From the NCBI GenBank assembly GCA_012034865.1, contig JAAUOM010000010.1, positions 1-64,000 on the forward strand: a stretch of 64,000 nucleotides of DNA. The letters are read 5' to 3'. Shown here piece by piece: positions 1 to 64,000 of this stretch. This DNA is from Acaryochloris sp. CRU_2_0 (GTDB taxonomy: Bacteria > Cyanobacteriota > Cyanobacteriia > Thermosynechococcales > Thermosynechococcaceae). The notes beneath the pieces were generated by a model. The model did not search any database. It was not told the origin of the DNA and worked only from the letters and a program-made list of their open reading frames with translations. Made by a program: the position numbers and the translations under genes. Each line of letters opens with the position of its first letter. Position 1 is the stretch's first letter.

Positions 1-158
<158 letters not shown>

Positions 159-189
159 ACTCAGCAATCGAACGATAAAGTTTAACCTA

Positions 190-217
190 AAGACCCCGGC
201 GAACCGGGGTCTTTTTT
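190..217 (+). terminator. Rho-independent terminator of psbD
   Basis: A perfect 10-bp GC-rich stem (AAGACCCCGG / CCGGGGTCTT) with a CGAA tetraloop is followed by a run of T. It lies 31 bp downstream of the psbD stop and ends that transcript before pyrF. Confidence 0.93.
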
Positions 218-364
218 GATCCAGCTTTCTGCGATAATGGCGTTGCGATCGCCATACCACTCCCACTGGCACTTCCACTTGCTCCTGCTTTTGTCGTACA
301 TTTGAATATCAGTGGATAGGGAATCAACCACTTTGAATTTGTCTGAAGCTTTTCTAGAGGATTA

Positions 365-1089
365 ATGAATCAAGACTCTTATCTCTCAAATAAACCTATC
401 GACGTCAATGAAAGACTGATTTTTGCCCTTGATTTTGAGAGCAATGATCAAGCCAAGAAGATCGTAGAAACCTTGGGGGATGCTGTCAATTTTTACAAGC
501 TGGGGCTAGAGCTTTTTATGGCTGGCAGCTATTACGAGATGGTTGATTGGCTTGTTCAGCAGGATAAAAAGTATTCGTTGATCTGAAGTTTTTCGATGTG
601 CCTCAAACCGTAGGCTCTGCGGTCAGACAGTTAAAAAATAAAGGCGCAACTTTTACTACCGTGCATGGGAACGACAGCATTTTAAGCTCGGCAGTCGCAG
701 AAAAAGGCGATCTAAAAATATTGGCTGTAACCGTTTTAACCAGTTTAGATCGTAGCGATCTAAAGGATCTAGGCTTTCAGGTTGATGTCGAACAACTCGT
801 ACTTTCAAGGGCGAAGAGATCTTTAAATTTAGGATGTGACGGCGTTATTTCCTCTGGGCTGGAAGCGCGAGGATTAAGAGATAGCTTAGGAGAAAACTTT
901 TTAATTGTCACCCCTGGTATTAGGCCTGTTGATAATACAGACGATCAAAAGCGAACAGTAGACATCGAAGAAGCTTTCTTGAACGGAGCAGATTATATTG
1001 TTGTTGGCAGGCCCATCAAGCTTGCTGACGATCCATGTCGGACTGCATGTGCATTCCAAGAGCGGATTAGAAGAGTGTTTGAAGGCTAA
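365..1089 (+). CDS. pyrF: Orotidine 5'-phosphate decarboxylase (frame broken by one missing base)
   Basis: Decarboxylates OMP to UMP, the last step of de novo pyrimidine synthesis, in the cytosol. Family motifs are ALDF near residue 22, DLKFFDVP with the catalytic Lys/Asp, TVHG, TPGIRP and VGRPI at the phosphate site. Frame 365-586 stops early and the protein continues in another frame to 1089. Adding one A to the A5 run near 563 restores KKVFVDLKFFDVP and a 241-residue protein, the normal family length. The start ATG at 365 follows an AGAGG box. The break sits in the active-site region, so it is either lethal to function or, more likely, a sequencing error. Confidence 0.93.
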
Positions 1090-1098
1090 ATTTTTGCT

Positions 1099-1251
1099 GT
1101 GAAATTCCACAATAGGCTCAACCGTTGCGTTGAAGTTGAAGGTAAAACCTACTGGATGAGTCGGAATGTCACGGTTTTGACCGTGATCTTTTTCCAAGCC
1201 ATTATGCAGCATTGTCTAGAAACTTACTATAAAGAGATTTGGCCTGCTTAA
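1099..1251 (+). CDS. Possible small ORF, 50 codons
   Basis: An open frame beginning GTG and ending TAA downstream of pyrF, in the same frame as the end of pyrF. It would encode 50 residues with an aromatic/hydrophobic stretch (TVIFFQA). There is no clear ribosome site and I recognise no family. It may be a gene remnant or chance. Confidence 0.2.
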   Translation: MKFHNRLNRCVEVEGKTYWMSRNVTVLTVIFFQAIMQHCLETYYKEIWPA

Positions 1252-1327
1252 CCGTTGAGTAGCTAGGGATGGCCATACACTAGCAGGTATGGTTTGTAGC
1301 AATTTTCATGAAGAGGGGAAAGGGTTC

Positions 1328-2182
1328 ATGTCAGCACCGACGGCCACTTTGTTAATTTCCTGTCCTGACCAGCGCGGCTTGGTGGCCAAAATTGCTAGTT
1401 TTATCTCCACCCACAACGGCAATATCATTCATGCCGATCACCATACTGATTTTACGCATCAGCTCTTTCTCAGCCGTTTGGAATGGAGTTTAGAAGGGTT
1501 TCAGTTGTCGCGATCGCAAATCGGCACCACCTTCGCCGACCTGGCAGAATCCTTGCAGGCCAACTGGCAACTCCATTTTTCAGATACTGTGCCGCGCATG
1601 GCCATTTGGGTGAGTAAACAGGATCACTGTTTGCTGGATCTCCTCTGGCGACAACAAGCTGGCGATCTGCCCGTCGAGATTCCCCTGATCCTTAGCAATC
1701 ATGACACCCTGCAAGCGATCGCCAAACAATTCCACATCGATTTTTACCATTTGCCCATCACGCCGGATAGTAAAGTCCGTCAGGAAAAGCAGCAACTGGC
1801 TCTCCTCAAGCAATACAAAATTGATTTGGTGGTCTTGGCCAAGTACATGCAAATCTTGAGTCCCCAATTTGTCGCCGCCTTCTCCTCCACGATCAATATT
1901 CATCATTCCTTTTTGCCTGCTTTCCCCGGTGCTAATCCCTACCAACGAGCATACAAGCGCGGGGTCAAAATCATTGGAGCTACCGCCCACTATGTGACTC
2001 AAGACCTCGATGAAGGCCCCATTATTGAGCAAGAGGTGATCAGGGTCAGCCATCGGGATTCGAGTGCAGAGTTTATTCGCAAGGGCAAAGATGTAGAGCG
2101 CTCCGTGTTGGCCAGAGCCGTTCGCTTGCATTTGCAAAACCGCGTATTGGTTTATAACAATCGGACGGTTGTGTTTGATTAA
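1328..2182 (+). CDS. purU: Formyltetrahydrofolate deformylase
   Basis: Hydrolyses 10-formyl-THF to formate and THF, balancing one-carbon pools and supplying formate for purine synthesis. Residues 1 to about 85 form an ACT domain (LLISCPDQRGLVAKI). The C-terminal formyltransferase fold carries AKYMQILS, INIHHSFLPAF and DLDEGPIIEQ, which hold the catalytic Asn, His and Asp. An upstream in-frame start exists at 1289, but ATG 1328 is preceded by a purine-rich GAGGGGAAAGGG tract and gives the normal length of 284 residues. The gene stands alone; no partner is evident. Confidence 0.94.
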   Translation: MSAPTATLLISCPDQRGLVAKIASFISTHNGNIIHADHHTDFTHQLFLSRLEWSLEGFQLSRSQIGTTFADLAESLQANWQLHFSDTVPRMAIWVSKQDHCLLDLLWRQQAGDLPVEIPLILSNHDTLQAIAKQFHIDFYHLPITPDSKVRQEKQQLALLKQYKIDLVVLAKYMQILSPQFVAAFSSTINIHHSFLPAFPGANPYQRAYKRGVKIIGATAHYVTQDLDEGPIIEQEVIRVSHRDSSAEFIRKGKDVERSVLARAVRLHLQNRVLVYNNRTVVFD

Positions 2183-2258
2183 GTTATCTTTGCTGGCACA
2201 AAAGGGCAAAAGTGTAGCAGTATTTCGATATGCAGAAAATTCAGGAAAATTTTGACTA

Positions 2259-2279
2259 GTGCCCAAATAATTTGGGCAC
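2259..2279. promoter_or_regulatory. Perfect inverted repeat upstream of the ParA-like module
   Basis: GTGCCCAAA-TAA-TTTGGGCAC, 9-bp arms around a 3-bp spacer, 32 bp before the start of the nuclease-ParA gene. No T-run follows it on either strand, so it fits an operator better than a terminator. Autoregulation by the module is a guess. Confidence 0.45.
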
Positions 2280-2311
2280 AATAGCTAGCAGTAAACCGTT
2301 ATAGGATAGCA

Positions 2312-3704
2312 ATGTCAGCTTTTGATCCTGAATTCTGTCGTAATGAAAGAGATGTTGAAGGCAAACTAATCATTCAATATTTGCTGCCCGAACTGGGATA
2401 TACCCCAGAAACGTGGCATCAAGAATGGTTCTTCGGAAATATTCGCCTGGATTTCTTAGCTTTTAAAAAAAGAATCTTTTCTTATGCCCTGGATGGAGAT
2501 ACAAATCCATGTCTGATTATAGAGACAAAGCATCCTAAACAGGATTTAGAAGTCCATGTAGTTCAACTAGAATGCTATCTAAACAGGTTAAAAGTAGAAT
2601 TTGGTTTGCTAACTAATGGTAGAGAAATCAGAATATACAAACAAAGCCAAAATATTCTTCATTTATTATTTCGCTGTTTTGGTAAAGAGGTCCAAAACAA
2701 TATTGGACTAATTAGAGAAATTATTGGACACGAGAATCTAAGTCAGAAAGATTATAGCTCAACTCAAGCTAATAACAAAATATCTGAGAATATAACAGCT
2801 AAACAAATTAATCAAACCAATCCTGAAACTAATCCAAGGGAGCAAAATATGAAAGTAATTACCATCTATCATAATAAAGGCGGTGTTGGGAAAACAACTG
2901 TATCAGTAAATCTTGCCGCAGCATTGCAAAATAAGGGTAAAAGGGTTCTTCTAATCGATATTGATGCACAAGCCAATTCAACCTTTTCTACTGGATTAGT
3001 CAAGTTCCAGTTCAACGAAGACGATAATCTAAAAGATAACAACGTCTATCACCTAATTGAGTCTGGAGATTTTAATTTCATTTCAGATCTAAAACGCGAT
3101 CGCAATTATTTAATAGCCCAGAGATTGATGTTATTCCATCTCATATTAATTTGATTGACAATCAAGATAAACTAACTCGATTTGCAGCTTCAAGGTTCCG
3201 TCTTCATCATAAAATACAGCAAGCTAAAGATGATTATGATATTGTTATAATTGATGCTCCTCCTTCAAGGGATGTTTATGCAGAGATAGCATTGATTGCT
3301 GCTGATTATCTGATTATTCCTTCTGATTTAAAACCCTTTGCTAATCAAGGACTTTCTAATGTCAAGGATTTTGTCGCAGAAATCGATGAGACACGAACAA
3401 GTATAGGGAAAGATAAGCTGAATGTTATCGGTGTTTTACCGTCTAAAATTTTAAGCAATAATAAATATATGAACTTTGTTTTTCCCAAGCAAAAGCAACA
3501 ATCATAGATCATTATGATTTTCCAATTATGGAAAGCATTATCTATGAACGTATGGCCTTATCAAATTGTCTCAACAAAACCATTATGGCTGGAGTTCATA
3601 ATTTACCTGATCCAAAATCTATTTTTGAGTTTGACAGAGACTCCGAATCTGTCAAAGAGTTTAGGAATTTGGCTGCTGAGGTCTTGAACAAGATTAGCGA
3701 GTAA
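2312..3704 (+). CDS. PD-(D/E)XK nuclease-like domain fused to ParA-type ATPase (two missing bases)
   Basis: After restoring two single bases this is one 464-residue protein. Residues 1 to about 125 look like an HsdR-type N-terminal nuclease domain: E16, D47, E71-T-K73 and Q85xxxY89 fit the PD-(D/E)XK core plus the QxxxY motif. A polar linker leads to a ParA/MinD-type P-loop ATPase from about residue 180, with the deviant Walker A KGGVGKTT, DIDAQANST and later VIIDAPPS. Breaks near 3110 (TTAAT) and 3489 (CCCAAG) are each fixed by one A. An AAGGGAG box at 2836-2842 precedes an internal ATG at 2849, so a ParA-only product may also be made. A downstream ParB-like gene starts 3 bp after the stop. 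The role may be partition or defence; this is unresolved. Confidence 0.8.
2836..2851 (+). promoter_or_regulatory. Internal ribosome site and start of the ParA part
   Basis: AAGGGAG followed by a 6-nt spacer and ATG at 2849, in frame with the fusion gene. The ATG begins the segment MKVITIYHNKGG, exactly where an ordinary ParA would start. This suggests two products, full-length fusion and short ATPase (inference). Confidence 0.5.
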
Positions 3705-3707
3705 GAA

Positions 3708-4417
3708 ATGACTGAATATTATTTGGTAGACGTCAAAAGTATCTCTTCCAATCAACGCCGTTCAAGCTTTAATGAAAATGATTTAGATAAACTTGCAAGA
3801 AGTATTCTTGATTCTGAGATATTACTCAAACCATTAATTTTAAATCAAACAGGCCCTGAATCTTATGAAGTTATTGATGGCAATTTTGAGTATTATAGTG
3901 CTGTCAGAGCAAAGGAAATTAATCCTAGAGGTGGAGAAATGGTGAGTGCATTTGTGATCTCACCGAAAGACCAAAAAATATAACTGAACAACTCTCTATT
4001 CTTAATGCAGCTATTAATCGAACTGTAAGTTCTCCAAGTATTCCAATTAATAATACCGAATCGGATCAACGGTTATCAAATCTTGAAGCTCATGTAGATA
4101 GAGCAATTGCAGATATTAAAGATGAATCTAGGAAAGAATTTCAAAGGCTTAATAACCAAATCACTGACCTAAAAACCCAGCTTCCTCAAAAAATTGAAGC
4201 TCTAGAAGTCCTTAACAACTTTGGTAAAGTTGAGCTTACTTTAAAACTGCAAATGGCTAGTATCAAAGGCAAAACAGCCGAGAAAATCATTACAAGCATA
4301 CTTAAGGAACGTAAGAAGCAAGGTTTTAGCTCCTTTTCTGATGTTGTCAAACGTGTGGAAGGATTAGGCGATAAAAGAATGGTGGCAATTCTTGATGCCT
4401 GGAATGGAACATTTTAG
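3708..4417 (+). CDS. ParB-like protein with coiled coil and C-terminal helix-hairpin-helix (one missing base)
   Basis: Starts 3 bp after the nuclease-ParA stop, so the two form an operon. The first 90 residues resemble a ParB N-terminal domain (VKSISSNQRRSSF, LLKPLILN, VIDGNFEYYSAVRAKE), though the canonical GERRxRA box is replaced. One extra A in the A6 run at 3973-3978 joins this to a second part with a polar coiled coil and a final helix-hairpin-helix-like segment (VVKRVEGLGDKRMVAILDAW). Full length is 236 residues. HhH ends bind DNA non-specifically. It is probably the DNA-binding partner of the ATPase; the classical ParB HTH was not seen. Confidence 0.68.
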
Positions 4418-4519
4418 ATTAGCAATCCTAAATAATTTATGAGAGTGAATAGGCTGCAATTCTTTGGTCAGAGCCGTTCGAGCGTTTTGTAAAGGACAGC
4501 CGGCTTGATAGCTCTTAGC

Positions 4520-5059
4520 TTACTCAAATACAGGCGGCCACAAGTCAGTGACAGGCACTTCCCAACCTGGAAGCAGGTCTGGGACTGTCAATTTGTCCCC
4601 GTCTCCTAATACAGTCGGAGGTTGATTCTGTCGTCGGATTTCCACCGTGTGATCCTCTGGATTCACCAGAAGCCCAACCACAGTTCCTTGAGCCAAGAAC
4701 TCGTCAATCTTGTCTCGCAACTCGTTAACCTGATCCGTCGGAGATTTCACCTCCACCATCAAATCGGGGGGAATGGTGGCATAACCACGAGGAGAACGGG
4801 GAAGACGCTCAGCCCGAATAAATGAAACATCTGGCGCACGGGTATTCTCAAGATTGAATCCTGCACTGGAACCTGTAATTCGCCCAAGATGACGGGGTTC
4901 AACCCAGTTCCACAGTTTGCCGCCAACCCGAAACGCAACTTCATCCGACTCATAGCCAGAAGGACTCATGACAATAATTTTTCCATCAACCAACTCTAAC
5001 TGATAGTCAGGATAGTGAGCTTGTAAGTTTTCTAAGTCTCTAACAGTGAGTGACATCAT
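4520..5059 (-). CDS. Uma2 family (DUF820) protein
   Basis: A 179-residue protein of the cyanobacterial Uma2 family, a PD-(D/E)XK-type fold annotated as putative endonuclease with no proven role. Diagnostic segments are YQLELVDGKIIVMSPSG near the N-terminus, RAPDVSFI, and PPDLMVEVKSPTD, which supplies the Asp and ExK residues. There are two consecutive Met codons at the start and the choice between them is open. It stands alone between the ParA module and a lipoprotein gene. It is one of four Uma2 genes in the window, two of them at the right end. Confidence 0.88.
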   Translation of the reverse strand: MMSLTVRDLENLQAHYPDYQLELVDGKIIVMSPSGYESDEVAFRVGGKLWNWVEPRHLGRITGSSAGFNLENTRAPDVSFIRAERLPRSPRGYATIPPDLMVEVKSPTDQVNELRDKIDEFLAQGTVVGLLVNPEDHTVEIRRQNQPPTVLGDGDKLTVPDLLPGWEVPVTDLWPPVFE

Positions 5060-5194
5060 AAGGGGAATGGGAGATCGCAGCCTTTGCTATTTATTATGGC
5101 ACCGATGGAATTGAGATTATATTCTCCCCTATCCCTCTACCTCCGGTGGGTAGGGCAATAACCTCTGCTAATACCACAAGGGTTCCTTAAGACG

Positions 5195-5878
5195 CTATTC
5201 AATGGCCGTTGAACCAGGGGCACAAACGATGGTGGAACCCACTAGTTTGGGCTGTTTGGGGGGTGCCTTTGAGGGTTGATTAGACTTGCAAATGGTGCTG
5301 AGGGGAATACTGGCTTCTTGGGCATAAACAGCGCCTGTATAGCTAAAAATTCCGGGTTGCTTGGCGATCGCAACCACGATGGCCTTCTCTTCATTCGCTT
5401 CCAACACTTGCAACCGATAGTCACGGGTATTATCTGGCAGATTATCGATGGCGAGTTCGTTTAGATTGGTGGTGAAACGGCCATTGACGAGCTTGATCGC
5501 TTGCTGCGATCGCAAAATCTCCCCTAAATAGGTTTGACCGGAATCTTGCTTAGCGATCGTGCCCTTTTTCTTGACGTCTTGGTGGACTTTAGCGATCAAT
5601 TCTTTGTCTGTGGCTGAATGTTGGCCCTTGGTGGGGGAGATAGCAACAGGAGGTGCTTTTTGAGAACGCTGAGTTGTTGGTTTGGTCGGGGCCGGAGGAG
5701 AAACACCCGGAGAAGCCTTCTCAGACATTGTCGGCTCAGACCTGGACGGCAAAGAGGGATCTGCATCTGTGCGGGAGGATTCCGGCTGGGAACCTGAACA
5801 ACTGACCAGCAAGACTCCCCCCAGACTGCTGGCAATCACACCTGCCCAATATTTTTGTTTAAACCGAACCATAGTCAA
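5195..5878 (-). CDS. Lipoprotein with C-terminal type IV pilin-like G/H domain
   Basis: The 227-residue product begins with a lipoprotein signal (VRFKQKYWAG..., hydrophobic core, lipobox LVSC near residue 27), then a Ser/Pro/Thr-rich linker to about residue 100. The rest matches the cyanobacterial pilin-like G/H domain: YLGEILRSQQA, GRFTTNLNELAI, IFSYTGAVYA, and a C-terminal pair of Cys in TICKSNQP and VCAPGST. Such domains normally follow a pilin N-terminal helix; here that helix is replaced by a lipid anchor and spacer. The protein should sit on the periplasmic side of a membrane. Function unknown. Confidence 0.72.
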   Translation of the reverse strand: MTMVRFKQKYWAGVIASSLGGVLLVSCSGSQPESSRTDADPSLPSRSEPTMSEKASPGVSPPAPTKPTTQRSQKAPPVAISPTKGQHSATDKELIAKVHQDVKKKGTIAKQDSGQTYLGEILRSQQAIKLVNGRFTTNLNELAIDNLPDNTRDYRLQVLEANEEKAIVVAIAKQPGIFSYTGAVYAQEASIPLSTICKSNQPSKAPPKQPKLVGSTIVCAPGSTAIE

Positions 5879-6000
5879 GAAATTCTAAACCCTAAAAAAT
5901 GTCGTAATGTTAGTGAGTCTTCCCCAACAGAGTGGTTGAGAAGACAAAGCGAGTTACTCTTGCAGACTTCTCTACAAACCAGACCACTATAGTCTTGACA

Positions 6001-6036
6001 TCCTCATCCAACCAACCTGACGGTACGGTTGGAGAT
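6001..6036 (-). repeat. Probable right-end hairpin of the TnpB element
   Basis: On the minus strand CCAACC and GGTTGG pair around a loop that overlaps the last codons and stop of tnpB. IS200/IS605-type elements have subterminal hairpins at their ends, and in TnpB systems the guide RNA is read from this 3' region. The exact end was not determined. Confidence 0.45.
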
Positions 6037-7269
6037 TCCTTGAGTCACCCCAAAGAGTTCCTGCTTCAGCGCCAGTTGACTAGACACTGTAACCAGCGCC
6101 CCCGTCACCTCGACTCCACAGGCATTTTCTATTCCCCGTTGCCCACGGGTACAAATCACTTGACCAGATGCCACATCACGGGGCTTGATTGACCCGCAGG
6201 CGTGGCAATGATGAATCCTGATACCCAGATCTTTGCGAACCTCAGCACCACAGTCTGGGCACTCCTGAGAGGTGCCACGGGCATCAACTTTGCCGTAATA
6301 CACATCCCGCTTAAAACACACCCAAGGCAGAATCTGGTTGACAAACTGACCCAACCCCGCATCTAAGGTGTGCTTACCCAACATCCCCTTGGCCATGATC
6401 CGGAAGTCTAAATCTTCCACAAATACCATCCCTGCATGGCTGCACAGATGATGAGCCAACTTAAACTGCCAGTCTTTGCGGGTGTCGGCAATCCGCTGAT
6501 AAACTCTGGCAATCTTGCGTTGGAGTTTGAGCCAATTATTGCTTCCTCTAACCTTCGTCTTGAGTCTACGTTGCAGCAATTTCAGCTTGCGGTGTAGCGC
6601 ATTGAAAAAGCGAGGACGCTTGACCTGTTCTCCATCTGAGGTGGCCAGAAAATATTCCAGTCCCACATCAATGCCGACCGGATGGCCGTGGGGCATCACA
6701 GCAGGAATTTCAACATCGGACTGAAGGCTCACCAGGACAAAATACCCCGATGCCTTGCGGACAATTCGGGCTTGCTTGATCCTAAACCAGTCAGGGATTC
6801 CCCGTGACCAGCGGACCCGAATTAAACCCAGTTGCGGCAGTTTGATTCCTTCACTAGACACACAGTTTCTGAGCATCTGCGGAAAGAGAAATGACCGCAT
6901 TCGACCAGACTTCTTGAACCGAGGGAAACCAGACCGCTTTAATCGCCAGGACTCCCAAGCAGCATCCAGTTTTCTCAAGAGTTGTTGCAGCATCTGGGCG
7001 TTCACAGAGCGCAGGTGTTCAATTTCCTGCTTGGCCATGGTTAACGACTTAGCCTGTCGGTGATACCCAGGAAAGGGCTGATCACAAGCAAGGATATACT
7101 CGCTACGCAGTGAGCAGGCATTGATTGGGCACTTGCGAGAATTCAGCCAGTCCTTGCGTTCGCGCAGGGCAAAATTCCAAACTTGACGACATATTTCTAG
7201 AGTACGCTCAATCTCGCAAACTTGCTCAGCAGTTGGCTCTAGCTTGAATTCCCAGGTCATGTTAAGCAT
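6004..7269 (-). CDS. tnpB: TnpB, RNA-guided nuclease of an IS200/IS605-type (IS1341-like) element
   Basis: A 421-residue RuvC-like nuclease, the usual size. The catalytic triad is intact: Asp in GIDVGLEYF (about residue 200), Glu in VFVEDLDF (about 284), Asp in PRDVASG (about 364). A zinc ribbon ECPDCG...CHACG lies between the last two. The start MLNMTWEFKLEPT is chosen because family proteins begin with this segment; the frame stays open 80 codons further upstream without family-like sequence. No tnpA transposase is nearby, so this is a TnpB-only element. In the family TnpB with its omega RNA cuts DNA and promotes element retention. Confidence 0.92.
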   Translation of the reverse strand: MLNMTWEFKLEPTAEQVCEIERTLEICRQVWNFALRERKDWLNSRKCPINACSLRSEYILACDQPFPGYHRQAKSLTMAKQEIEHLRSVNAQMLQQLLRKLDAAWESWRLKRSGFPRFKKSGRMRSFLFPQMLRNCVSSEGIKLPQLGLIRVRWSRGIPDWFRIKQARIVRKASGYFVLVSLQSDVEIPAVMPHGHPVGIDVGLEYFLATSDGEQVKRPRFFNALHRKLKLLQRRLKTKVRGSNNWLKLQRKIARVYQRIADTRKDWQFKLAHHLCSHAGMVFVEDLDFRIMAKGMLGKHTLDAGLGQFVNQILPWVCFKRDVYYGKVDARGTSQECPDCGAEVRKDLGIRIHHCHACGSIKPRDVASGQVICTRGQRGIENACGVEVTGALVTVSSQLALKQELFGVTQGISNRTVRLVG

Positions 7270-7627
7270 GTCTACAATATTAACATCTCTATTGTAGGTG
7301 TTGCGCTGTTGGTCTTTTTGGTCGTGCTCCGCTACACCCCCAGCCCAATCAACGATTATGGCTGGAGTACTGCGAAGTTTCCCGATAGCGGCTATCCCCT
7401 CAGAACACTCACTCACAATAATTATTATTCTCAGCTTTGGTAACTTGTAACGATCAACACTTTTTTTCTTGTGTTCTAGTTGACGATCAAGAACAAGCTG
7501 GTATGGCAAGCAATAGACTTGTTATTTCAGGTCTGTGACTTAGTGTCTTCAGCGGCTGAAATTAATTCATTAATACTGAATCAACTGAATTTATGGGTTG
7601 ATTTGGGGGCATGGCTGACGAGTGATC

Positions 7628-8617
7628 ATGAGCAAACCTTTTTTCCCAGTCTCATACTCAACCCTGGCCTGTGATGCTTTAGCATCCAGGATCCTTCCCC
7701 ACTTTGAGATTGCAGAAATTGCCAATTGCAAGCTTTGGCATCGGGGTCTCAGTGATGTGTATTTGGTGGAAACATCCACCACGATGTATGTGCTCAGAAT
7801 TTCCCATACCCATTGGCGGACAAAGTCCGAGATTGATTTTGAGCTAGAACTGCTGGTCTTTCTGCAACAACGAGGCATTCCGGTGGCTCGGCCTTTACGC
7901 ACCCAAGATGGACAGTTATCGATTGAAATTAATGCCCCAGAAGGAAAGCGCTACGCTGCCTTGTTTGATTTTGCACCGGGGCAAATCCCGCTGGGGGATT
8001 TAAACCAGACTCAGGGTCAAAAACTTGGTGAAACCATTGGTCGTTTGCATCAAGTGGCGACGGATTTTCATAGTCGTGCCTATCGTCAGCCCTTAACTCT
8101 GGATTACTTGTTGGATGATTCTTTAGATGCGATCGCACCCTTCCTCCACCATCGCCCCCAGGATCATGAATATTTAATCGAAGCGATTACTGAAATTAAG
8201 CAGAAATTGCAAGGAATGCCCAAAAATCCACCTTTTTGGAGTGTTTGTTGGGGCGATCCCCATAGCGGCAATGTCCACTTCACAGAAGATAATCAAGTCA
8301 CCTTATTTGACTTTGACCAATGTGGTCATGGTTGGCGTGCCTTTGAGCTGGCTAAATTCTTGCATGTTTCCGCTCGCACAGGCATGGAAAAAACTGTTCG
8401 TCGTGCTTTCTTAGACGGTTACCAAACCATCCAAGCCGTTACCCCACAAGAAGAAGACTCCATTCAACCCTTTTCCCAGGCCGCTCATATTTGGCAATGG
8501 TCTATTGGTCTCAAGTCAGCCAAGATCCATGATAATTGCCGTTTGGACAATAGCTATTTTAGCCATCGACTCCAGCAGTTAAAAATGCTGTCTTCTCCAG
8601 AATGGGAACTGTTTTGA
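7628..8617 (+). CDS. Aminoglycoside phosphotransferase/homoserine-kinase-like (APH/SrkA-type) kinase
   Basis: A 329-residue protein of the protein-kinase-like phosphotransferase superfamily. CWGDPHSGN at about residues 207-215 is the catalytic HxDxxxxN-type motif and LFDFDQCG at about 227-234 the metal-binding DFD. The N-lobe YVLRISH segment carries the ATP-anchoring region. The pattern resembles stress-response kinase A and homoserine kinase II types; the substrate cannot be told. ATG 7628 is preferred over GTG 7622. The stop directly abuts the convergent gene at 8618, with no intergenic base. Confidence 0.8.
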   Translation: MSKPFFPVSYSTLACDALASRILPHFEIAEIANCKLWHRGLSDVYLVETSTTMYVLRISHTHWRTKSEIDFELELLVFLQQRGIPVARPLRTQDGQLSIEINAPEGKRYAALFDFAPGQIPLGDLNQTQGQKLGETIGRLHQVATDFHSRAYRQPLTLDYLLDDSLDAIAPFLHHRPQDHEYLIEAITEIKQKLQGMPKNPPFWSVCWGDPHSGNVHFTEDNQVTLFDFDQCGHGWRAFELAKFLHVSARTGMEKTVRRAFLDGYQTIQAVTPQEEDSIQPFSQAAHIWQWSIGLKSAKIHDNCRLDNSYFSHRLQQLKMLSSPEWELF

Positions 8618-8896
8618 TTACCCAACTTTGACAATCTTACGGTCAATCGCCTTGATGTAGCTGCGGCAATTCGGACAGCGCTTCAGAGTCGGTGGAACCG
8701 ATTGCTCATAGCCACACTTGGGGCATGAACCTCTGGCAACAAACCATTGCAACCCAACCCCTAAAAACGATAAACCAACCCACAGGGGAATAATCAACCA
8801 CAGCCACGTTCTAGGGACTTGGGGAAACAGAATCAGAATGACACCCAGGATAACTGTCATCACACTGGCCCACCCCACCCCTCCAACCACCCGCAT
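8618..8896 (-). CDS. Small zinc-ribbon membrane protein
   Basis: Ninety-two residues: two hydrophobic segments (about 10-27 and 31-53) and a cytosolic zinc ribbon CPKCGYEQ...CPNCRSYI with four cysteines. No specific family recognised. It is convergent with the kinase-like gene, sharing the junction 8617/8618. Confidence 0.65.
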   Translation of the reverse strand: MRVVGGVGWASVMTVILGVILILFPQVPRTWLWLIIPLWVGLSFLGVGLQWFVARGSCPKCGYEQSVPPTLKRCPNCRSYIKAIDRKIVKVG

Positions 8897-9394
8897 GACA
8901 TGGTATATTCCTGTTGCTCATCAGAAGAAAGCTGAAGACTTGAGCGGTTGTCAGTAGATTTGGACATGAAGATGAGGATTAAACGCCAATGATTCTAGAT
9001 CCTACCTTACAAATATCTGGAAGATGCTAGACCTGTTCCCCATCTTTTTCATCTCCCCTACCTTCCCCCCTCTAACCATAGCCAAATAAACCTAAAATCG
9101 CCTAAGACCCAATCCAGCTAAACACTCTCGGCCATGGTCACAGAAAACTTAGATCTTTTACAAAAAGATTGCATAAAACCTCAAAGCAACGCTGATAAAT
9201 AGATATAGGAGTGCAAACTTCTATAAATCCTCTAATGCAGATATCACCTGCTATGGCTCTAAAATCCACTTTTGGAGCCTTTTTTCTTTGATTTATATAA
9301 AGATTCCCTCAATCAGCCCATCTCTATGGCAGAGTAGTTTCATGACACTCCCGAGATCATCAATCCCTACCTACTCTCAACAGAGGTCAAGATC
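8897..9394. other. Intergenic region with possible small RNA
   Basis: No convincing gene in 498 bp. It contains a short hairpin at 9153-9169 (ATCTTTT-aca-AAAAGAT) and a strong terminator at 9255-9285. A transcript ending at that terminator would be a small RNA, since no ORF leads into it. Confidence 0.35.
9255..9285 (+). terminator. Rho-independent terminator without an upstream ORF
   Basis: GGCTCTAAAA and TTTTGGAGCC form a 10-bp stem with one G-T pair and a 5-nt loop, followed by six T. The preceding plus-strand sequence has no gene for more than 350 bp, so it may end a small RNA. Confidence 0.7.
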
Positions 9395-9571
9395 ATGGAT
9401 AGTCAGTACAAAACTCTCATTGTATTTAGCCATGCGGCGATGATTGTTGTGCTAATGGTCTCATTTTTATGGATCTCTAATTCTTGGAATGGTCTGGGCT
9501 CTAGCAATTGGCTTCCCCTACAAGAGCAAAGCTTTTTCTCAAATCCATCACCGAATTTGCCCCATCCGTAG
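9395..9571 (+). CDS. Small single-pass membrane protein, 58 residues
   Basis: ATG 9395 follows AGAGG with an 8-nt spacer. The product has a short polar start (MDSQYKTL), one hydrophobic helix about residues 8-27 (IVFSHAAMIVVLMVSFLWIS) and an Asn/Pro/Ser-rich tail. Size and layout fit small membrane subunits or regulators, but I recognise no family. It follows the lone terminator at 9255-9285, so it likely has its own promoter. Confidence 0.45.
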   Translation: MDSQYKTLIVFSHAAMIVVLMVSFLWISNSWNGLGSSNWLPLQEQSFFSNPSPNLPHP

Positions 9572-9689
9572 AGCTGAATTCGGTAGCATCTAGTACCGCT
9601 ACACGGAGGTAAAAAGGCAAAAGGCAAAAACCTTGAATTCTACGCTTTGGGTGAGTTTTCAAGGGTTGCTAGGTTTATGTCGCAATGGA

Positions 9690-10541
9690 TTAGAAAGACC
9701 GAAGCCCTTGGACTAAACCATGAAAAATTGACACCAAGAAGTCTAGATTCAGCGTCTCAATCGTATCAGTGGGTTGATGGTAGTGAGGATTTCTTAAATG
9801 AGCCGTATCCGTTACCATGAAAGCCGAATACCCTTGGTCCCAGAAAGCAGCATGATCACTGCGGCGGGTTTCTGGCAGAATTTTTCCTCGTAAGGGCACA
9901 GGCAGCCATTCACAGGGGGCACCCTTTTCCCTCAGATGACGGGTCATTTTGATCATCGTAGGGATGGCACGCAGATTGCCAATCAGGGCAATGAAATTGC
10001 CAGCAGCAGGATAGAAGTACTTTAGTCCCGTTGGATATTGCTGGGAATGGGGGCGATCGTCCACGTACCCTAGCATTTCCAAGCTGATCATTGTGGCAAT
10101 TTTTTGGTGGTTTTGTTTTAGCGTCTGAGCGTAGGCTTGACTCCCTAATAACCCATACTCTTCCATATCAAATCCAATCCATTGAATAGGGTGACGCGCC
10201 GGATGATCGTGAAAATATTTAGCCAATTCTAAGAGAACCGCCACACCGGAAGCATTGTCATCGGCACCGGGCGAACCTGGAACTGCATCAAAATGGGCAC
10301 CTACCAGAATGGGCGGCAAGGGCTGAGTTCCGGGTAGATGCAAGATCAGATTTTCATGAACACTATGGGTGACTTTTTTAAGGGTTCTAAAAGCGTGCCT
10401 TTCCACCGGACCCAGTAAGCTAAGTTCTTGATAAATATACTCTTTGACGTAGAAATGCCCTGCAGAGGCTAGATAGGAATCCCGTTCTCGCACTAAATGA
10501 GACAAGTGCAATGATAGTTGCGTTTGGACAGTGGTATCCAT
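9690..10541 (-). CDS. M28 family zinc aminopeptidase-like protein
   Basis: A 283-residue co-catalytic zinc peptidase of the M28 fold. Metal and catalytic residues are visible in GAHFDAVPGSPGADDNASG (His, bridging Asp), FDMEEYGLLGS (Glu-Glu) and NPHYHQPTDT (distal His). No signal peptide is evident, so it is probably cytosolic. It lies 16 bp downstream of the CHAT protease gene on the same strand, which suggests co-transcription. Substrate unknown. Confidence 0.88.
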   Translation of the reverse strand: MDTTVQTQLSLHLSHLVRERDSYLASAGHFYVKEYIYQELSLLGPVERHAFRTLKKVTHSVHENLILHLPGTQPLPPILVGAHFDAVPGSPGADDNASGVAVLLELAKYFHDHPARHPIQWIGFDMEEYGLLGSQAYAQTLKQNHQKIATMISLEMLGYVDDRPHSQQYPTGLKYFYPAAGNFIALIGNLRAIPTMIKMTRHLREKGAPCEWLPVPLRGKILPETRRSDHAAFWDQGYSAFMVTDTAHLRNPHYHQPTDTIETLNLDFLVSIFHGLVQGLRSF

Positions 10542-10557
10542 TTTTGTGGTCTAATCC

Positions 10558-11979
10558 TTACCAGGGACTACTAATCATCGTGAACCCTGACCAGTAAAAC
10601 GGATGGGAAAAATCAGTCTCAACATTTGCCAATAGTTCATCAGATAAAGGGATCGCGGTATTGGACAAGATTAAGTTTTTGCCTTCTATCCGCACCTTTT
10701 TATGCAGCATTTGCAGTTGAGCTTGACGCAGGGCTGCGGCTTTGGTCGGATTTTGGGTTAATTGTTGATAGAACTCACTCATGACGGCTAGGGTACCGAC
10801 ATCACTGATATACCAAAGACTACCTAAGGCCGTCTTCACCCCTGATTTCAGGGCAACTCCGGCAAATCCTAATTCAGCAGTACCATCTCCTAAGGCGGTT
10901 TGACAAGCGCTCAGCACTAATAAATCCAAACTAGGGTTAGACCATTCAACCGTATCCATCTGGTCTAAATTTAAGCGAGTATCTCGAAATTGAATATATG
11001 ACTGGTGGGGTTGGCCGGGATTGAATTCGGCATGGGTCGCTAAATGTACAATATTAAATCGTTGACCGTGTAATCGAGACTTGAGATTGGCCAAGGTGAA
11101 GGTTTGATTCAGTAGAGATTGTCCTTGCCATCGGGTCTGGCTGGCTTGCCCCCCTTGCAGAAATCTCAAGATGGTTGAAATTTCAACGGGGACTGCGGGC
11201 AGAGCATTCATCTGCATAAATTCAGAAGCACCCGCCGCTAAAATCTTTCCCTGTTTTAGTCTTTGGTAATTCGTTTGAATTAGGTTAAAAGCAGGAATGA
11301 TACTCAAACTATATTTTTCTACCAGATATCTTTGACCATCGTGTAAAGCGGCTAGAGGCAATCCTCGCATCCCATCTCCTAAGCATAATAGGAGGGTATC
11401 AATTTTGGCGGGTTGCAAATGCTCCTGTTCAAAGGGGGCAATTAACCATTGATGGAGTTGCTGAGCAGTTTTAAGATCCCATCTCGAATCAGGCTCACTC
11501 ATTTGATCTCGAAGGGTTGCCGCTGTTTTTAGCAAGGTTGAGCGAGGAACATTGTACAGATCGCGGGTAATGGGTTTTCCTCCCGGCAGGAGTAATACCA
11601 AATGTAAATGATCTGTACGAGGAACTACCCAAAGGACGGCGGGTTGAGTTCCTGTTTCTTGACTAATCTTGAGAAGCGTTTGAGCCACATCAGCAGGCCC
11701 CTGAGTAACTTGAGCAAGGTCTTCTCCAAAAAAGTCTTCAAATTCTTTCTCAAAGCTCCGCTCCATTGTCAAAAAGCGTTGGCTAGTTGTGGAGGTAGAA
11801 CCTACGGATTGAGCAACCCTGGCCAATAAACCAACGCCACTCAACCAAAAGCAGAACGTGGTCAGTGCGATCGCATGCCTGCATCGGTAAGCAAACGATA
11901 GCTCAGACAAGAACGGGTTTGACCTTTGCTGAACAGGGATGGGCTTAGGTTGGCTCAGGTTTGGATTCTGTCTGGGCAT
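10558..11979 (-). CDS. CHAT domain caspase-like protein with N-terminal membrane segment
   Basis: A 473-residue protein. Residues about 34-53 are hydrophobic and probably anchor it. The C-terminal half is a CHAT (caspase HetF associated with TPR) domain: catalytic His in IVHLATHAEF (about 316) and Cys in LSACQTALG (about 357), followed by GVKTALGSLW. CHAT proteins in cyanobacteria are often linked to TPRs; none is present here. The M28 peptidase gene follows at 16 bp, giving a two-protease operon. Whether it acts in signalling, cell death or defence cannot be told. Confidence 0.87.
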   Translation of the reverse strand: MPRQNPNLSQPKPIPVQQRSNPFLSELSFAYRCRHAIALTTFCFWLSGVGLLARVAQSVGSTSTTSQRFLTMERSFEKEFEDFFGEDLAQVTQGPADVAQTLLKISQETGTQPAVLWVVPRTDHLHLVLLLPGGKPITRDLYNVPRSTLLKTAATLRDQMSEPDSRWDLKTAQQLHQWLIAPFEQEHLQPAKIDTLLLCLGDGMRGLPLAALHDGQRYLVEKYSLSIIPAFNLIQTNYQRLKQGKILAAGASEFMQMNALPAVPVEISTILRFLQGGQASQTRWQGQSLLNQTFTLANLKSRLHGQRFNIVHLATHAEFNPGQPHQSYIQFRDTRLNLDQMDTVEWSNPSLDLLVLSACQTALGDGTAELGFAGVALKSGVKTALGSLWYISDVGTLAVMSEFYQQLTQNPTKAAALRQAQLQMLHKKVRIEGKNLILSNTAIPLSDELLANVETDFSHPFYWSGFTMISSPW

Positions 11980-12171
11980 ATCAAAACCTTCAAAGATGGC
12001 TTATGTCCAGTCTATTCGGTATGAAAGAGAGTTGACTGCCTTGCCCATGGGTTGAGGGTGAAACTGGGGGAAAGTTTACAGAGTTAGACCAGGTTATTTT
12101 TTTGAGCTAGAGAGATGGGAGAGATAGAGGAGATGGGGGGATACCAAGGGGTAACTTGAGGGAACTGTGAC

Positions 12172-12209
12172 AAAAAAAGTGGATAACAACGGTTGCCGTT
12201 GTTATCCAC
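12172..12209 (-). terminator. Terminator of sigF
   Basis: On the minus strand a 14-bp perfect stem (GTGGATAACAACGG / CCGTTGTTATCCAC, 3-nt loop) is followed by a run of seven T. It lies just downstream of the sigma factor gene. Confidence 0.9.
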
Positions 12210-12249
12210 TAGTAACGCCTGTCGGAATAAATCTAGGTGGGGTTACTCT

Positions 12250-13050
12250 TTAGTGTTCTGTTTGCAGGGTGGTGGGCTGCTGTTGCAACAGTTCAACTAA
12301 GGTGTCGATGCCTTTTTTCATATTGCGGGTAACGGTAACGGAGCTAACGCCAATGCGCTTGGCTACTTCTTGTCGAGACAGTTGATGGAAGAAGACAGAT
12401 TCAATCATGATCCGAGTCCGCTCTTCGAGCTGGCTCAAGGCTTGCTGCAATTCGATGCGATCTTCTTGATTGGCTTGCAGAATTTGGCTATGGGCATCCA
12501 TGAGGGTATCGCCTAGGGTCATGGCGGAATCGGACTGCTGCTGCTGCCCAGAGGCAACTCTAGCATTTAAGCTCAGGGGAACACGATTGGTGGTGGATAA
12601 TTTGACGGAGCGCCATTCTTCCATGGTGATGTCTAAGGCGTTGGCAATTTCTTGATCATTAGGCTGACGACCGAGTTCTGCTATCAAGACTTGGCGAACT
12701 TTGGCAGCATCGCGGCTGAGCTGTTGCCAGCGGCGGGGAATGCGGACAGTGTTGGCGCGATCGCGCAGAAAATGCAGAATTTCACCGCGAATATAAGGAA
12801 CCGCAAAAGAGCTAAACGCATAACCTTGAGAGGGATCAAACCGTTCAATCGCAGTAATCAGACCTAAGTAGCCGCATTGCTCTAAATCTTCATAGGGTTC
12901 AGCACATTGGTGAGTCAGACGATGAGCAACCTTGCGAACGAGTCCCATATTCAAACGGACGAGGCGGTTGCGTAAGTGCACAGAAGGCTTCTGGCGGTAA
13001 GCAACCAACAATTCCATCGTTTGTGATTGAAGAGAAGTTTGATAAGCCAT
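12250..13050 (-). CDS. sigF: RNA polymerase sigma factor, SigF type (group 3)
   Basis: A 266-residue alternative sigma factor of the sigma-70 superfamily. Region 2 is visible in EDLEQCGYLGLITAIERFDPSQG and FSSFAVPYIRGEI, region 3 in RIPRRWQQLSRDAAKV, and region 4 HTH in LSRQEVAKRIGVSSVTVTRNMKKG. The overall pattern matches cyanobacterial SigF, which in Synechocystis controls pilus formation and motility. It stands alone, with its own strong terminator. No anti-sigma gene is adjacent. Assignment to SigF rather than another group 3 factor is from sequence style. Confidence 0.86.
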   Translation of the reverse strand: MAYQTSLQSQTMELLVAYRQKPSVHLRNRLVRLNMGLVRKVAHRLTHQCAEPYEDLEQCGYLGLITAIERFDPSQGYAFSSFAVPYIRGEILHFLRDRANTVRIPRRWQQLSRDAAKVRQVLIAELGRQPNDQEIANALDITMEEWRSVKLSTTNRVPLSLNARVASGQQQQSDSAMTLGDTLMDAHSQILQANQEDRIELQQALSQLEERTRIMIESVFFHQLSRQEVAKRIGVSSVTVTRNMKKGIDTLVELLQQQPTTLQTEH

Positions 13051-13365
13051 CGTTTTGTCGTGTTGTAATGTTCTGGTGTGCTGTTTCTAAAAATCATTAT
13101 GGAGAAACTCAACCGAGAAAAACATCGTTAAAACACGGGAATTTGACTATGCCAAGATTGCAGATCATCCGCGTTTCTACGGAGATGATTTAGAGAGAAC
13201 AAAGGCAGTGAGTGGGTATCAATCTTGCTAAAAGCTTGCTGGCAGTAGATAGACACCCTCACCAACCAACTTAAGGGTTGATATAGTTGAAGTGGAGGGA
13301 GTGAGTATCAATGGCTGATATCAGCAGCGATAACCACCTGTACTGTTTGCTTTTTGTAGTTGCTC
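13051..13365. other. Divergent intergenic region
   Basis: 315 bp between the diverging sigF and hydrolase genes. It must hold both promoters; I see no clear conserved operator, ORF or RNA. Confidence 0.4.
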
Positions 13366-14292
13366 ATGACTGCTTCAATTCCCGAATATCTGCTGTTTGT
13401 GCAGCATGGCTGGGCGGATACCAATGGCGCGATGGCTCGTCTAGCCCAGCGAGTTGCCCCAGCCAACACCCGCATTATTGCCCCTAATCTGGGATGGTGG
13501 CGGACTTGGGTGCGAATTGAACCTTTGGTTCGAGATGTGGAAGCCATTGCCCAGCAAACCCTTCTCCAGTACCCGCAGACACCAGTTCGCATTATTGGTC
13601 ATTCTATGGGTGGTTTGATTTGGCTGGAGGTTTTGCATCGTCATCCAGACTGGTGGTCACGGGTGGAGTCTTTGGTGCTGGTGGGTTCTCCAGTCAGTGG
13701 CTCTGATCTGTGTCGGCTAATGGATCCCTTCGCCGCTGGTTTGGGGATTGCGGCTGATTTAGGTAAGAATCGGCGCTCAATGGCCAGTGCGATCGCGGCC
13801 CATATTCCCACCCTTTCCATTGCCAGCACTATCGATGGGGGTAGCGACGGCCTGATCATGCGGGGAGCCACCCAGTTTGATCAGGCCCATTGGTTAGAGT
13901 TCCCTGACATTGTCCATGCGGCTCAGCGCAATGCCACGGCCATTGACAATGCCATCCGTGAGTTTTGGCACACTTCCCCCTCTCTCCAACCCTTTGCCCA
14001 CCCAGTTGAAGATATCACCGCTGTGGTGATCAACCACTTACGTAATGTCCCTGGTATGACCGATGGCCATACTCGTTATTTTGGCAAAGCCAATCTGTGG
14101 ACCCCCTTAACATCTAAAATCAATTTATTGATTTGGAAAAATGTCTTACAAGTCGATCATGTCTTTTTAGGTTCAACCCAGGGAGACTGTGTTTACAGTG
14201 GATTTGTCGGTTGGTTACATCGGGCGGATCTATATCGCTGTTTGCACCAAATCAGAAACGATTATGGGTCATCTGTAGGAGATCTAGGGTGA
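13366..14292 (+). CDS. Alpha/beta hydrolase (lipase-like)
   Basis: A 308-residue alpha/beta hydrolase. VQHGWADTNGAM forms the oxyanion-hole loop, GHSMGG (about residue 77) is the nucleophile elbow, and a late DIVHAAQ or VDHVFLGS segment may hold the catalytic His. The fold resembles triacylglycerol-lipase-like or PGAP1-like proteins. ATG 13366 is preferred over TTG 13360. The substrate is unknown. The tRNA-Leu gene follows on the same strand at 96 bp. Confidence 0.78.
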   Translation: MTASIPEYLLFVQHGWADTNGAMARLAQRVAPANTRIIAPNLGWWRTWVRIEPLVRDVEAIAQQTLLQYPQTPVRIIGHSMGGLIWLEVLHRHPDWWSRVESLVLVGSPVSGSDLCRLMDPFAAGLGIAADLGKNRRSMASAIAAHIPTLSIASTIDGGSDGLIMRGATQFDQAHWLEFPDIVHAAQRNATAIDNAIREFWHTSPSLQPFAHPVEDITAVVINHLRNVPGMTDGHTRYFGKANLWTPLTSKINLLIWKNVLQVDHVFLGSTQGDCVYSGFVGWLHRADLYRCLHQIRNDYGSSVGDLG

Positions 14293-14387
14293 AGGGGAAC
14301 AGATTCTGTCCTCCCTCATCAGGTTTGGGTTGACGGATGGCCGTCATGTGTTGAATGATAGTGAATCGCAGTGCATGTAAAACATCA

Positions 14388-14471
14388 GCGGAACTGGCGG
14401 AATTGGTAGACGCGCTAGATTCAGGTTCTAGTGTCTGCAAAGACTTCCGGGTTCAAGTCCCGGGTTCCGCA
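14388..14471 (+). tRNA. tRNA-Leu(CAG)
   Basis: An 84-nt cloverleaf: acceptor stem GCGGAAC/GTTCCGC is perfect, anticodon stem CTAGA/TCTAG encloses a loop with anticodon CAG, a long variable arm (class II, as in Leu tRNAs) is present, and the T-loop is GTTCAAGTC. The discriminator base is A and CCA is not encoded. The next gene's ATG lies only 2 bp beyond the 3' end. Confidence 0.97.
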
Positions 14472-14473
14472 TT

Positions 14474-15304
14474 ATGATAGAGAACCAGTTATCCAGTCTG
14501 CAAAACCCTCTGTTCAAGCAGATGCGGAAGTTGCAGCAAGCCAAATATCGACATCAGCAGGGACAATTTTTGCTGGAAGGCACTCACTTGGTACAAGAAG
14601 CCTGTAAGGTCGGTTGGCCCCTAGATGTGGTTTGCTATACCCCTGCATGGCAAGCCAAGTATTTGGAACTATCCCATGACATTAGCCACCCAAAAAATCG
14701 CACCTTCTTAGTAACTGAGCAAGTGCTGCAATCTGTAGCAACTACGGTTCACCCGGATGGGGTGGTGGCAGTAGCACGATGGTCTCCGACCGACCGAAGG
14801 TCATCGCACCCTCGCACCGCTGCCCCCCTTTCCCTCGCTCACCTAGGACTGGTATTAGAGACCATCCAAGATCCGGGCAATTTAGGAACCCTGATTCGGA
14901 CAGCGGTGGCTGCCCAGGTTGAAGGCCTCCTATGCAATCACAATAGTGTTGATCTAGACAGTCCAAAGGTTCTGCGAGCCTCTGCCGGGGCATGGTTTCA
15001 CTTGCCAATGCGAACCACGGCTCATTTGGTGGATGAATTGTGTGCCTATCAGCAACAGGGGATGCAAATCGTGGCAACGGTACCAGAGGCTCCCCAAACC
15101 TATTGGCAAGTTGACTATCACCCACCCACTCTGATTCTGATTGGCAATGAAGGGGCAGGACTATCTACGCGCTTGTTAGGATTAGCAGACCATCAAGTCA
15201 GCATCCCCATCGCTGCAGGAGTGGAATCTTTGAATGCTGCGATCGCAGCAGCCCTCCTCTTGTACGAAGTCCGCCGTCAACGCTCCTGCCCGGAGAACCG
15301 ATGA
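14474..15304 (+). CDS. TrmH/SpoU family RNA 2'-O-methyltransferase
   Basis: A 276-residue SPOUT-class methyltransferase. The N-terminal substrate-binding domain (LQNPLFKQMRKLQQAKYRHQQG, FLLEGTHLVQEA) is followed by SPOUT motifs ETIQDPGNLGTLIRTA, LILIGNEGAGLS and VESLNAAIAAALLLYE, which make the knotted SAM site. Its start is 2 bp after tRNA-Leu, so both may be on one transcript that is cut at the tRNA end. Residues about 102-116 (WSPTDRRSSHPRTAA) come from an inserted palindromic repeat and lengthen the interdomain linker. Confidence 0.9.
   Translation: MIENQLSSLQNPLFKQMRKLQQAKYRHQQGQFLLEGTHLVQEACKVGWPLDVVCYTPAWQAKYLELSHDISHPKNRTFLVTEQVLQSVATTVHPDGVVAVARWSPTDRRSSHPRTAAPLSLAHLGLVLETIQDPGNLGTLIRTAVAAQVEGLLCNHNSVDLDSPKVLRASAGAWFHLPMRTTAHLVDELCAYQQQGMQIVATVPEAPQTYWQVDYHPPTLILIGNEGAGLSTRLLGLADHQVSIPIAAGVESLNAAIAAALLLYEVRRQRSCPENR
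14777..14808 (+). repeat. Palindromic repeat inserted in frame in the TrmH gene
   Basis: An 18-nt stretch CGATGGTCTCCGACCGAC is identical to bases 24990-25007. Here it continues into GAAGGTCATCG, giving an imperfect hairpin. It adds an in-frame linker to the methyltransferase. Confidence 0.6.
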
Positions 15305-15397
15305 TTACATTCAATAACATCAACTTGATTCAACCCTAGAAGCCTTTAAGATAAGAACAAATCTGCAACCCCTATTTCCGATTATTCAGGATCCTCT

Positions 15398-15856
15398 ATG
15401 AGCACTGAAACCCTATCCGCCAATGACGTCTCTGCTAATGATTATGTTGTGATTGGCTTAGCCACCTGTTTTGTCAAGCAAGACAATAAACTTTATCCCC
15501 TCAAAATTGTGGAGCCTATTCCCTCCGCTGCATTAGAAGCCATCCTCAAAGGGATTCCCACCTCCTACGAAATGGCAGTGGCCACAACCGTAGGTGCTGT
15601 ATGGGCCAACGATACCCCTCAAGCCCCGCCAGAATTCCCTAGCGATGCCCAATTCTGCGATGAATTTCTCTTTCGTCTCCAGGCCACCGCTCGCAGCTAC
15701 ACCTCTCGTCCCATCGCCACTGAACATATTGCTCCAGGAACCCTAAAGAGAGACTTTAACTTCTCTACCGAACGCAAACGAATGCTCAATGCTGATCGTG
15801 CCGTTAGTACCGAAGATAACGTCAAACAGCACGCCTATACCCACCAGACCCTATAG
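15398..15856 (+). CDS. Conserved-looking hypothetical protein, 152 residues
   Basis: A soluble protein without signal or membrane segment. ATG 15398 follows AGGATCCTCT. The first half (YVVIGLATCFVKQDNKLYPLKIVEP) looks folded; the tail is charged. I do not recognise the family. It is followed by a transposase remnant on the other strand whose frame overlaps the 3' end. Confidence 0.6.
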   Translation: MSTETLSANDVSANDYVVIGLATCFVKQDNKLYPLKIVEPIPSAALEAILKGIPTSYEMAVATTVGAVWANDTPQAPPEFPSDAQFCDEFLFRLQATARSYTSRPIATEHIAPGTLKRDFNFSTERKRMLNADRAVSTEDNVKQHAYTHQTL

Positions 15857-15865
15857 AACCCATTT

Positions 15866-16090
15866 GGGATCTATAGGAAGTAGCTAATCGCTTGATCATC
15901 AGCCCACAAAACAGAGATTGAGTTTTGTTGTTGAATACTCTAAAGTGAGCTAGAAGCTTTTCATCAGAACTCTTGCAGTGCTCCATCCCGGCATTAGAAC
16001 GCTCAATCACCCATCGCGCTTTAACAACGACGAATCCAGATTTCCCCTGAGCTTCTTTTTGTGCCTTTGACGGTTTGTCAGAGCGTTCAA
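15866..16090 (-). pseudogene. IS5-family transposase C-terminal remnant
   Basis: A minus-strand frame encodes FVVVKARWVIERSNAGMEHC...FRVFNNKTQSLFCGLMIKRLA, the C-terminal part of an IS5-type DDE transposase (the W-ER-AW region holding the last catalytic Glu). The N-terminal two-thirds, with the other catalytic residues, is absent. It abuts the 3' end of the DUF760 gene. Confidence 0.8.
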
Positions 16091-16440
16091 GCATCCTGAT
16101 CAAAAGATGAGGAAAAACCATTCCCTAGCAGGCTGGTGTCCAGCTCCATTCGCTGCTCCATTTTGCGAAGGAAATAGCCCGTCATCATGGCAGAAGCCAA
16201 CAAGCCAGCCAGATTATCCCGATCCGTCACCACTTGCACACTAAAGGCTTCGCTGGGAAGAACCCCGACCAGTCCTTGGACATTTTGAGAGATGATCTGT
16301 TTAATTTCAGGACTGACGGACTTGGCCACTCGGGCTAGGACTTCCGGTGGTTGATTTTGTAAATATTTGATTAAGAGGTTGGCCTGAGCCTCCTCAGAAT
16401 CACTCATAATAAAATTAGCGTTTTCAGGGTCAAAAGCCAT
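16087..16440 (-). CDS. DUF760 family protein
   Basis: A 117-residue protein of the DUF760 family, found in cyanobacteria and chloroplasts. The core is LLIKYLQNQPPEVLARVAKSV, IKQIISQNVQGLVGVLP and NLAGLLASAMMTGYFLRKMEQRMEL. Function is unknown; plant relatives are plastid proteins. The last residues (FSSSFDQDA) lie at the junction with the IS5 remnant, so the native end was probably altered by that insertion. Confidence 0.88.
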   Translation of the reverse strand: MAFDPENANFIMSDSEEAQANLLIKYLQNQPPEVLARVAKSVSPEIKQIISQNVQGLVGVLPSEAFSVQVVTDRDNLAGLLASAMMTGYFLRKMEQRMELDTSLLGNGFSSSFDQDA

Positions 16441-16734
16441 AGAGTAGCCTCAGAATCTGCTTGCATCCATTGTGTCATCTCTGCCCTTAGTATGCCCAGA
16501 TTTTGGGTGGAGAGAAGCCCGAACCTTGAGGTTGTTCGATCAACACCTCATCCAGAAGCCAGAACTTTATGGCTGGGTAAATGATTGTTCGGCTTCCTTG
16601 AGGTTACTATAAACGATTGTAAACTTCTTTGGCGAGTTCCCAGGGGTAAAAAGATCGGTTCAGATCATCGGTCTTTGATCCGGCTACCTCGGACAGCGAG
16701 AGGTATAGATAGGACTGAGATCCATTGAGCTTGT

Positions 16735-17907
16735 CTAAATTGATTCCCATAATCGAGGCCGGGGGTGGTCTTGCAGTCGGGTATGGGTGTCTTGGAGCAA
16801 CGCTGGAATATCCAACTGTTCAGGGCAGCGGGGTAGGCAATCCCCACATTCGGTACAGCGACTCCCCAAGCGACCAGGGAACCAATGGCCTGCGTTCTCA
16901 AACATGCGATAGCGATAGCGGCCAAACTTTTCCATGCCATAGGCAAGGGTTAAATTGCGCAGCCGTAGAACTTCTGGAATATGGATGTCTTCTGGACAGG
17001 GCAAGCAGGCATAACATTGCTGACAGCGATCGCTGAGGGTTTGGGCTTGAGTATTGAGGCGCGCGAGAATCTGCTGTTCAAGCGGGGTGAGGGGGTCTGT
17101 TTGATCTGCGATCGCCAGTGGCCAGTCCAACTCATCGGGCTGGGCAGCGCCCACACTCAACGTGGTGATGGCAGGCTGACTCAGTAAGAAGCGGGCATTG
17201 AAATGAAGAGGGTCAAGCGGCGCACAAAGATCTTGTAATTGGCTGGGTGGGGTGTACAGCAATCCCCCTTTATCCGCAGGCGAAATGATGAAAACGCCCA
17301 TCTCTTTTTGCTGTGCCAGGGCAACGGCGGGGGCATGGCGTTGCCAAAAGAAAGTGTAATGCAGGTTCACAAAGGCAAAAAAACCCGTTTGCATCGCCGC
17401 CAAAATCAGGTCAAGGGAACCGTGGGTAGAAAACCCAACATGGCGAATTCGACCCGCCGTTTTCGCGACCTGAACCGCTTGCATACAACCTTGAGGATCT
17501 TGTACCCAGGCCAGATGCTCTGGGGTATTGAGACCATGAATGGCCAGACAATCCACCGTCTCTAACCCCAAACGTTCCAAAGACAGATCGATGGCTGCAG
17601 CCATCTGTTCTGCATCGGGTTTAGGTGTAATTTTAGTAGTGATATACAGGCGGTTTGTGGGGGTTGTCCCCACGCCATCGGGCTGCCAGCAACAGCCATC
17701 CCGAACAAGACCCAAGGCTGTGAGGGTTTGCCCTAGATAAACTTCACTTTGGCCGTATCCCTGAGCGGTTTCGATATGATTAATGCCCAAGTCCAAAGCC
17801 CGTTCCAGCGTGGCTTGAGCATTGGCCGCTGACTGCAAATACCGCATTGTTCCCAAAGAGAACACCGACAAATGCAGGTCAGTTTTGCCAAAACGGCGAT
17901 ATTTCAT
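16735..17907 (-). CDS. Aldo/keto reductase with C-terminal 4Fe-4S domain
   Basis: A 390-residue protein. Residues 1 to about 270 are an aldo/keto reductase barrel (YRRFGKTDLHLSVFSLGTM, HIETAQGYGQSE, DCLAIHGLN, HVGFSTHG). The C-terminus carries cysteine clusters CQQCYACLPCP and CTECGDCLPRCP typical of ferredoxin-like [4Fe-4S] binding. Such proteins are common in cyanobacteria; the physiological substrate is unknown. ATG 17907 is chosen over TTG 17919. The bifunctional-nuclease gene ends 30 bp upstream on the same strand, so co-transcription is likely. Confidence 0.9.
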   Translation of the reverse strand: MKYRRFGKTDLHLSVFSLGTMRYLQSAANAQATLERALDLGINHIETAQGYGQSEVYLGQTLTALGLVRDGCCWQPDGVGTTPTNRLYITTKITPKPDAEQMAAAIDLSLERLGLETVDCLAIHGLNTPEHLAWVQDPQGCMQAVQVAKTAGRIRHVGFSTHGSLDLILAAMQTGFFAFVNLHYTFFWQRHAPAVALAQQKEMGVFIISPADKGGLLYTPPSQLQDLCAPLDPLHFNARFLLSQPAITTLSVGAAQPDELDWPLAIADQTDPLTPLEQQILARLNTQAQTLSDRCQQCYACLPCPEDIHIPEVLRLRNLTLAYGMEKFGRYRYRMFENAGHWFPGRLGSRCTECGDCLPRCPEQLDIPALLQDTHTRLQDHPRPRLWESI

Positions 17908-17937
17908 GATCTGTGACAACGGCGAGAGCGGGATCTG

Positions 17938-18453
17938 TCATTCGCTGGATTCAGCCGAAGGTTCATTGCCTCCTCGACTCTGGATAAAATCTTCTGGCCG
18001 AATAGTATCGATAAAGGCTCGAAATTCTTCGAGTTCTTGTTGGTCGGCTTCTTGATCGACGGGGATAGAGGCGTCGGCCACCACTTCTTCTAAGACCCAA
18101 ATGGGGCTGTCCATGCGTAGCGCTAGGGCGATCGCATCACTGGGTCGAGCATCTACTTCCTTTTTGGTATCACCCTGTTGCAGGGTTAAGACTGCGTAAA
18201 AGGTATTGTCTTGTAAGGAGTGAATGACAACACGTTCTAGGTCAATGTCCCATTGATCTAAGCAATTGACCAGTAAATCATGGGTCATGGGACGAGGGGG
18301 TCTTTCACTCTCCAAGGCACTGAGAATGGCTCTGGCTTCACTTTGGCCAATCCAAATTGGCAAGGCTCGCCGTTCTGTCGCATCCTTAAGGAGAACGATA
18401 GGAAGCCGGGTTGCGGCATCTAAAGCAATACCCGCAACATTCATTTCAATCAT
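17938..18453 (-). CDS. Bifunctional nuclease family protein (DUF151)
   Basis: A 171-residue BFN-domain protein. The core is MNVAGIALDAATRLPIVLLKDATERRALPIWIG, with VDARPSDAIALALRMDSPIWV as the second signature. Plant members have DNase/RNase activity; cyanobacterial ones are not well characterised. The acidic C-terminal tail is variable in the family. Its ATG overlaps the stop of a possible 34-codon upstream ORF by ATGA. Confidence 0.9.
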   Translation of the reverse strand: MIEMNVAGIALDAATRLPIVLLKDATERRALPIWIGQSEARAILSALESERPPRPMTHDLLVNCLDQWDIDLERVVIHSLQDNTFYAVLTLQQGDTKKEVDARPSDAIALALRMDSPIWVLEEVVADASIPVDQEADQQELEEFRAFIDTIRPEDFIQSRGGNEPSAESSE

Positions 18454-18554
18454 GAATTCAGCCCCAAAGCAGTGATAGCCATGAGAAATACCTTCTCATG
18501 GGAATAGAAGTCCTGGTGATTCTCTACAATTTCTTTAAAGGAAGCAATGTCCAT
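18450..18554 (-). CDS. Possible small ORF coupled to the bifunctional nuclease gene
   Basis: Thirty-four codons from an ATG on the minus strand (MDIASFKEIVENHQDFYSH...) ending in a TGA that overlaps the downstream start as ATGA. The frame is open further upstream for about 25 codons. The overlap suggests translational coupling, or a leader; no family recognised. Confidence 0.25.
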   Translation of the reverse strand: MDIASFKEIVENHQDFYSHEKVFLMAITALGLNS

Positions 18555-18672
18555 AGAATCAATCGCATTTAGCGCCTTCAAGTCTAGAGTGATCTGGGAA
18601 GATGAATGTACCCAGCCCCATTCCTGATCCTAGCTAGACGGATCAGCGTTTGACAATGTAGAAAATACTGAC

Positions 18673-18706
18673 GTAACCAAATAACTTTTGTAACCAAATA
18701 ACTTTT
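18673..18706. repeat. Perfect 17-bp tandem duplication upstream of ribE
   Basis: GTAACCAAATAACTTTT occurs twice in direct succession, ending 8 bp before the ribE start. It covers the place where a leader and ribosome site would lie. There is no FMN riboswitch pattern. Confidence 0.7.
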
Positions 18707-18713
18707 TAAGACC

Positions 18714-19388
18714 ATGTTTACAGGACTCATCCAAGGCTTAGGTCATCTGTACTTCCAAGGTTCACAGCAAATTCTGGTTCAGTATCGTCCTTCCCTGGTC
18801 TGGGAGGATTTGGCCATTGGCGATAGTGTGGCAGTCGATGGTGTATGCCTAACCGTGGAAACGTTAACCCATCAAGGCTTTGTGGTCTCGGTTTCTCCTG
18901 AAACCCTAGAGCGAACCACGCTGGCACACCGTCTCTCTAGCCATGAGGTCGTGAATCTTGAACCAGCGCTGAAGGCGGGCGATCGCCTAGGCGGACATTT
19001 TGTCACGGGTCATATTGATGATGTGGGGAGGGTTGCTGATGTCCAACAAACGGCCTCTGCTTGGGAGTTGAGCTTTACGGTTCCAAATGCGATCGCCCGC
19101 TTCATTGTCCCCAAAGGTAGCGTGGCCATTAACGGCATCAGCCTCACCATTGCCGACTGCAACGACCTTGGAGACTATTTCAATGTCGCAGTCATTCCCC
19201 ACAGCTTTGCCAATACCAATTTACAATCTCTCAGTCCTGGACATCCAGTCAATATTGAAACGGATGTTTTAGGTAAGTACGTAGCAAAACTCCTAGGTCT
19301 ATCCAGTCATCTTCCCGCCTCCACCAACAATGGCAAGGTTCTACCTGAAATCACCCCAGAATTTCTAGCCACTCATGGCTTTGGCTAA
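18714..19388 (+). CDS. ribE: Riboflavin synthase alpha chain
   Basis: Dismutates two 6,7-dimethyl-8-ribityllumazine to riboflavin and the pyrimidine dione, last step of riboflavin synthesis. The 224-residue protein shows the two similar lumazine-binding halves: MFTGLIQGLG, DSVAVDGVCLTV, LGGHFVTGHID in the first, and GSVAINGISLTI, VIPHSF, NIETDVLGKYV in the second. Length is normal. The gene stands alone, with a 17-bp tandem duplication immediately upstream and an ISKra4-like remnant downstream. Confidence 0.95.
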   Translation: MFTGLIQGLGHLYFQGSQQILVQYRPSLVWEDLAIGDSVAVDGVCLTVETLTHQGFVVSVSPETLERTTLAHRLSSHEVVNLEPALKAGDRLGGHFVTGHIDDVGRVADVQQTASAWELSFTVPNAIARFIVPKGSVAINGISLTIADCNDLGDYFNVAVIPHSFANTNLQSLSPGHPVNIETDVLGKYVAKLLGLSSHLPASTNNGKVLPEITPEFLATHGFG

Positions 19389-19560
19389 CCAACAGATGCC
19401 AAACAGGATAAAGAAGATGTTAAAGCCCTCTTTGCTCCAGCACATACCCACGTCCTTACATCGCTGCTGAATCAGCAACTTACAAGCACTTTCAATCATG
19501 CCACGGCTGAGCGGGCAGTGTAGACCCCTAACATGCTGATAGCGAATATGGCGAGTGAAG
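19386..19560 (-). pseudogene. Transposase C-terminal remnant, ISKra4-like
   Basis: The minus strand encodes YQHVRGLHCPLSRGMIESACKL... followed by CWSKEGFNI, which matches the conserved C-terminal region (GSG-ESA-K...GM-W) of ISKra4-type transposases. No start or catalytic N-part is present. It lies directly after ribE. Confidence 0.65.
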
Positions 19561-19742
19561 GGCGGGTAAGCCGTTGTCCTAAAAGAGCCTATAGACCCAG
19601 TTCTCTGGATATAGGGTTTCTCAATGGGGTAAGCTCAAGGTACTTTTTGTTAGGGATACGAGAATTCTTGCATCCTCTTAGATAACAACAGATCTAAAAC
19701 ACTACCCAGTAACCTGAACTGTAAAAGTGTGGAAGGATTGAT

Positions 19743-20261
19743 ATGGCCAAGGCAACCCCATTTATCCCCATCAATATTGCCGTGATGACGGTCTCCGATA
19801 CCCGCAGCGAAGCAACGGATACATCGGGGAAATTGTTGTGCGATCGCATCCGCACCGCCGGACATACCCTAGCCGAAAAAATCATCGTCCCCGACAACCT
19901 TTACCAAATCCGTGCCGTTATCTCTCGCTGGATCGCCGATGAAGCCATCCAAGCCCTGATTACCACAGGCGGCACTGGTGTCACTGGACGAGATGGCACA
20001 CCGGAAGCGATTCAGCCCCTCCTCGACAAGGAAATTCAGGGGTTTGGTGAACTCTTTCGCATGATTTCCTATCAAGAGATCAAAACTTCAACCCTGCAAT
20101 CGCGAGCCTTCTCAGGGGTGGCCAATGGTACGTATATCTTTTGTCTGCCCGGATCTACGGGTGCCTGCCGTACTGGCTGGGATGCCCTGATCCAAGACCA
20201 ATTAGATAGTCGGCACTCCCCCTGCAATTTGGTGGAGTTGATGCCGCGATTGAGGGAATAG
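19743..20261 (+). CDS. moaB: Molybdenum cofactor biosynthesis protein MoaB/MogA type
   Basis: A 172-residue MoaB/Mog-fold protein that activates molybdopterin by adenylylation (MogA) or has a related role (MoaB). Motifs are VMTVSDTRS, the MPT-binding loop LITTGGTGVTGRDGTPEA and LPGSTGACRTGWD. ATG 19743 follows GGAAGGAT. It is convergent with atpC, whose terminator lies just beyond its stop. No other moa/moe gene is near. Confidence 0.93.
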   Translation: MAKATPFIPINIAVMTVSDTRSEATDTSGKLLCDRIRTAGHTLAEKIIVPDNLYQIRAVISRWIADEAIQALITTGGTGVTGRDGTPEAIQPLLDKEIQGFGELFRMISYQEIKTSTLQSRAFSGVANGTYIFCLPGSTGACRTGWDALIQDQLDSRHSPCNLVELMPRLRE

Positions 20262-20267
20262 CGGGTT

Positions 20268-20301
20268 AAAAAAACCTGAGCCCTGCCTTGGCAAGACTCA
20301 G
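20268..20301 (-). terminator. Terminator of atpB-atpC
   Basis: On the minus strand CTGAG...CTCAG and CTTGCC/GGCAGG form a hairpin with an AA-centred loop, followed by seven T. It lies 26 bp past the restored atpC stop and also separates the convergent moaB. Confidence 0.88.
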
Positions 20302-20326
20302 AGTAGTTAACAACCCATGCAAGGTC

Positions 20327-20742
20327 TTAAATTTGCACCACTTCGCCTGAAGCTTGCAGTCGGCGCGCGCCCTCTTAAAATCCCGCTGGGCTTCATAGCG
20401 CTCTTGTTTGTCTTCGCTTTGGGCAGATTTTTCTAGCCCAGCTTGGGCAGTAGCCAAAGCTGCACGGGCTTCGTTGCGATCTATCGTATCGCCGCGCTCT
20501 GCACCATTGACTAGAACAATGACTTCGTTGTTTTCAACTTCAACGAAGCCTCCCATTAAGGCAATGGCGACCCAATCTTTGCCGGGACGTACCCGCATTA
20601 CTCCCACATCTAGGGCTGAGAGCAAGGGCGCATGACCCGTCAAAATCCCCAACTGACCCGTGATACTGGGTAAGATGACTTCTTCAGCCGCAGAGTCCCA
20701 GACAGTTTTATCGGGGGCGATCACTCGAACCGTTAATGACAT
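20327..20742 (-). CDS. atpC: ATP synthase epsilon subunit (one missing base near the 3' end)
   Basis: Epsilon subunit of the F1 head, linking the rotor to the catalytic subunits and inhibiting wasteful hydrolysis. The N-terminal beta-sandwich is seen in [31 protein letters not shown] and [14 protein letters not shown], followed by the two-helix C-terminal domain. The raw frame runs on to 20266 with non-family residues. One added C near 20367 gives ...[15 protein letters not shown] and a stop at 20327-20329, a normal 138 residues. It lies 9 bp after atpB in the same operon. Confidence 0.94.
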
Positions 20743-20751
20743 CCTGCCTCC

Positions 20752-22395
<1,644 letters not shown>

Positions 22396-24960
22396 TTAAC
22401 GTTTCACTAGCTCTCGGAACCATTCATCTTGTCGTAAATCAGCGAAATGAGAATCGCTGCGGGCTTGTTCTCGCAGGTTAGGGTTGAGCTTTATGGCGCG
22501 TTCGAGGTTTTCTAGGCTGAGGTCGGTTTGTCCTTGCAGAAGGTAGCACACCGCTTTACCATAGTAGGCATTGGGGTAGTCTGCATTGATTTCTAAGGCC
22601 TTATTGAGGCTGATCAAGGCGTCGCGATCGCGCTCTAGTTTGATCAAGGCATAGCCCCGATGGCTCCAAGCTTTATAGGCTTCCGGTTTACGCTGTACTG
22701 TATGATCAAAAGACTCAAAGGCTTCTTCATGGCGCTCTAGCACTTGTAAGGCCAAGCCGCGATTGAGCCAAGCCGCGGCATCTTCACCATGGTGTTGAAC
22801 GACTTGATCAAAGGACTTAAAAGCGTCTTCATGCCGTTGCAACGTCCCCATGACGAAACCTCGGTTCATCCAGGCATCCCGATGGTTAGGTTCAATAGCA
22901 ATGACTTGATCATAAGCTGCAATCGCTTCATCCCAGCGTTGCAGATGCTCTAGCAAAGCACCATACTCTATCCCAGTCAGGAGGTCATCTGGTTGCAATT
23001 TCACCACTTCTTTCCAGGCTGCTAGGGCACTATCAAACCGTTTTAACTCTTTCAACAATAGTCCTCTGCGTTTCCATAGGTCAGGATCTTGAGGTTGAAG
23101 TTCAATTGCTTTATCCAAGGAAGCAATGGCCTCTTCTGGTTGTTTCAGCTCAACTTGGGTCAAGGCTCGTTGACGCCAAAGTTGCGGAGAGTCTGTCTTA
23201 AGCGCCAGGGCTTGGTCATAGACTCTCAGAGCTTGCTGAAAATCACCGACTTCAGCTAAAGCATTCCCTTGATTGAGATAATCCGCCGCATCCAAAAATA
23301 GATCGGGGTGATTGGTCTGCAAGCGTGCTAATGGATCCAGTGCTGCCTGGAGTTGATCATTCATCTGGGCAACGGCATCCCCAGCAATTTCGGCAGGGGT
23401 GAGGGCGGTGAGTCGCTCCAAGATCTGATCTTTACGGGCTTGAGCCTCAGTGGACAGGGCTGATAACTGTTGATCTGTCTCTGTTTCTAGTTTTTGCAAA
23501 GACTCCTGCGCTTGTTCACGGGAGGCTTGCAAGTCTACTTTAAGGTCAGCAGTCTGGCTGGCAACTTGCGTGGTTAAGGCTTGTAAGTCTTGTAAGGCTT
23601 GATCTTGGGTGGTTTGGATCTCAACTTTTAAGCCGGCTAGGAGTGTGGTCGTGTTTTCGCAGAGTGCCTGCACATCGGCTAGGACATTGGTCTTCTCTTG
23701 ATTCAGTGTGACCCGGAAGCCATCGACATCGGTGACAAATTCTGACTCAAGTCCTTGTAAACGCTCTAAGGTGGCAGTGATTTGGGATTGGAATTCTGCT
23801 TGGGATGCGGAGAGTTCGTGGGTGATCTCGGTGCCGACTTGTTTCAAGCGTTCTAGGAAAGTCTCTTTCTTTTCAGTGGCTTTGACTTGCAGTTGGCTTT
23901 CGATGGTCGATAACTGGGGTAAAAAATCCCGTTCTAATTGCTGAAGATTTTGTAAAATCAGCTCCCACTGTTGGCGGGCTTCTTGCTGAAACTCTGACAG
24001 TTGCGACACATACTCGGCTTTGGATGTGGCTAGATAGCCAATCAGGGCATCTTTCTCGGTTTGAGCCACCGCTTGCAGGGCAGACATCTGGGGGCCAAAG
24101 TCGGTACTCATTTTCTGGACGCGGGCTAGAATCTTATCTTTCTCTAGTTCGCTGGTTGCTAGTAATTGGGAGAGCTGGGACTTAAACGCCGTTTCCGCCT
24201 GCTGTAAGCGCTCTATAAACGCTGTTTTCTGGGTTTGAACCTCGGTCTCCACCTCCAACAGTTGCGGTTCTACCTCAGCAGCAAGTTGTTGGAGATGTTC
24301 AAAGACGATCGCTTGTTCTTCCTGGAGTTCTGATTCTAGGGCAGCAAATTGTTTGGCAGCGTTGGTTTGAGAGGTTGCGATCGCAACCTCCGTCTGGGTT
24401 AAGGTTTCCTCTAGTTTGGCGAGGATCTGCTGCTGATTGTCTGAGAATTCTGCCAACATTTCCGAGAGACGTTGGCGTTTACTTTTTAACTCTTGATGAA
24501 ACTGATTCGATTCTTGGTGTAACTCAGCATCCAGGTCTTCCGCTTTTTGCAGGATCAGCTCAATGGTATCGGCGGCATCGGCGAGATGCCCTTTTAAGTC
24601 CCGTAGCTCGCGCAGATGCTTTTGGACGACTTCGGCCACTTCATGGACGACGGCTCGCCGCAGCAGAATTAAACTGGCAATAGCAGTGGCTAAAATTAAC
24701 CCCAACACCACCAGAAACCAGTTAAACAGGGTAGTGGTTTGGCTGACGGCTTGGGCGGCATCGGCTTGGGATTGCTTTTGGGCTTCTCGTTCTCGCTGCA
24801 ATTCTTGCACTAACCGCTGAATTTCCTGTTGTTCTGTTGCGGCTGGAGTGGGCGTGGGGGTCGAGGGAGACTGACCCACAGCAGGATTCAGCGCCAGCAA
24901 GGCAGCGAACATAATGCTGTACCATAGCCAAACGGATTTGCCTAGAGTATGGGTGTTCAT
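22396..24960 (-). CDS. Membrane-anchored coiled-coil protein with C-terminal TPR repeats
   Basis: An 854-residue protein. Residues 9-28 are a signal-like hydrophobic segment, followed by a Pro/Thr linker and a membrane helix at about 78-101 (FNWFLVVLGLILATAIASLI). Residues 105-540 form a long Gln/Glu-rich coiled coil. From about 555 there are around eight TPRs with repeated AW-NRG, D-A-YDQ-IAI-P patterns. The topology suggests a scaffold. Start MNTHTLGKS is preferred: the upstream 19 codons derive from a palindromic repeat. It lies upstream of atpB on the same strand with a 186-bp gap. Confidence 0.8.
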   Translation of the reverse strand: MNTHTLGKSVWLWYSIMFAALLALNPAVGQSPSTPTPTPAATEQQEIQRLVQELQREREAQKQSQADAAQAVSQTTTLFNWFLVVLGLILATAIASLILLRRAVVHEVAEVVQKHLRELRDLKGHLADAADTIELILQKAEDLDAELHQESNQFHQELKSKRQRLSEMLAEFSDNQQQILAKLEETLTQTEVAIATSQTNAAKQFAALESELQEEQAIVFEHLQQLAAEVEPQLLEVETEVQTQKTAFIERLQQAETAFKSQLSQLLATSELEKDKILARVQKMSTDFGPQMSALQAVAQTEKDALIGYLATSKAEYVSQLSEFQQEARQQWELILQNLQQLERDFLPQLSTIESQLQVKATEKKETFLERLKQVGTEITHELSASQAEFQSQITATLERLQGLESEFVTDVDGFRVTLNQEKTNVLADVQALCENTTTLLAGLKVEIQTTQDQALQDLQALTTQVASQTADLKVDLQASREQAQESLQKLETETDQQLSALSTEAQARKDQILERLTALTPAEIAGDAVAQMNDQLQAALDPLARLQTNHPDLFLDAADYLNQGNALAEVGDFQQALRVYDQALALKTDSPQLWRQRALTQVELKQPEEAIASLDKAIELQPQDPDLWKRRGLLLKELKRFDSALAAWKEVVKLQPDDLLTGIEYGALLEHLQRWDEAIAAYDQVIAIEPNHRDAWMNRGFVMGTLQRHEDAFKSFDQVVQHHGEDAAAWLNRGLALQVLERHEEAFESFDHTVQRKPEAYKAWSHRGYALIKLERDRDALISLNKALEINADYPNAYYGKAVCYLLQGQTDLSLENLERAIKLNPNLREQARSDSHFADLRQDEWFRELVKR

Positions 24961-24988
24961 CAGACCTTCTTCACCTTGGGCAGGATAT

Positions 24989-25020
24989 GCGATGGTCTCC
25001 GACCGACTGTCGGCCATCGC
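24989..25020. repeat. Palindromic repeat before the coiled-coil/TPR gene
   Basis: GCGATGG...CCATCGC arms (24989-24995 and 25014-25020) with inner CCGAC/GTCGG pairing form a strong hairpin. Its first 19 bp share 18 with the copy inside the TrmH gene at 14777. It is a small dispersed palindrome. Confidence 0.7.
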
Positions 25021-25264
25021 CTTTCTTCAGCGTAATCAAAAATAAGATGGGTGTTTGCTGTGTTCCTATCATAGTTGTCTTCCAAGATGCAAATTTTCTG
25101 AATTTGAGGGTCAGCTCATCGCCGCTTTGGCCGTGGCGAGGTTACGAACACCAAGCAAGGGTCATCGCATCCCAAGGCCACTTATGACAAGGGTTTTTGC
25201 TAGACTTTGACAGGCCTTTTGGGCTTTGTTAGTCTAGCTAAATCGTTCTGGAAGGGTTATTGGT

Positions 25265-26428
25265 GTGGATATTCAAATTGGCCGTGGCAAAACGGCACGT
25301 AGAGTTTACGGAATTGACGAAATTGCCCTTTCGCCGGGACAACGTACCCTTGATCCACAACTGGCGGACACCCAGTGGCACATTGGTGGTATTTCACGAG
25401 AAATTCCCATTCTTGCCAGTGCGATGGATGGGGTTGTGGATGTGCAGATGGCAGTGCGCCTCTCGCAGTTAGGGGCGCTGGGGGTTTTGAATCTAGAGGG
25501 CATTCAAACGCGATACAGTGATCCCGACCCCATTTTGGATCAAATTGCTGAAGTGGATGTCCATGGTTTTGTGCCTTTAATGCAAAAGCTCTACGCAGAG
25601 CCGATCAAACCAGCGTTGATTCGGGAGCGTATTAGCCAGATCAAAGCACAGGGGGGGATTGCCGCTGTCAGTGCAACCCCTGCGGGCGCGAGTCAATTTG
25701 GAGCGTCTGTTGTGGAAGCAGGAGCCGATTTATTTTTCATTCAAGCCACGGTGGTTTCCACAGACCACGTTTCTCCAGATAACATCAGCCCCTTAAACCT
25801 TACTCAGTTTTGTCAAGACTTACCTATTCCAGTGGTGATGGGCAATTGTGTGACCTACGAGGTCACCTTAAGTTTGATGCAAGCAGGAGCCGCCGCCGTT
25901 TTAGTTGGCATTGGCCCTGGGGCGGCTTGTACCACTCGTGGAGTCTTGGGGGTAGGGGTGCCGCAAGCGACGGCGATCGCAGATTGTGCTGCCGCCCGAG
26001 ACGACCATTTTCGCCAGACCCAGCAATACATCCCCATCATTGCCGATGGTGGTCTGATTACTGGGGGAGATGTCTGCAAATGCATCGCTTGTGGTGCCGA
26101 TGCCGTGATGATGGGTTCCCCCTTTGCCCGCGCGATCGAAGCCCCTGGACGTGGTTTTCATTGGGGAATGGCTACCCCCAGCCCTGTGTTACCCAGAGGA
26201 ACCCGCATTCGGGTGGGAACCACTGGTACCCTCGCACAAATCCTCCGGGGTCCCGCCCAATTAGATGATGGCACACACAACTTTCTAGGAGCGCTACAAA
26301 CCAGCATGGGAACTTTAGGAGTCAAAGACTTGAAACAAATGCAGCAAGTCGAAGTGGTCATTGCTCCCTCGCTCCTGAGTGAAGGTAAGGTCTATCAAGC
26401 AGCCCAAAAACTGGGAATGGGCAAATAG
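25265..26428 (+). CDS. guaB3: GuaB3 family IMP dehydrogenase-related protein
   Basis: A 387-residue IMPDH/GMPR-superfamily barrel lacking the CBS domains of true GuaB. Visible are PILASAMDGVVD, the flap Cys loop GIGPGAACTTRGVLG, the phosphate-binding IADGGLITGGDVCKC and GADAVMMGSPFA. A Synechocystis member has been reported to act as a GMP reductase, so the enzyme may convert GMP to IMP. The start is GTG at 25265. It lies upstream of Yfr1 and trxA, a gene order widely conserved in cyanobacteria. Confidence 0.92.
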   Translation: MDIQIGRGKTARRVYGIDEIALSPGQRTLDPQLADTQWHIGGISREIPILASAMDGVVDVQMAVRLSQLGALGVLNLEGIQTRYSDPDPILDQIAEVDVHGFVPLMQKLYAEPIKPALIRERISQIKAQGGIAAVSATPAGASQFGASVVEAGADLFFIQATVVSTDHVSPDNISPLNLTQFCQDLPIPVVMGNCVTYEVTLSLMQAGAAAVLVGIGPGAACTTRGVLGVGVPQATAIADCAAARDDHFRQTQQYIPIIADGGLITGGDVCKCIACGADAVMMGSPFARAIEAPGRGFHWGMATPSPVLPRGTRIRVGTTGTLAQILRGPAQLDDGTHNFLGALQTSMGTLGVKDLKQMQQVEVVIAPSLLSEGKVYQAAQKLGMGK

Positions 26429-26515
26429 AAAAAAGTTGTCAAACTTAACACATCAAGAAGTAGATCTTTGCTTAAAAACCTATGGCAAACACAAAAGTGT
26501 TGCCTAGAATGGGAA

Positions 26516-26592
26516 TAGCGGAGACACATGTTTCCGTTCACTCCTCACACCACACTCCGCCTGGACAGTTGTTCAGGCGGCTTCCTGCTTTT
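26516..26592 (+). ncRNA. yfr1: Yfr1 small regulatory RNA
   Basis: All parts of Yfr1 are present. A 5' hairpin (26519-26536, CGGAGAC...GTTTCCG) is followed by a single-stranded stretch with the invariant ACTCCTCACACC at 26540-26551. A perfect 3' hairpin (26557-26580, CCGCCTG...CAGGCGG) then leads into a T-rich tail. Location between guaB3 and trxA is the known syntenic place. In other cyanobacteria Yfr1 base-pairs with outer-membrane protein mRNAs through this CU-rich loop. Confidence 0.95.
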
Positions 26593-26704
26593 AGGGGCAT
26601 AAAATTGGCTTTTGATTATTAATTTTCTGTTTATATCGTAGGTAGGGTCTAACCTGCTATGGTAGAAATCGTAGATAAGCTACAGTAGATAAAGGTTTCT
26701 AAGC

Positions 26705-27028
26705 ATGTCATCACCTGCCCAAGTTACAGACGCTACATTTAAAGAAGAAGTCATCGATAGTGATGTCCCCGTCTTAGTTGATTTTTGGGCACCTTGGTGT
26801 GGGCCTTGTCGAATGGTAGCTCCCATCGTTGATGAGATCTCTGAACAATATAAAGGCCAGATTAAAGTCGTCAAAATTAATACCGACGAGAATCCCAATG
26901 TTGCCAGTCAATATGGCATTCGCAGCATTCCTACTTTGATGGTTTTCAAAGGCGGCCAGCGGGTGGATATGGTTGTGGGTGCGGTTCCCAAAACCACCCT
27001 AGCTACAACCCTAGATAAATATCTCTAA
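26705..27028 (+). CDS. trxA: Thioredoxin (m-type)
   Basis: A 107-residue thioredoxin, reducing disulfides of target enzymes with electrons from ferredoxin-thioredoxin or NADPH-thioredoxin reductase. The active site [10 protein letters not shown] places the redox cysteines at 32 and 35; the cis-Pro is in IRSIPTLM, and the end [12 protein letters not shown] is typical of cyanobacterial TrxA. It follows Yfr1 by about 110 bp and probably has its own promoter. Confidence 0.97.
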
Positions 27029-27280
27029 GGTGATTTCTGTTAGGGATAAACGGTCGTTTGCCTCTACTGTATTGGGGATATTCCTACCTGTGAGTACTTG
27101 TTTTTTTGATCTGGGTAGGTATTTGTATCTTTGAGCTTTGATTCAGCAATTGTATGGCGTTCAGCAGTCCTTAGCAAAGCGGCTTGGGCTGCTTTTTTAC
27201 ATGGAAAACTGGTTTTTAAATAGGTTCTTGATCCTTTAAACTGGCCGTTGCTCACCTTTTACGAAAGTGATCTTAATCCC

Positions 27281-28372
27281 ATGGCATTGTCTGCTGACCA
27301 ACAGGAACAATTAAACAGTCGCCTCCACCATCTTTTGCAAACCTTAGACCAACACAAGCACCGCTCCTTAATCGCTCAAACCCTAGAGACCTTATTGAAT
27401 ATGGCGGCGGCAGATCTCGATCGTTTGGACTGGAAAATTTTATCCGCAGCCCTGCAAGATTTGGAACAAGGGTTTCAGGTGTTCCATCGCTATCGACATG
27501 TGCGCAAGATTTCGATCTTTGGCTCTTCCCGCTTACCCGCCGATAGTCCTGCCTATCAAATGGCGGTTGGCTTTGCCCGTTGTGTTAGCCAACAGGGGTT
27601 TATGGTGATGACTGGAGCAGGTGGAGGCATTATGGAAGCGGGTAATCAAGGGGCTGGTGCTGCCCAATCCTTTGGTCTGAATATTCAACTTCCCTTTGAG
27701 CAAAACTCAAATCCCTTCATCGCTGGGGATGACAAGCTCATCGATTTTAAATATTTCTTTACCCGCAAGTTATTTTTTTTAAGGGAGAGCGATGCGATCG
27801 CACTATTCCCCGGTGGCTTTGGCACTCAAGATGAAGCCTTTGAATGCCTGACCCTCAGTCAAACTGGGAAATCACCCCCCATTCCGGTGGTCTTAATTGA
27901 TCCCCCTGGTGTCAGCTACTGGCAAGACTGGGATACTTATATCCATAAACATTTGATTGCAGGTGGATTAATCAGTGCCGATGACCACCGCCTATACACC
28001 ATCACCGACGACATTGCCACCGCCTGTGCGGCTATTTCTGGATTCTATCAGGTCTATCACTCCAGCCGATACGTGGGCGATCGCCTCGTCATGCGCCTTA
28101 ACCAAGAACTTACGGATACCCAAGTGCAATGGCTGAATCAAACCTTTGCGGATATCCTGATTCAGGATCAAATTCGTAAGAGTGGGGCTTTACCTGAAGA
28201 AAAAGACCAGCAAGAACCTCAACCCCAACAGGTTCAAGATCAGACAGAGCATCTGCCCCGATTAGTGTTTTATTTTAATCAGCGAGATCATGGACGCTTA
28301 AATCAAATGATTACCGCCATTAACCAGATGGAGGTTGCAGATCAAGATCACTATCACCCCGAACGCAAATAA
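27281..28372 (+). CDS. LOG family (TIGR00730) Rossmann-fold protein
   Basis: A 363-residue protein. The central part, about residues 80-245, is a LOG/lysine-decarboxylase-like fold: ISIFGSSR, GAGGGIMEAGNQGA and the signature PGGFGTQDE, with Arg in FFTRKLFFLRESDA. LOG enzymes release cytokinin bases from riboside monophosphates or act on other nucleotides; bacterial roles vary. N-terminal helices and a Gln/Pro-rich linker with an extra C-terminal segment lengthen it beyond short LOG proteins. ATG 27281 is preferred over TTG 27248. It is convergent with dnaK. Confidence 0.88.
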   Translation: MALSADQQEQLNSRLHHLLQTLDQHKHRSLIAQTLETLLNMAAADLDRLDWKILSAALQDLEQGFQVFHRYRHVRKISIFGSSRLPADSPAYQMAVGFARCVSQQGFMVMTGAGGGIMEAGNQGAGAAQSFGLNIQLPFEQNSNPFIAGDDKLIDFKYFFTRKLFFLRESDAIALFPGGFGTQDEAFECLTLSQTGKSPPIPVVLIDPPGVSYWQDWDTYIHKHLIAGGLISADDHRLYTITDDIATACAAISGFYQVYHSSRYVGDRLVMRLNQELTDTQVQWLNQTFADILIQDQIRKSGALPEEKDQQEPQPQQVQDQTEHLPRLVFYFNQRDHGRLNQMITAINQMEVADQDHYHPERK

Positions 28373-28471
28373 GCGCCCCTCGACAACCTCATCTGCTCAA
28401 AGTCTTCTGAATAATCGGTATGGCGTCACCTTCAAGACGGACAGAATGGGATCAACTTTGCCCCCAGTCAT

Positions 28472-28513
28472 AAAAAAACTCTGCCCGATATCAACCCGAT
28501 ATCAAGGCAGAGT
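28472..28513 (-). terminator. Terminator of dnaK
   Basis: On the minus strand ACTCTGCC and GGCAGAGT enclose an inner GATATC/GATATC pairing, followed by seven T. It lies 40 bp beyond the dnaK stop. Confidence 0.9.
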
Positions 28514-28552
28514 GAAGTGAAGAAGGAGTGATAGATGGCAAGAGAGTCAGGT

Positions 28553-30463
28553 TTAATTGGTCTCCGTAAAATCAGCATCAATGACGTCATCATCCCCACT
28601 ACTGCTGCCAGCACCCGCATCAAAACCCGCACTGTCAGATTCACTAGCGCCTGCCGCTGTATCTCCCTGTTGGTAGAGCTGAGTACTAATGCTGTATAGC
28701 GCTTGCTGCAACTCCGTCGTCAGGGACTTGATTTGCTCGTGGTTGTCACTGGTAATGGCTTCCTTGAGATCCTTAATCAAGCCTTCAGCCTTTTCTTTAT
28801 CTGTACTAGACACCTTATCGCCTAATTCAGACAATTGCTTCTCAGCTTGATAGACCAAGGTATCAGCTTGGTTTTTAGCTTCAATTTTCTCCCGTCGCTC
28901 TTTGTCCATTGATGCGTTCTTTTCGGCATCTTGGACCATTTTGCTGACTTCATCATCGGATAGGGTGGAGGCACCAGTGATGCTAATGGACTGTTCTTTA
29001 CCCGTACCTTTTTCCTTGGCCGTGACATTGAGAATTCCGTTGGCGTCAATGTCAAAGGTGACTTCGATTTGAGGAATGCCTCTAGGTGCAGGTGGGATCC
29101 CATCTAAGCGGAATGTTCCCAAACTCTTGTTATCCGTAGACATTTCCCGCTCCCCTTGGAGCACATGAATCTCTACGTTGGTTTGACCATCCACAGCCGT
29201 TGAGAAGACTTCCGACTTCTTAGTGGGGATAGTGGTATTTCTGGGAATCAGCTTGGTCATCACCCCTCCTAGGGTTTCCACCCCTAGAGACAAGGGCGTA
29301 ACGTCCAGCAAGAGAATATCTTTGACTTCCCCTGCCAACACACCCGCTTGAATGGCAGCCCCAATGGCCACCACCTCATCAGGATTGACAGATTGGTTAG
29401 GTTCTTTACCAAGGACCTTCTTCACCACTTCTAGAACAGCCGGAATCCGGGTGGATCCACCCACCATCACCACTTCATCAAGGGCACTTTTATCAATCTT
29501 GGCATCCCGAATGGCATTCTCTACCGGAATCCGACAGCGATCAATGAGATCGGAGCACAGTTCTTCAAATTTGGCACGGGTCAGGGTCGTATCTAAGTGC
29601 TTGGGACCATCTTGAGTCGCGGTAATAAACGGCAAGTTCACATCCGCCTGGGTGACGTTCGATAGCTCAATTTTGGCTTTTTCTGCTGCTTCCGTTAGCC
29701 GTTGCAGAGCCTGTTTGTCTTTACGCAGGTCAATGCCTTCTGTCTTTTGAAACTCTCCCGCTAAGTAGTCAACGATTTTCTTGTCGAAGTCGTCCCCACC
29801 TAGGTGAGTGTCACCAGAGGTAGAGAGCACTTCAAAGACACCATCCCCTACTTCTAAGATGGAGACATCAAAGGTGCCTCCCCCTAAGTCAAAGACCAAA
29901 ATAGTTTCATTACTTTTTTTGTCCAAACCATAGGCCAAAGAGGCGGCGGTGGGTTCGTTGATAATCCGCAACACTTCTATCCCAGCAATTTTGCCAGCGT
30001 CTTTGGTGGCTTGTCGCTGGGAATCATTGAAGTAAGCAGGTACAGTAATGACGGCCTGGGTGACTTTTTCACCCAAATATTTACTGGCATCTTCGACCAA
30101 CTTCCGCAAGACTTGAGCAGAAATTTCTTCGGGGGCAAACTTCTTCCCAGCTGCCTGACAATCTAATTTGATACTGCCCCCTTCGTTAAGGATACTATAA
30201 GACACCTCGGTGGTCTCATGAGTGACTTCGTCTTGGCGGCGACCAATGAAGCGTTTGACAGAATAAAAGGTGTTCTCAGGATTCATCACCGATTGGCGTT
30301 TGGCAATTTGGCCGACGAGTCGATCCCCATTTTTCGCAAAAGCTACGACGGAGGGGGTGGTTCGGAATCCTTCCGCATTGGCAATGACGGTGGGCTTACC
30401 CCCTTCCATCACCGCAACACAGGAATTGGTGGTTCCAAGGTCTATTCCAACAACTTTTGCCAT
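28553..30463 (-). CDS. dnaK: Chaperone DnaK (Hsp70)
   Basis: ATP-driven cytosolic chaperone working with DnaJ and GrpE. The 636-residue protein has the ATPase domain ([10 protein letters not shown] at 6-15, [21 protein letters not shown]), linker [13 protein letters not shown] and a substrate domain. The acidic Gly/Ser-rich tail ends [11 protein letters not shown]. Start [10 protein letters not shown] at 30463 is preceded by AAGGAG on the minus strand; the open frame extends 22 codons upstream without similarity. No dnaJ or grpE lies adjacent, so this is a stand-alone copy; cyanobacteria carry several. No CIRCE element was found upstream. Confidence 0.97.
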
Positions 30464-30962
30464 AGGTTTCTTCAAGCTCCTTCTAAAAAAATTGTCTGTT
30501 AAGCAAATGCGTCCCTGACCAGCAGGCAAAATACCAATCGACAGAGCAGTGAGTAGGTTGGCAGGGCAAAAAGCAGCAAAGGCTGATTGACTTACATCTA
30601 TACTGAGGCTCTCTTATCCAGATCTTGAAGGTGTATTTACCGTACCTGGTGTTGGCGGTCTGGGGTTAGGACGCTCATCCCTTGATATTCAAGTGGAATA
30701 CCGAGGCAGAGAGACAAGCCTTGGTGGATAGAGGTTCTTTAAGTAGATCGCTCAATGTACGCCGTTTCTTAATCTGGAAACATCATTGCTGGGTGAACAC
30801 ATTCACCACTATAGACAGCAGCTCAATCCTCTGTCGGTGGGACAACCGTAACGCTAGGGTTGTATTTACCGATGACCACAGATCGGGCTAACCTCAGTCA
30901 ATTAGTGGGTTTCATAAAACCATGTGCTAGTATCTGTATCAGATCTCCTTGGGCAAGGGTGC
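30464..30962. other. Divergent intergenic region dnaK / HNH gene
   Basis: 499 bp with only short chance frames. I see no RNA gene, no CIRCE (TTAGCACTC) and no clear operator. It carries the promoters of both flanking genes. Confidence 0.45.
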
Positions 30963-31460
30963 ATGGGCAAAGTTCTCGTTCTGAATGCCTCCTATGAACC
31001 GCTCAATATCACCAGTTGGCGTCGAGCGGTTGTTTTAGTCCTCAAAGAAAAAGCGGAACAAGTTGAACACAATGGCAAGTTTGTGTATCGAGGTTTTCCC
31101 CTGCCAACTGTGATTCGCTTGCGTCAATATGTGCGCGTTCCCTACAAAGAGATTCCCCTCACCCGCCGCAATCTCCTGCATCGAGATAGTCATACCTGTC
31201 AATACTGTGGCCATGCTGGGGATGATTTGACGCTGGATCATGTGATGCCGCGATCGCGTGGTGGCGTCGATACCTGGGAAAATATGGTGACCGCCTGTGT
31301 GCGCTGCAATGTTAAAAAAGGCAACCGTACCCCCTATGAAGCCCGAATGAAACTGAAGCACCCCCCTCGTAGACCCTATAGCAGCTTATATTTTGAAGTC
31401 ACTAAGCATCTACGCAGTGGTGTACACCAAGAATGGCGAAAATACGTGATTGGTATGTGA
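30963..31460 (+). CDS. HNH endonuclease family protein
   Basis: A 165-residue protein conserved in cyanobacteria. The N-terminus GKVLVLNASYEPLNITSWRRAVVL precedes an HNH zinc-nuclease core: CQYCG, LTLDHVMPRSRGGVDTWENMVTACVRCNVKKGNRTP. All metal-binding and catalytic positions appear intact. ATG 30963 follows CAAGGGTG. Members of this subgroup are chromosomal and stand alone; the target is unknown. Confidence 0.9.
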   Translation: MGKVLVLNASYEPLNITSWRRAVVLVLKEKAEQVEHNGKFVYRGFPLPTVIRLRQYVRVPYKEIPLTRRNLLHRDSHTCQYCGHAGDDLTLDHVMPRSRGGVDTWENMVTACVRCNVKKGNRTPYEARMKLKHPPRRPYSSLYFEVTKHLRSGVHQEWRKYVIGM

Positions 31461-31722
31461 TTGACTATTAACGATTTACCCCCAAGAGTATGCCTCCTCA
31501 GGCCTTAGGGGTATCCTCATAGTAGGACTATGGCGATCGCAACTTAAGACTGTCAAAATTAAAGATAGGGGTGGGATCAAATCAACTCATTGTCTCACCA
31601 CCGATCCCAAGCTCCACGAATCGTGATAACCTGCGAAATCAGCGCTGACTTTAAAATTAAGGCAACCTACTTTCCAGACATGATTTCTGAATACTACTCC
31701 TTCCTCAATTTGGATTTTTATT

Positions 31723-32960
31723 ATGGTTTCAACTTCTTTGAAGTCAGTTGACCCGGTTCCAGAATCCCATTCAGCAACTATGATTGCACATGAGAAGTTG
31801 GGTATTCGCAGCGCGAATAACTTAACCAGCTTGAATGGGCGAGCCCAGGAACAGCGAACCGAGGCTTTAGAGAAAGTTCTAGAACGCCATCGAGGTGAAG
31901 CTCAACTCGTACTTTTACAAGACTTTCCTGATCCTGATGCCTTATCTTCTGCCTGGGCCTATAAGCTGATTGCCCAGCAATTCGATATCCAATGTGAGAT
32001 TCTCTATGCGGGCACCCTTAGCCACCAGGAAAATATTGCCCTTGTAAAATTGACAAACCTTCCCGTCCAGCGCTGGGCCTGTCAATCCCCTAAAACCAAA
32101 GAGAAAGACTTATCCATCTATCAAGGATGCGTTTTAATTGACAACCAAGGCAGCACTAGCCAGTTATTACCGGTTCTGCAAGAAGCGGGCATCCCTATTA
32201 CCATCATTGTCGATCACCATAGCCTGCAAGAAGGGGTTGAGGCTGAGTTCAAAGACGTGCGGCCCAACACCCGAGCCACGGCTACGATCATGACCCAATA
32301 CTTACAGGCAGGCTTGCTGGCTTTTGATAGCAGCCTCACCGAGCATGTCAAGTGTGCAACGGCGTTGATGCATGGACTACGCTCTGACACAAATTATTTA
32401 CGACAGGCTCAGGAAGAAGATTTCTTGGCTGCTGCCTACTTGAGTCGTTTCTACGATAGTCAATTGCTGAATACGGTTCTGCAATCTTCCCGCTCTAAGC
32501 AGGTAATGGATGTGATTGAGAGTGCCCTCAAAACCGCAGCGTTTACAACAATGTCACGATCGCAGGGGTAGGGTTTCTGCGTTATGACAATCGGGATGCT
32601 ATTCCTCAGGCGGCTGACTTTTTGGTCACGGAAGATAACGTACATACCGCTGTGGTCTACGGGATTGTCCATGACGAAGATGAGGACTTAGAACTGGTCG
32701 TGGGTTCCTTGCGTACGACCAAACTCACCCTCGATCCCGATGAATTTATCAAAGAAGCCTTTGGCCAAGATACCCAAGGCCGCTTCTTTGGCGGCGGACG
32801 TTCCCTAGCGGGCGGCTTTGAAATTCCCATAGGGTTTCTGTCGGGTCTCAATGAAAATCCGGACTATGCCAAATTGAAGTGGAATGCCTACGATACCCAG
32901 ATCAAACAAAAGCTTTTGCGCTTGGTTAACCCAGAGAATAGCGTTATTCCCAGTCGTTAA
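31723..32960 (+). CDS. DHH family phosphoesterase (one missing base)
   Basis: A 412-residue DHH/DHHA1 protein after adding one A to the A4 run near 32528, which restores [19 protein letters not shown] motifs: [15 protein letters not shown] (about residue 66), VLIDNQGS, and the name-giving VDHHSLQEG. The C-terminal part holds a [13 protein letters not shown] nucleic-acid/nucleotide-binding segment of DHHA1. The family includes NrnA-like nanoRNases and c-di-AMP phosphodiesterases; which applies here is open. ftsH follows on the same strand after 83 bp. Confidence 0.9.
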
Positions 32961-33043
32961 ACCCCACCTGCTGGAAGAATGGGTTAACATTAGTTAATAT
33001 AGCGATCGCATCGCCCCATTCTGAACCTGGAGGATTGAAGTCC

Positions 33044-34878
33044 GTGAATAAGCGGTGGAGAAATGCAGGATTATATGCACTGTTGGCCATTGTTGTCTTA
33101 GCATTGGGGACGGCTCTACTAGAGCGCCAGCCGGCTGATAACCCCACATGGCGTTACAGCAAGCTCATTGAAGAAGTTGAAAATAATCGCGTCGAGAAAA
33201 TTCGGATCAGTGTAGATCGAACCCTGGCGGAAGTGAAAATGGGGGAGAGTGAGATTACTGTCAACCTGCCACCGGATCCAGATCTCATTGATATTTTGAC
33301 CAAGAAAGACGTGGATATTTCAGTTCTTCCCCGCTCAGAAGAAGGGGCGTTGTTTAAGCTCCTGAGTACCTTTTTGGTGCCTGTCCTACTACTGGTGGGT
33401 CTGTTCTTCTTATTCCGGCGCGCCCAATCTGGACCGGGGAATCAAGCCCTTAACTTTGGTAAGTCCAAAGCCAGGGTACAAATGGAACCTCAAACCCAAG
33501 TCACGTTTAATGATGTTGCTGGAATTGAGCAAGCCAAATTAGAGCTGACAGAAGTGGTAGACTTCCTCAAAAATGCAGATCGCTTTACGGCGGTAGGAGC
33601 CAAAATCCCCAAGGGTGTCTTACTGGTTGGTCCTCCCGGAACCGGGAAAACCCTCCTGGCCAAAGCTGTTGCGGGTGAAGCTGGTGTCCCGTTCTTTTCC
33701 ATCTCTGGCTCTGAGTTTGTGGAAATGTTTGTGGGGGTAGGTGCCTCTCGCGTCAGAGACTTGTTTGAGCAAGCCAAATCCAATGCTCCCTGTATTGTCT
33801 TCATTGATGAGATTGATGCAGTCGGTCGACAAAGAGGCGCTGGCCTAGGGGGAGGGAACGATGAGCGCGAACAAACCCTCAACCAGTTACTCACAGAAAT
33901 GGACGGCTTTGAAGGGAATACGGGCATTATCATCATTGCAGCGACGAACCGCCCCGATGTGCTAGATGCGGCCTTGATGCGTCCAGGTCGTTTTGATCGG
34001 CAAGTGGTGGTGGATCGCCCTGACTACAAAGGTCGTCATGAGATTCTCAATGTCCATGCGCGGGGTAAAACCTTGGCCAAGGATGTTGACCTAGAGAAAA
34101 TGGCTCGTCGCACCCCTGGGTTTACGGGGGCTGATTTATCCAACCTCTTAAATGAGGCGGCTATCTTGGCGGCGCGTCGGAATCTGACCGAGATTTCCAT
34201 GGATGAAATCAATGACGCCATTGATCGCGTCATCGCTGGGCCTGAGAAGAAAGATCGCGTCATGAGTGAGCGCCGCAAGACCTTAGTGGCTTATCACGAA
34301 GCTGGACATGCCCTAGTGGGTGCCTTGATGCCAGACTATGATCCGGTGCAAAAAATCAGCATTATTCCTCGCGGTCGAGCGGGGGGGTTGACTTGGTTTA
34401 CGCCCAATGAAGACCAAATGGATTCTGGTCTCTATAGCCGTAGCTATCTCCAAAATCAGATGGCCGTTGCACTGGGGGGTCGAATTGCCGAAGAAATTAT
34501 CTTTGGTGAGGAAGAAGTCACCACCGGGGCTTCTAATGATCTCCAACAGGTGGCGCGGGTGGCTCGACAAATGATCACGCGCTTCGGCATGAGCGATCGC
34601 TTGGGTCCTGTGGCCCTAGGCCGTCAACAAGGCAATCCTTTTCTAGGCCGCGACATCATGAGTGAGCGGGATTTTTCCGAAGAGACCGCCGCCACCATTG
34701 ATGACGAAGTTCGCAATCTCGTTGATCAAGCTTACCGCCGTGCCAAAGAGGTATTGATCTCTAATCGCCCGGTATTAGACGAAATTGCCAGACGTCTGGT
34801 GGAAAAGAAACCGTTGATGCCGAGGAATTACAAGAGATCCTCAATACCAGTGATGTGAAAATGGCTGCGATCGCATAA
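33044..34878 (+). CDS. ftsH: ATP-dependent zinc metalloprotease FtsH (one missing base near the end)
   Basis: A membrane AAA+ protease that in cyanobacteria removes damaged photosystem II D1. Two membrane helices (about 8-26 and 110-128) flank a lumenal domain. Walker A GPPGTGKT is at about 196-203, Walker [13 protein letters not shown], second region of homology ATNRPDVLD, and zinc site HEAGH at about 418-422. The raw frame ends at 34858; one A added to the A4 run near 34803 gives ...[18 protein letters not shown]... and a stop at 34876-34878, 611 residues. The GTG start at 33044 has GGAGG at a proper 10-nt distance; TTG 33035 is too close. Confidence 0.96.
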
Positions 34879-34897
34879 TCAACCCCCTATTTCTCCT

Positions 34898-34920
34898 GCA
34901 CAGGAAATAGATTCCTGTGC
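34898..34920 (+). repeat. Hairpin downstream of ftsH
   Basis: GCACAGGAA / TTCCTGTGC, 9-bp perfect stem with a 5-nt loop, 19 bp past the ftsH stop. No T-run follows, so it may protect the 3' end; the true terminator is at 34979. Confidence 0.55.
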
Positions 34921-34978
34921 TTGTTTGATGGGGTTGCACTTACAATCCCCACCGCATTCACCCTTCAGCTACTCAAAA

Positions 34979-35006
34979 GGCTCTGCTCACCAGCAGAGCC
35001 TTTTTT
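34979..35006 (+). terminator. Rho-independent terminator after ftsH
   Basis: GGCTCTGCT / AGCAGAGCC, 9-bp perfect stem, 4-nt loop, followed by six T. Confidence 0.92.
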
Positions 35007-35099
35007 ATGGCTTATTCAGCTATAGGGATTGACAGCAGTTAAGCATAAGGGTAAAGTACATTTGTACTATTTCGGTTTCTATCTGGAGACTAATAAGTA

Positions 35100-35543
35100 A
35101 TGGCTGTAGATTTAACTTCTCCTATCCCCGTTGACCTTTCCACAAACGCTGATCAGGCCTATCGCCGTCAGCACCAATATCAACACCGCAAGTTAAAAAT
35201 GGTGATTCGGCATCGGCGGCGTTTGGTCTATTTACGCGCAGCTTTTCAGCGAGAACTGGATCGAGCCTTGAGTGCCCGACTCCAACAGGAATTAGCCCTC
35301 ACGATCCGCTTAGATGAACAGGAATTGGGACAAGCCCGTTTCATGGCTCATTTTGAATTTGCCGATCAGCAGTGGGTCTTAACCTGCCAACATCATTTGT
35401 GGCGCTGCGATTGGTTCTTTACCAACACCGCTCACCCCCAAGTGATTCACTGCACCCACCACACCTTAAAAAATCGTCTCTGCTATGCTCTAGGCCAATT
35501 TCAACATCAGCGAACCTGGGCTGAGAATTCTAGCGCAGCCTAA
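35100..35543 (+). CDS. Hypothetical protein, 147 residues
   Basis: A basic, Arg/Gln/His-rich soluble protein (YRRQHQYQHRKLKMVIRHRR...) with a better-ordered second half (FEFADQQWVLTCQHHLWRC). ATG 35100 follows GGAGACTAATAAGTA. No family recognised. The IS1 copy is inserted 6 bp beyond its stop codon. Confidence 0.6.
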   Translation: MAVDLTSPIPVDLSTNADQAYRRQHQYQHRKLKMVIRHRRRLVYLRAAFQRELDRALSARLQQELALTIRLDEQELGQARFMAHFEFADQQWVLTCQHHLWRCDWFFTNTAHPQVIHCTHHTLKNRLCYALGQFQHQRTWAENSSAA

Positions 35544-35968
35544 AAGTTTGGGTAGTCCTAAACAAGTTAAGGATGCATTGTAGTGGTGAACAAAGAGCCA
35601 AATGGCTCCAATGTGATTTTCCAGTTTTTTGGAGAAACAGAGGGTTTTACGCACTAATCGTGAGACTCGTTGGCGCATCGTACAGTTGAAGCGCTCAATA
35701 CAACTGGTTTTGCCTGTCTCTTTGCCAACCGCCTTGTGACGCTTATCAGGGAACACAAGGGCATAGGCACTCCAAAAATCCGTGTAAGCCACCACACACT
35801 GACGGTAGATACCAGACAACGAAGCCCAAAGTGCCCTCGCTCCTTGTTCAGAGCAATCAACCGACATGAATCCCGATACTTTCGCGGGTGTCGACATCCA
35901 AGGCAAGCCACACCCATTGTTTGTTGCCTTTATCGCCGACAAACGACCACATTTCATCACACTGAATC
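35490..35968 (-). pseudogene. insB: IS1 InsB part of transposase, frame broken
   Basis: Encodes the DDE catalytic part of the IS1 transposase. In the frame entered by a -1 shift at the A6G run, LRIQCDEMWSFVGDKGNKQ and WLALDVDTRESIG are seen; from about 35868 the protein continues in another frame with YTDFWSAYAL, CIERFNCTMRQRVSRLVRKTLCFSK and FVHHYNASL. One extra T in the GGTTG stretch near 35868 (or two missing bases) explains this. The frame then runs through the left element end into flanking DNA and stops at 35490. Catalytic residues remain, but the copy looks inactive as read. Confidence 0.75.
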
Positions 35969-36306
35969 CTCAGTTGCCCTTTTTTCTTGAGGACACAGCG
36001 ACCTGTCGAGGAATCGACTCGTATTTGCGGTTAACATAGTCCTGCAACCAAGTTTCGGATACGTCGCATACCCTTGAAATCCCTGCAAGAGGCATCTTTT
36101 CGAGTAAGAGTTTATCGATCAGCTCTTTGGTCGTTTGAGAAATCAGTTTTTGCTTGGGTGCCTTGACGAATTGTCGACCGCAGGCTTTGCACTTGTGATT
36201 TTGATTCCCGTTGTGAATGAAACCGTTTTTGACTACATTTTTCGATTCGCAGCTTGGGCAACTTGGCATGGGTCGTTAGTGAATAAGGATCTCCTCTGAA
36301 CTACCC
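35550..36306 (-). mobile_element. IS1-family insertion sequence, about 757 bp
   Basis: Imperfect terminal inverted repeats GGGTAGTCCTAAA (left, plus strand) and GGGTAGTTCAGA (right, minus strand) bound the element, and its size fits IS1 (about 768 bp). It carries insA and insB on the minus strand. I could not identify a clear 8-9 bp target duplication. It sits between the hypothetical gene and glmS. Confidence 0.8.
35970..36269 (-). CDS. insA: IS1 InsA, zinc finger and HTH part of transposase
   Basis: A 99-residue N-terminal half of the IS1 transposase. CPSCESKNVVKNG...CKACGRQF is the zinc finger and PLAGISRVCDVSETWLQDYVN the HTH that reads the inverted repeats. It ends after AGAAAAAAGGG; the A6G run is the expected programmed -1 frameshift site producing the InsA-InsB fusion. 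Confidence 0.88.
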   Translation of the reverse strand: MPSCPSCESKNVVKNGFIHNGNQNHKCKACGRQFVKAPKQKLISQTTKELIDKLLLEKMPLAGISRVCDVSETWLQDYVNRKYESIPRQVAVSSRKKGN

Positions 36307-36381
36307 CACCACGGTGGCTGGGGTTTCTAATTGAAGCCCGATGACCAATCCTATGCGGTCACTTTAGGGGTTTGGGGCAGT

Positions 36382-38274
36382 TTACTCAACGGTCACAGAT
36401 TTCGCTAAATTCCGGGGCTGATCGACATCAAGTCCGCGCAGGGCGGCAATGTGATAGGACAATAATTGCAGGGGTATGACCGTCAGCAGCGGTGAAATAA
36501 TTTCATCCACGGCAGGAACAGGCAGCAACGTGTCAAAGGTGTCTTTGGCTTCTTGTTCATCCATTGGCGTCACCCCAATCAGTTGGGCATCGCGGGCGCG
36601 GGCTTCTTGGGCATTGGAGAGCACTTTTTCAAAGACCGTTCCTGGCATGGCGATCGCAACCACAGGCACCTTGGCATCCAATAAGGCGATGGGGCCATGC
36701 TTCATTTCCCCCGCGGGATACCCTTCGGCATGGATATAGCTGATTTCTTTGAGTTTCAAAGCGCCTTCTAGGGCGATGGGGAAATTAATCCCTCTGCCGA
36801 TATAAATAAAATCCGTCGTCTCCACAAAATTATGGGCTAAGACCTCTACATACCGCTCCTGACTTTCGAGGACTTGCTCAAGCTGGGCGGGGAGCTGTTG
36901 TAATCCCTCAATAATCTCACCCAACCGCTGGACCGAGAGGGTCTGGCGCTGATAGGCCAAATCCAGAGCCAAAAAATAAAAGGCCATGAGTTGGGCCATA
37001 AAGGTTTTGGTGGCTGCCACCCCAATTTCAATCCCAGCATGGGTATCAATAATATTAGGGATCAGACGAGCTAGAGAACTTTCGGGGCGATTGGTAATCC
37101 CCAGCAAGCGAGGTTGAAAACGAGGGGGCTGCTGGGCACGACGCTGTTGTTCTGTTTCTAGGGCAGCTAAGGTATCGGCAGTCTCGCCCGATTGCGTCAC
37201 CCCAATCGTCAGGGTATTGGCCGTTAAGGGGGAGGGCGCATAGCGAAACTCCGAGGCATATTGGACAATCGTGGGAATGCCGGCCAATTGCTCTAGTAAA
37301 TACTTGCCTACCAAACTGGCATGCCAACTGGTTCCACAGGCCATGATTTGGATGCTTTCTAAATCTTGAGTCAGTTCTGGAGCCAAGTTCAAACGAATCG
37401 GATTGGTTCCACTGGTGGGTTGCCAATCACTGTCTAAATAATTCTCTAAGCAGGTTCGCACCACACCGGGCTGCTCATAAATTTCCTTGAGCATGAAATG
37501 TTTGAAGCCTTGTTTTTCCACCATCACCGGGTTCCAGTTCAAGGTGCGGGGGGGACGGCGAATGCGGTTGCCATCGAAGTGATGGAGGGTAACTCCTTGG
37601 GTTGTCAGGCGGGCAAGTTCTTGGTTTTCGAGGGTTAAGACTGTTCGGGTATGGTGAATTAAAGCGGGGGTATCGGACGCACAGAAAGATTCCCCTTTCC
37701 CTAAGCCCACGACTAAGGGGGCTTGCTGACGGGCCACAATCAGCTCATCGGGGAAATCGGCAGATACAACGGCGATCGCAAATGCTCCTTGCAAGCAATT
37801 GACCGCCTGCCGCACCGCCTCTAGAAGTAGAGACTCACCACCAGAATTGGCTTGCAGCCCTTGCAGCTTCTCCGCAATTAAATGGGGAATCACTTCCGTA
37901 TCCGTTTCTGAGCGGAACACACAGCCTCGTTCTTTCAGCTCTTCTCGCAGGTCTCGATAGTTTTCAATAATACCGTTTTGGACCACGGCCAATCGATCTA
38001 GGGCATCTCGATGGGGATGGGCATTGTGTTCTTCTGGCTTACCATGGGTTGCCCACCGTGTATGGCCAATGCCCAAGACTGCTGCCTTATCCCAATTAGC
38101 CAATTTTTCCTGGAGATGATGGAGCTTGCCCTTGGCGCGAATACAATGCAGTTGAGCCTCAGAAACCGTAGCAATCCCAGCAGAATCATACCCTCGATAT
38201 TCCAACTTCTGTAAACCGGAGAGCAAGATATTGCTTGCTTCTTGAGTGCCAATATAGCCAACAATCCCGCACAT
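36382..38274 (-). CDS. glmS: Glutamine-fructose-6-phosphate aminotransferase (isomerizing)
   Basis: Makes glucosamine-6-phosphate from fructose-6-phosphate and glutamine, the entry to peptidoglycan and lipid A sugars. The 630-residue enzyme has an N-terminal glutaminase domain with nucleophile Cys2 (MCGIVGYIG), GHTRWATHG and NGIIENY, and two SIS domains (CGTSWHASLVGKY, GVTQSGETADTLAAL, EGALKLKEISYIHAEG). The C-terminal PRNLAKSVTVE is canonical. The upstream region shows no recognisable glmS ribozyme. An IS1 copy lies 75 bp past the stop. Confidence 0.97.
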   Translation of the reverse strand: MCGIVGYIGTQEASNILLSGLQKLEYRGYDSAGIATVSEAQLHCIRAKGKLHHLQEKLANWDKAAVLGIGHTRWATHGKPEEHNAHPHRDALDRLAVVQNGIIENYRDLREELKERGCVFRSETDTEVIPHLIAEKLQGLQANSGGESLLLEAVRQAVNCLQGAFAIAVVSADFPDELIVARQQAPLVVGLGKGESFCASDTPALIHHTRTVLTLENQELARLTTQGVTLHHFDGNRIRRPPRTLNWNPVMVEKQGFKHFMLKEIYEQPGVVRTCLENYLDSDWQPTSGTNPIRLNLAPELTQDLESIQIMACGTSWHASLVGKYLLEQLAGIPTIVQYASEFRYAPSPLTANTLTIGVTQSGETADTLAALETEQQRRAQQPPRFQPRLLGITNRPESSLARLIPNIIDTHAGIEIGVAATKTFMAQLMAFYFLALDLAYQRQTLSVQRLGEIIEGLQQLPAQLEQVLESQERYVEVLAHNFVETTDFIYIGRGINFPIALEGALKLKEISYIHAEGYPAGEMKHGPIALLDAKVPVVAIAMPGTVFEKVLSNAQEARARDAQLIGVTPMDEQEAKDTFDTLLPVPAVDEIISPLLTVIPLQLLSYHIAALRGLDVDQPRNLAKSVTVE

Positions 38275-38594
38275 ATCCCAATCCCTGTCTTTGCGATCTC
38301 CACTAACGCAGTTTGCCGCAACTCAACCCTAAAAGGCAATCCCTTGACTCAAAATGGAATCCAATCCAGGAGATCGCGCCATTCGTCTGCTTCGGACGCA
38401 CTCCAAATCAAATGGAGATCCTGTGCAAGTGGATCAATGGGTGTTGCTGGGCGAATTCATAAGAGTCCCCAAGTGTGACCACCATTATGCCAGTATTCTG
38501 CTAGCAGTATAGCCTTCAAAATAATAGGCTAGGACAGTATCGATGCCGATTGCGTCTTCTTGTGAATCCTGAAACACCCGCCTCAAATTTAACA
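38275..38594. other. Intergenic region upstream of glmS
   Basis: 320 bp between glmS and the small LuxR-HTH gene. I see no ORF, RNA gene or ribozyme-like core in it; it probably contains the glmS promoter. Confidence 0.4.
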
Positions 38595-38858
38595 TCAGAC
38601 CAGGGGTACTGAATTGAGAATGCCTAGTTTTTCGAGTGCTTGGGCGATCGCTTCAGTGCGACTTTGCACCCCGAGTTTGCGAAAGATGCTTTCCAAGTGT
38701 TTTCGCACATTGCTGAGATGGATGTCTAGACGGTTGGCGATCGCTTGATTATCTTGACCCCGAATCACCCAATACAGAATTTCAGTTTCGCGGGAGCTTA
38801 ATCCCAGGAGTTCCAATGCTGACAGCAATGATAAAGTTTGTTCTTCGCAATTTCTCAA
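38595..38858 (-). CDS. Orphan LuxR-type HTH domain protein, 87 residues
   Basis: Consists almost entirely of a GerE/LuxR DNA-binding domain: LSSRETEILYWVIRGQDNQAIANRL and HLSNVRKHLESIFRKLGVQSRTEAIAQA. No receiver or ligand domain precedes it. Upstream on the same strand the frame is interrupted, so it may be the end of a decayed response regulator or a genuine single-domain regulator. Its neighbours, glmS and cydAB, give no target hint. Confidence 0.75.
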   Translation of the reverse strand: MRNCEEQTLSLLSALELLGLSSRETEILYWVIRGQDNQAIANRLDIHLSNVRKHLESIFRKLGVQSRTEAIAQALEKLGILNSVPLV

Positions 38859-39506
38859 TAACCGCTGGTAGCATCCCTTTGATAGTCAATCTTTCAGGTT
38901 GGCGCAAGAACCAGCACAGTAGCAATCGCTTTAGCCCGAATCATCTCAGGTAGGGGAGGAATATTCCCATCTGCTCTTAGGAGCCGTGCAAGAATAACTT
39001 GAACATTTTTTATATGAAAGCTAGATTCACAAGCTATTTCAGATGAAATTTGTACAACTTATTTTTGCATGATGCCTAAGAAACAAATTGAAGTTTCTTT
39101 CACGCATAAGGAACAATCCTGTTCTTGGACAGCTTTTGTCACTCTGTCGGTAGAATATCTGCAAGGTTTATTTTTGGTGATCTTAGGCGATCTCCAGAAA
39201 AGGATTTACCAAATAATCTACTCAAAGGGCGCATCCAGACGTTGGGGGAGGGGAAGCTGAAACGCCCAAACTTCGTTCGGTGAAACAACGAGCCTTCGTA
39301 GACTCCCCCAACCTTTAGATACGCCCCTACTCAAACCGATCTATGTTCAATGTAAGAAAGAAGGGTAACCGACCTAAATTGGTAGAATCTTACTCAGAGA
39401 TCGCCTTAAGACTTCCTCAAGAAACGTTACGAATTGCAATCTAATTGGCTATGTTCATAAGTGGTGTACCCATTCAATTCGGCTTTGAAGCTGAGCAATA
39501 AAGTAT
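38859..39506. other. Accessory gap with a disrupted ORF and a MITE
   Basis: 648 bp without an intact gene. A 63-codon plus-strand frame (39069-39260) is interrupted by the 100-bp MITE at 39227-39326. Removing the element and one 9-bp duplicate joins it to 36 more open codons ending at 39449 (...QIIYSNRSMFNVRKKGNRPKL...). I do not recognise the product. The part nearest the LuxR gene looks like decayed coding sequence. Confidence 0.4.
39227..39326 (+). mobile_element. MITE copy 1, 100 bp with 9-bp target duplication
   Basis: Begins GGGCGCATCC and ends GATACGCCC; the 23-bp termini are inverted repeats with 19 matching positions. It is flanked on both sides by CTACTCAAA (39218-39226 and 39327-39335), a perfect 9-bp target site duplication. 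No coding capacity. A second copy in opposite orientation lies at 50425-50524, matching at about 95 of 100 positions by eye. Confidence 0.9.
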
Positions 39507-40951
39507 ATGGCCGAAATTCTATCCAATACGGTGGCGCTGTCGCGAATGCAGTTTGCACTAACTGCTATTTTTCACATGCTCTGGCCCATTTTGACCACTG
39601 GAATGGCGATTTATCTAGTCATGGTGGAAGGGATGTGGCTAAGGACACGCAATCCAGATTATTATCACCATGCCCGTTTCTGGTCTAAGCTCTACGTCCT
39701 CAATTTCGGTGTTGGAGTTGCGTCAGGACTGCCGATGGAATTTCAATTTGGCACCAACTGGGCACCTTTCTCGGAAGCAGTCGGTGACTTTTTTGGTAGC
39801 ATTCTCGGTTTTGAGGCGGCAATGGCGTTCATGCTGGAAGCTGGATTTCTGGGCATCATGCTGTTCGGTTGGGAGCGGGTGCATCCGGTGATTCACTATC
39901 TGGCAACCATCATGGTTGCCTTTGGTGCCAATCTGTCTACCTTCTGGATTTTAGTTGCTAATTCCTGGCTGCAATCGCCAACGGGCGGAGCAATGGTGAA
40001 CGGCAAATTTATCGTTAGCGACTACTTTCAGGCAATTTTGAATCCCTTCATGGTCAAAAGCGTGGCGCATATGTTTTTAGCTACGTTGGAAACGTCTTTA
40101 TTTGTGATTGGTGGCATTAGCGCCTGGTATATTCTGAACCAGCGTCATCAGGTATTCTTTGCGCGATCGCTCAAAATTGTGATTGCCGCTGCGATCGCCG
40201 TGGCACCCCTGCAAATCTACATCGGACATTTGAGTGCTGAACAGGTCTATCACTATCAGCCCACCAAGCTAGCAGCCATGGAAGCCAAGTGGGAAACCAG
40301 CCCTGCCGGACAGCCTGCCGATTGGAGTGTGCTGGCATTGCCCGATGAAACAGGGGAAAAAATCGCTGGGAACTGACCATTCCTAACGCCCTCGGTTACA
40401 TTTTGGAGTTCAAACCGACGCTCTCTGAACCCGTTTTGGGGTTGAAAGAATGGCAGCCCAAGGATCGCCCTCGCATGGTGGGATTAATCTACTATTCCTT
40501 CCGGATCATGAGCGGGATTGGGTTTTTCCTGGCAGGACTAATGCTGTGGAGTGGCTTGCAGTGGCTGCTGGGCAATCTTTCCTCCAAAAAAATTGCTCAA
40601 CAGAAATGGCTACTACGGGGCTGGATTTTCGCAGCTCCCCTAGGCTACATCGCCGTTGAAGCAGGTTGGATTGTGCGCTGCGTCGGTCGGCAACCCTGGA
40701 CACTGTATGGTCAAATTCGCACTGCTGATGCGGCTTCCCAACTTCCAGCCAGTAACGTTCTCACCTCTCTAACTGCCTTCGCTGTGATCTATGCCATTCT
40801 GTTTGTTTCGGCACTGTACTTTGGCAGTCAGATCCTCCGCAAAGGTCCCAATCTCGAACTTCCCGTTCCCGGACTGGATAACCAGCCTGCGGTAGACACC
40901 ACTCCAGCCGAATTTATCCCTGACCAACGCCCCGTCAAAGCAGAACAGTAG
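39507..40951 (+). CDS. cydA: Cytochrome bd quinol oxidase subunit I (one missing base)
   Basis: Haem-bearing subunit of the bd oxidase, reducing oxygen with plastoquinol without pumping protons. Membrane helices are evident. LSRMQFALTAIFHMLWP holds the distal haem His, FEAAMAFMLEAGFLGIMLFGWER the conserved Glu pair, and WQPKDRP with LIYYSFRIMSG the second haem region. The raw frame stops at 40376; adding one A to the A6 run near 40364 gives EKNRWELTIPNALGY and a 481-residue protein. The Q-loop is short, as in the cyanide-insensitive (CIO) subtype. cydB starts 9 bp later. Confidence 0.95.
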
Positions 40952-40959
40952 GAGACCTG

Positions 40960-41973
40960 ATGGACGCACTCTTGCATTTTCTCCCCCAAGTCTGGTTTTT
41001 GATTTTGGGGCTATTCCTGTTCCTTTATGTGATGTTAGATGGGTTTGATCTGGGTGTGGGGATTCTCTCTCTAACCAGTTCTGATGAGGAGCGCCGTAGC
41101 CTGTTAATGACCAGCCTGGGAAATATTTGGGATGCCAATGAAACCTGGCTAGTAGTCATGGGTGGCGCATTATTTGGGGCATTTCCGCTGGCTTACGGAA
41201 CTATTCTCAGTGCGCTGTATATCCCCATTTTTATGATGATTTTTGGGCTGATCTTTCGGGCAGTGGCCTTTGAGTTTCGGGAACATTCCCAGCGTAAGAT
41301 GTTTTGGAATTTTGCTTTTGGCGCTGGTAGCTTCCTTGCCGCCCTGGGACAAGGATTTGCTCTGGGCAGTGTAATTGAAGGCATTGCCGTCGATGAAGCC
41401 GGACATTTCATTGGCTCGACCTGGGACTGGCTCGATTGGCGATCGCTCCTAGTGGCCCTCACCCTGATTCAAGGTTATGTGTTGATCGGTTCCACCTATT
41501 TGATTTTGAAAACCGAGGGAGAACTGCAAAAAACTCACTTTCGCACTGCCAAGCTTGCTGCGATCACAACCTTGATCGGTGCAGTTCTAATCACAATCGC
41601 TATACCTATATTTTACGAAACGGCACGCACTCGCTTATTTAGTCCGCCGCTGTTCTATGTCTTTGCAGCGATTCCACTGCTGGGTTTATTGTTGATCTGG
41701 CTGTTGCTCCGCAGCCTTAACCGTGAGGAAGAACGTACACCATTCATCTGGACCATCCTGATTTTCCTATTGACCTTCATCGGGTTGGGACTGATTGTGT
41801 TCCCTTACATCATTCCTACCCAAATCACGATCTATCAAGCTGCCGCTGCGCCCAGTGCGTTGGTGTTCATGATCATTTTTGTGGGATTTTTAATTCCGAT
41901 CATGCTGTTTTACAACATCTATCAATACGTGGTGTTTCGCGGAAAAGTTGTTGGCAGTGCCTACGAAGATTAA
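40960..41973 (+). CDS. cydB: Cytochrome bd quinol oxidase subunit II
   Basis: Structural partner of CydA, 337 residues with about eight to nine membrane helices. The diagnostic start is FLYVMLDGFDLGVGIL, followed by SLGNIWDANETWLVVMGGALFGAFPLAYG, REHSQRKMFW and the end YNIYQYVVFRGKV. ATG 40960 follows AGGAGACC. It is the second gene of the cydAB operon; no cydDC or cydX is adjacent. Confidence 0.96.
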   Translation: MDALLHFLPQVWFLILGLFLFLYVMLDGFDLGVGILSLTSSDEERRSLLMTSLGNIWDANETWLVVMGGALFGAFPLAYGTILSALYIPIFMMIFGLIFRAVAFEFREHSQRKMFWNFAFGAGSFLAALGQGFALGSVIEGIAVDEAGHFIGSTWDWLDWRSLLVALTLIQGYVLIGSTYLILKTEGELQKTHFRTAKLAAITTLIGAVLITIAIPIFYETARTRLFSPPLFYVFAAIPLLGLLLIWLLLRSLNREEERTPFIWTILIFLLTFIGLGLIVFPYIIPTQITIYQAAAAPSALVFMIIFVGFLIPIMLFYNIYQYVVFRGKVVGSAYED

Positions 41974-42006
41974 AAGGCTGATGCTCACCACAACCGCGAT
42001 TTGCCT

Positions 42007-42378
42007 TCAGGTTTCAATCAATCCTAGGCTAACTTGAATGGCCTGGTTGACTAATGTCATTGTTTCATCGGTTAGTTTGCCAAGGCGCTTCAGCAAGCGC
42101 TGTTTGTCAATCGAGCGAATTTGGTTGAGCAGAACCACTGAATCTATGGTCAGTCCGCCTTCTGATGACTGAACCAGCACTTCTGTTGGATACAGCGTCT
42201 CATCGAATTGAGACGTGATGGCAGCAACAATCGTAATGGGGCTATGCTCATTGGCAACATCATTTTGCAAGACAAGAGCAGGACGTGTTTTTTGAATCTC
42301 AGATCCAACAGTTGGGTCAAAACTCACTAGATAAATTTCTCCTCGCTGGGGTTGCACTAGTTTGCGTTTTGCTGCCAT
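42007..42378 (-). CDS. mazF: MazF/PemK-type mRNA interferase toxin
   Basis: A 123-residue toxin of the MazF fold that cleaves mRNA. PQRGEIYLVSFDPTVGSEIQKTRPALVLQND is the signature strand-loop with catalytic Arg, followed by TIVAAITSQ and VLLNQIRSIDKQRL. It overlaps the upstream antitoxin gene by 22 bp, the normal arrangement for translational coupling. Confidence 0.93.
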   Translation of the reverse strand: MAAKRKLVQPQRGEIYLVSFDPTVGSEIQKTRPALVLQNDVANEHSPITIVAAITSQFDETLYPTEVLVQSSEGGLTIDSVVLLNQIRSIDKQRLLKRLGKLTDETMTLVNQAIQVSLGLIET

Positions 42379-42605
42379 GCCTCTTCCTCAAGAGAAAACC
42401 AGTCATCAGCTAATTGACGATCACGCTCAGCTCGACGAATCGCGCCTTCCTTTAGCTGTTGTCGAAGTTTCTCGGTTTGGATCTGGTTGAGGTAGGCTTG
42501 GATTGCAGCATGGATAAACCGACTGCGATCGCCCTTGGGCACAAATTTGTCAAGCTCTTGCAGAGTTTCTCTAGGTAAGGTGATGTTGATTCGATGATTT
42601 GACAT
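42357..42605 (-). CDS. Ribbon-helix-helix antitoxin partner of MazF
   Basis: An 82-residue protein starting with an RHH DNA-binding segment (HRINITLPRETLQELDKFV, SRFIHAAIQAYL) and ending in an acidic/aromatic toxin-binding tail (DDWFSLEEEAW). It precedes and overlaps mazF. Its start codon borders a perfect 14-bp inverted repeat that probably serves as its operator. Confidence 0.9.
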   Translation of the reverse strand: MSNHRINITLPRETLQELDKFVPKGDRSRFIHAAIQAYLNQIQTEKLRQQLKEGAIRRAERDRQLADDWFSLEEEAWQQNAN

Positions 42606-42645
42606 ACACTATTAATACACACTTATAGTAAGTATTAATAGTGTA
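42605..42645. promoter_or_regulatory. Operator-like inverted repeat of the mazF pair
   Basis: TACACTATTAATAC and GTATTAATAGTGTA are perfect 14-bp arms around a 13-nt spacer, starting right at the antitoxin start codon. RHH antitoxins repress their own operon through such sites. Confidence 0.75.
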
Positions 42646-42684
42646 CCGCACGCAGTTGGGATTGCTGAATATCCATGGAACTGC

Positions 42685-42714
42685 TATACTTGTACAACAA
42701 GCCGTACAAGTATA
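42685..42714. promoter_or_regulatory. Operator-like inverted repeat of yefM-yoeB
   Basis: TATACTTGTAC and GTACAAGTATA are perfect 11-bp arms with an 8-nt spacer, 5 bp before the yefM start. The left arm runs into TGTACA, the core bound by YefM-type repressors. Confidence 0.78.
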
Positions 42715-42719
42715 AATAA

Positions 42720-42974
42720 ATGAAAATTGTGTCGTTTAGCGAAGCCAGAAACAACCTCAAAACGGTTTTAGACCGAGTAGTGGAAGATGCGGACTATACG
42801 ATCATTACCAGACGAGATGCAGAGGATGCTGTCGTAGTGTCACTGGAGTTATTTAACAGTTTGCTAGAGACGGTTTATTTACTCAAGTCCCCCGCCAATG
42901 CCGCCCATTTGCACCGTTCTATTGCCCAGTTCAAAAAGGGGAAAGTGGTGGAGCGAAAGTTGGTAGATGATTAG
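42720..42974 (+). CDS. yefM: YefM/Phd family antitoxin
   Basis: An 84-residue antitoxin. The Phd/YefM fold is shown by MKIVSFSEARNNLKTVLDRV, DYTIITRRDAEDAVVVSLELFNSL; the C-terminal half wraps the toxin. It overlaps yoeB by 8 bp. A palindromic operator lies directly upstream. Confidence 0.94.
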   Translation: MKIVSFSEARNNLKTVLDRVVEDADYTIITRRDAEDAVVVSLELFNSLLETVYLLKSPANAAHLHRSIAQFKKGKVVERKLVDD

Positions 42975-43233
42975 AAAGCTGACCTGGACAGATCAGGCTT
43001 GGAACGATTATGTATATTGGCAAGGACAAGACAAGAAAACTTTGAAGCGAATTAATAAGCTGATTGAAGCAACACGTCGATCACCGTTTGCGGGAATTGG
43101 CAAACCCGAACCCCTGAGAGAAAATTTGGCTGGTTGTTGGTCTCGACGAATTGATGATATGCATCGATTAGTTTATGTAGTGGATGACGAGGATCTCACA
43201 ATTATTGCTTGTCGCTACCACTACTCTGAGTAG
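42967..43233 (+). CDS. yoeB: Txe/YoeB family toxin
   Basis: An 88-residue ribosome-dependent mRNA endonuclease of the RelE superfamily. Signature segments are LTWTDQAWNDYVYWQGQDKKTLKRIN, GIGKPEPLRENLAGCWSRRID and HRLVYVV...IIACRYHY, with the conserved Glu/Arg/His/Tyr catalytic positions. It is the second gene of the pair. Confidence 0.95.
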   Translation: MIRKLTWTDQAWNDYVYWQGQDKKTLKRINKLIEATRRSPFAGIGKPEPLRENLAGCWSRRIDDMHRLVYVVDDEDLTIIACRYHYSE

Positions 43234-43277
43234 GATAAACTGCTACCACTCAGGAATAAAGCAGCACAACAGTTTTT

Positions 43278-45356
43278 CTAGAAGCTCAAGAGGCTTTGAT
43301 AGGCCACTTCAATCGACTGGCACTCTGAAGAAACACGATTCTCCAGGGTTTGCAGGCGAGTTACTTCCGTTTGGCAATCAATTTGCCGAGAAGCTTTTTG
43401 TTGGCGCAAGTTCTCTAACTCTTGCTGACGGGCTTGAATATCTGCTTGTAGGCGTTGCCTAACCTCTTGGTTGTAGGCATCAAAACACTCGTGGATCGTG
43501 TTATAAATCGGCTGATAGTGGTCCTGGGCAATTTGAGGCAGACATTTGCTGAATTCTGCTTTGGTGGCTTGGGTGAGTTGCTTGCGGGCATGATCGGCTT
43601 GTAAGACCCCGATGCCTAACCCCACCAGTGCAAAGGTAATTGGCCCCAAAATAATCCCAAACACCGAAGAGGCGATGAGGGCAATACCCGCTGAGGTAAA
43701 GAAATTGAGGAGGATGCTTTGGAAATCAAAGCCAGTGGCAGCCATAGCAGCACCACTGAGATTTCCCGATGCCAGGGAAAATAAGCCCATCGCCCATTTT
43801 GCCCATCCCGGTGCATTATCCTCCGCTTCTGACTTCGAGGGACGAGGCTGGATGGTTTGTCCCGTCAGTTTTTCCGTGATCCGATCCGTAATTTGGGTGT
43901 AGGAGGTGCCATAGCGTTCCGCACTTTGAGACAACTGAGCAAAGGCTGCTTTGAGTTCTGCTTCGGCTTGGCGGGTCCAGGCAAAGAACTTATCGTTCAC
44001 ATACTGCTGAAACGCCTTTTGAAAAGCAGCATTAAAAGCTTCTCGGCGGCCTTGGTTGAATAAATCTAATAATTCTAGATTGGGGGGTTGATATTTTAAG
44101 AAGTCTTGATCAAAGGTGGTTTCTAAACCCAATACATAAGTGCGAAAAGACTCGGCAATGGTGCGCGATCGCTGATCTCGAACTCGATCAATCTCATACC
44201 GAAAATGATCCCCAATCTCCTTTAACCCAGCAAATTCTGGTTCCACCGAATGAATGCGTTCCTCTAGCTCTTGTAGGCTTTGATCCAAGAGAGGAATCCG
44301 CAGGGCTGTAGCCTCTTGCACCCGATCCAGAGCTTGACGGGCGAGGGTGCGAGCCTGCCGCAGTTCCGAGACGGCTCGTTCTTGGGTCAAGAAGGTATTC
44401 AATGCTCCTAAAAAGGCAGGAAATCCCGTTCCGGCCATCTCAGCATTCGGATCCTTGAGCCGCTGGCGCAGGGTTTGCAACGCCGAGATCGCAAAGACAC
44501 GTTCTTCGTAAACGTCATAGCCATCGACTTGACAATACTCCTCTAGGTTAGTCCGAAACACCTGATGGAGTTTGCGGGTTGCCGCTTCTAGCTCCTGCGG
44601 ATCCTCAGGGTCAAGCAAACTGTCCTGGATCTGATCCCAGGCATTAATCAAGAAGAAAATCGAGAGTCCTCGACCTTTAATGTAATTTTCTAGATAGCGA
44701 CGTTCGGCCAGGGTGCAGGGTTGAGTGGCCCGCAATACGAATAAAATGGCATGACAGTTTTGCAGATATCCCAAAGACAGGTCATTGCGAGCTTCGGTAT
44801 CATTTAAGCCGGGACTATCGACAATCTCTACCCCTTTTCCCAGTAAGGGGAGGGGATATTCCACCACCGCATGGCTGACATCGGGGAAAGCAATCTGCTG
44901 TTGCGCTTCGAGTTGCTTAGCTTCTTCGGGGTCAATCGTATAGCGTTCCTTGAAACGGGCAAAATCAATTTGTTCTGGCGATTTGCCATCATGGAAGTGG
45001 ATGGTGACAGTCTTTTGGCGACCATACTTGAGAATCGTCAGCAGCGCTGTACAGGGATTGACATCACTGGGCAGCAGATTCTCGCCAATCAGGGCATTCA
45101 AAAATGTGCTTTTACCGCGTTTCATATCCCCTAAGACCATCAGTCGAAACACCCCCTGCTTTAAGTTTTGACTGGCAATGCCGACATCCTCAATTTCTTG
45201 CTGCAACTGCAATGAACCAGAGGCGGTTTGGCCATCCTGTTCGGCTTGGCTGAGGGTAGCGGCAATGTTATCCAGATGAGTAGCAATTTGTTGACGAATC
45301 CGGGCAATCCGATCTAAATCTTGCAGGAAGCTAGCGGTTTCAACGGGAGGGTTCAT
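43278..45356 (-). CDS. Bacterial dynamin-like protein (BDLP-type GTPase)
   Basis: A 692-residue dynamin-family GTPase; the founding bacterial member is from Nostoc. The P-loop is GDMKRGKST at about residues 76-84, G2 Thr in NPCTALL, G3 DSPGLND at about 175, and G4-like NAWD. Helical neck/trunk segments follow, with a paddle-like hydrophobic pair at about 545-605 (ILLNFFTSAGIALIASSVFGIILGP split by a turn) that inserts in membranes. It probably remodels inner or thylakoid membranes. ATG 45356 is preferred over TTG 45368. Confidence 0.9.
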   Translation of the reverse strand: MNPPVETASFLQDLDRIARIRQQIATHLDNIAATLSQAEQDGQTASGSLQLQQEIEDVGIASQNLKQGVFRLMVLGDMKRGKSTFLNALIGENLLPSDVNPCTALLTILKYGRQKTVTIHFHDGKSPEQIDFARFKERYTIDPEEAKQLEAQQQIAFPDVSHAVVEYPLPLLGKGVEIVDSPGLNDTEARNDLSLGYLQNCHAILFVLRATQPCTLAERRYLENYIKGRGLSIFFLINAWDQIQDSLLDPEDPQELEAATRKLHQVFRTNLEEYCQVDGYDVYEERVFAISALQTLRQRLKDPNAEMAGTGFPAFLGALNTFLTQERAVSELRQARTLARQALDRVQEATALRIPLLDQSLQELEERIHSVEPEFAGLKEIGDHFRYEIDRVRDQRSRTIAESFRTYVLGLETTFDQDFLKYQPPNLELLDLFNQGRREAFNAAFQKAFQQYVNDKFFAWTRQAEAELKAAFAQLSQSAERYGTSYTQITDRITEKLTGQTIQPRPSKSEAEDNAPGWAKWAMGLFSLASGNLSGAAMAATGFDFQSILLNFFTSAGIALIASSVFGIILGPITFALVGLGIGVLQADHARKQLTQATKAEFSKCLPQIAQDHYQPIYNTIHECFDAYNQEVRQRLQADIQARQQELENLRQQKASRQIDCQTEVTRLQTLENRVSSECQSIEVAYQSLLSF

Positions 45357-45472
45357 AGGGTTGATCAACAGAGCTGCTTTTTCAGCATACCCACTTGCAC
45401 CTTGTTATCCTATGGGTTGGTAAAGGTTTACAGAAAATACCCTGTCAGTGCAGAACAGGTAGAGAAGCAAAG

Positions 45473-48400
45473 ATGAGTTTTTCCGCAATTGTGAAAGGGT
45501 TGGGGCGATCGCGCCTCTGTGAAGAGCTGCTGCTCAAGCTCCAGCAGCAGCATGTCTTAGATCTATGTGGGTTGCCCCGTCTGCCCAAGGGGTTGGTGGC
45601 CTCTGCCTTGGCTCAAGAGCAGCACCAGCCGCTATTGGTGGTCACCGCCACTTTAGAAGAATCAGGACGCTGGGCCACTCAGCTAGAAGCGATGGGATGG
45701 CAGACGGTCTATTTTTACCCCACCTCAGAAGCCTCTCCCTACGAAGCGTTAGATCGAGAATCAGAAATGATCTGGGGTCAATTACAAGTCCTCGCTGAGT
45801 TGCTGAGACTGCGTGCCCATCCCCAGGAAATGCCCTTAGCGATTGTGACCACAGAGCGCGCCCTTCAACCCCATTTACCCCCCGTCGAAGCCTTCGCCTC
45901 CTATTGCCTCACCCTAGAACCGGGGATTGAACTAGATCTAAAAACCTTGAGTGAGCGCCTAGCCCGTTTGGGGTACGAGCGGGTGCCTTTAGTGGAAACC
46001 GAAGGCCAATGGAGTCGGCGCGGCGATATTGTCGATCTGTTTCCCGTGGCCTCAGAGCTGCCGATCCGGCTGGAATGGTTTGGGGATGAACTAGAGAAAA
46101 TGCGGGAATTTGACCCCACGACGCAGCGCTCCCTGGATAGCAGTGACAAGCTCACCCTCACCCCCACCAGTTTTGCGCCAATTATCCTGGCAGCTCTCAG
46201 TGACGAACAGCGCTTACAGATCCAACCCTACTTAACGGCAGAAGAACAAGCCCTCCTAGAAACAGGTACCCTAGAAGGCAGTCAACGGTTTTTGGGATTA
46301 GCCTTCCCCACGCCTGCCTCGGTTCTGGATTACTTGCCAGCGCAGACCTTAGTTGTCATGGATGAACCGCATCAATGTCTTCCCCATTGCGATCGCTGGG
46401 TAGACCATGCCCAAGAGCAATGGCAAGCAGTGAATCAGCCAGCAGCCCCACTCCCCAAGCTGCATCAATCCTTTGAGACAACCCTAGGGCAAATCGAGGT
46501 CTTTGATCGGTTGTTTTTATCGGAGTTGGCAGAAACCCAGAGTGGCTTGAATCTGGCGAGTCGGAGGGTGCCGGCAGTCCCCCATCAGTTTGGCAAGTTA
46601 GCAGAGACGATTCGAGAAGAGCGCGATCGCAAATTTAGCGTCTGGCTAATTTCAGCCCAGCCCTCCCGATCCGTGGCTCTTTTGCAAGAGCATGATTGTC
46701 CTGCCCAGTTTGTGCCTAATCCCAAGGACTTTCTGGCCATAGACAAACTGCAAGAGCAGCATACCCCTGTTGCCCTCAAGTACTCTGGGCTGGCTGAACT
46801 GGAAGGCTTTATTCTACCGACCTTCCGCACGGTGGTGATTACAGATCGGGAATTTTTTGGCCAACATACCCTGGCCACGCCTACCTATATTCGCAAACGG
46901 CGGCGGGCCGCATCCAAACAAGTTGACCCTAATAAGCTGCAACCCGGAGATTATGTTGTTCATCGCAATCATGGGATTGGCAAATTTCTAAAGCTGGAAA
47001 GCCTCACCCTCAATCACGAAACCCGTGAATATCTGCTCTTGCAATATGCCGATGGCACCTTGAGGGTGGCTGCGGATCAGCTCGGTGCTCTGTCTCGGTT
47101 GCGGACGACAGGAGAAGGACATCCCCAACTCAACAAAATGACGGGGAAAGCTTGGCAAAAAACCAAGACCAAAGTTCGCAAATCCATCAAGAAATTGGCG
47201 GTGGATCTGCTGAAGCTCTATGCCCAACGCGCTCAACAGGAAGGATTCAGCTTCCCCATTGATCAGCCTTGGCAAGTAGAGATGGAAGAGTCCTTCCCCT
47301 ATCAGCCTACTCCCGATCAGCTCAAAGCCAGCCAAGATGTCAAACGCGATATGGAAAGCGATCGCCCCATGGATCGCCTCGTCTGTGGGGATGTGGGCTT
47401 TGGCAAACAGAAGTTGCCACTCGTGCCATCTTTAAGGCCGTCACCGCGGGCAAACAGGTGGCCTTGCTGGCTCCCACCACCATTTTGACGCAGCAGCATT
47501 ATCACACCCTGAAAGAGCGGTTTGTGCCCTATCCCATGCAAATTGGCCTGCTCAATCGCTTTCGCAGCGCCGAAGAGTGCAAAGACATTCAAAAACGCCT
47601 GCAAACGGGGGAACTGGATATTGTCGTCGGCACCCATCAGCTCCTCAGTAAACAGGTCAACTTTCGGGATTTGGGTCTACTCGTGATCGATGAAGAACAG
47701 CGGTTTGGCGTCAACCAAAAAGAAAAAATCAAAGCCCTGAAAACCCAAGTGGATGTCCTCACCCTGAGTGCAACCCCAATTCCTCGCACCCTGTATATGG
47801 CCTTATCCGGTGTCCGGGAAATGAGCCTGATTACCACACCGCCCCCTGCCCGACGGCCCATCAAACCCATCTGGCGGCCTATGATGTCGAAGCCATCCGC
47901 AGTGCGGTCCGCCAAGAATTAGATCGGGGGGGCCAAATTTTCTATGTTGTCCCCAGAGTCGAAGGCATTGAAGAAGTTGCCGCTAAATTGCGGGAAATGG
48001 TTGCCAGTGCCCGCATTGCCATTGCCCACGGTCAAATGGTGGAAGGCGAATTAGAAGCGACGATGCTGACGTTTAGTAATGGGGATGCCGATATTCTAGT
48101 ATGTACAACCATTGTCGAATCGGGACTGGATATCCCCAGGGTAAATACGATTGTGATCGAAGATGCCCAGAAGTTTGGTCTATCGCAACTCTATCAGCTC
48201 CGGGGTCGGGTAGGCAGAGCCGGGATTCAAGCCCATGCGTGGCTGTTGTATCCCCAGCAAAGCTCCCTCACAGAAAAAGCCCGACAACGGCTGCGCGCCC
48301 TCCAAGAATTTAGCCAATTGGGTTCGGGCTATCAGTTAGCGGTTCGAGATATGGAGATTCGCGGGGTAGGCAATTTACTGGGTGCAGAGCAATCCGGCCA

Positions 48401-48974
48401 AATGGAAGCCATTGGCTTTGATTTGTACATGGAGATGTTAGAGGAGTCGATTAATGAAATTCGCGGTCAAGAAATTCCCCAGGTGGATGATACCCAAGTG
48501 GACTTGAACCTGACGGCGTTTATCCCTGCCGATTACATCCCCGATTTAGATCAAAAGATGAGTGCTTACCGAGCCGTGGCCGCAGCCCAGACCAAAGCCG
48601 ACCTCATGCAAACCGCCGTGGACTGGAACGATCGCTATGGTTCCATTCCCGCTGCGGCTCAACAACTCCTGAACATTATGGAGCTAAAACAATTGGCCAA
48701 AGCATTAGGGTTCTCGCGCATTAAGCCGGAAGGGAAACAGCATGTCATTCTGGAAACACCCATGGCAGAACCCGCTTTTAAGGTCTTGCAAGAGAACTTG
48801 CCTGAACATTTGCGATCGCGCTTCGTTTACATCCCCGGCAAAATCACCGTCCGAGGATTGGGAATGATCAAGGCCGATGACCAGTTAGCCAGCCTGATTG
48901 ACTGGCTGGGGAAAATGCAAGGGGCATTACCTTCTCTAACGGCGGTGGAGACAGGAATGACCATGAAGGTCTGA
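45473..48974 (+). CDS. mfd: Transcription-repair coupling factor (two missing bases)
   Basis: Mfd displaces stalled RNA polymerase and recruits UvrA to lesions. The N-terminal UvrB-like modules ([27 protein letters not shown]) are followed by the CarD-like RNAP-interaction domain ([17 protein letters not shown]). The RecG-like translocase has Walker [10 protein letters not shown] at about 636, DEEQRFG at about 738, and [18 protein letters not shown]-domain completes it. Breaks near 47406 and 47869 are each fixed by one A in an AAA run ([22 protein letters not shown]), giving 1167 residues. Start [10 protein letters not shown] (45473) matches the family; the frame is open 26 codons further upstream. 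Confidence 0.96.
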
Positions 48975-49136
48975 AGATAAGGGCGATTCCCTACGGGGCA
49001 GCAAAGGTGAACGCTCCAATTGTAAGGCCAAACGACAAGGGTTTCTGGCTACACAACCGATGTGAAAAAGGATGGCTTTTTGTCGTTTGCAAGTAAGCCT
49101 CTTTCGTTCTTCAGGGAGCATAGACTGAGATCAGTA

Positions 49137-49157
49137 AACTTATCAATATGATAAGTT
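49137..49157. promoter_or_regulatory. Inverted repeat upstream of higBA
   Basis: AACTTATC-aatat-GATAAGTT, perfect 8-bp arms, 90 bp before the higB start. It is a plausible HigA operator. Confidence 0.5.
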
Positions 49158-49207
49158 AAGATAACCACAACATGTCGTATGTCATTGGCTTTTGAACCCA
49201 TGAAAAA

Positions 49208-49245
49208 CATTAGAGATATATCCCCCCATTAGAGATATATCCCCC
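49208..49245. repeat. 19-bp perfect tandem duplication at the higB start
   Basis: CATTAGAGATATATCCCCC occurs twice in direct succession, followed at once by C and the ATG of higB. The duplication replaces a normal ribosome site and holds no purine-rich Shine-Dalgarno next to the start. Confidence 0.75.
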
Positions 49246-49246
49246 C

Positions 49247-49549
49247 ATGCGAATCATCTCCGACTCTCGCCTACGAGAAGCCTCTGCAAAGTACCCTAAT
49301 GCCCAGGCCAGTGTCAGAGCTTGGATCAAAGTAACAAAAGCAGCCAACTGGCAAAGTCTTGAAGAGGCTCGTAAGACTTTCCCCAGCGCAGATCTTGTCG
49401 GTAAGCTGACCGTCTTTAATATTGCCGGGAATCATTATCGGCTCATAACCTGGATTGATTACCAAAAACACAGAGTTTATATCCGTTATTTTTTAACCCA
49501 TGCTGAATACGATAAAGGTAGGTGGAAGGATGATTCTTGGAATCAGTGA
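49247..49549 (+). CDS. higB: HigB family mRNA interferase toxin
   Basis: A 100-residue RelE-superfamily toxin. The pattern NYRLI/HYRLITWIDYQKHRVYIRYFLTHAEYDKG is diagnostic for this HigB subgroup, with basic catalytic residues and the HAEYDK end. As usual for hig loci the toxin gene comes first and overlaps the antitoxin by 20 bp. A tandem 19-bp duplication lies immediately upstream. Confidence 0.93.
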   Translation: MRIISDSRLREASAKYPNAQASVRAWIKVTKAANWQSLEEARKTFPSADLVGKLTVFNIAGNHYRLITWIDYQKHRVYIRYFLTHAEYDKGRWKDDSWNQ

Positions 49550-49946
49550 TGCACCTAGCTACGAGAGCTTAGTACAAGAATTTATCCCACGGCCTATCCA
49601 CAATGATAGGCAGCTACAAGCTACCCAAAACAGGATTGATGCTCTCATCGATTTAGAGCGTGAACTCACTCCAGATGAAACAGACTACCTAGACATCCTA
49701 GGAACACTGGTTTGGGAATATGAACAGACTTTAGAGCCTATCCCTGATATCTATGGGGTGGAGCTACTTAAAGTTTTAGTTGCCGATAGGGGGCTAAAGC
49801 AAAAAGATCTCGTCCCTATTTTTAAGGCTGAGTCGATCATCTCAGATGTCTTTAAGGGGCGTAGACAGTTTACAACCAGACACATACAGGAATTAGCGGA
49901 GTATTTTCATGTGTCCCCCGCCGCTTTTTTCCATCTGAAGCGTTAA
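49530..49946 (+). CDS. higA: HigA family antitoxin (HTH)
   Basis: A 138-residue antitoxin. The N-terminal half is helical and acidic (toxin binding); the C-terminal half is an XRE-type HTH (DRGLKQKDLVPIFKAESIISDVFKGRRQFTTRHIQELAEYFHVSP). ATG 49530, preceded by AGGTGGAAGG, is chosen over the ATG at 49500. It overlaps the end of higB. Confidence 0.92.
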   Translation: MILGISDAPSYESLVQEFIPRPIHNDRQLQATQNRIDALIDLERELTPDETDYLDILGTLVWEYEQTLEPIPDIYGVELLKVLVADRGLKQKDLVPIFKAESIISDVFKGRRQFTTRHIQELAEYFHVSPAAFFHLKR

Positions 49947-50292
49947 GGGAGATTCTTTTAGCAATCAGAACTGATCGCACTTCCAATCCAAGGCTAGCCA
50001 ACTCTGCCCCAACTATAGATCAAACCTTTGGTGAGATTAGCCCTGTTACCCTGCAAAGTTGCATTGATACTAATTCTCAGAGAACATGCACTAAATTCAA
50101 TACCTGGAATGCTTTTAATACAATGATATTTGCAATGCACACTCATCAAGAATTGGTATGACATCAGTAATTACACTGAGAATATTAATTTTTTGCTGCT
50201 AAAAGATATTCACGCCCCTAAGCCAGCCATGCTGGACGGCAGCGTTGTTTCATGTTCTGGGTAGAAAAACCAGAGTTCCTGATCTACCGTAA
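49947..50292. other. Intergenic region with an open but start-less stretch
   Basis: 346 bp. From about 49957 to 50161 one plus-strand frame is open (ILLAIRTDRTSNPRLAN..., ending at a TGA) but has no early start codon. It may be a decayed gene; no family recognised. No RNA gene seen. Confidence 0.3.
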
Positions 50293-51735
50293 TCAGATAG
50301 ATGTTTCTCCAAAAAACTCAACCGCATTGCAAGGTTTGTCAAGTTTCTCTGGTAACAATGAAATAGCCCTGGGATGGGTAATATCCGCCCTGCTAATTTT
50401 CAGGGCTTTTGCTGATTCACAAACGGGTGTATCTAAAGGTTGGGGGAGTCTACGAAGGCTTGTTGTTTCATCGAACGAAGTTTGGGCGTTTCCGCTTCCC
50501 CTCCCCCAACGTCTGGATACGCCCACCAGACTTTCACAAACCCTTATTTCAGAGCCATTCGAGTAGAGACGGACAAATTGTGCAAGGCGAGTCATTTCTG
50601 GCGTTGGTACTGAAGGGTAAATCGGCAAGTAAAGCACAGTACTGATCAGTGTTTTAGCTTGTGCTGAGTCTTCTCCAAGGGCTGTCAAACTAGTGGTTCC
50701 TGTGGTCGTGTCAAATCCCTCTATTCTAAGTTTCTGCATCAGCAACTTTGGATTTGCAGTGACGAAGGGCACCAGCCAATAGGAATGTTGCATGGTTTTC
50801 CTTCCAGGATAAGAATCTGGTTTATCCAATAAAGCCAGAAATTGATGAGCCGTCTGCTGCCGCTGATCATAATGTGAGGAATCGAGATGCTTGAATCTAT
50901 ACTGCAAAAGTCTGAGCATTCCTTTAGGAGGGCGATATCGTAATTGAGACTGAATATCTCCTTTGCTAAATCCCCGTGTTAGAGAACTGATGAAATGATC
51001 TAAATCTATTTTGAGGCAATCTAAGCAAGTGACAAAGATGCCAAATATTTTCGGAATAGCCAGAAATTTAAAGCAGAGATATTTGAGCAATCTTTTAAAG
51101 AACCATACTTCATTTTTGATAGGATAGATTTGCTCAATGTTGTACATTTTCTGGGCTAACTGTTTATCCTGTACTAGGGTAACAGACCCTCCTAAAGCCG
51201 TACAGGATTTGATTGGGCCAAAACTAAAAAAGCTGATATCAGCCTCTGGATGTCCAAGATATCGCAAACCATCGAATGCCTGGGCGCAGTCTTCTACGAG
51301 TAAAATATTGTGGCTTTTGCATATTTCGACATAAGGATCAAGAGGGATAATAGATCCAAAGAGATGCGCTAAAATAAACACCCGACTCCGGTTAGAAATA
51401 GATGATTTGAATAAGTCTACAGAGGGTGCGAGGGTTTCTAAATCAATATCTACAGGGATGGGAATGCAATGGTGCTTTTTGATAATCTCTTCCATATGAG
51501 CAATATTGACTGCACTCATGATAATTTCTGAACCAGGAGGTAAGTTCAGTGCCTGTAGAAGTAGATCCAAAGATGTTCTGACGCAAAGCGTAACCAGAGT
51601 TTGCTTTTGTGTATGCCAAAAGGATTGAATTTGAGAAATTATTTCCTCTCTTTCAGACCAGGAAAAGTAAGAAAGTAGGTTTGCTCTCAAATCCTTAAAA
51701 GTGATATCTAACTCAATTCTCGGATAAACCTTCAT
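50293..51735 (-). CDS. DegT/DnrJ/EryC1-type PLP aminotransferase with altered C-terminus
   Basis: A 480-residue frame. The first 390 residues are a sugar-aminotransferase fold: LCVRTSLDLLLQAL, GSEIIMSAVN, DIDLETLAPSVD, VEDCAQAFDG and FFSFGPIKSCTALGG, where the Lys should bind PLP. The frame then reads through a MITE (50425-50524) inserted in frame and 117 bp longer than the empty site, ending with non-family residues. The start MKVYPRIELD lies inside the end of plsY, overlapping it by 23 bp, so the two are co-translated. Substrate unknown; it may act on a lipid or surface sugar. Confidence 0.8.
   Translation of the reverse strand: MKVYPRIELDITFKDLRANLLSYFSWSEREEIISQIQSFWHTQKQTLVTLCVRTSLDLLLQALNLPPGSEIIMSAVNIAHMEEIIKKHHCIPIPVDIDLETLAPSVDLFKSSISNRSRVFILAHLFGSIIPLDPYVEICKSHNILLVEDCAQAFDGLRYLGHPEADISFFSFGPIKSCTALGGSVTLVQDKQLAQKMYNIEQIYPIKNEVWFFKRLLKYLCFKFLAIPKIFGIFVTCLDCLKIDLDHFISSLTRGFSKGDIQSQLRYRPPKGMLRLLQYRFKHLDSSHYDQRQQTAHQFLALLDKPDSYPGRKTMQHSYWLVPFVTANPKLLMQKLRIEGFDTTTGTTSLTALGEDSAQAKTLISTVLYLPIYPSVPTPEMTRLAQFVRLYSNGSEIRVCESLVGVSRRWGRGSGNAQTSFDETTSLRRLPQPLDTPVCESAKALKISRADITHPRAISLLPEKLDKPCNAVEFFGETSI
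50425..50524 (-). mobile_element. MITE copy 2, 100 bp, inside the aminotransferase frame
   Basis: Starts GGGTGTATCT and ends GATACGCCC, in reverse orientation to the copy at 39227. TTCACAAAC borders its left side (50416-50424) and recurs at 50533-50541, 8 bp beyond the right end. The repeat spacing of 117 bp is a multiple of three, so the host frame stays open through the element. Confidence 0.88.
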
Positions 51736-52387
51736 ACTGCTCAATCTCAAAAAAAGTAATTTTTGGTTCTGTACCCTGACGTAGACGATCAAGGTTACTG
51801 CGATGTCGATAAATAACAAGGATGCTGAGGACAAAAGTGATAAAGGTATAAGTAGATGGAGAGTGAGTAAAAATCATCAGAATTGGGATAGCGATCGCAA
51901 CCAGCATTGAACTAATCGAAGTGGTTCGCCACATCACTACTGTTGCTAGCCAAAGACCAAAGGCACCTAGTGCCACCATCCAATTAAGAACTAACAGCAC
52001 TCCCAAGCCTGTAGCAGCAGATTTACCACCCTTAAAATTAATCCAACAAGAGTAGCTATGTCCCAATGTTACTAAGAATGCTGCACCTACCACAAACCAT
52101 TCATGCAAAGCTTGAACGTTGATCATTACACTGCTGATATCCGATATCTTGGAGATGATTTTTAACTCATTAACAGACTGCATTAGTAAGATAGCAGTAA
52201 GCCCTTTTATCAAATCAATTGTAAATACAAAAGATCCTTCAACTTTGCCGATTGTTCGCCAAACATTTGCGGCTCCAGTTGAACCGGAACCCTGTTTTAG
52301 AATGTCAATATTTGCCCTACGACCCACTAGATATCCTGTTGGAATCGAGCCTAAAAAATAAGCAATTACTAATAAGATGATCTCCAT
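51713..52387 (-). CDS. plsY: Glycerol-3-phosphate acyltransferase PlsY
   Basis: Transfers acyl groups from acyl-phosphate to glycerol-3-phosphate, the first step of phospholipid synthesis, in the inner membrane. The 224-residue multi-helix protein carries GSIPTGYLVGRR...GSGSTGAANVWR, HSYSCWINFKGGKSAATGLGVLL and IYRHRSNLDRLRQGTEPKI, the three PlsY motifs. The aminotransferase gene begins inside its last codons. A 212-bp inverted-repeat element sits just upstream and probably carries or displaces the promoter. Confidence 0.95.
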   Translation of the reverse strand: MEIILLVIAYFLGSIPTGYLVGRRANIDILKQGSGSTGAANVWRTIGKVEGSFVFTIDLIKGLTAILLMQSVNELKIISKISDISSVMINVQALHEWFVVGAAFLVTLGHSYSCWINFKGGKSAATGLGVLLVLNWMVALGAFGLWLATVVMWRTTSISSMLVAIAIPILMIFTHSPSTYTFITFVLSILVIYRHRSNLDRLRQGTEPKITFFEIEQYEGLSEN

Positions 52388-52748
52388 AATTAACCTGAGT
52401 TCGGGATAAGCAAAAGAATAGAATCCTCGACAGGCAAAGCTTTAAGCAAATTGCTGCCTGAAGTGGAGTTTTAGTTCTCAATAAGTCCTATTACTGAGAA
52501 AAATCTCGATAGTGAAGCTTATTGATAGAGCCTTGACTTATACTGCGACCATAAAAGACGGAAAATCGATACTTCTAGGGATTCCTTGTCCCGAACTCAG
52601 GTTGATTAATATTGATTAATCTTACTGAAACAATATCTGTAATAGTCATGTTTGACTATTGTTCTGCTCTTATTAATCTGATGATATCTTTGAAAGCTAT
52701 CTCAAATAAAGATAGTTTTTTTGACTTTTATCAAATTTGGCAAACTGC
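52388..52748. other. Intergenic region upstream of plsY
   Basis: 361 bp with no gene. Most is the 212-bp inverted-repeat element. Beside it lies the palindrome GATTAAT-ATTG-ATTAATC at 52604-52621, a possible regulator site near the Crp/Fnr gene. Confidence 0.5.
52392..52603. mobile_element. MITE-like element with 19-bp terminal inverted repeats
   Basis: AACCTGAGTTCGGGATAAG (52392-52410) and CTTGTCCCGAACTCAGGTT (52585-52603) are inverted with one mismatch and enclose 174 bp with no ORF. The termini resemble IS ends. No clear target duplication was found. Confidence 0.65.
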
Positions 52749-53336
52749 TCATGTCAATTTTTGCCATCTTTTTGATTTCTTGCGAAGACGACTCAGTGTT
52801 TCTTGTGTCATACCTAAGTACGAAGCTATGTGACTTAGGGCAACTCTCTCTTCAATATCAGGATGTTCTTGAAGCAAAGCATTGTAGCGCTCTGCGGTTG
52901 ATTGTGTCTGAAAAGATGCTACCCTTGCCAATAGGTTAGTGTAGTAGAATTCTAGTAGGCGTCGGTTTAAATCAATCCAAACTCGATCCTGTTGAGAAAG
53001 ATATTGTAGATCTTCATAACTAATACAAAGAAGCTCACAATCTGAAATTGAGATAATGCTATCTTCACTGGGGTTGCGATAGGCAAAGCTGAAATAGGAA
53101 GCCGCAAAATGTCCTTCAAAACAAAGCCAGCGTGTCACTTCTTTGCCATAGGAACTATACCAAGATCGAACCACTCCTTGGGCAACAAAATAAATATGAT
53201 TAGATATTTCTCCCGCTTCTAAGATTAAAGAAGCTTTGGGCAGCTCTAGTTTATGTACGAATCGACAAAGTTCCTGCTGTTGCTGTGGATTAAGTGGGGT
53301 CAGCTTATTCAGCTTTTGCAAGAGTTGTTCGTACAT
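52749..53336 (-). CDS. Crp/Fnr family transcriptional regulator
   Basis: A 195-residue regulator with an N-terminal cyclic-nucleotide-binding-like fold (ILEAGEISNHIYFVAQGVVRSWY, FEGHFAASYFSF) and a C-terminal winged helix (VALSHIASYLGMTQETLSRLRKK). There are no Fe-S cysteines of Fnr and the cAMP pocket motif is not preserved, so the effector is unknown. It lies 21 bp after serC, probably in one operon. It may act on the neighbouring plsY promoter. Confidence 0.88.
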   Translation of the reverse strand: MYEQLLQKLNKLTPLNPQQQQELCRFVHKLELPKASLILEAGEISNHIYFVAQGVVRSWYSSYGKEVTRWLCFEGHFAASYFSFAYRNPSEDSIISISDCELLCISYEDLQYLSQQDRVWIDLNRRLLEFYYTNLLARVASFQTQSTAERYNALLQEHPDIEERVALSHIASYLGMTQETLSRLRKKSKRWQKLT

Positions 53337-53357
53337 CTTGAACTCATCCTAAACTTA

Positions 53358-54518
53358 CTACTCCAGGGATTTTATGTGGTCATAGGCCCAATCTAGCCAG
53401 GGGGTAAGAGCTTCAATATCCGCTGTATCTACGGTGGCACCGCCCCAGATTCTCAGTCCTGGTGGGGCATCCCGGTAAGAGGCAATATCATAGGCAACGC
53501 CTTCTTTATCCAAAAGAGATGCCAGTTGCTTGGCTCTTTTTGCTTGGTCTTCTGGGGATAGAGCTGTATACCAAGGATCCACAATTTTCAGGCAGATGGA
53601 AGTGTTAGAACGAGTAGCGGGCTCCGCTGCCAGAAAATCTACCCAAGGGGTTTGCTCGACCCAGGAGGTGATCGCGGTTAAGTTGGCTTGCGATCGCGCC
53701 ATCAACGCCGACAAGCCACCCATACTTTCGGCCCATTTCAGCCCATCTAGGGCATCTTCCACACACAACATCGACGGTGTATTGATCGTTGAGCCTTGAA
53801 AAATGCTGCCATCTACCTTGCCTTTTTTGGTCAACTGAAAGATTTTCGGCAGCGGCCACGGCGGTGTATAAGATTCCAACCGCTGCACGGCACGGGGACT
53901 GAGGGCTAACATGCCGTGGGCCGCTTCCCCTCCCATCACTTTTTGCCAAGACCAGGTGACGACATCCAGTTTGGGCCAGGGCAGATCCATGGCAAAAACG
54001 GCAGAGGTGGCATCGACGAGGGTTAACCCTTGCCGATCTTCAGCAATCCAATCTCCATTCGGCACTTTCACCCCAGAGGTGGTGCCATTCCAGGTGAAGA
54101 CGATGTCGCGATCGCCCTGCACCTGGGACAAATCGGGTAAATGGCCGTAATCGGCGGTGATCACCCGGCAATCCCCTAGCTTCAACTGCTTTTGCACATC
54201 GCTGACCCAACCCATGCCAAAGCTTTCCCAAGCCACCATATCAACACCCCGTGCCCCTAGCAGCGACCACATCGCCATTTCAACGGCTCCCGTATCCGAC
54301 GCTGGCACGATGCCGCACAGATAATCTGCTGGAATACCTAAAATGGCCTTGGTGCGTTCAATCACCTCTTGTAAGCGAGCTTTGCCAGCACCCGACCGAT
54401 GCGATCGACCGATGAGAGCCTGATTGAGCGTCTCTAGGTGCCAACCGGGACGCTTAGCACAAGGACCTGAGGAAAAATAGGGGCGTTGAGGGCGTTGGGT
54501 AGGTTGCGGAGAGGTCAT
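53358..54518 (-). CDS. serC: Phosphoserine aminotransferase (alpha-proteobacterial-type SerC)
   Basis: Converts 3-phosphohydroxypyruvate and glutamate to phosphoserine in serine synthesis. The 386-residue PLP enzyme shows [55 protein letters not shown] and the PLP-Lys in [14 protein letters not shown]. These features fit the separate SerC clade typical of alpha-proteobacteria rather than the E. coli type. Start [10 protein letters not shown] at 54518 is preferred to one 30 bp upstream. Confidence 0.9.
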
Positions 54519-54548
54519 AGCAAATTCTGCAAGGCCATAACAGGACAA

Positions 54549-54854
54549 TCAATGGAGACAGAACCACTCATCAGGTTGCTCTGAAGAATGGCTTAGACAA
54601 GGAGTAAATCAGTCTAAGATGCATCTTTGGTAATCTAGATTTCTGAATTATTTTCTTAAGATCTACATTTGCTAAAGCCATAGCCTCGACAGCATTACTG
54701 ATCCGAGCAGCCTCAGGGAAATCATAAGCACTCTGAAGTTGTAGAATAACCCATGTTGTCTCAAATACAGAGCTTTAGAGGACTCTGTGGATTTGTGAGT
54801 AAGTATTATGAGGTGCTAATGCCTCACGATTTGTCCCTCTCCATCCTAGAATTT
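54549..54854. other. Intergenic region with a start-less open stretch
   Basis: 306 bp. On the minus strand bases 54571-54774 are open for 68 codons (...FPEAARISNAVEAMALANV..., ending TGA) but lack an early start codon. It looks coding in composition and may be the 3' remnant of a lost gene. No family recognised. Confidence 0.3.
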
Positions 54855-55745
54855 TTACGGAACAGCAGACTGTAACCAACGTCTTTTCCAAACTTTTGTG
54901 GGTTCCAGGTTAGAATTTTTCTGCTCTTGCTGCCGTCGTTCCAAGATGGTAGAGGCAGAATCCCTTAACGTTGGATCGCGGTAGGGAACAGCAGCGACGG
55001 TCTGCAAATGTTCTTGTTCTTGGGGAGATAAGGCTAAACCCTCTGCTAAGTCATAACCCGCCACTGTGCCTGTTGAGCGGCGACCAACGGGGGGGCTAGC
55101 TGTAATTTGTAGTCCTGCGGCTACCAGGCCAGTACGGACGGCGGCAGCGCAAGAGTAGGTTGCCAAACGCCCTTGAGGGTGGAGACAACAACTCACCGCT
55201 GTGAAGAAGTCCACTGTCCAAAGTTGAGGGCAGTGGGGAGGAGAAAAAGGATCCAGGAAAATGGCATCAGCCAAGAATGGGGGGTCTTGGAGGGTTTGGA
55301 GGGTTTGTCTGGCATCCCCCACCCGTAAAGAAGCGGTGCAATGGGGGTGCTTGACTTCTAGATCTGTAGCCAAGGTTTCTAAACAGGTTTGGACGCGCTT
55401 AGACCAAGCTTGTAGGTAGCCTTGGGCGATCGCAGCTCGTGGCACGACCGGATTTAACTCCAGAGCATAGACCTGCACATGACAATGGGGATTAATCTGC
55501 CAAATAGTCTGCAAAGCGGCGGCGGTGTTGTAGCCGAGACCATAACAAATATCTAGGATATTGACTTGAGCTTGCTGGGCTTTGTAAGGCAGCAAGGTCG
55601 GATGTACAAATTTACCGATCGCTTCTTGGTGGGCACCAAAGTGGCTGTGGAAGGATTCACCAAATTCAGCGGAATAAAAGGTAAAGGAGCCATCGCCTGT
55701 GAGTTGAGGTGTGAATTGTGCGGCATTATCTATGACCCGTGACAT
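54855..55745 (-). CDS. MnmC-like methyltransferase (DUF752)
   Basis: A 296-residue SAM-dependent methyltransferase similar to the N-terminal domain of MnmC, which finishes the mnm5 modification at tRNA wobble U34. Visible are GDGSFTFYSAEFGESFHS, the SAM loop NILDICYGLGYNT, ALELNP and AIFLDPFSPPHCPQLW. The oxidase half of E. coli MnmC is absent, as in other cyanobacteria. It overlaps ridA by 20 bp, so the two are translationally coupled. Confidence 0.86.
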   Translation of the reverse strand: MSRVIDNAAQFTPQLTGDGSFTFYSAEFGESFHSHFGAHQEAIGKFVHPTLLPYKAQQAQVNILDICYGLGYNTAAALQTIWQINPHCHVQVYALELNPVVPRAAIAQGYLQAWSKRVQTCLETLATDLEVKHPHCTASLRVGDARQTLQTLQDPPFLADAIFLDPFSPPHCPQLWTVDFFTAVSCCLHPQGRLATYSCAAAVRTGLVAAGLQITASPPVGRRSTGTVAGYDLAEGLALSPQEQEHLQTVAAVPYRDPTLRDSASTILERRQQEQKNSNLEPTKVWKRRWLQSAVP

Positions 55746-56148
55746 CTATTGTTTGACCAAGGGTAACAGCAATACAATCGATTTCTACCAAGACATCTTT
55801 GGGTAAGCGGGCTACCTCCACACAAGCGCGGGCGGGAGCCGTTGCTTCATCGAAATAACGGGCATAGATCCCATTCATTGTGGCAAAATCCTTCATGTCG
55901 GCCAAGAAAACCGTGGTTTTAACCACCTCAGACCAGCCGACCCCGGCGGCAGTTAAGACTGCGTGCAAATTTTCCATGACTTGCTCGGTTTGTTTGCCAA
56001 CGTCATGATCACCCACAAGTTCCCCAGAAGTGGGATCAAGGGCAATTTGACCAGAGACAAATACCATCGATCCGCTGGCACGAATGGCCTGATTGTAAGG
56101 CCCAACCGGAGCGGGGGCTTGGTCTGTGCGAATGATTTTGCGAGTCAT
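55726..56148 (-). CDS. ridA: RidA family reactive intermediate deaminase
   Basis: Hydrolyses reactive enamine/imine intermediates released by PLP enzymes. The 140-residue protein shows APAPVGPYNQAIRASGSMVFVSGQ, the end motif TAPARACVEVARLPKDVLVEIDCIA with the conserved Arg and Glu. The C-terminus is a few residues longer than usual (QTIDVTGHR), running over the start of the MnmC-like gene. Confidence 0.95.
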   Translation of the reverse strand: MTRKIIRTDQAPAPVGPYNQAIRASGSMVFVSGQIALDPTSGELVGDHDVGKQTEQVMENLHAVLTAAGVGWSEVVKTTVFLADMKDFATMNGIYARYFDEATAPARACVEVARLPKDVLVEIDCIAVTLGQTIDVTGHR

Positions 56149-56376
56149 CAGTTAATATCAGGTTGAGCAATGGGCAATGAAGACAAAAAATGCTGTTAAA
56201 ACCATCCTATCGTTCTCCTACCCCCCAGAGACATTCATGAGTAGATGTTGTTGCCGTCCGTAAAGACTCTAGCAATCTCAGCATCTTCGCAACCCTTTAA
56301 GAAGGGCGAAAAGGGTTACTTTTCAATCCCAGCAACAACACAATAGAGTGGCTCCATTAGAATGAGATCAAGATCC

Positions 56377-56880
56377 ATGATTTACTTCACTGTTTACGAA
56401 AGCCCCATTCAAACGCTACGGCTGGTCTCCGACGGGCGATCCTTGATTGGACTTTATATGATGTCTGAAAAACATCCTCTAACCTCTCAAAGCAATTGGG
56501 TAGAGGATGAGTCTGTTACCCCCTTCCCAAGCACGAAGCAACAACTGGCAGCCTATTTTTCTGGCACTTTAACGGAGTTTGATCTGCCTTTACACCTGCA
56601 AGGAACCACCTTTCAACAGAAGGTTTGGGCAGCACTGCAAACCATTCCCTACGGTGCAACACTGTCCTACGGTGAGTTGGCTCAGCAAATTGGACAACCG
56701 CAGGCATCCCGTGCTGTGGGTCTAGCCAATGGACGCAACCCAGTATCGATTATCGTGCCCTGCCATCGGGTCATTGGTGCTAACGGTAAATTAACAGGCT
56801 ATGGCGGTGGCATTGAGCGCAAACAGTGGTTGCTGAATCACGAGTGCTTCATGCGGATGAAACTATCCGTCACCTGTTAA
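56377..56880 (+). CDS. ogt: Methylated-DNA-protein-cysteine methyltransferase
   Basis: A suicide repair enzyme moving the alkyl group from O6-alkylguanine to its own Cys. The 167-residue protein carries FQQKVWAALQTIPYGATLSYGELAQ, the recognition helix ASRAVGLANGRNP and the acceptor IIVPCHRVIGANGKLTGYGGG (Cys about residue 129). ATG 56377 gives the usual start MIYFTVYESP; an in-frame ATG lies 15 bp upstream. No Ada domain, so it is the Ogt form. Confidence 0.94.
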   Translation: MIYFTVYESPIQTLRLVSDGRSLIGLYMMSEKHPLTSQSNWVEDESVTPFPSTKQQLAAYFSGTLTEFDLPLHLQGTTFQQKVWAALQTIPYGATLSYGELAQQIGQPQASRAVGLANGRNPVSIIVPCHRVIGANGKLTGYGGGIERKQWLLNHECFMRMKLSVTC

Positions 56881-56933
56881 ACCATTTAGCTCAGATGGAG
56901 GGGTTGGTAGAACAAGGCATGATGGACGGTGGA

Positions 56934-57608
56934 TCAAGAAGATGATCCCATCTGTTGTTGAACCCATCCTCTCAGTTCCCGTAATGCCTGAGCCTCTCCT
57001 AGGGTTTTGCCTTGCTGCAAAAAGTGATAGAAAACCTCCTTAGAAACCCAAGGGAAAGTTGGACTCAGATTAACCTCACAATACTGGTTCTGCTCAAGCT
57101 GGTAGATCGTCAGGACGGAGCCATTAAAACGCCAGAATTCAGGAACCCCCATACTGGCATAGAGGGTATTTTTATCAATATCTGCATGAGTAATATCAAT
57201 TTCTACCACCAAATCTGGCGGCGGATCTTTTTCTAAATCAACCGTGCGCCCTCTAACAAGAGGCTCATTCTGAATGTAATAGCATTTATCTGGTTCTGCG
57301 CCTTTGAGCAAGGCTGAGCGACGCAAGGTGGTCGAAGCCATGCTCTTAATATTCAGACCACTCTCGATCACTAGTGCCTTAATGAAATCGCCAATGACAT
57401 CACTGGTGTTTTCGTGAGCTTCCAAAGGGACCATAAATTCTAGTACACCTTGGTCATAGTGAAAGCGAACAGCTCGGTGTTCACCAAAGGCTCCCAGAAT
57501 TTTCTCATAAGTTTCCCAACTGACGTTATGCAGGGTTAAACGCTGCTCCCCTAGCAGGGTAGATTCAGCGATATCAGCGGGTGCGATTTTAGTTTGAACC
57601 ACGACCAA
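56934..57608 (-). CDS. Uma2 family (DUF820) protein
   Basis: A 224-residue Uma2 protein, longer at both ends than the copy at 4520. Conserved parts are VRFHYDQGVLEFMVPLEAHE, DPPPDLVVEIDITHADIDK (Asp and ExD at the ExK position) and MGVPEFWRFNG with TIYQLEQNQY. The ExK lysine position reads ExDIT, a common variant. It lies 34 bp after the SWIM gene on the same strand. Confidence 0.88.
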   Translation of the reverse strand: MVVVQTKIAPADIAESTLLGEQRLTLHNVSWETYEKILGAFGEHRAVRFHYDQGVLEFMVPLEAHENTSDVIGDFIKALVIESGLNIKSMASTTLRRSALLKGAEPDKCYYIQNEPLVRGRTVDLEKDPPPDLVVEIDITHADIDKNTLYASMGVPEFWRFNGSVLTIYQLEQNQYCEVNLSPTFPWVSKEVFYHFLQQGKTLGEAQALRELRGWVQQQMGSSS

Positions 57609-57642
57609 ACTCCTTATAGGCAGGCTGTTTGATTATATCTTC

Positions 57643-58482
57643 CTAAATAACCGATGAACTTTTGTCCCTGACGCGATCATAAAATTCTGCCATGACCGCT
57701 AAGAATGATTGATCCTTAGGCCAAAAAGCGGGGAAGTCGCCCTGCGTTTTCACTAAAATGCCGGAAACCCCAGTTGTGGGGGGCGCACTCATGACTTGCG
57801 GTAGCCGTTTTTCCCCTTGCCAAAACTCCCGCAGTTGTTCAATTTCAGGGGGGACTGTTGTCGTGGGTCGGGTGTAGTAGGTGGCATCCGGTTTTGGCTG
57901 AGTTTGTTGAGCGGTGAGTTCAGCAGAGAGGGCTTGACCCAGGGGGGATTTTGCTAGTTCTTGTTGCAAGGCATCCCTAGAGAGACCCCGCAGTTCAAAC
58001 AGCAAAAATGGATCTTGATCTAATTCAGCCGCGAGAAGGTAATAAACCCCAGCGATATGTTTGCAGGGATTACTCCAGTCTGGACAAGAACAATCAGTAG
58101 TGAAGTTGGAATGGCTACGGGGGAGTAAATTTAAATCTAGCTTCCTGAAGGCATCTTCGATGTTGTCCGGCATTTCGTTGAGCATCAGCCGCGAGATCAG
58201 ACTGGCTTTGGAGGAAATGAAGGCGATCGCAGCCGCCCAATTTGCTTTACTAATCGGCTGAAATTCAATACTAGTGTCATACAAAGGCTCTTTATAAACC
58301 CCAAAATAAGGGTTCACCGAACCTCTAACTTGGGCTATTACTCGCCCATCTTTAATGTCGAAGCTTTTGACTTTATTGCCTCTAGCATAGGAGCGCCCCC
58401 GCCCTAAGCGACCGGGATCAGTGATTTTCTCAATTGCTTCTAGAAAGCGTTGTCCCCACCAGGTTCGACTAAATTCTGCCAT
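57643..58482 (-). CDS. SWIM zinc finger protein
   Basis: A 279-residue protein. The N-terminus (FSRTWWGQRFLEAIEKI, GRGRSYARGNKV) is typical of cyanobacterial SWIM proteins. The SWIM finger DCSCPDWSNPCKHIAGVYY has the CxCx(n)CxH pattern at about residues 129-148. SWIM proteins often pair with SNF2 helicases; none is adjacent here. Role unknown, probably nucleic-acid binding. Confidence 0.9.
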   Translation of the reverse strand: MAEFSRTWWGQRFLEAIEKITDPGRLGRGRSYARGNKVKSFDIKDGRVIAQVRGSVNPYFGVYKEPLYDTSIEFQPISKANWAAAIAFISSKASLISRLMLNEMPDNIEDAFRKLDLNLLPRSHSNFTTDCSCPDWSNPCKHIAGVYYLLAAELDQDPFLLFELRGLSRDALQQELAKSPLGQALSAELTAQQTQPKPDATYYTRPTTTVPPEIEQLREFWQGEKRLPQVMSAPPTTGVSGILVKTQGDFPAFWPKDQSFLAVMAEFYDRVRDKSSSVI

Positions 58483-58643
58483 TGGAAATTCCTTCTCGCA
58501 ACTGGTTCGGTGTCTTAAGATCTGGGTAAAAGAGGTAGCTATTAGCTAGGATAACTGCAATGGCATGATTGGATGCGTATAATATAATCCGCAATGATCA
58601 TGACCAACCTATCTTAATCCGTGCCAACAGAGGGAAACAGCTT

Positions 58644-59240
58644 GTGGCCTCTACTCTTGTTCATTGAACCTTTGCAGATTACCTCAGAGAGACCCACTCT
58701 TCAGAAATTCGCTACGAACTTGTTCAAGGCGAGTTAGTCGAAATGCCACCACCGACGCTGCAACATCTACGAATTGCTAAATTTCTAGAGCGATGCTTTG
58801 ATCGTGAAATTGAGCGTCTCTATCTAGCTTGGGAAAGCTTGAGGGAAGCTGGCCAGCGAACAGAGGCCGAGACATCCCAATTACCAGATGTATTGGTTGT
58901 TCACAAACAGGATGCGGAGGCTCTACTGCATGAACCCACCGTATTTACAGCACCTGGAATACTTGCAGCTGAGATTGTCAGCACCAACTGGCGGGATGAT
59001 TATCTGCACAAACTGGCAGAGTATGAGGCTCTAGGCATTCCTGAATATTGGATCGTTGACTATTTAGCCTTAGGTGCTGCCCGTTATATCGGCTCACCGA
59101 AACGCCCCACACTGTCGATTTACCAACTAGCTGAAGGAGAATATCAGTTACAGCAATTTCAAGCCGATGCTGCCATTATTTCTCCGACATTTCCCCAGTT
59201 ACAACTCACTGCTGTTCAGATTTTTCAAGCCAATCTGTAA
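58644..59240 (+). pseudogene. Uma2 family gene with an in-frame TGA at codon 8
   Basis: From GTG 58644 the frame reads VASTLVH, then TGA (58665-58667), then TFADYLRETHSSEIRYELVQGELVEMPPP and a complete Uma2 protein to 59240. The pieces before and after the stop match the family start (STLVHLTFADYL). A shorter product could begin at ATG 58743 but would lack the first core strand. Later motifs are intact: LPDVLVVHKQD, AAEIVSTNWRDDY and LGIPEYWIVDY. It is a recent point-mutated pseudogene or a base error; a homopolymer loss does not explain it. Confidence 0.75.
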
Positions 59241-59684
59241 AATTACGTTGATTTATTGGTAGTGTTTTAGATCTGTTGTTACAGCAGTCCTAAATAGCGT
59301 ATGAACAAAAGAGGGGATACAAAGCGTTGTAGAACAAGCATTTTAGGTTTTCGGTATTCTGGAGTTATATGGATCTGGTCAGATAACATCCCTAATCTCG
59401 GAGTTATCATACGTCATACATATAATTTATAGTTATCTCGCTTTAGTCTTGGGTTGGGGCAGCATTTCGAGAGCTTCATTCAAGATTTAAGCTTCCTGTA
59501 TTTTGATTTTCCCAAAAAATATTGTGTGTATCGCCCTGTACTCCAAAGCACTGCGATCGGGCTTTGCCCATCGCAGACCATCGCGACCTCCATCATCGAA
59601 AATCAGGGTAAGATTTCAAAGTTGTGTTAGGAGGCGTACATTAAGTTCCTGAGCTACTGCCCCTGAGCGATCGCGAGTCAGCCT
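59241..59684. other. Intergenic region before the methylase island
   Basis: 444 bp. The only structure seen is the hairpin at 59551-59576 with adjacent palindrome material. No gene or RNA recognised. Confidence 0.45.
59551..59576. repeat. Palindromic repeat
   Basis: CTGCGAT-c-GGGC-ttt-GCCC-ATCGCAG forms a hairpin with one bulge, followed by ACCATCGC. Read on the other strand the joined sequence GCGATGGTCT equals the start of the repeat at 24989. Confidence 0.55.
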
Positions 59685-62260
59685 ATGAATGCAGTCGAAA
59701 TCGAAGAAGCGGTTTCCCAGCTTGCGGGTTTGCCCTTTGACCCGGAAGAGTTTCCGTTTGCCTTTCTCGAAGCCTTTGGAAATAAGGCGACAACGATTAA
59801 GAAGCTCAGAAGTGATAGCTCGAATCAGTCTGACCTGCCCGGTGGCGTACTCCAGCGTAACAATATCCACTTGAAGATTTGTGGGTTGGGGGATGTAGGG
59901 GCGACGCTGAAGGCGTTGCGGGAGAGTGGGGCGACGGATGGGGAGGATTTTTGGCGCGGTTGATCTTCTGTTTTTTTGCGGAGGATACGAATATTTTCCA
60001 TAGTGAAGGGTTGTTTACGAATACGATCGCGCAGATGAGTGATGCCTCGAATACGCACGAGGTGTTGTCGGAGGTGTTTCGATCGATGTGTACGCCGATT
60101 CAGGAGCGTTCGCGTAGCGACTCCTTTGGAGTATCGGCAGCGGGGATTCGGGGTTGGGCAGATGTGTTTCCCTATGTGAATGGGGGACTGTTTTCAGATG
60201 GTGTTGAGGTTCCTCGCTTTAGTAAGATTGCCCGCTCCTACCTGCTGCACGTTGGCAATCTCGACTGGAAACAAATCAACCCCGATATTTTTGGGTTGAT
60301 GATTCAGGCGATCGCCGAGGACGAAGAACGCGGCGCGTTGGGGATGCACTATACCAGCGTGCCGAATATCCTCAAAGTGCTGAATCCGTTGTTTTTGGAT
60401 GACCTCCGCGCTCAACTTGGGTTGGCGGGGGAGAATGGGCGGAAGTTGTTGAATTTGCGGCAACGGATGGCGCGGATTCGGGTGTTTGATCCGGCCTGTG
60501 GGTCGGGGAATTTTTTGGTGATTGCTTATAAGGAGATGCGATCGCTCGAAGCCGAAATCAACCGTCGTCGGGGGCAACCCGATCGCCGCTCCGACATCCC
60601 CCTGACCAACTTTTGCGGTATCGAAATTCGGCATTTTGCCTGTGAGATTGCGCGGTTGGCGTTGATTATTGCCGAGTATCAGTGTGATTTGTTGTACCGG
60701 GGGCAGCGGTTGGCACTGGCAGAGTTTCTGCCCCTGAAGAATGACAACTGGATTACTTGTGGGAATGCGTTGCGGTTGGATTGGTTAAGTCTTTGTCCGC
60801 CGACGGGGACGGGGGTGAAGGTGCAGCGCGAGGATTTGGATTTGTTTAGTGCGCCAAATCAGGAGGCGGAAATTGAGTTTGAGAATGAGGGTGGGGAAAC
60901 GTATATTTGTGGGAATCCGCCTTATGTCGGCTCTAAGTGGCAGAATGCCGAACAGAAAAGAGATCTGCAAAGTATTTTTGATGGGCGAACCAAAAGTTGG
61001 AAATCCCTGGATTATGTCTCAGGTTGGTTTATGAAGGCAGCGGATTATGGCGAACAAACGAACGCTGCTGCTGCATTTGTGTCTACCAATTCAATTTGTC
61101 AAGGACAACAGGTGCCAATTCTGTGGTCGCTGATTTTTGCAACGGGGCATGAGATTACCTTTGCCCATACCTTGTTTAAGTGGGCTAACCTTGCAAGTCA
61201 CAATGCTGGCGTGACGGTTGTAATTGTCGAAATATCAAATCATATTGGAAAAACACGAAGGCTATTCATTAACTCAGATGAAAATACTATCCTCTCAAAG
61301 GATGTAAATAACATCAATGCCTATTTGATTGATGCACCTAATGTTGAAGTTAAGGTACAGAATATACCCTTGTTCGATCAATCTGCCATGCAGTTTGGAA
61401 ATCATCCTTACTATGGCGCAGCTCTTATTTTTTCGAGGGATGAAGCACGAAAGATTGTTGCTGAGGTATCTATAGCATCTCATTTTATTCGTCCCCTTTA
61501 TGGGTCAAAGGAGTTTATTTCAGCTTCCCCGCGTGCATGTTTGTGGATTGGGCAAGAAAATGCTAAAGCTGCTTTGGAAATACCACAGATTGCTAAAAAA
61601 CTAGAAGAGGTTTCTACGTCTCGTCTTGCAGCCAAACAAGATAAAGCTGCACAGAAATTAGCTAATACTCCTTATCGCTTTCGAGATCAATTTGTAGCTA
61701 AGTTCCATACCCTCGTTGTCCCCAGAGTAAGTTCGGAGAATCGTCCGTTCCTGCCTGTAGGTATACTTCCGGCATATGCAATTGTGCAAGAGAAAGCGTT
61801 TGCCCTCTACGATGCCCCACTCTGGAATATGGCACTAATTGCCTCCCGCCTCCACTGGGTCTGGATCGGCACCGTTTGCGTCCGCATGAGAACCGATTTC
61901 TCCTACTCCAACACCCTCGGCTGGAACACCTTCCCCGTAACCGCCCTCACCGATCGCAACAAACTCGACCTCACCTGCTGCGCCGAAGACATCCTCCTCG
62001 CCCGCGAACACTATTTTCCTGCCACGATCTCCGACATGTACGACCCCGATCGCATGGACAAGGAATTTTCGTTGGTTAGGGAAGCGCACGATCGCAATGA
62101 CGAAACCCTCGAACGCATCTACATCGGTCGCCGCTTCAAAAACGACACCGAACGGCTAGAAAAACTGTTTGAGCTATATACCAAAATGACTAGTCAGCAG
62201 ACATCACCGAAAAAGCCTGTCAAAGGTAAGACAAAAAGAGGCTCTGTTGACAAGAACTAA
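59685..62260 (+). CDS. MmeI-like adenine-specific DNA methyltransferase (one missing base)
   Basis: One added T in the T5 run near 59950 joins MNAVEIEEAVSQLAGLPFD...GATDGEDF to LARLIFCFFAEDTNIF, an 858-residue protein. SAM motif I is VFDPACGSGNFLVIAYKEM and motif IV NPPYVGSKW, so N6-adenine is the likely product. The target-recognition part and the conserved end (YIGRRFKNDTERLEKLFELYTKM) follow. From memory, relatives have 60-80 more residues at the junction, so an internal deletion is possible. A palindrome at 60103-60140 adds RSRSDSFGVSAAG. It belongs with the helicase at 63827 as a restriction or defence unit; higBA, DUF2281 and Uma2 lie between. Confidence 0.85.
60103..60140. repeat. Palindromic repeat inserted in frame in the methylase gene
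   Basis: GCGTTCGCGTAGCG followed by ACTCC-ttt-GGAGT resembles the small GCGTAGCG/GGAG palindromes common in cyanobacterial genomes. It is translated as part of a segment without family similarity. Confidence 0.5.
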
Positions 62261-62323
62261 CGTACAATACTACTACTTGACGATAGTAACGCTGTGCGGT
62301 AGTATTGTGATTGTAAGCTGATT

Positions 62324-62632
62324 ATGATTGTAAACTTCAAATCTGACGAGACAAGGCTAATCTTTGATGGCTTTAAATCTTGCCATTATCCACCTGATAT
62401 CCAAAAAGTAGCCTTACGTAAATTGCTCCTAATCGAGGCCGCGACATCCATCAATGACTTGCGGGTTCCACCAGGGAATCGATTAGAAAAATTGGTGGGC
62501 GACTCTCTGCGAGACGGCAAAGCCGAACGTGAAGGCCAATACAGTATCCGCATCAATGATCAATGGCGCATTTGTTTTGTCTGGATCGATGAAAACAATG
62601 CTGATCTGGTTGAAATTGTAGACTATTACTAA
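62324..62632 (+). CDS. higB: HigB-type (RelE/ParE superfamily) toxin
   Basis: A 102-residue toxin of the plasmid-killer HigB group: MIVNFKSDETRLIFDG, LRVPPGNRLEKLVGD, GQYSIRINDQWRICFVWID, ADLVEIVDYY. It is distinct from the HigB at 49247. Its antitoxin gene follows after 21 bp. The pair sits inside the methylase-helicase island. Confidence 0.92.
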   Translation: MIVNFKSDETRLIFDGFKSCHYPPDIQKVALRKLLLIEAATSINDLRVPPGNRLEKLVGDSLRDGKAEREGQYSIRINDQWRICFVWIDENNADLVEIVDYY

Positions 62633-62653
62633 ACTGCCAGTCATAAAATTGTC

Positions 62654-62962
62654 ATGGACAACAACCGTCTCCCCAACATTCACCCCGGCGAAATTCTGAA
62701 ACTAGAATTTTTGGAACCCCTCGACATCACACCCTATCGTTTGAGCAAAGATATCGGTGTTTCTCAGACTCGAATCAGCGAAATCTTATCCGAAAAACGT
62801 AGTATTACCGCAGACACCGCCCTACGGTTGTCAAAATATTTTGGTAATAGTGCTCAGTTCTGGCTGAACTTACAGACACAGTATGATTTGCGTCAAGCTC
62901 AGGAAGAAAACAGAGAAATTTATGATCAAATTCCTGTCATCCAACTTGCACATTTAACCTAG
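62654..62962 (+). CDS. higA: HigA-type antitoxin (XRE HTH)
   Basis: A 102-residue antitoxin with an N-terminal IHPGEILKLEFLEPLDITPYRLSKDIGVSQTRISEILSEKRSIT helix-turn-helix and the family end GNSAQFWLNLQTQYDLRQA. ATG 62654 begins MDNNRLPNIHPGE. It is the partner of the toxin directly upstream. Confidence 0.93.
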   Translation: MDNNRLPNIHPGEILKLEFLEPLDITPYRLSKDIGVSQTRISEILSEKRSITADTALRLSKYFGNSAQFWLNLQTQYDLRQAQEENREIYDQIPVIQLAHLT

Positions 62963-62971
62963 CTAACCATC

Positions 62972-63205
62972 ATGACAGCCGCCGAAAAACTCTACCAACT
63001 GATCCAAACCCTCCCAGAAAGCCAAATCAACGAAGTTCTCCACTTTGCCGAATTTCTCCAGCAAAAACAACTCTCTCCCCCTCCAGCTATCCCTCCCGGC
63101 ATCCTCACCGGACTTTGAGGTATTGCCAAGCGTCCTGGGACAGCCCCTAGCAATGATGAACTGCAAGCAGAATACACAGACTATCTGACCCAAAAGTACC
63201 AGTAA
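62972..63205 (+). pseudogene. DUF2281-like small protein with in-frame TGA
   Basis: Seventy-seven codons reading MTAAEKLYQLIQTLPESQ... to KYQ, typical of DUF2281/antitoxin-like small proteins (EKLYQLIQTLPE, VLHFAEFLQQK). Codon 49 is TGA (63116-63118); downstream the same frame continues with family-like GIAKRPGTAPSNDELQAEYTDYL. It is a substitution, not a frameshift. The Uma2 gene starts 3 bp after the final TAA. A 48-residue product is the alternative. Confidence 0.7.
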
Positions 63206-63208
63206 GCC

Positions 63209-63814
63209 ATGACCTACACCCTAGCCCAAACCCTCATCGTTGATCACTTCATTGCTGAATATGGCGATGATTCCCGCTATGAATTAGCTGATGGAGAACT
63301 GATTGACATGGAACCCACAGGACTCCACGAAACCGTGAGTGGCAAGCTAGCCATGCAAATTGGCATTGCCATTACAACTGCCAAATATCTCTGGTTTATT
63401 CCTCGCACTTGCCTGATTCAACCCTTTGCAGAGATGGCCACCGCTCGTCGCCCTGATGTTGTGGTTCTGGACGAAACCTTTTTGGCGAATGAACCCCGTT
63501 GGCAGCGAGAACCCGTGATTACCTTAGGGCGTTCGATCAAGCTAGTTGTCGAAGTGGTGAGTACCAATTGGGAAACAGACTACGCCCGCAAGGTTGAGGA
63601 ATATGCTCTCTTGGGAATTCCCGAATATTGGATTGTTGACTATCGCGGACTAGGTGGCACCCGCTTCATTGGCAAACCCAAACAACCAACCTTTACCGTT
63701 TGCCAATTGGATGGGGAGGAGTATCGTCAGCAGCAATATCGCCTCGGTGAAGCGATCGCGTCAAGCCTGCTACCCAATTTGCAACTTCGGTTAGACGATA
63801 GTTTGCCTCGCTAA
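63209..63814 (+). CDS. Uma2 family (DUF820) protein
   Basis: A 201-residue Uma2 protein: SRYELADGELIDMEPTGLHE, ARRPDVVVLDE, IKLVVEVVSTNWETDY, LLGIPEYWIVDYRGLGG and TVCQLDGEEY. The catalytic-type residues (Asp, Glu in VVEV) are present. It starts 3 bp after the DUF2281-like gene and 12 bp before the helicase gene, so it is in that transcription unit. Uma2 genes move often among cyanobacterial genomes. Confidence 0.9.
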   Translation: MTYTLAQTLIVDHFIAEYGDDSRYELADGELIDMEPTGLHETVSGKLAMQIGIAITTAKYLWFIPRTCLIQPFAEMATARRPDVVVLDETFLANEPRWQREPVITLGRSIKLVVEVVSTNWETDYARKVEEYALLGIPEYWIVDYRGLGGTRFIGKPKQPTFTVCQLDGEEYRQQQYRLGEAIASSLLPNLQLRLDDSLPR

Positions 63815-63826
63815 GAGAAACGTACC

Positions 63827-64000
63827 ATGAGTAACCCCACCGCCATTCCCGCCGTATCCGTCACCTACGCCCAGGATGGCACCTCCACCAAAGCCAATGC
63901 CCTGGGGATGCGCCCCATGCAAGAACGCGCCTACCAAAAACGCGGCGAACAATACCTGTTGATTAAATCGCCCCCCGCATCGGGCAAAAGTCGGGCGCTG
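63827..64000 (+). CDS. DEAD/DEAH helicase-like protein, 5' end (partial)
   Basis: Fifty-eight codons run to the window end: MSNPTAIPAVSVTYAQDG..., MRPMQERAYQKRGEQYLLIKSPPASGKSRAL. MRPMQ.RAY is a Q-motif-like element, and SPPASGKS is an SF2 Walker A. Such helicases are found beside MmeI-like methylases of the type at 59685 (from memory of the family). The ATG follows AAGAGAAA at 7 nt. The rest lies beyond 64000. Confidence 0.75.
   Translation, partial: MSNPTAIPAVSVTYAQDGTSTKANALGMRPMQERAYQKRGEQYLLIKSPPASGKSRAL

What the first reader, a model, noticed from the sequence alone, without database searches (positions are those of the whole stretch)
2259..4417. Nuclease-ParA fusion with ParB-like/HhH partner: a possible undescribed module
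The ATPase carries an N-terminal domain with a complete PD-(D/E)XK pattern (E16, D47, E71-T-K73, Q85xxxY89), like the start of type I restriction HsdR subunits. The partner has a ParB-like front, a coiled coil and a C-terminal helix-hairpin-helix. A perfect 9-bp inverted repeat lies upstream. Known ParABS systems do not carry a nuclease on the ATPase, so a defence or DNA-clearing role is plausible, as is an unusual partition system.
Basis: partly seen in the sequence, partly recalled or inferred. Interest (0 to 1): 0.78.

Follow-up and report, generated by a model that had tools for sequence, protein, structure and literature searches.

The report
Nuclease-tagged ParA with swappable DNA adaptor
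Many cyanobacteria carry a chromosomal gene pair in which a DNA-cutting domain is welded to a DNA-moving ATPase and paired with an adaptor whose DNA-binding end is swapped between species; some viruses carry a clipped copy of that adaptor, which suggests, but does not prove, a role in defence.

Summary
In detail: residues 19-112 of the ATPase match HSDR_N_2 above cut-off, a Soj-type ParA follows, and the partner is ParB_N plus coiled coil plus helix-hairpin-helix. In this contig both genes are frame-broken, as are pyrF, cydA and mfd beside them, so assembly indels are the likely cause; most relatives are open. The nuclease-type domain was found in 64 of 386 cyanobacterial genomes. E12, D47, E71, K73 and Y89 are kept in 134 of 134 fused sequences, 126 distinct; Q85 is not. 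New findings: (1) an internal start codon, usually with a Shine-Dalgarno-like site, lies where free ParA would begin, so one gene probably makes fusion and free ParA; (2) the nuclease domain seems repeatedly lost while the pair persists; (3) the partner's tail is swapped at one locus between near-identical modules; (4) three IMG/VR contigs carry the partner's ParB-like domain alone, like decoys. Best reading: an ATP-gated, DNA-tethered nuclease module, probably acting on foreign DNA. Against it: no defence-gene enrichment in the flanks, stable chromosomal sites, nuclease loss. Nothing is shown biochemically.

The parts
2259..2279 (.). Perfect 9-bp inverted repeat with 3-nt spacer upstream of the ATPase gene; real but not conserved in relatives, probably not part of the module
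2312..2746 (+). N-terminal PD-(D/E)XK nuclease-type domain (residues about 1-145; Pfam match 19-112; E12, E16, D47, E71, K73, Y89)
2836..2851 (+). Shine-Dalgarno-like AAGGGAG (2836-2842) and internal ATG (2849-2851, M180), the probable start of free ParA
   Evidence: sequence; conservation in relatives
2849..3704 (+). ParA/Soj ATPase domain (Walker A KGGVGKTT), in three frames here: to about 3112, then to about 3490, then to the stop at 3702-3704
   Evidence: Soj fold for an intact relative
3708..3980 (+). ParB_N-like domain of the adaptor (partner) gene, first frame
   Evidence: fold of a relative
3971..4417 (+). Coiled coil and HhH-type tail of the adaptor, second frame (frame change near 3950-3980)
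   Evidence: domain order from the model of a relative

Best explanation
A two-gene chromosomal module of cyanobacteria that works as an ATP-gated, DNA-tethered nuclease. Gene 1 probably gives two proteins: full-length nuclease-ParA from the first start codon and free ParA from an internal start. ParA binds ATP, dimerises and coats DNA (inferred from the Soj fold and kept Walker A motif). The adaptor binds DNA with an exchangeable tail (HhH, Rho_N/SAP-like or another type) and engages ParA through its ParB-like domain (inferred). Dimerisation on marked DNA pairs two PD-(D/E)XK domains and allows cutting (inferred). The most likely target is foreign DNA, above all phage DNA, because phages carry the adaptor's ParB-like domain alone, which could occupy ParA and block recruitment. 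Shown by sequence: domain make-up, kept catalytic residues, a kept internal start codon, tail swapping, nuclease-free relatives nested among fused ones, short ParB-like genes in viral contigs. Not shown: nuclease activity, two products, complex formation, protection.
For: Catalytic residues kept in 134 of 134 fused sequences, among members as low as 23% identical to L033. Walker A invariant, Soj fold. Internal start, recounted at the fixed position: ATG 108 and GTG 7 in 115 of 115 clade A genes, ATG in 9 of 10 clade B genes; Shine-Dalgarno match of 4 nt or more at 86 of 115 against 29.7 expected from synonymous shuffling in clade A, 4 of 9 against 1.8 in clade B (duplicates and the helicase-ParA gene included). 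First scoring: 90 of 124 against 32.1, and 69 of 1039 at other in-frame ATG/GTG; in 73 thinned representatives 50 against 18.5, largest of 200,000 simulations 35. Stand-alone ParAs L060, L080, L166, L167 begin at that codon. Tails of 122 partners (115 distinct): 89 HhH, 16 Rho_N-like, 10 a third type, 7 unclassified; L138 and L140 are 96% identical in fusion and in ParB-like domain with different tails. Three IMG/VR contigs with stand-alone ParB-like domains of 101, 100 and 110 aa, best identities to cellular adaptors 79%, 55% and 49%, against 1 of 136 cellular partners of 130 aa or less. One has promoter- and terminator-like repeats in a contig with head, lysis, ERF, ThyX and type I-C cas genes.
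Against: Flanks are not enriched in defence genes: 30 PADLOC families hit over 105 neighbours against 41 over 104 distal genes. In Nostocales the pair sits at a few recurring chromosomal sites. The nuclease seems to have been lost several times while ParA and adaptor stay. No PADLOC model fits beyond a ParA-part match to PDC-M28B, 39 bits at best. The phage copies are three contigs only and their function is unknown; a solved chain named Tail protein holds a similar ParB-like stretch. The part of the nuclease domain that holds the aspartate is modelled with pLDDT under 50, and a direct profile comparison with the HsdR of the own genome gave only 5.6% probability. The intact clade A relative L081 scores 23.6 bits against HSDR_N_2, just under the cut-off of 25.
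Confidence: 0.42

Rival explanations
1. A chromosomal DNA-positioning or genome-maintenance module: ParA and adaptor organise or segregate chromosome copies in polyploid cyanobacteria, and the nuclease trims or resolves DNA, dispensably. Phage copies would hijack positioning for the phage's own DNA.
For: On chromosome-sized contigs where these exist, one place per genome in the 64 genomes, recurring synteny in Nostocales. Core pair kept without nuclease in L060, L080, L166, L167 and L177. No defence-gene enrichment in flanks. Soj and Noc/ParB folds.
Against: Patchy: 64 of 386 genomes. Tail swapping between near-identical modules is odd for housekeeping. No conserved centromere-like inverted repeat found upstream. 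Catalytic residues were not lost in any of the 134 fused sequences.
Confidence: 0.33
2. A conflict module of another kind: an incompatibility or toxin-antitoxin-like device in which ParA or adaptor restrain the fused nuclease and loss of control kills or clears a replicon.
For: Free ParA from the same gene could restrain the fusion. Precedents: orphan ParI destabilises IncP-7 plasmids (PMC9178275, passages); a HEPN-ParA pair was proposed as toxin-antitoxin (PMC3710099, passages).
Against: The adaptor has DNA-binding-type tails rather than an antitoxin-like form. Nuclease loss leaves both other parts in place.
Confidence: 0.12
3. A decayed partition remnant captured from a plasmid, with no present function; the frame breaks in the window show decay.
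For: Frame breaks in the window and in seven relatives that I inspected.
Against: Open frames of 449-532 aa in 57 of the 64 genomes, catalytic residues kept, no plasmid homologues of the whole fusion or of the partner, and pyrF, cydA and mfd are broken too in this contig.
Confidence: 0.05

Closest known systems
Soj/Spo0J (ParA/ParB) partition systems; Noc
   Same: ParA fold with Walker A motif; partner N-domain matches ParB/Noc structures; ATPase-then-adaptor gene order
   Different: Nuclease-type domain on the ATPase; no ParB DNA-binding HTH domain found in six scanned partners; a coiled coil plus interchangeable tail instead; no conserved inverted repeat upstream
HsdR N-terminal domain of type I restriction enzymes (PF13588, PF04313)
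   Same: Profile match and E/D/ExK pattern
   Different: Joined to ParA, not to a DEAD-type translocase; the adjacent partner is ParB-like
PadC ParB-like domain (6ryk)
   Same: Foldseek match to the ParB-like domain of the partner
   Different: Weak rank (E about 1e-3); here a DNA-binding-type tail follows
ParI, orphan ParA that destabilises IncP-7 plasmids (PMC9178275, passages seen)
   Same: Chromosomal ParA acting against a foreign replicon, if the defence reading is right
   Different: In the passage it is an orphan: no adaptor or nuclease is mentioned
MAE_18760 HEPN gene next to a ParA/Soj ATPase (PMC3710099, passages seen)
   Same: ParA-type ATPase tied to a nucleic-acid effector in a conflict setting
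   Different: RNase in a separate gene; no ParB-like adaptor mentioned
Endolysin genes with two in-frame ORFs that share a stop codon (PMC9430671, title and abstract start only)
   Same: A second in-frame start inside one gene
   Different: Unrelated proteins

Membership tests
PD-(D/E)XK, HSDR_N_2 | Profile match above curated cut-off | tested here: met
   Window 34.7 bits against 25, clade B L076 33.2; the intact clade A relative L081 falls just below at 23.6
PD-(D/E)XK, HSDR_N_2 | Catalytic D ... E-x-K | tested here: met
   134 of 134, 126 distinct
PD-(D/E)XK, HSDR_N_2 | Fold of the core | tested here: inconclusive
   Order of helices and strands fits, but residues 35-55 have pLDDT under 50. 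Foldseek BFVD rank 4 is a phage protein named for the HsdR N-terminal domain, E 5e-4, aligned region not shown. Comparison with the HsdR of the own genome gave 5.6% probability. PDB by sequence: 3h1t (type I R subunit) only at E 0.088, behind an ISWI chain at 0.04
PD-(D/E)XK, HSDR_N_2 | DNA cleavage | not testable with these tools
   Needs assay
ParABS partition system | ParA with Walker motifs and Soj fold | tested here: met
ParABS partition system | ParB N-terminal domain in the partner | tested here: met
   PF02195 38.9 bits in L081, cut-off 26.3; clade B L076 23.8, under it; ParB/Noc structures
ParABS partition system | ParB HTH domain for parS | tested here: not met
   Pfam finds none in 6 scanned partners; coil plus HhH-like, Rho_N, HeH-like or unknown tail instead
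ParABS partition system | Centromere-like repeats near the operon | tested here: inconclusive
   No shared inverted repeat in 300 nt upstream of 134 genes; direct repeats and downstream DNA not surveyed
ParABS partition system | CTP-binding motifs of ParB | tested here: inconclusive
   By eye, the position of the GERR motif (motif recalled) reads GHFEYY in the partner consensus; no binding test
Type I restriction-modification | HsdR helicase motor | tested here: not met
   The second domain is ParA
Type I restriction-modification | HsdM and HsdS partners | not tested
   No systematic search; the adjacent partner is ParB-like
Anti-phage systems in PADLOC 2.0.0 | Specific model match | tested here: not met
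   Over seven proteins: PDC-M28B over the ParA part (39 bits at best); Cas4, mad and other matches only at E above 1e-5
Anti-phage system | Protects against phage | not testable with these tools
   Needs phage challenge

The most novel reading that the evidence does not exclude
A new kind of cyanobacterial antiviral machine in which a ParA ATPase, made both free and nuclease-tagged from one gene, is aimed by an adaptor with exchangeable DNA-reading tails; phages answer it with adaptor decoys that occupy ParA without bringing DNA.
Probability: 0.38. Interest if true: 0.86.

Novelty: new variant of a known kind. Interest (0 to 1): 0.7.

Why it matters
ParA ATPases move DNA and organelles; here one carries a DNA-cutting domain and may be dosed by a second start codon. 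If it is defence, it adds a positioning-ATPase principle to antiviral immunity in phototrophs, and the phage ParB-like proteins are ready-made probes. If it is maintenance, it bears on how polyploid cyanobacteria look after chromosome copies.

Tried and rejected
Inverted repeat as operator or parS: rejected, not conserved. Plasmid origin: rejected; no plasmid record covers 80% of the fusion and none matches the partner. The clade A query had 4 records; the clade B query had 113, of which the 20 listed match the ParA part only and 93 were not seen (limits E 1e-20 and 1e-5). Phage homologues of the whole fusion: 151 records, none with 80% coverage, 15 listed. Defence island: PADLOC on 105 neighbours and 104 distal genes showed no enrichment. 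I gave 105 of 189 candidate neighbours (146 after a size limit, then thinned by hand) and 104 of 141 candidate controls. The outputs count families, not proteins, and the control genes lie within about 10 kb, so a wider island could be missed. Module as a simple insertion beside the 294-aa ParA: nine genomes without the fusion have other genes there, so no clean empty site. Frame breaks at an A-rich stretch of the ParA part of L117, L147, L159 and L067 as programmed frameshifting: not pursued, most genes are open there. L203, a further viral hit (38% over 42 residues), was dropped as chance. L074_14, a helicase-ParA fusion, was dropped from the counts but is in those. The window's own ParA was left out of the tree because it is in pieces; in that tree L179_12, L176_12 and L177_6 are long branches of unsure place, and the root is a midpoint. 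The first scoring of the internal start searched six codon positions and gave L056 a GTG; the fixed-position recount is.

Distribution outside cyanobacteria was not tested: the genome scan kept the best 80 of 198 relatives, all titled as cyanobacteria (118 not seen), and the whole-genome searches were within the window's phylum.

Full report
OBSERVATION. The window (C150 of a 4.89 Mb, 259-contig assembly; relatives titled cyanobacteria) holds at 2312-3704 a gene whose first domain matches HSDR_N_2 above its cut-off, followed by a ParA ATPase, and at 3708-4417 a partner with a ParB_N-like front and an HhH-type end. Both genes are broken in frame here. So are pyrF, of which the search found no other copy, cydA and mfd, so I take the breaks as probable assembly indels, not decay.

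CONSERVATION. In the phylum sample, 61 of 292 genomes had a match to the window's first piece at E 1e-10, some to ParA only. With a profile of the nuclease domain, 64 of 386 genomes had a hit of at least 114 bits, with a gap down to 51 bits below (counted by hand from the list); 57 of the 64 have open frames of 449-532 aa there. I did not inspect ParA in each of the 64. A clade-A partner profile hit 57 of 386. The genome-contig scan found 198 relatives and kept 80, all with cyanobacterial titles. A clade A partner lies in 76 of these 80 loci; in L091, L095 and L136 the stretch ends first, and L150 is broken. Two clades exist: A (window-like) and B (another partner front end); B is one clade in the ParA tree. 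In 134 fused N-domains E12, D47, E71, K73 and Y89 are invariant and E16 is kept in 132; Q85 is Q in only 18. Eight genomes enter that count twice, through unnamed and named copies; 126 sequences are distinct.

PLASMIDS AND PHAGES. No plasmid record covers 80% of the fusion: clade A query 4 records, clade B query 113, those listed over the ParA part only; neither partner has a plasmid match. Phage records give 151 matches, none with 80% coverage. The module is chromosomal where contigs are large enough to tell.

INTERNAL START. The ParA part of the fusions begins with M in an otherwise variable linker. At that fixed position 115 of 115 clade A genes have ATG (108) or GTG (7), and 9 of 10 clade B genes ATG; the exception is L075_45 with ATT. 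A Shine-Dalgarno-like match of 4 nt or more lies 4-12 nt upstream in 86 of 115 clade A genes against 29.7 expected from synonymous codon shuffles, and in 4 of 9 clade B genes against 1.8. A first scoring gave 90 of 124 against 32.1, 69 of 1039 at other in-frame ATG/GTG, and 83 of 124 at the main start; in 73 representatives thinned by shared 12-mers, 50 against 18.5 expected, 48 of 615 at other in-frame ATG/GTG and 39 at the main start. Stand-alone ParAs of clade A (L060, L080, L166, L167) begin at this codon. In the ParA tree the eight nuclease-free rows need six changes, at least four on well-supported branches, so the domain has been lost repeatedly, or less likely gained; rows L176, L177 and L179 are long branches. 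One gene giving fusion plus free ParA is an inference from these facts.

ADAPTOR. An AlphaFold2 model of the partner of L081 has mean pLDDT 89.7: ParB-like domain about 3-83, helix, long coil 120-162, helical tail 166-239. The front matches Noc and ParB structures by sequence (E 1.4e-7 for Noc) and fold (E 1e-5). Tails by profiles made here from seeds: HhH 89, Rho_N-like 16, a third type 10, unclassified 7 of 122, of which 115 are distinct. Pfam supports Rho_N in L086 (35.7 bits, over cut-off) and gives weaker HhH and HeH matches elsewhere. L138 and L140 share the two upstream neighbours and a 294-aa ParA (same genomes as L044 and L045), are 96% identical in fusion and in ParB-like domain, but have different tails. 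Such swapping resembles exchange of recognition parts.

NEIGHBOURHOOD. In 37 of 79 loci a divergent 294-aa ParA lies within 3.3 kb upstream. It was found in 59 of 194 genomes and not in the window's own; 15 of 16 chosen genomes of one family also have it, and nine inspected there without the fusion have other genes beside it. Glycosyltransferase families are the commonest among 105 neighbours. PADLOC hits: 30 families over 105 neighbours against 41 over 104 distal genes, so no enrichment, although a PARIS AriAB-like gene is the next gene after the partner in L107. The label ileS used is my reading of the sequence, not scanned.

PHAGE COPIES. Scans of IMG/VR with the nuclease domain and with the clade B partner found nothing. 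With the clade A partner they found three contigs, each with only the ParB-like domain as a complete short gene: L161 5983-6288 (101 aa), L199 4998-5300 (100 aa), L201 4959-5291 (110 aa). A fourth weak hit was dropped (L203), and the L161 protein has no match in 50,697 phage records. Best identities to cellular adaptors are 79%, 55% and 49%, and 36-46% to each other, so they were probably captured separately; 1 of 136 cellular partners is 130 aa or shorter. By eye, no ParA is among the ORFs listed beside them. The L161 contig is viral by Phage_Mu_F, endolysin, ERF and ThyX genes and carries type I-C cas3, cas5, cas8c and cas7 genes, some under NCBIfam cut-offs but matched by Pfam; a terminase search of it found none. 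L199 and L201 rest on the collection's own classing; their genes were not profile-scanned. The short gene of L161 follows a 146-nt repeat, present three times, with terminator- and promoter-like sequences (promoter-like sites in that region 5 against 3.9 in shuffles, terminator-like 4 against 1.0). A clipped copy lacking the DNA-binding tail is what a decoy or dominant-negative inhibitor would look like. Another use by the phage is possible: a solved chain named Tail protein also holds a similar ParB-like stretch (9k3a, E 1e-8).

MECHANISM AND VERDICT. Shown: the parts, their conservation, the kept internal start codon, nuclease-free relatives, the tail swaps, the phage copies. Inferred: two products, DNA coating by ParA-ATP, recruitment by the adaptor, pairing of nuclease domains by ParA dimers, cutting, and foreign DNA as target. 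The phage copies and the tail swaps tip me towards defence over maintenance; missing flank enrichment, stable sites, nuclease loss and the unsettled nuclease fold hold the confidence down.

NOVELTY. No description appeared (full-text searches of open-licence papers; I saw titles and abstract starts, plus passages of PMC3710099, PMC9178275 and PMC12506020), nor, for phage ParB-like decoys, with passages of PMC12839542 and PMC12373910. Those passages show ParB-like domains in other defence systems (GmrSD, DndB) but not this pair. Subscription papers and preprints were not searched.

Noticed in passing
L161:5834-7030 and L198:1879-6823 (IMG/VR contig IMGVR_UViG_3300042471_001765): Phage contig with three 146-nt promoter/terminator-like repeats before small genes (one a ParB-like adaptor copy) and type I-C cas5, cas8c, cas7 and cas3 genes.
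   Followed up: partly
window 365-1089, 39507-40951, 45395-48974: pyrF, cydA and mfd are each split over frames, as is the module: the contig probably has indel errors.
   Followed up: partly
L074:6777-8345 (-): A ParA of this clade fused to an AAA_12 helicase C-terminal domain instead of the nuclease, beside a frame-broken clade B module and, by eye, RecB-like pieces.
   Followed up: partly
L081:3302-4186 and other Nostocales loci: A 294-aa stand-alone ParA lies divergently within 3.3 kb of the module in 37 of 79 loci and also occurs in genomes without it.
   Followed up: partly
L117, L147, L159, L067 near codons 200-222 of the fusion: Frame breaks cluster in the A-rich stretch just after the Walker A region; hypermutable tract, sequencing error or something else.
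   Followed up: partly
window 59879-62257: MmeI-type methyltransferase/TRD gene without a match to the N-terminal MmeI domain in the same frame at E 1e-5.
   Followed up: no
window 6004-7509 (-): OrfB_IS605-type protein with a Cas12f1-like TNB domain.
   Followed up: no
L107:8188-9891 (-): AriAB-like (PARIS) gene right after the partner gene.
   Followed up: no
PDB 9k3a chain B, residues 1339-1406: A chain named Tail protein has a stretch that scores higher against the adaptor profile than ParB or Noc chains do; no paper found for it.
   Followed up: partly
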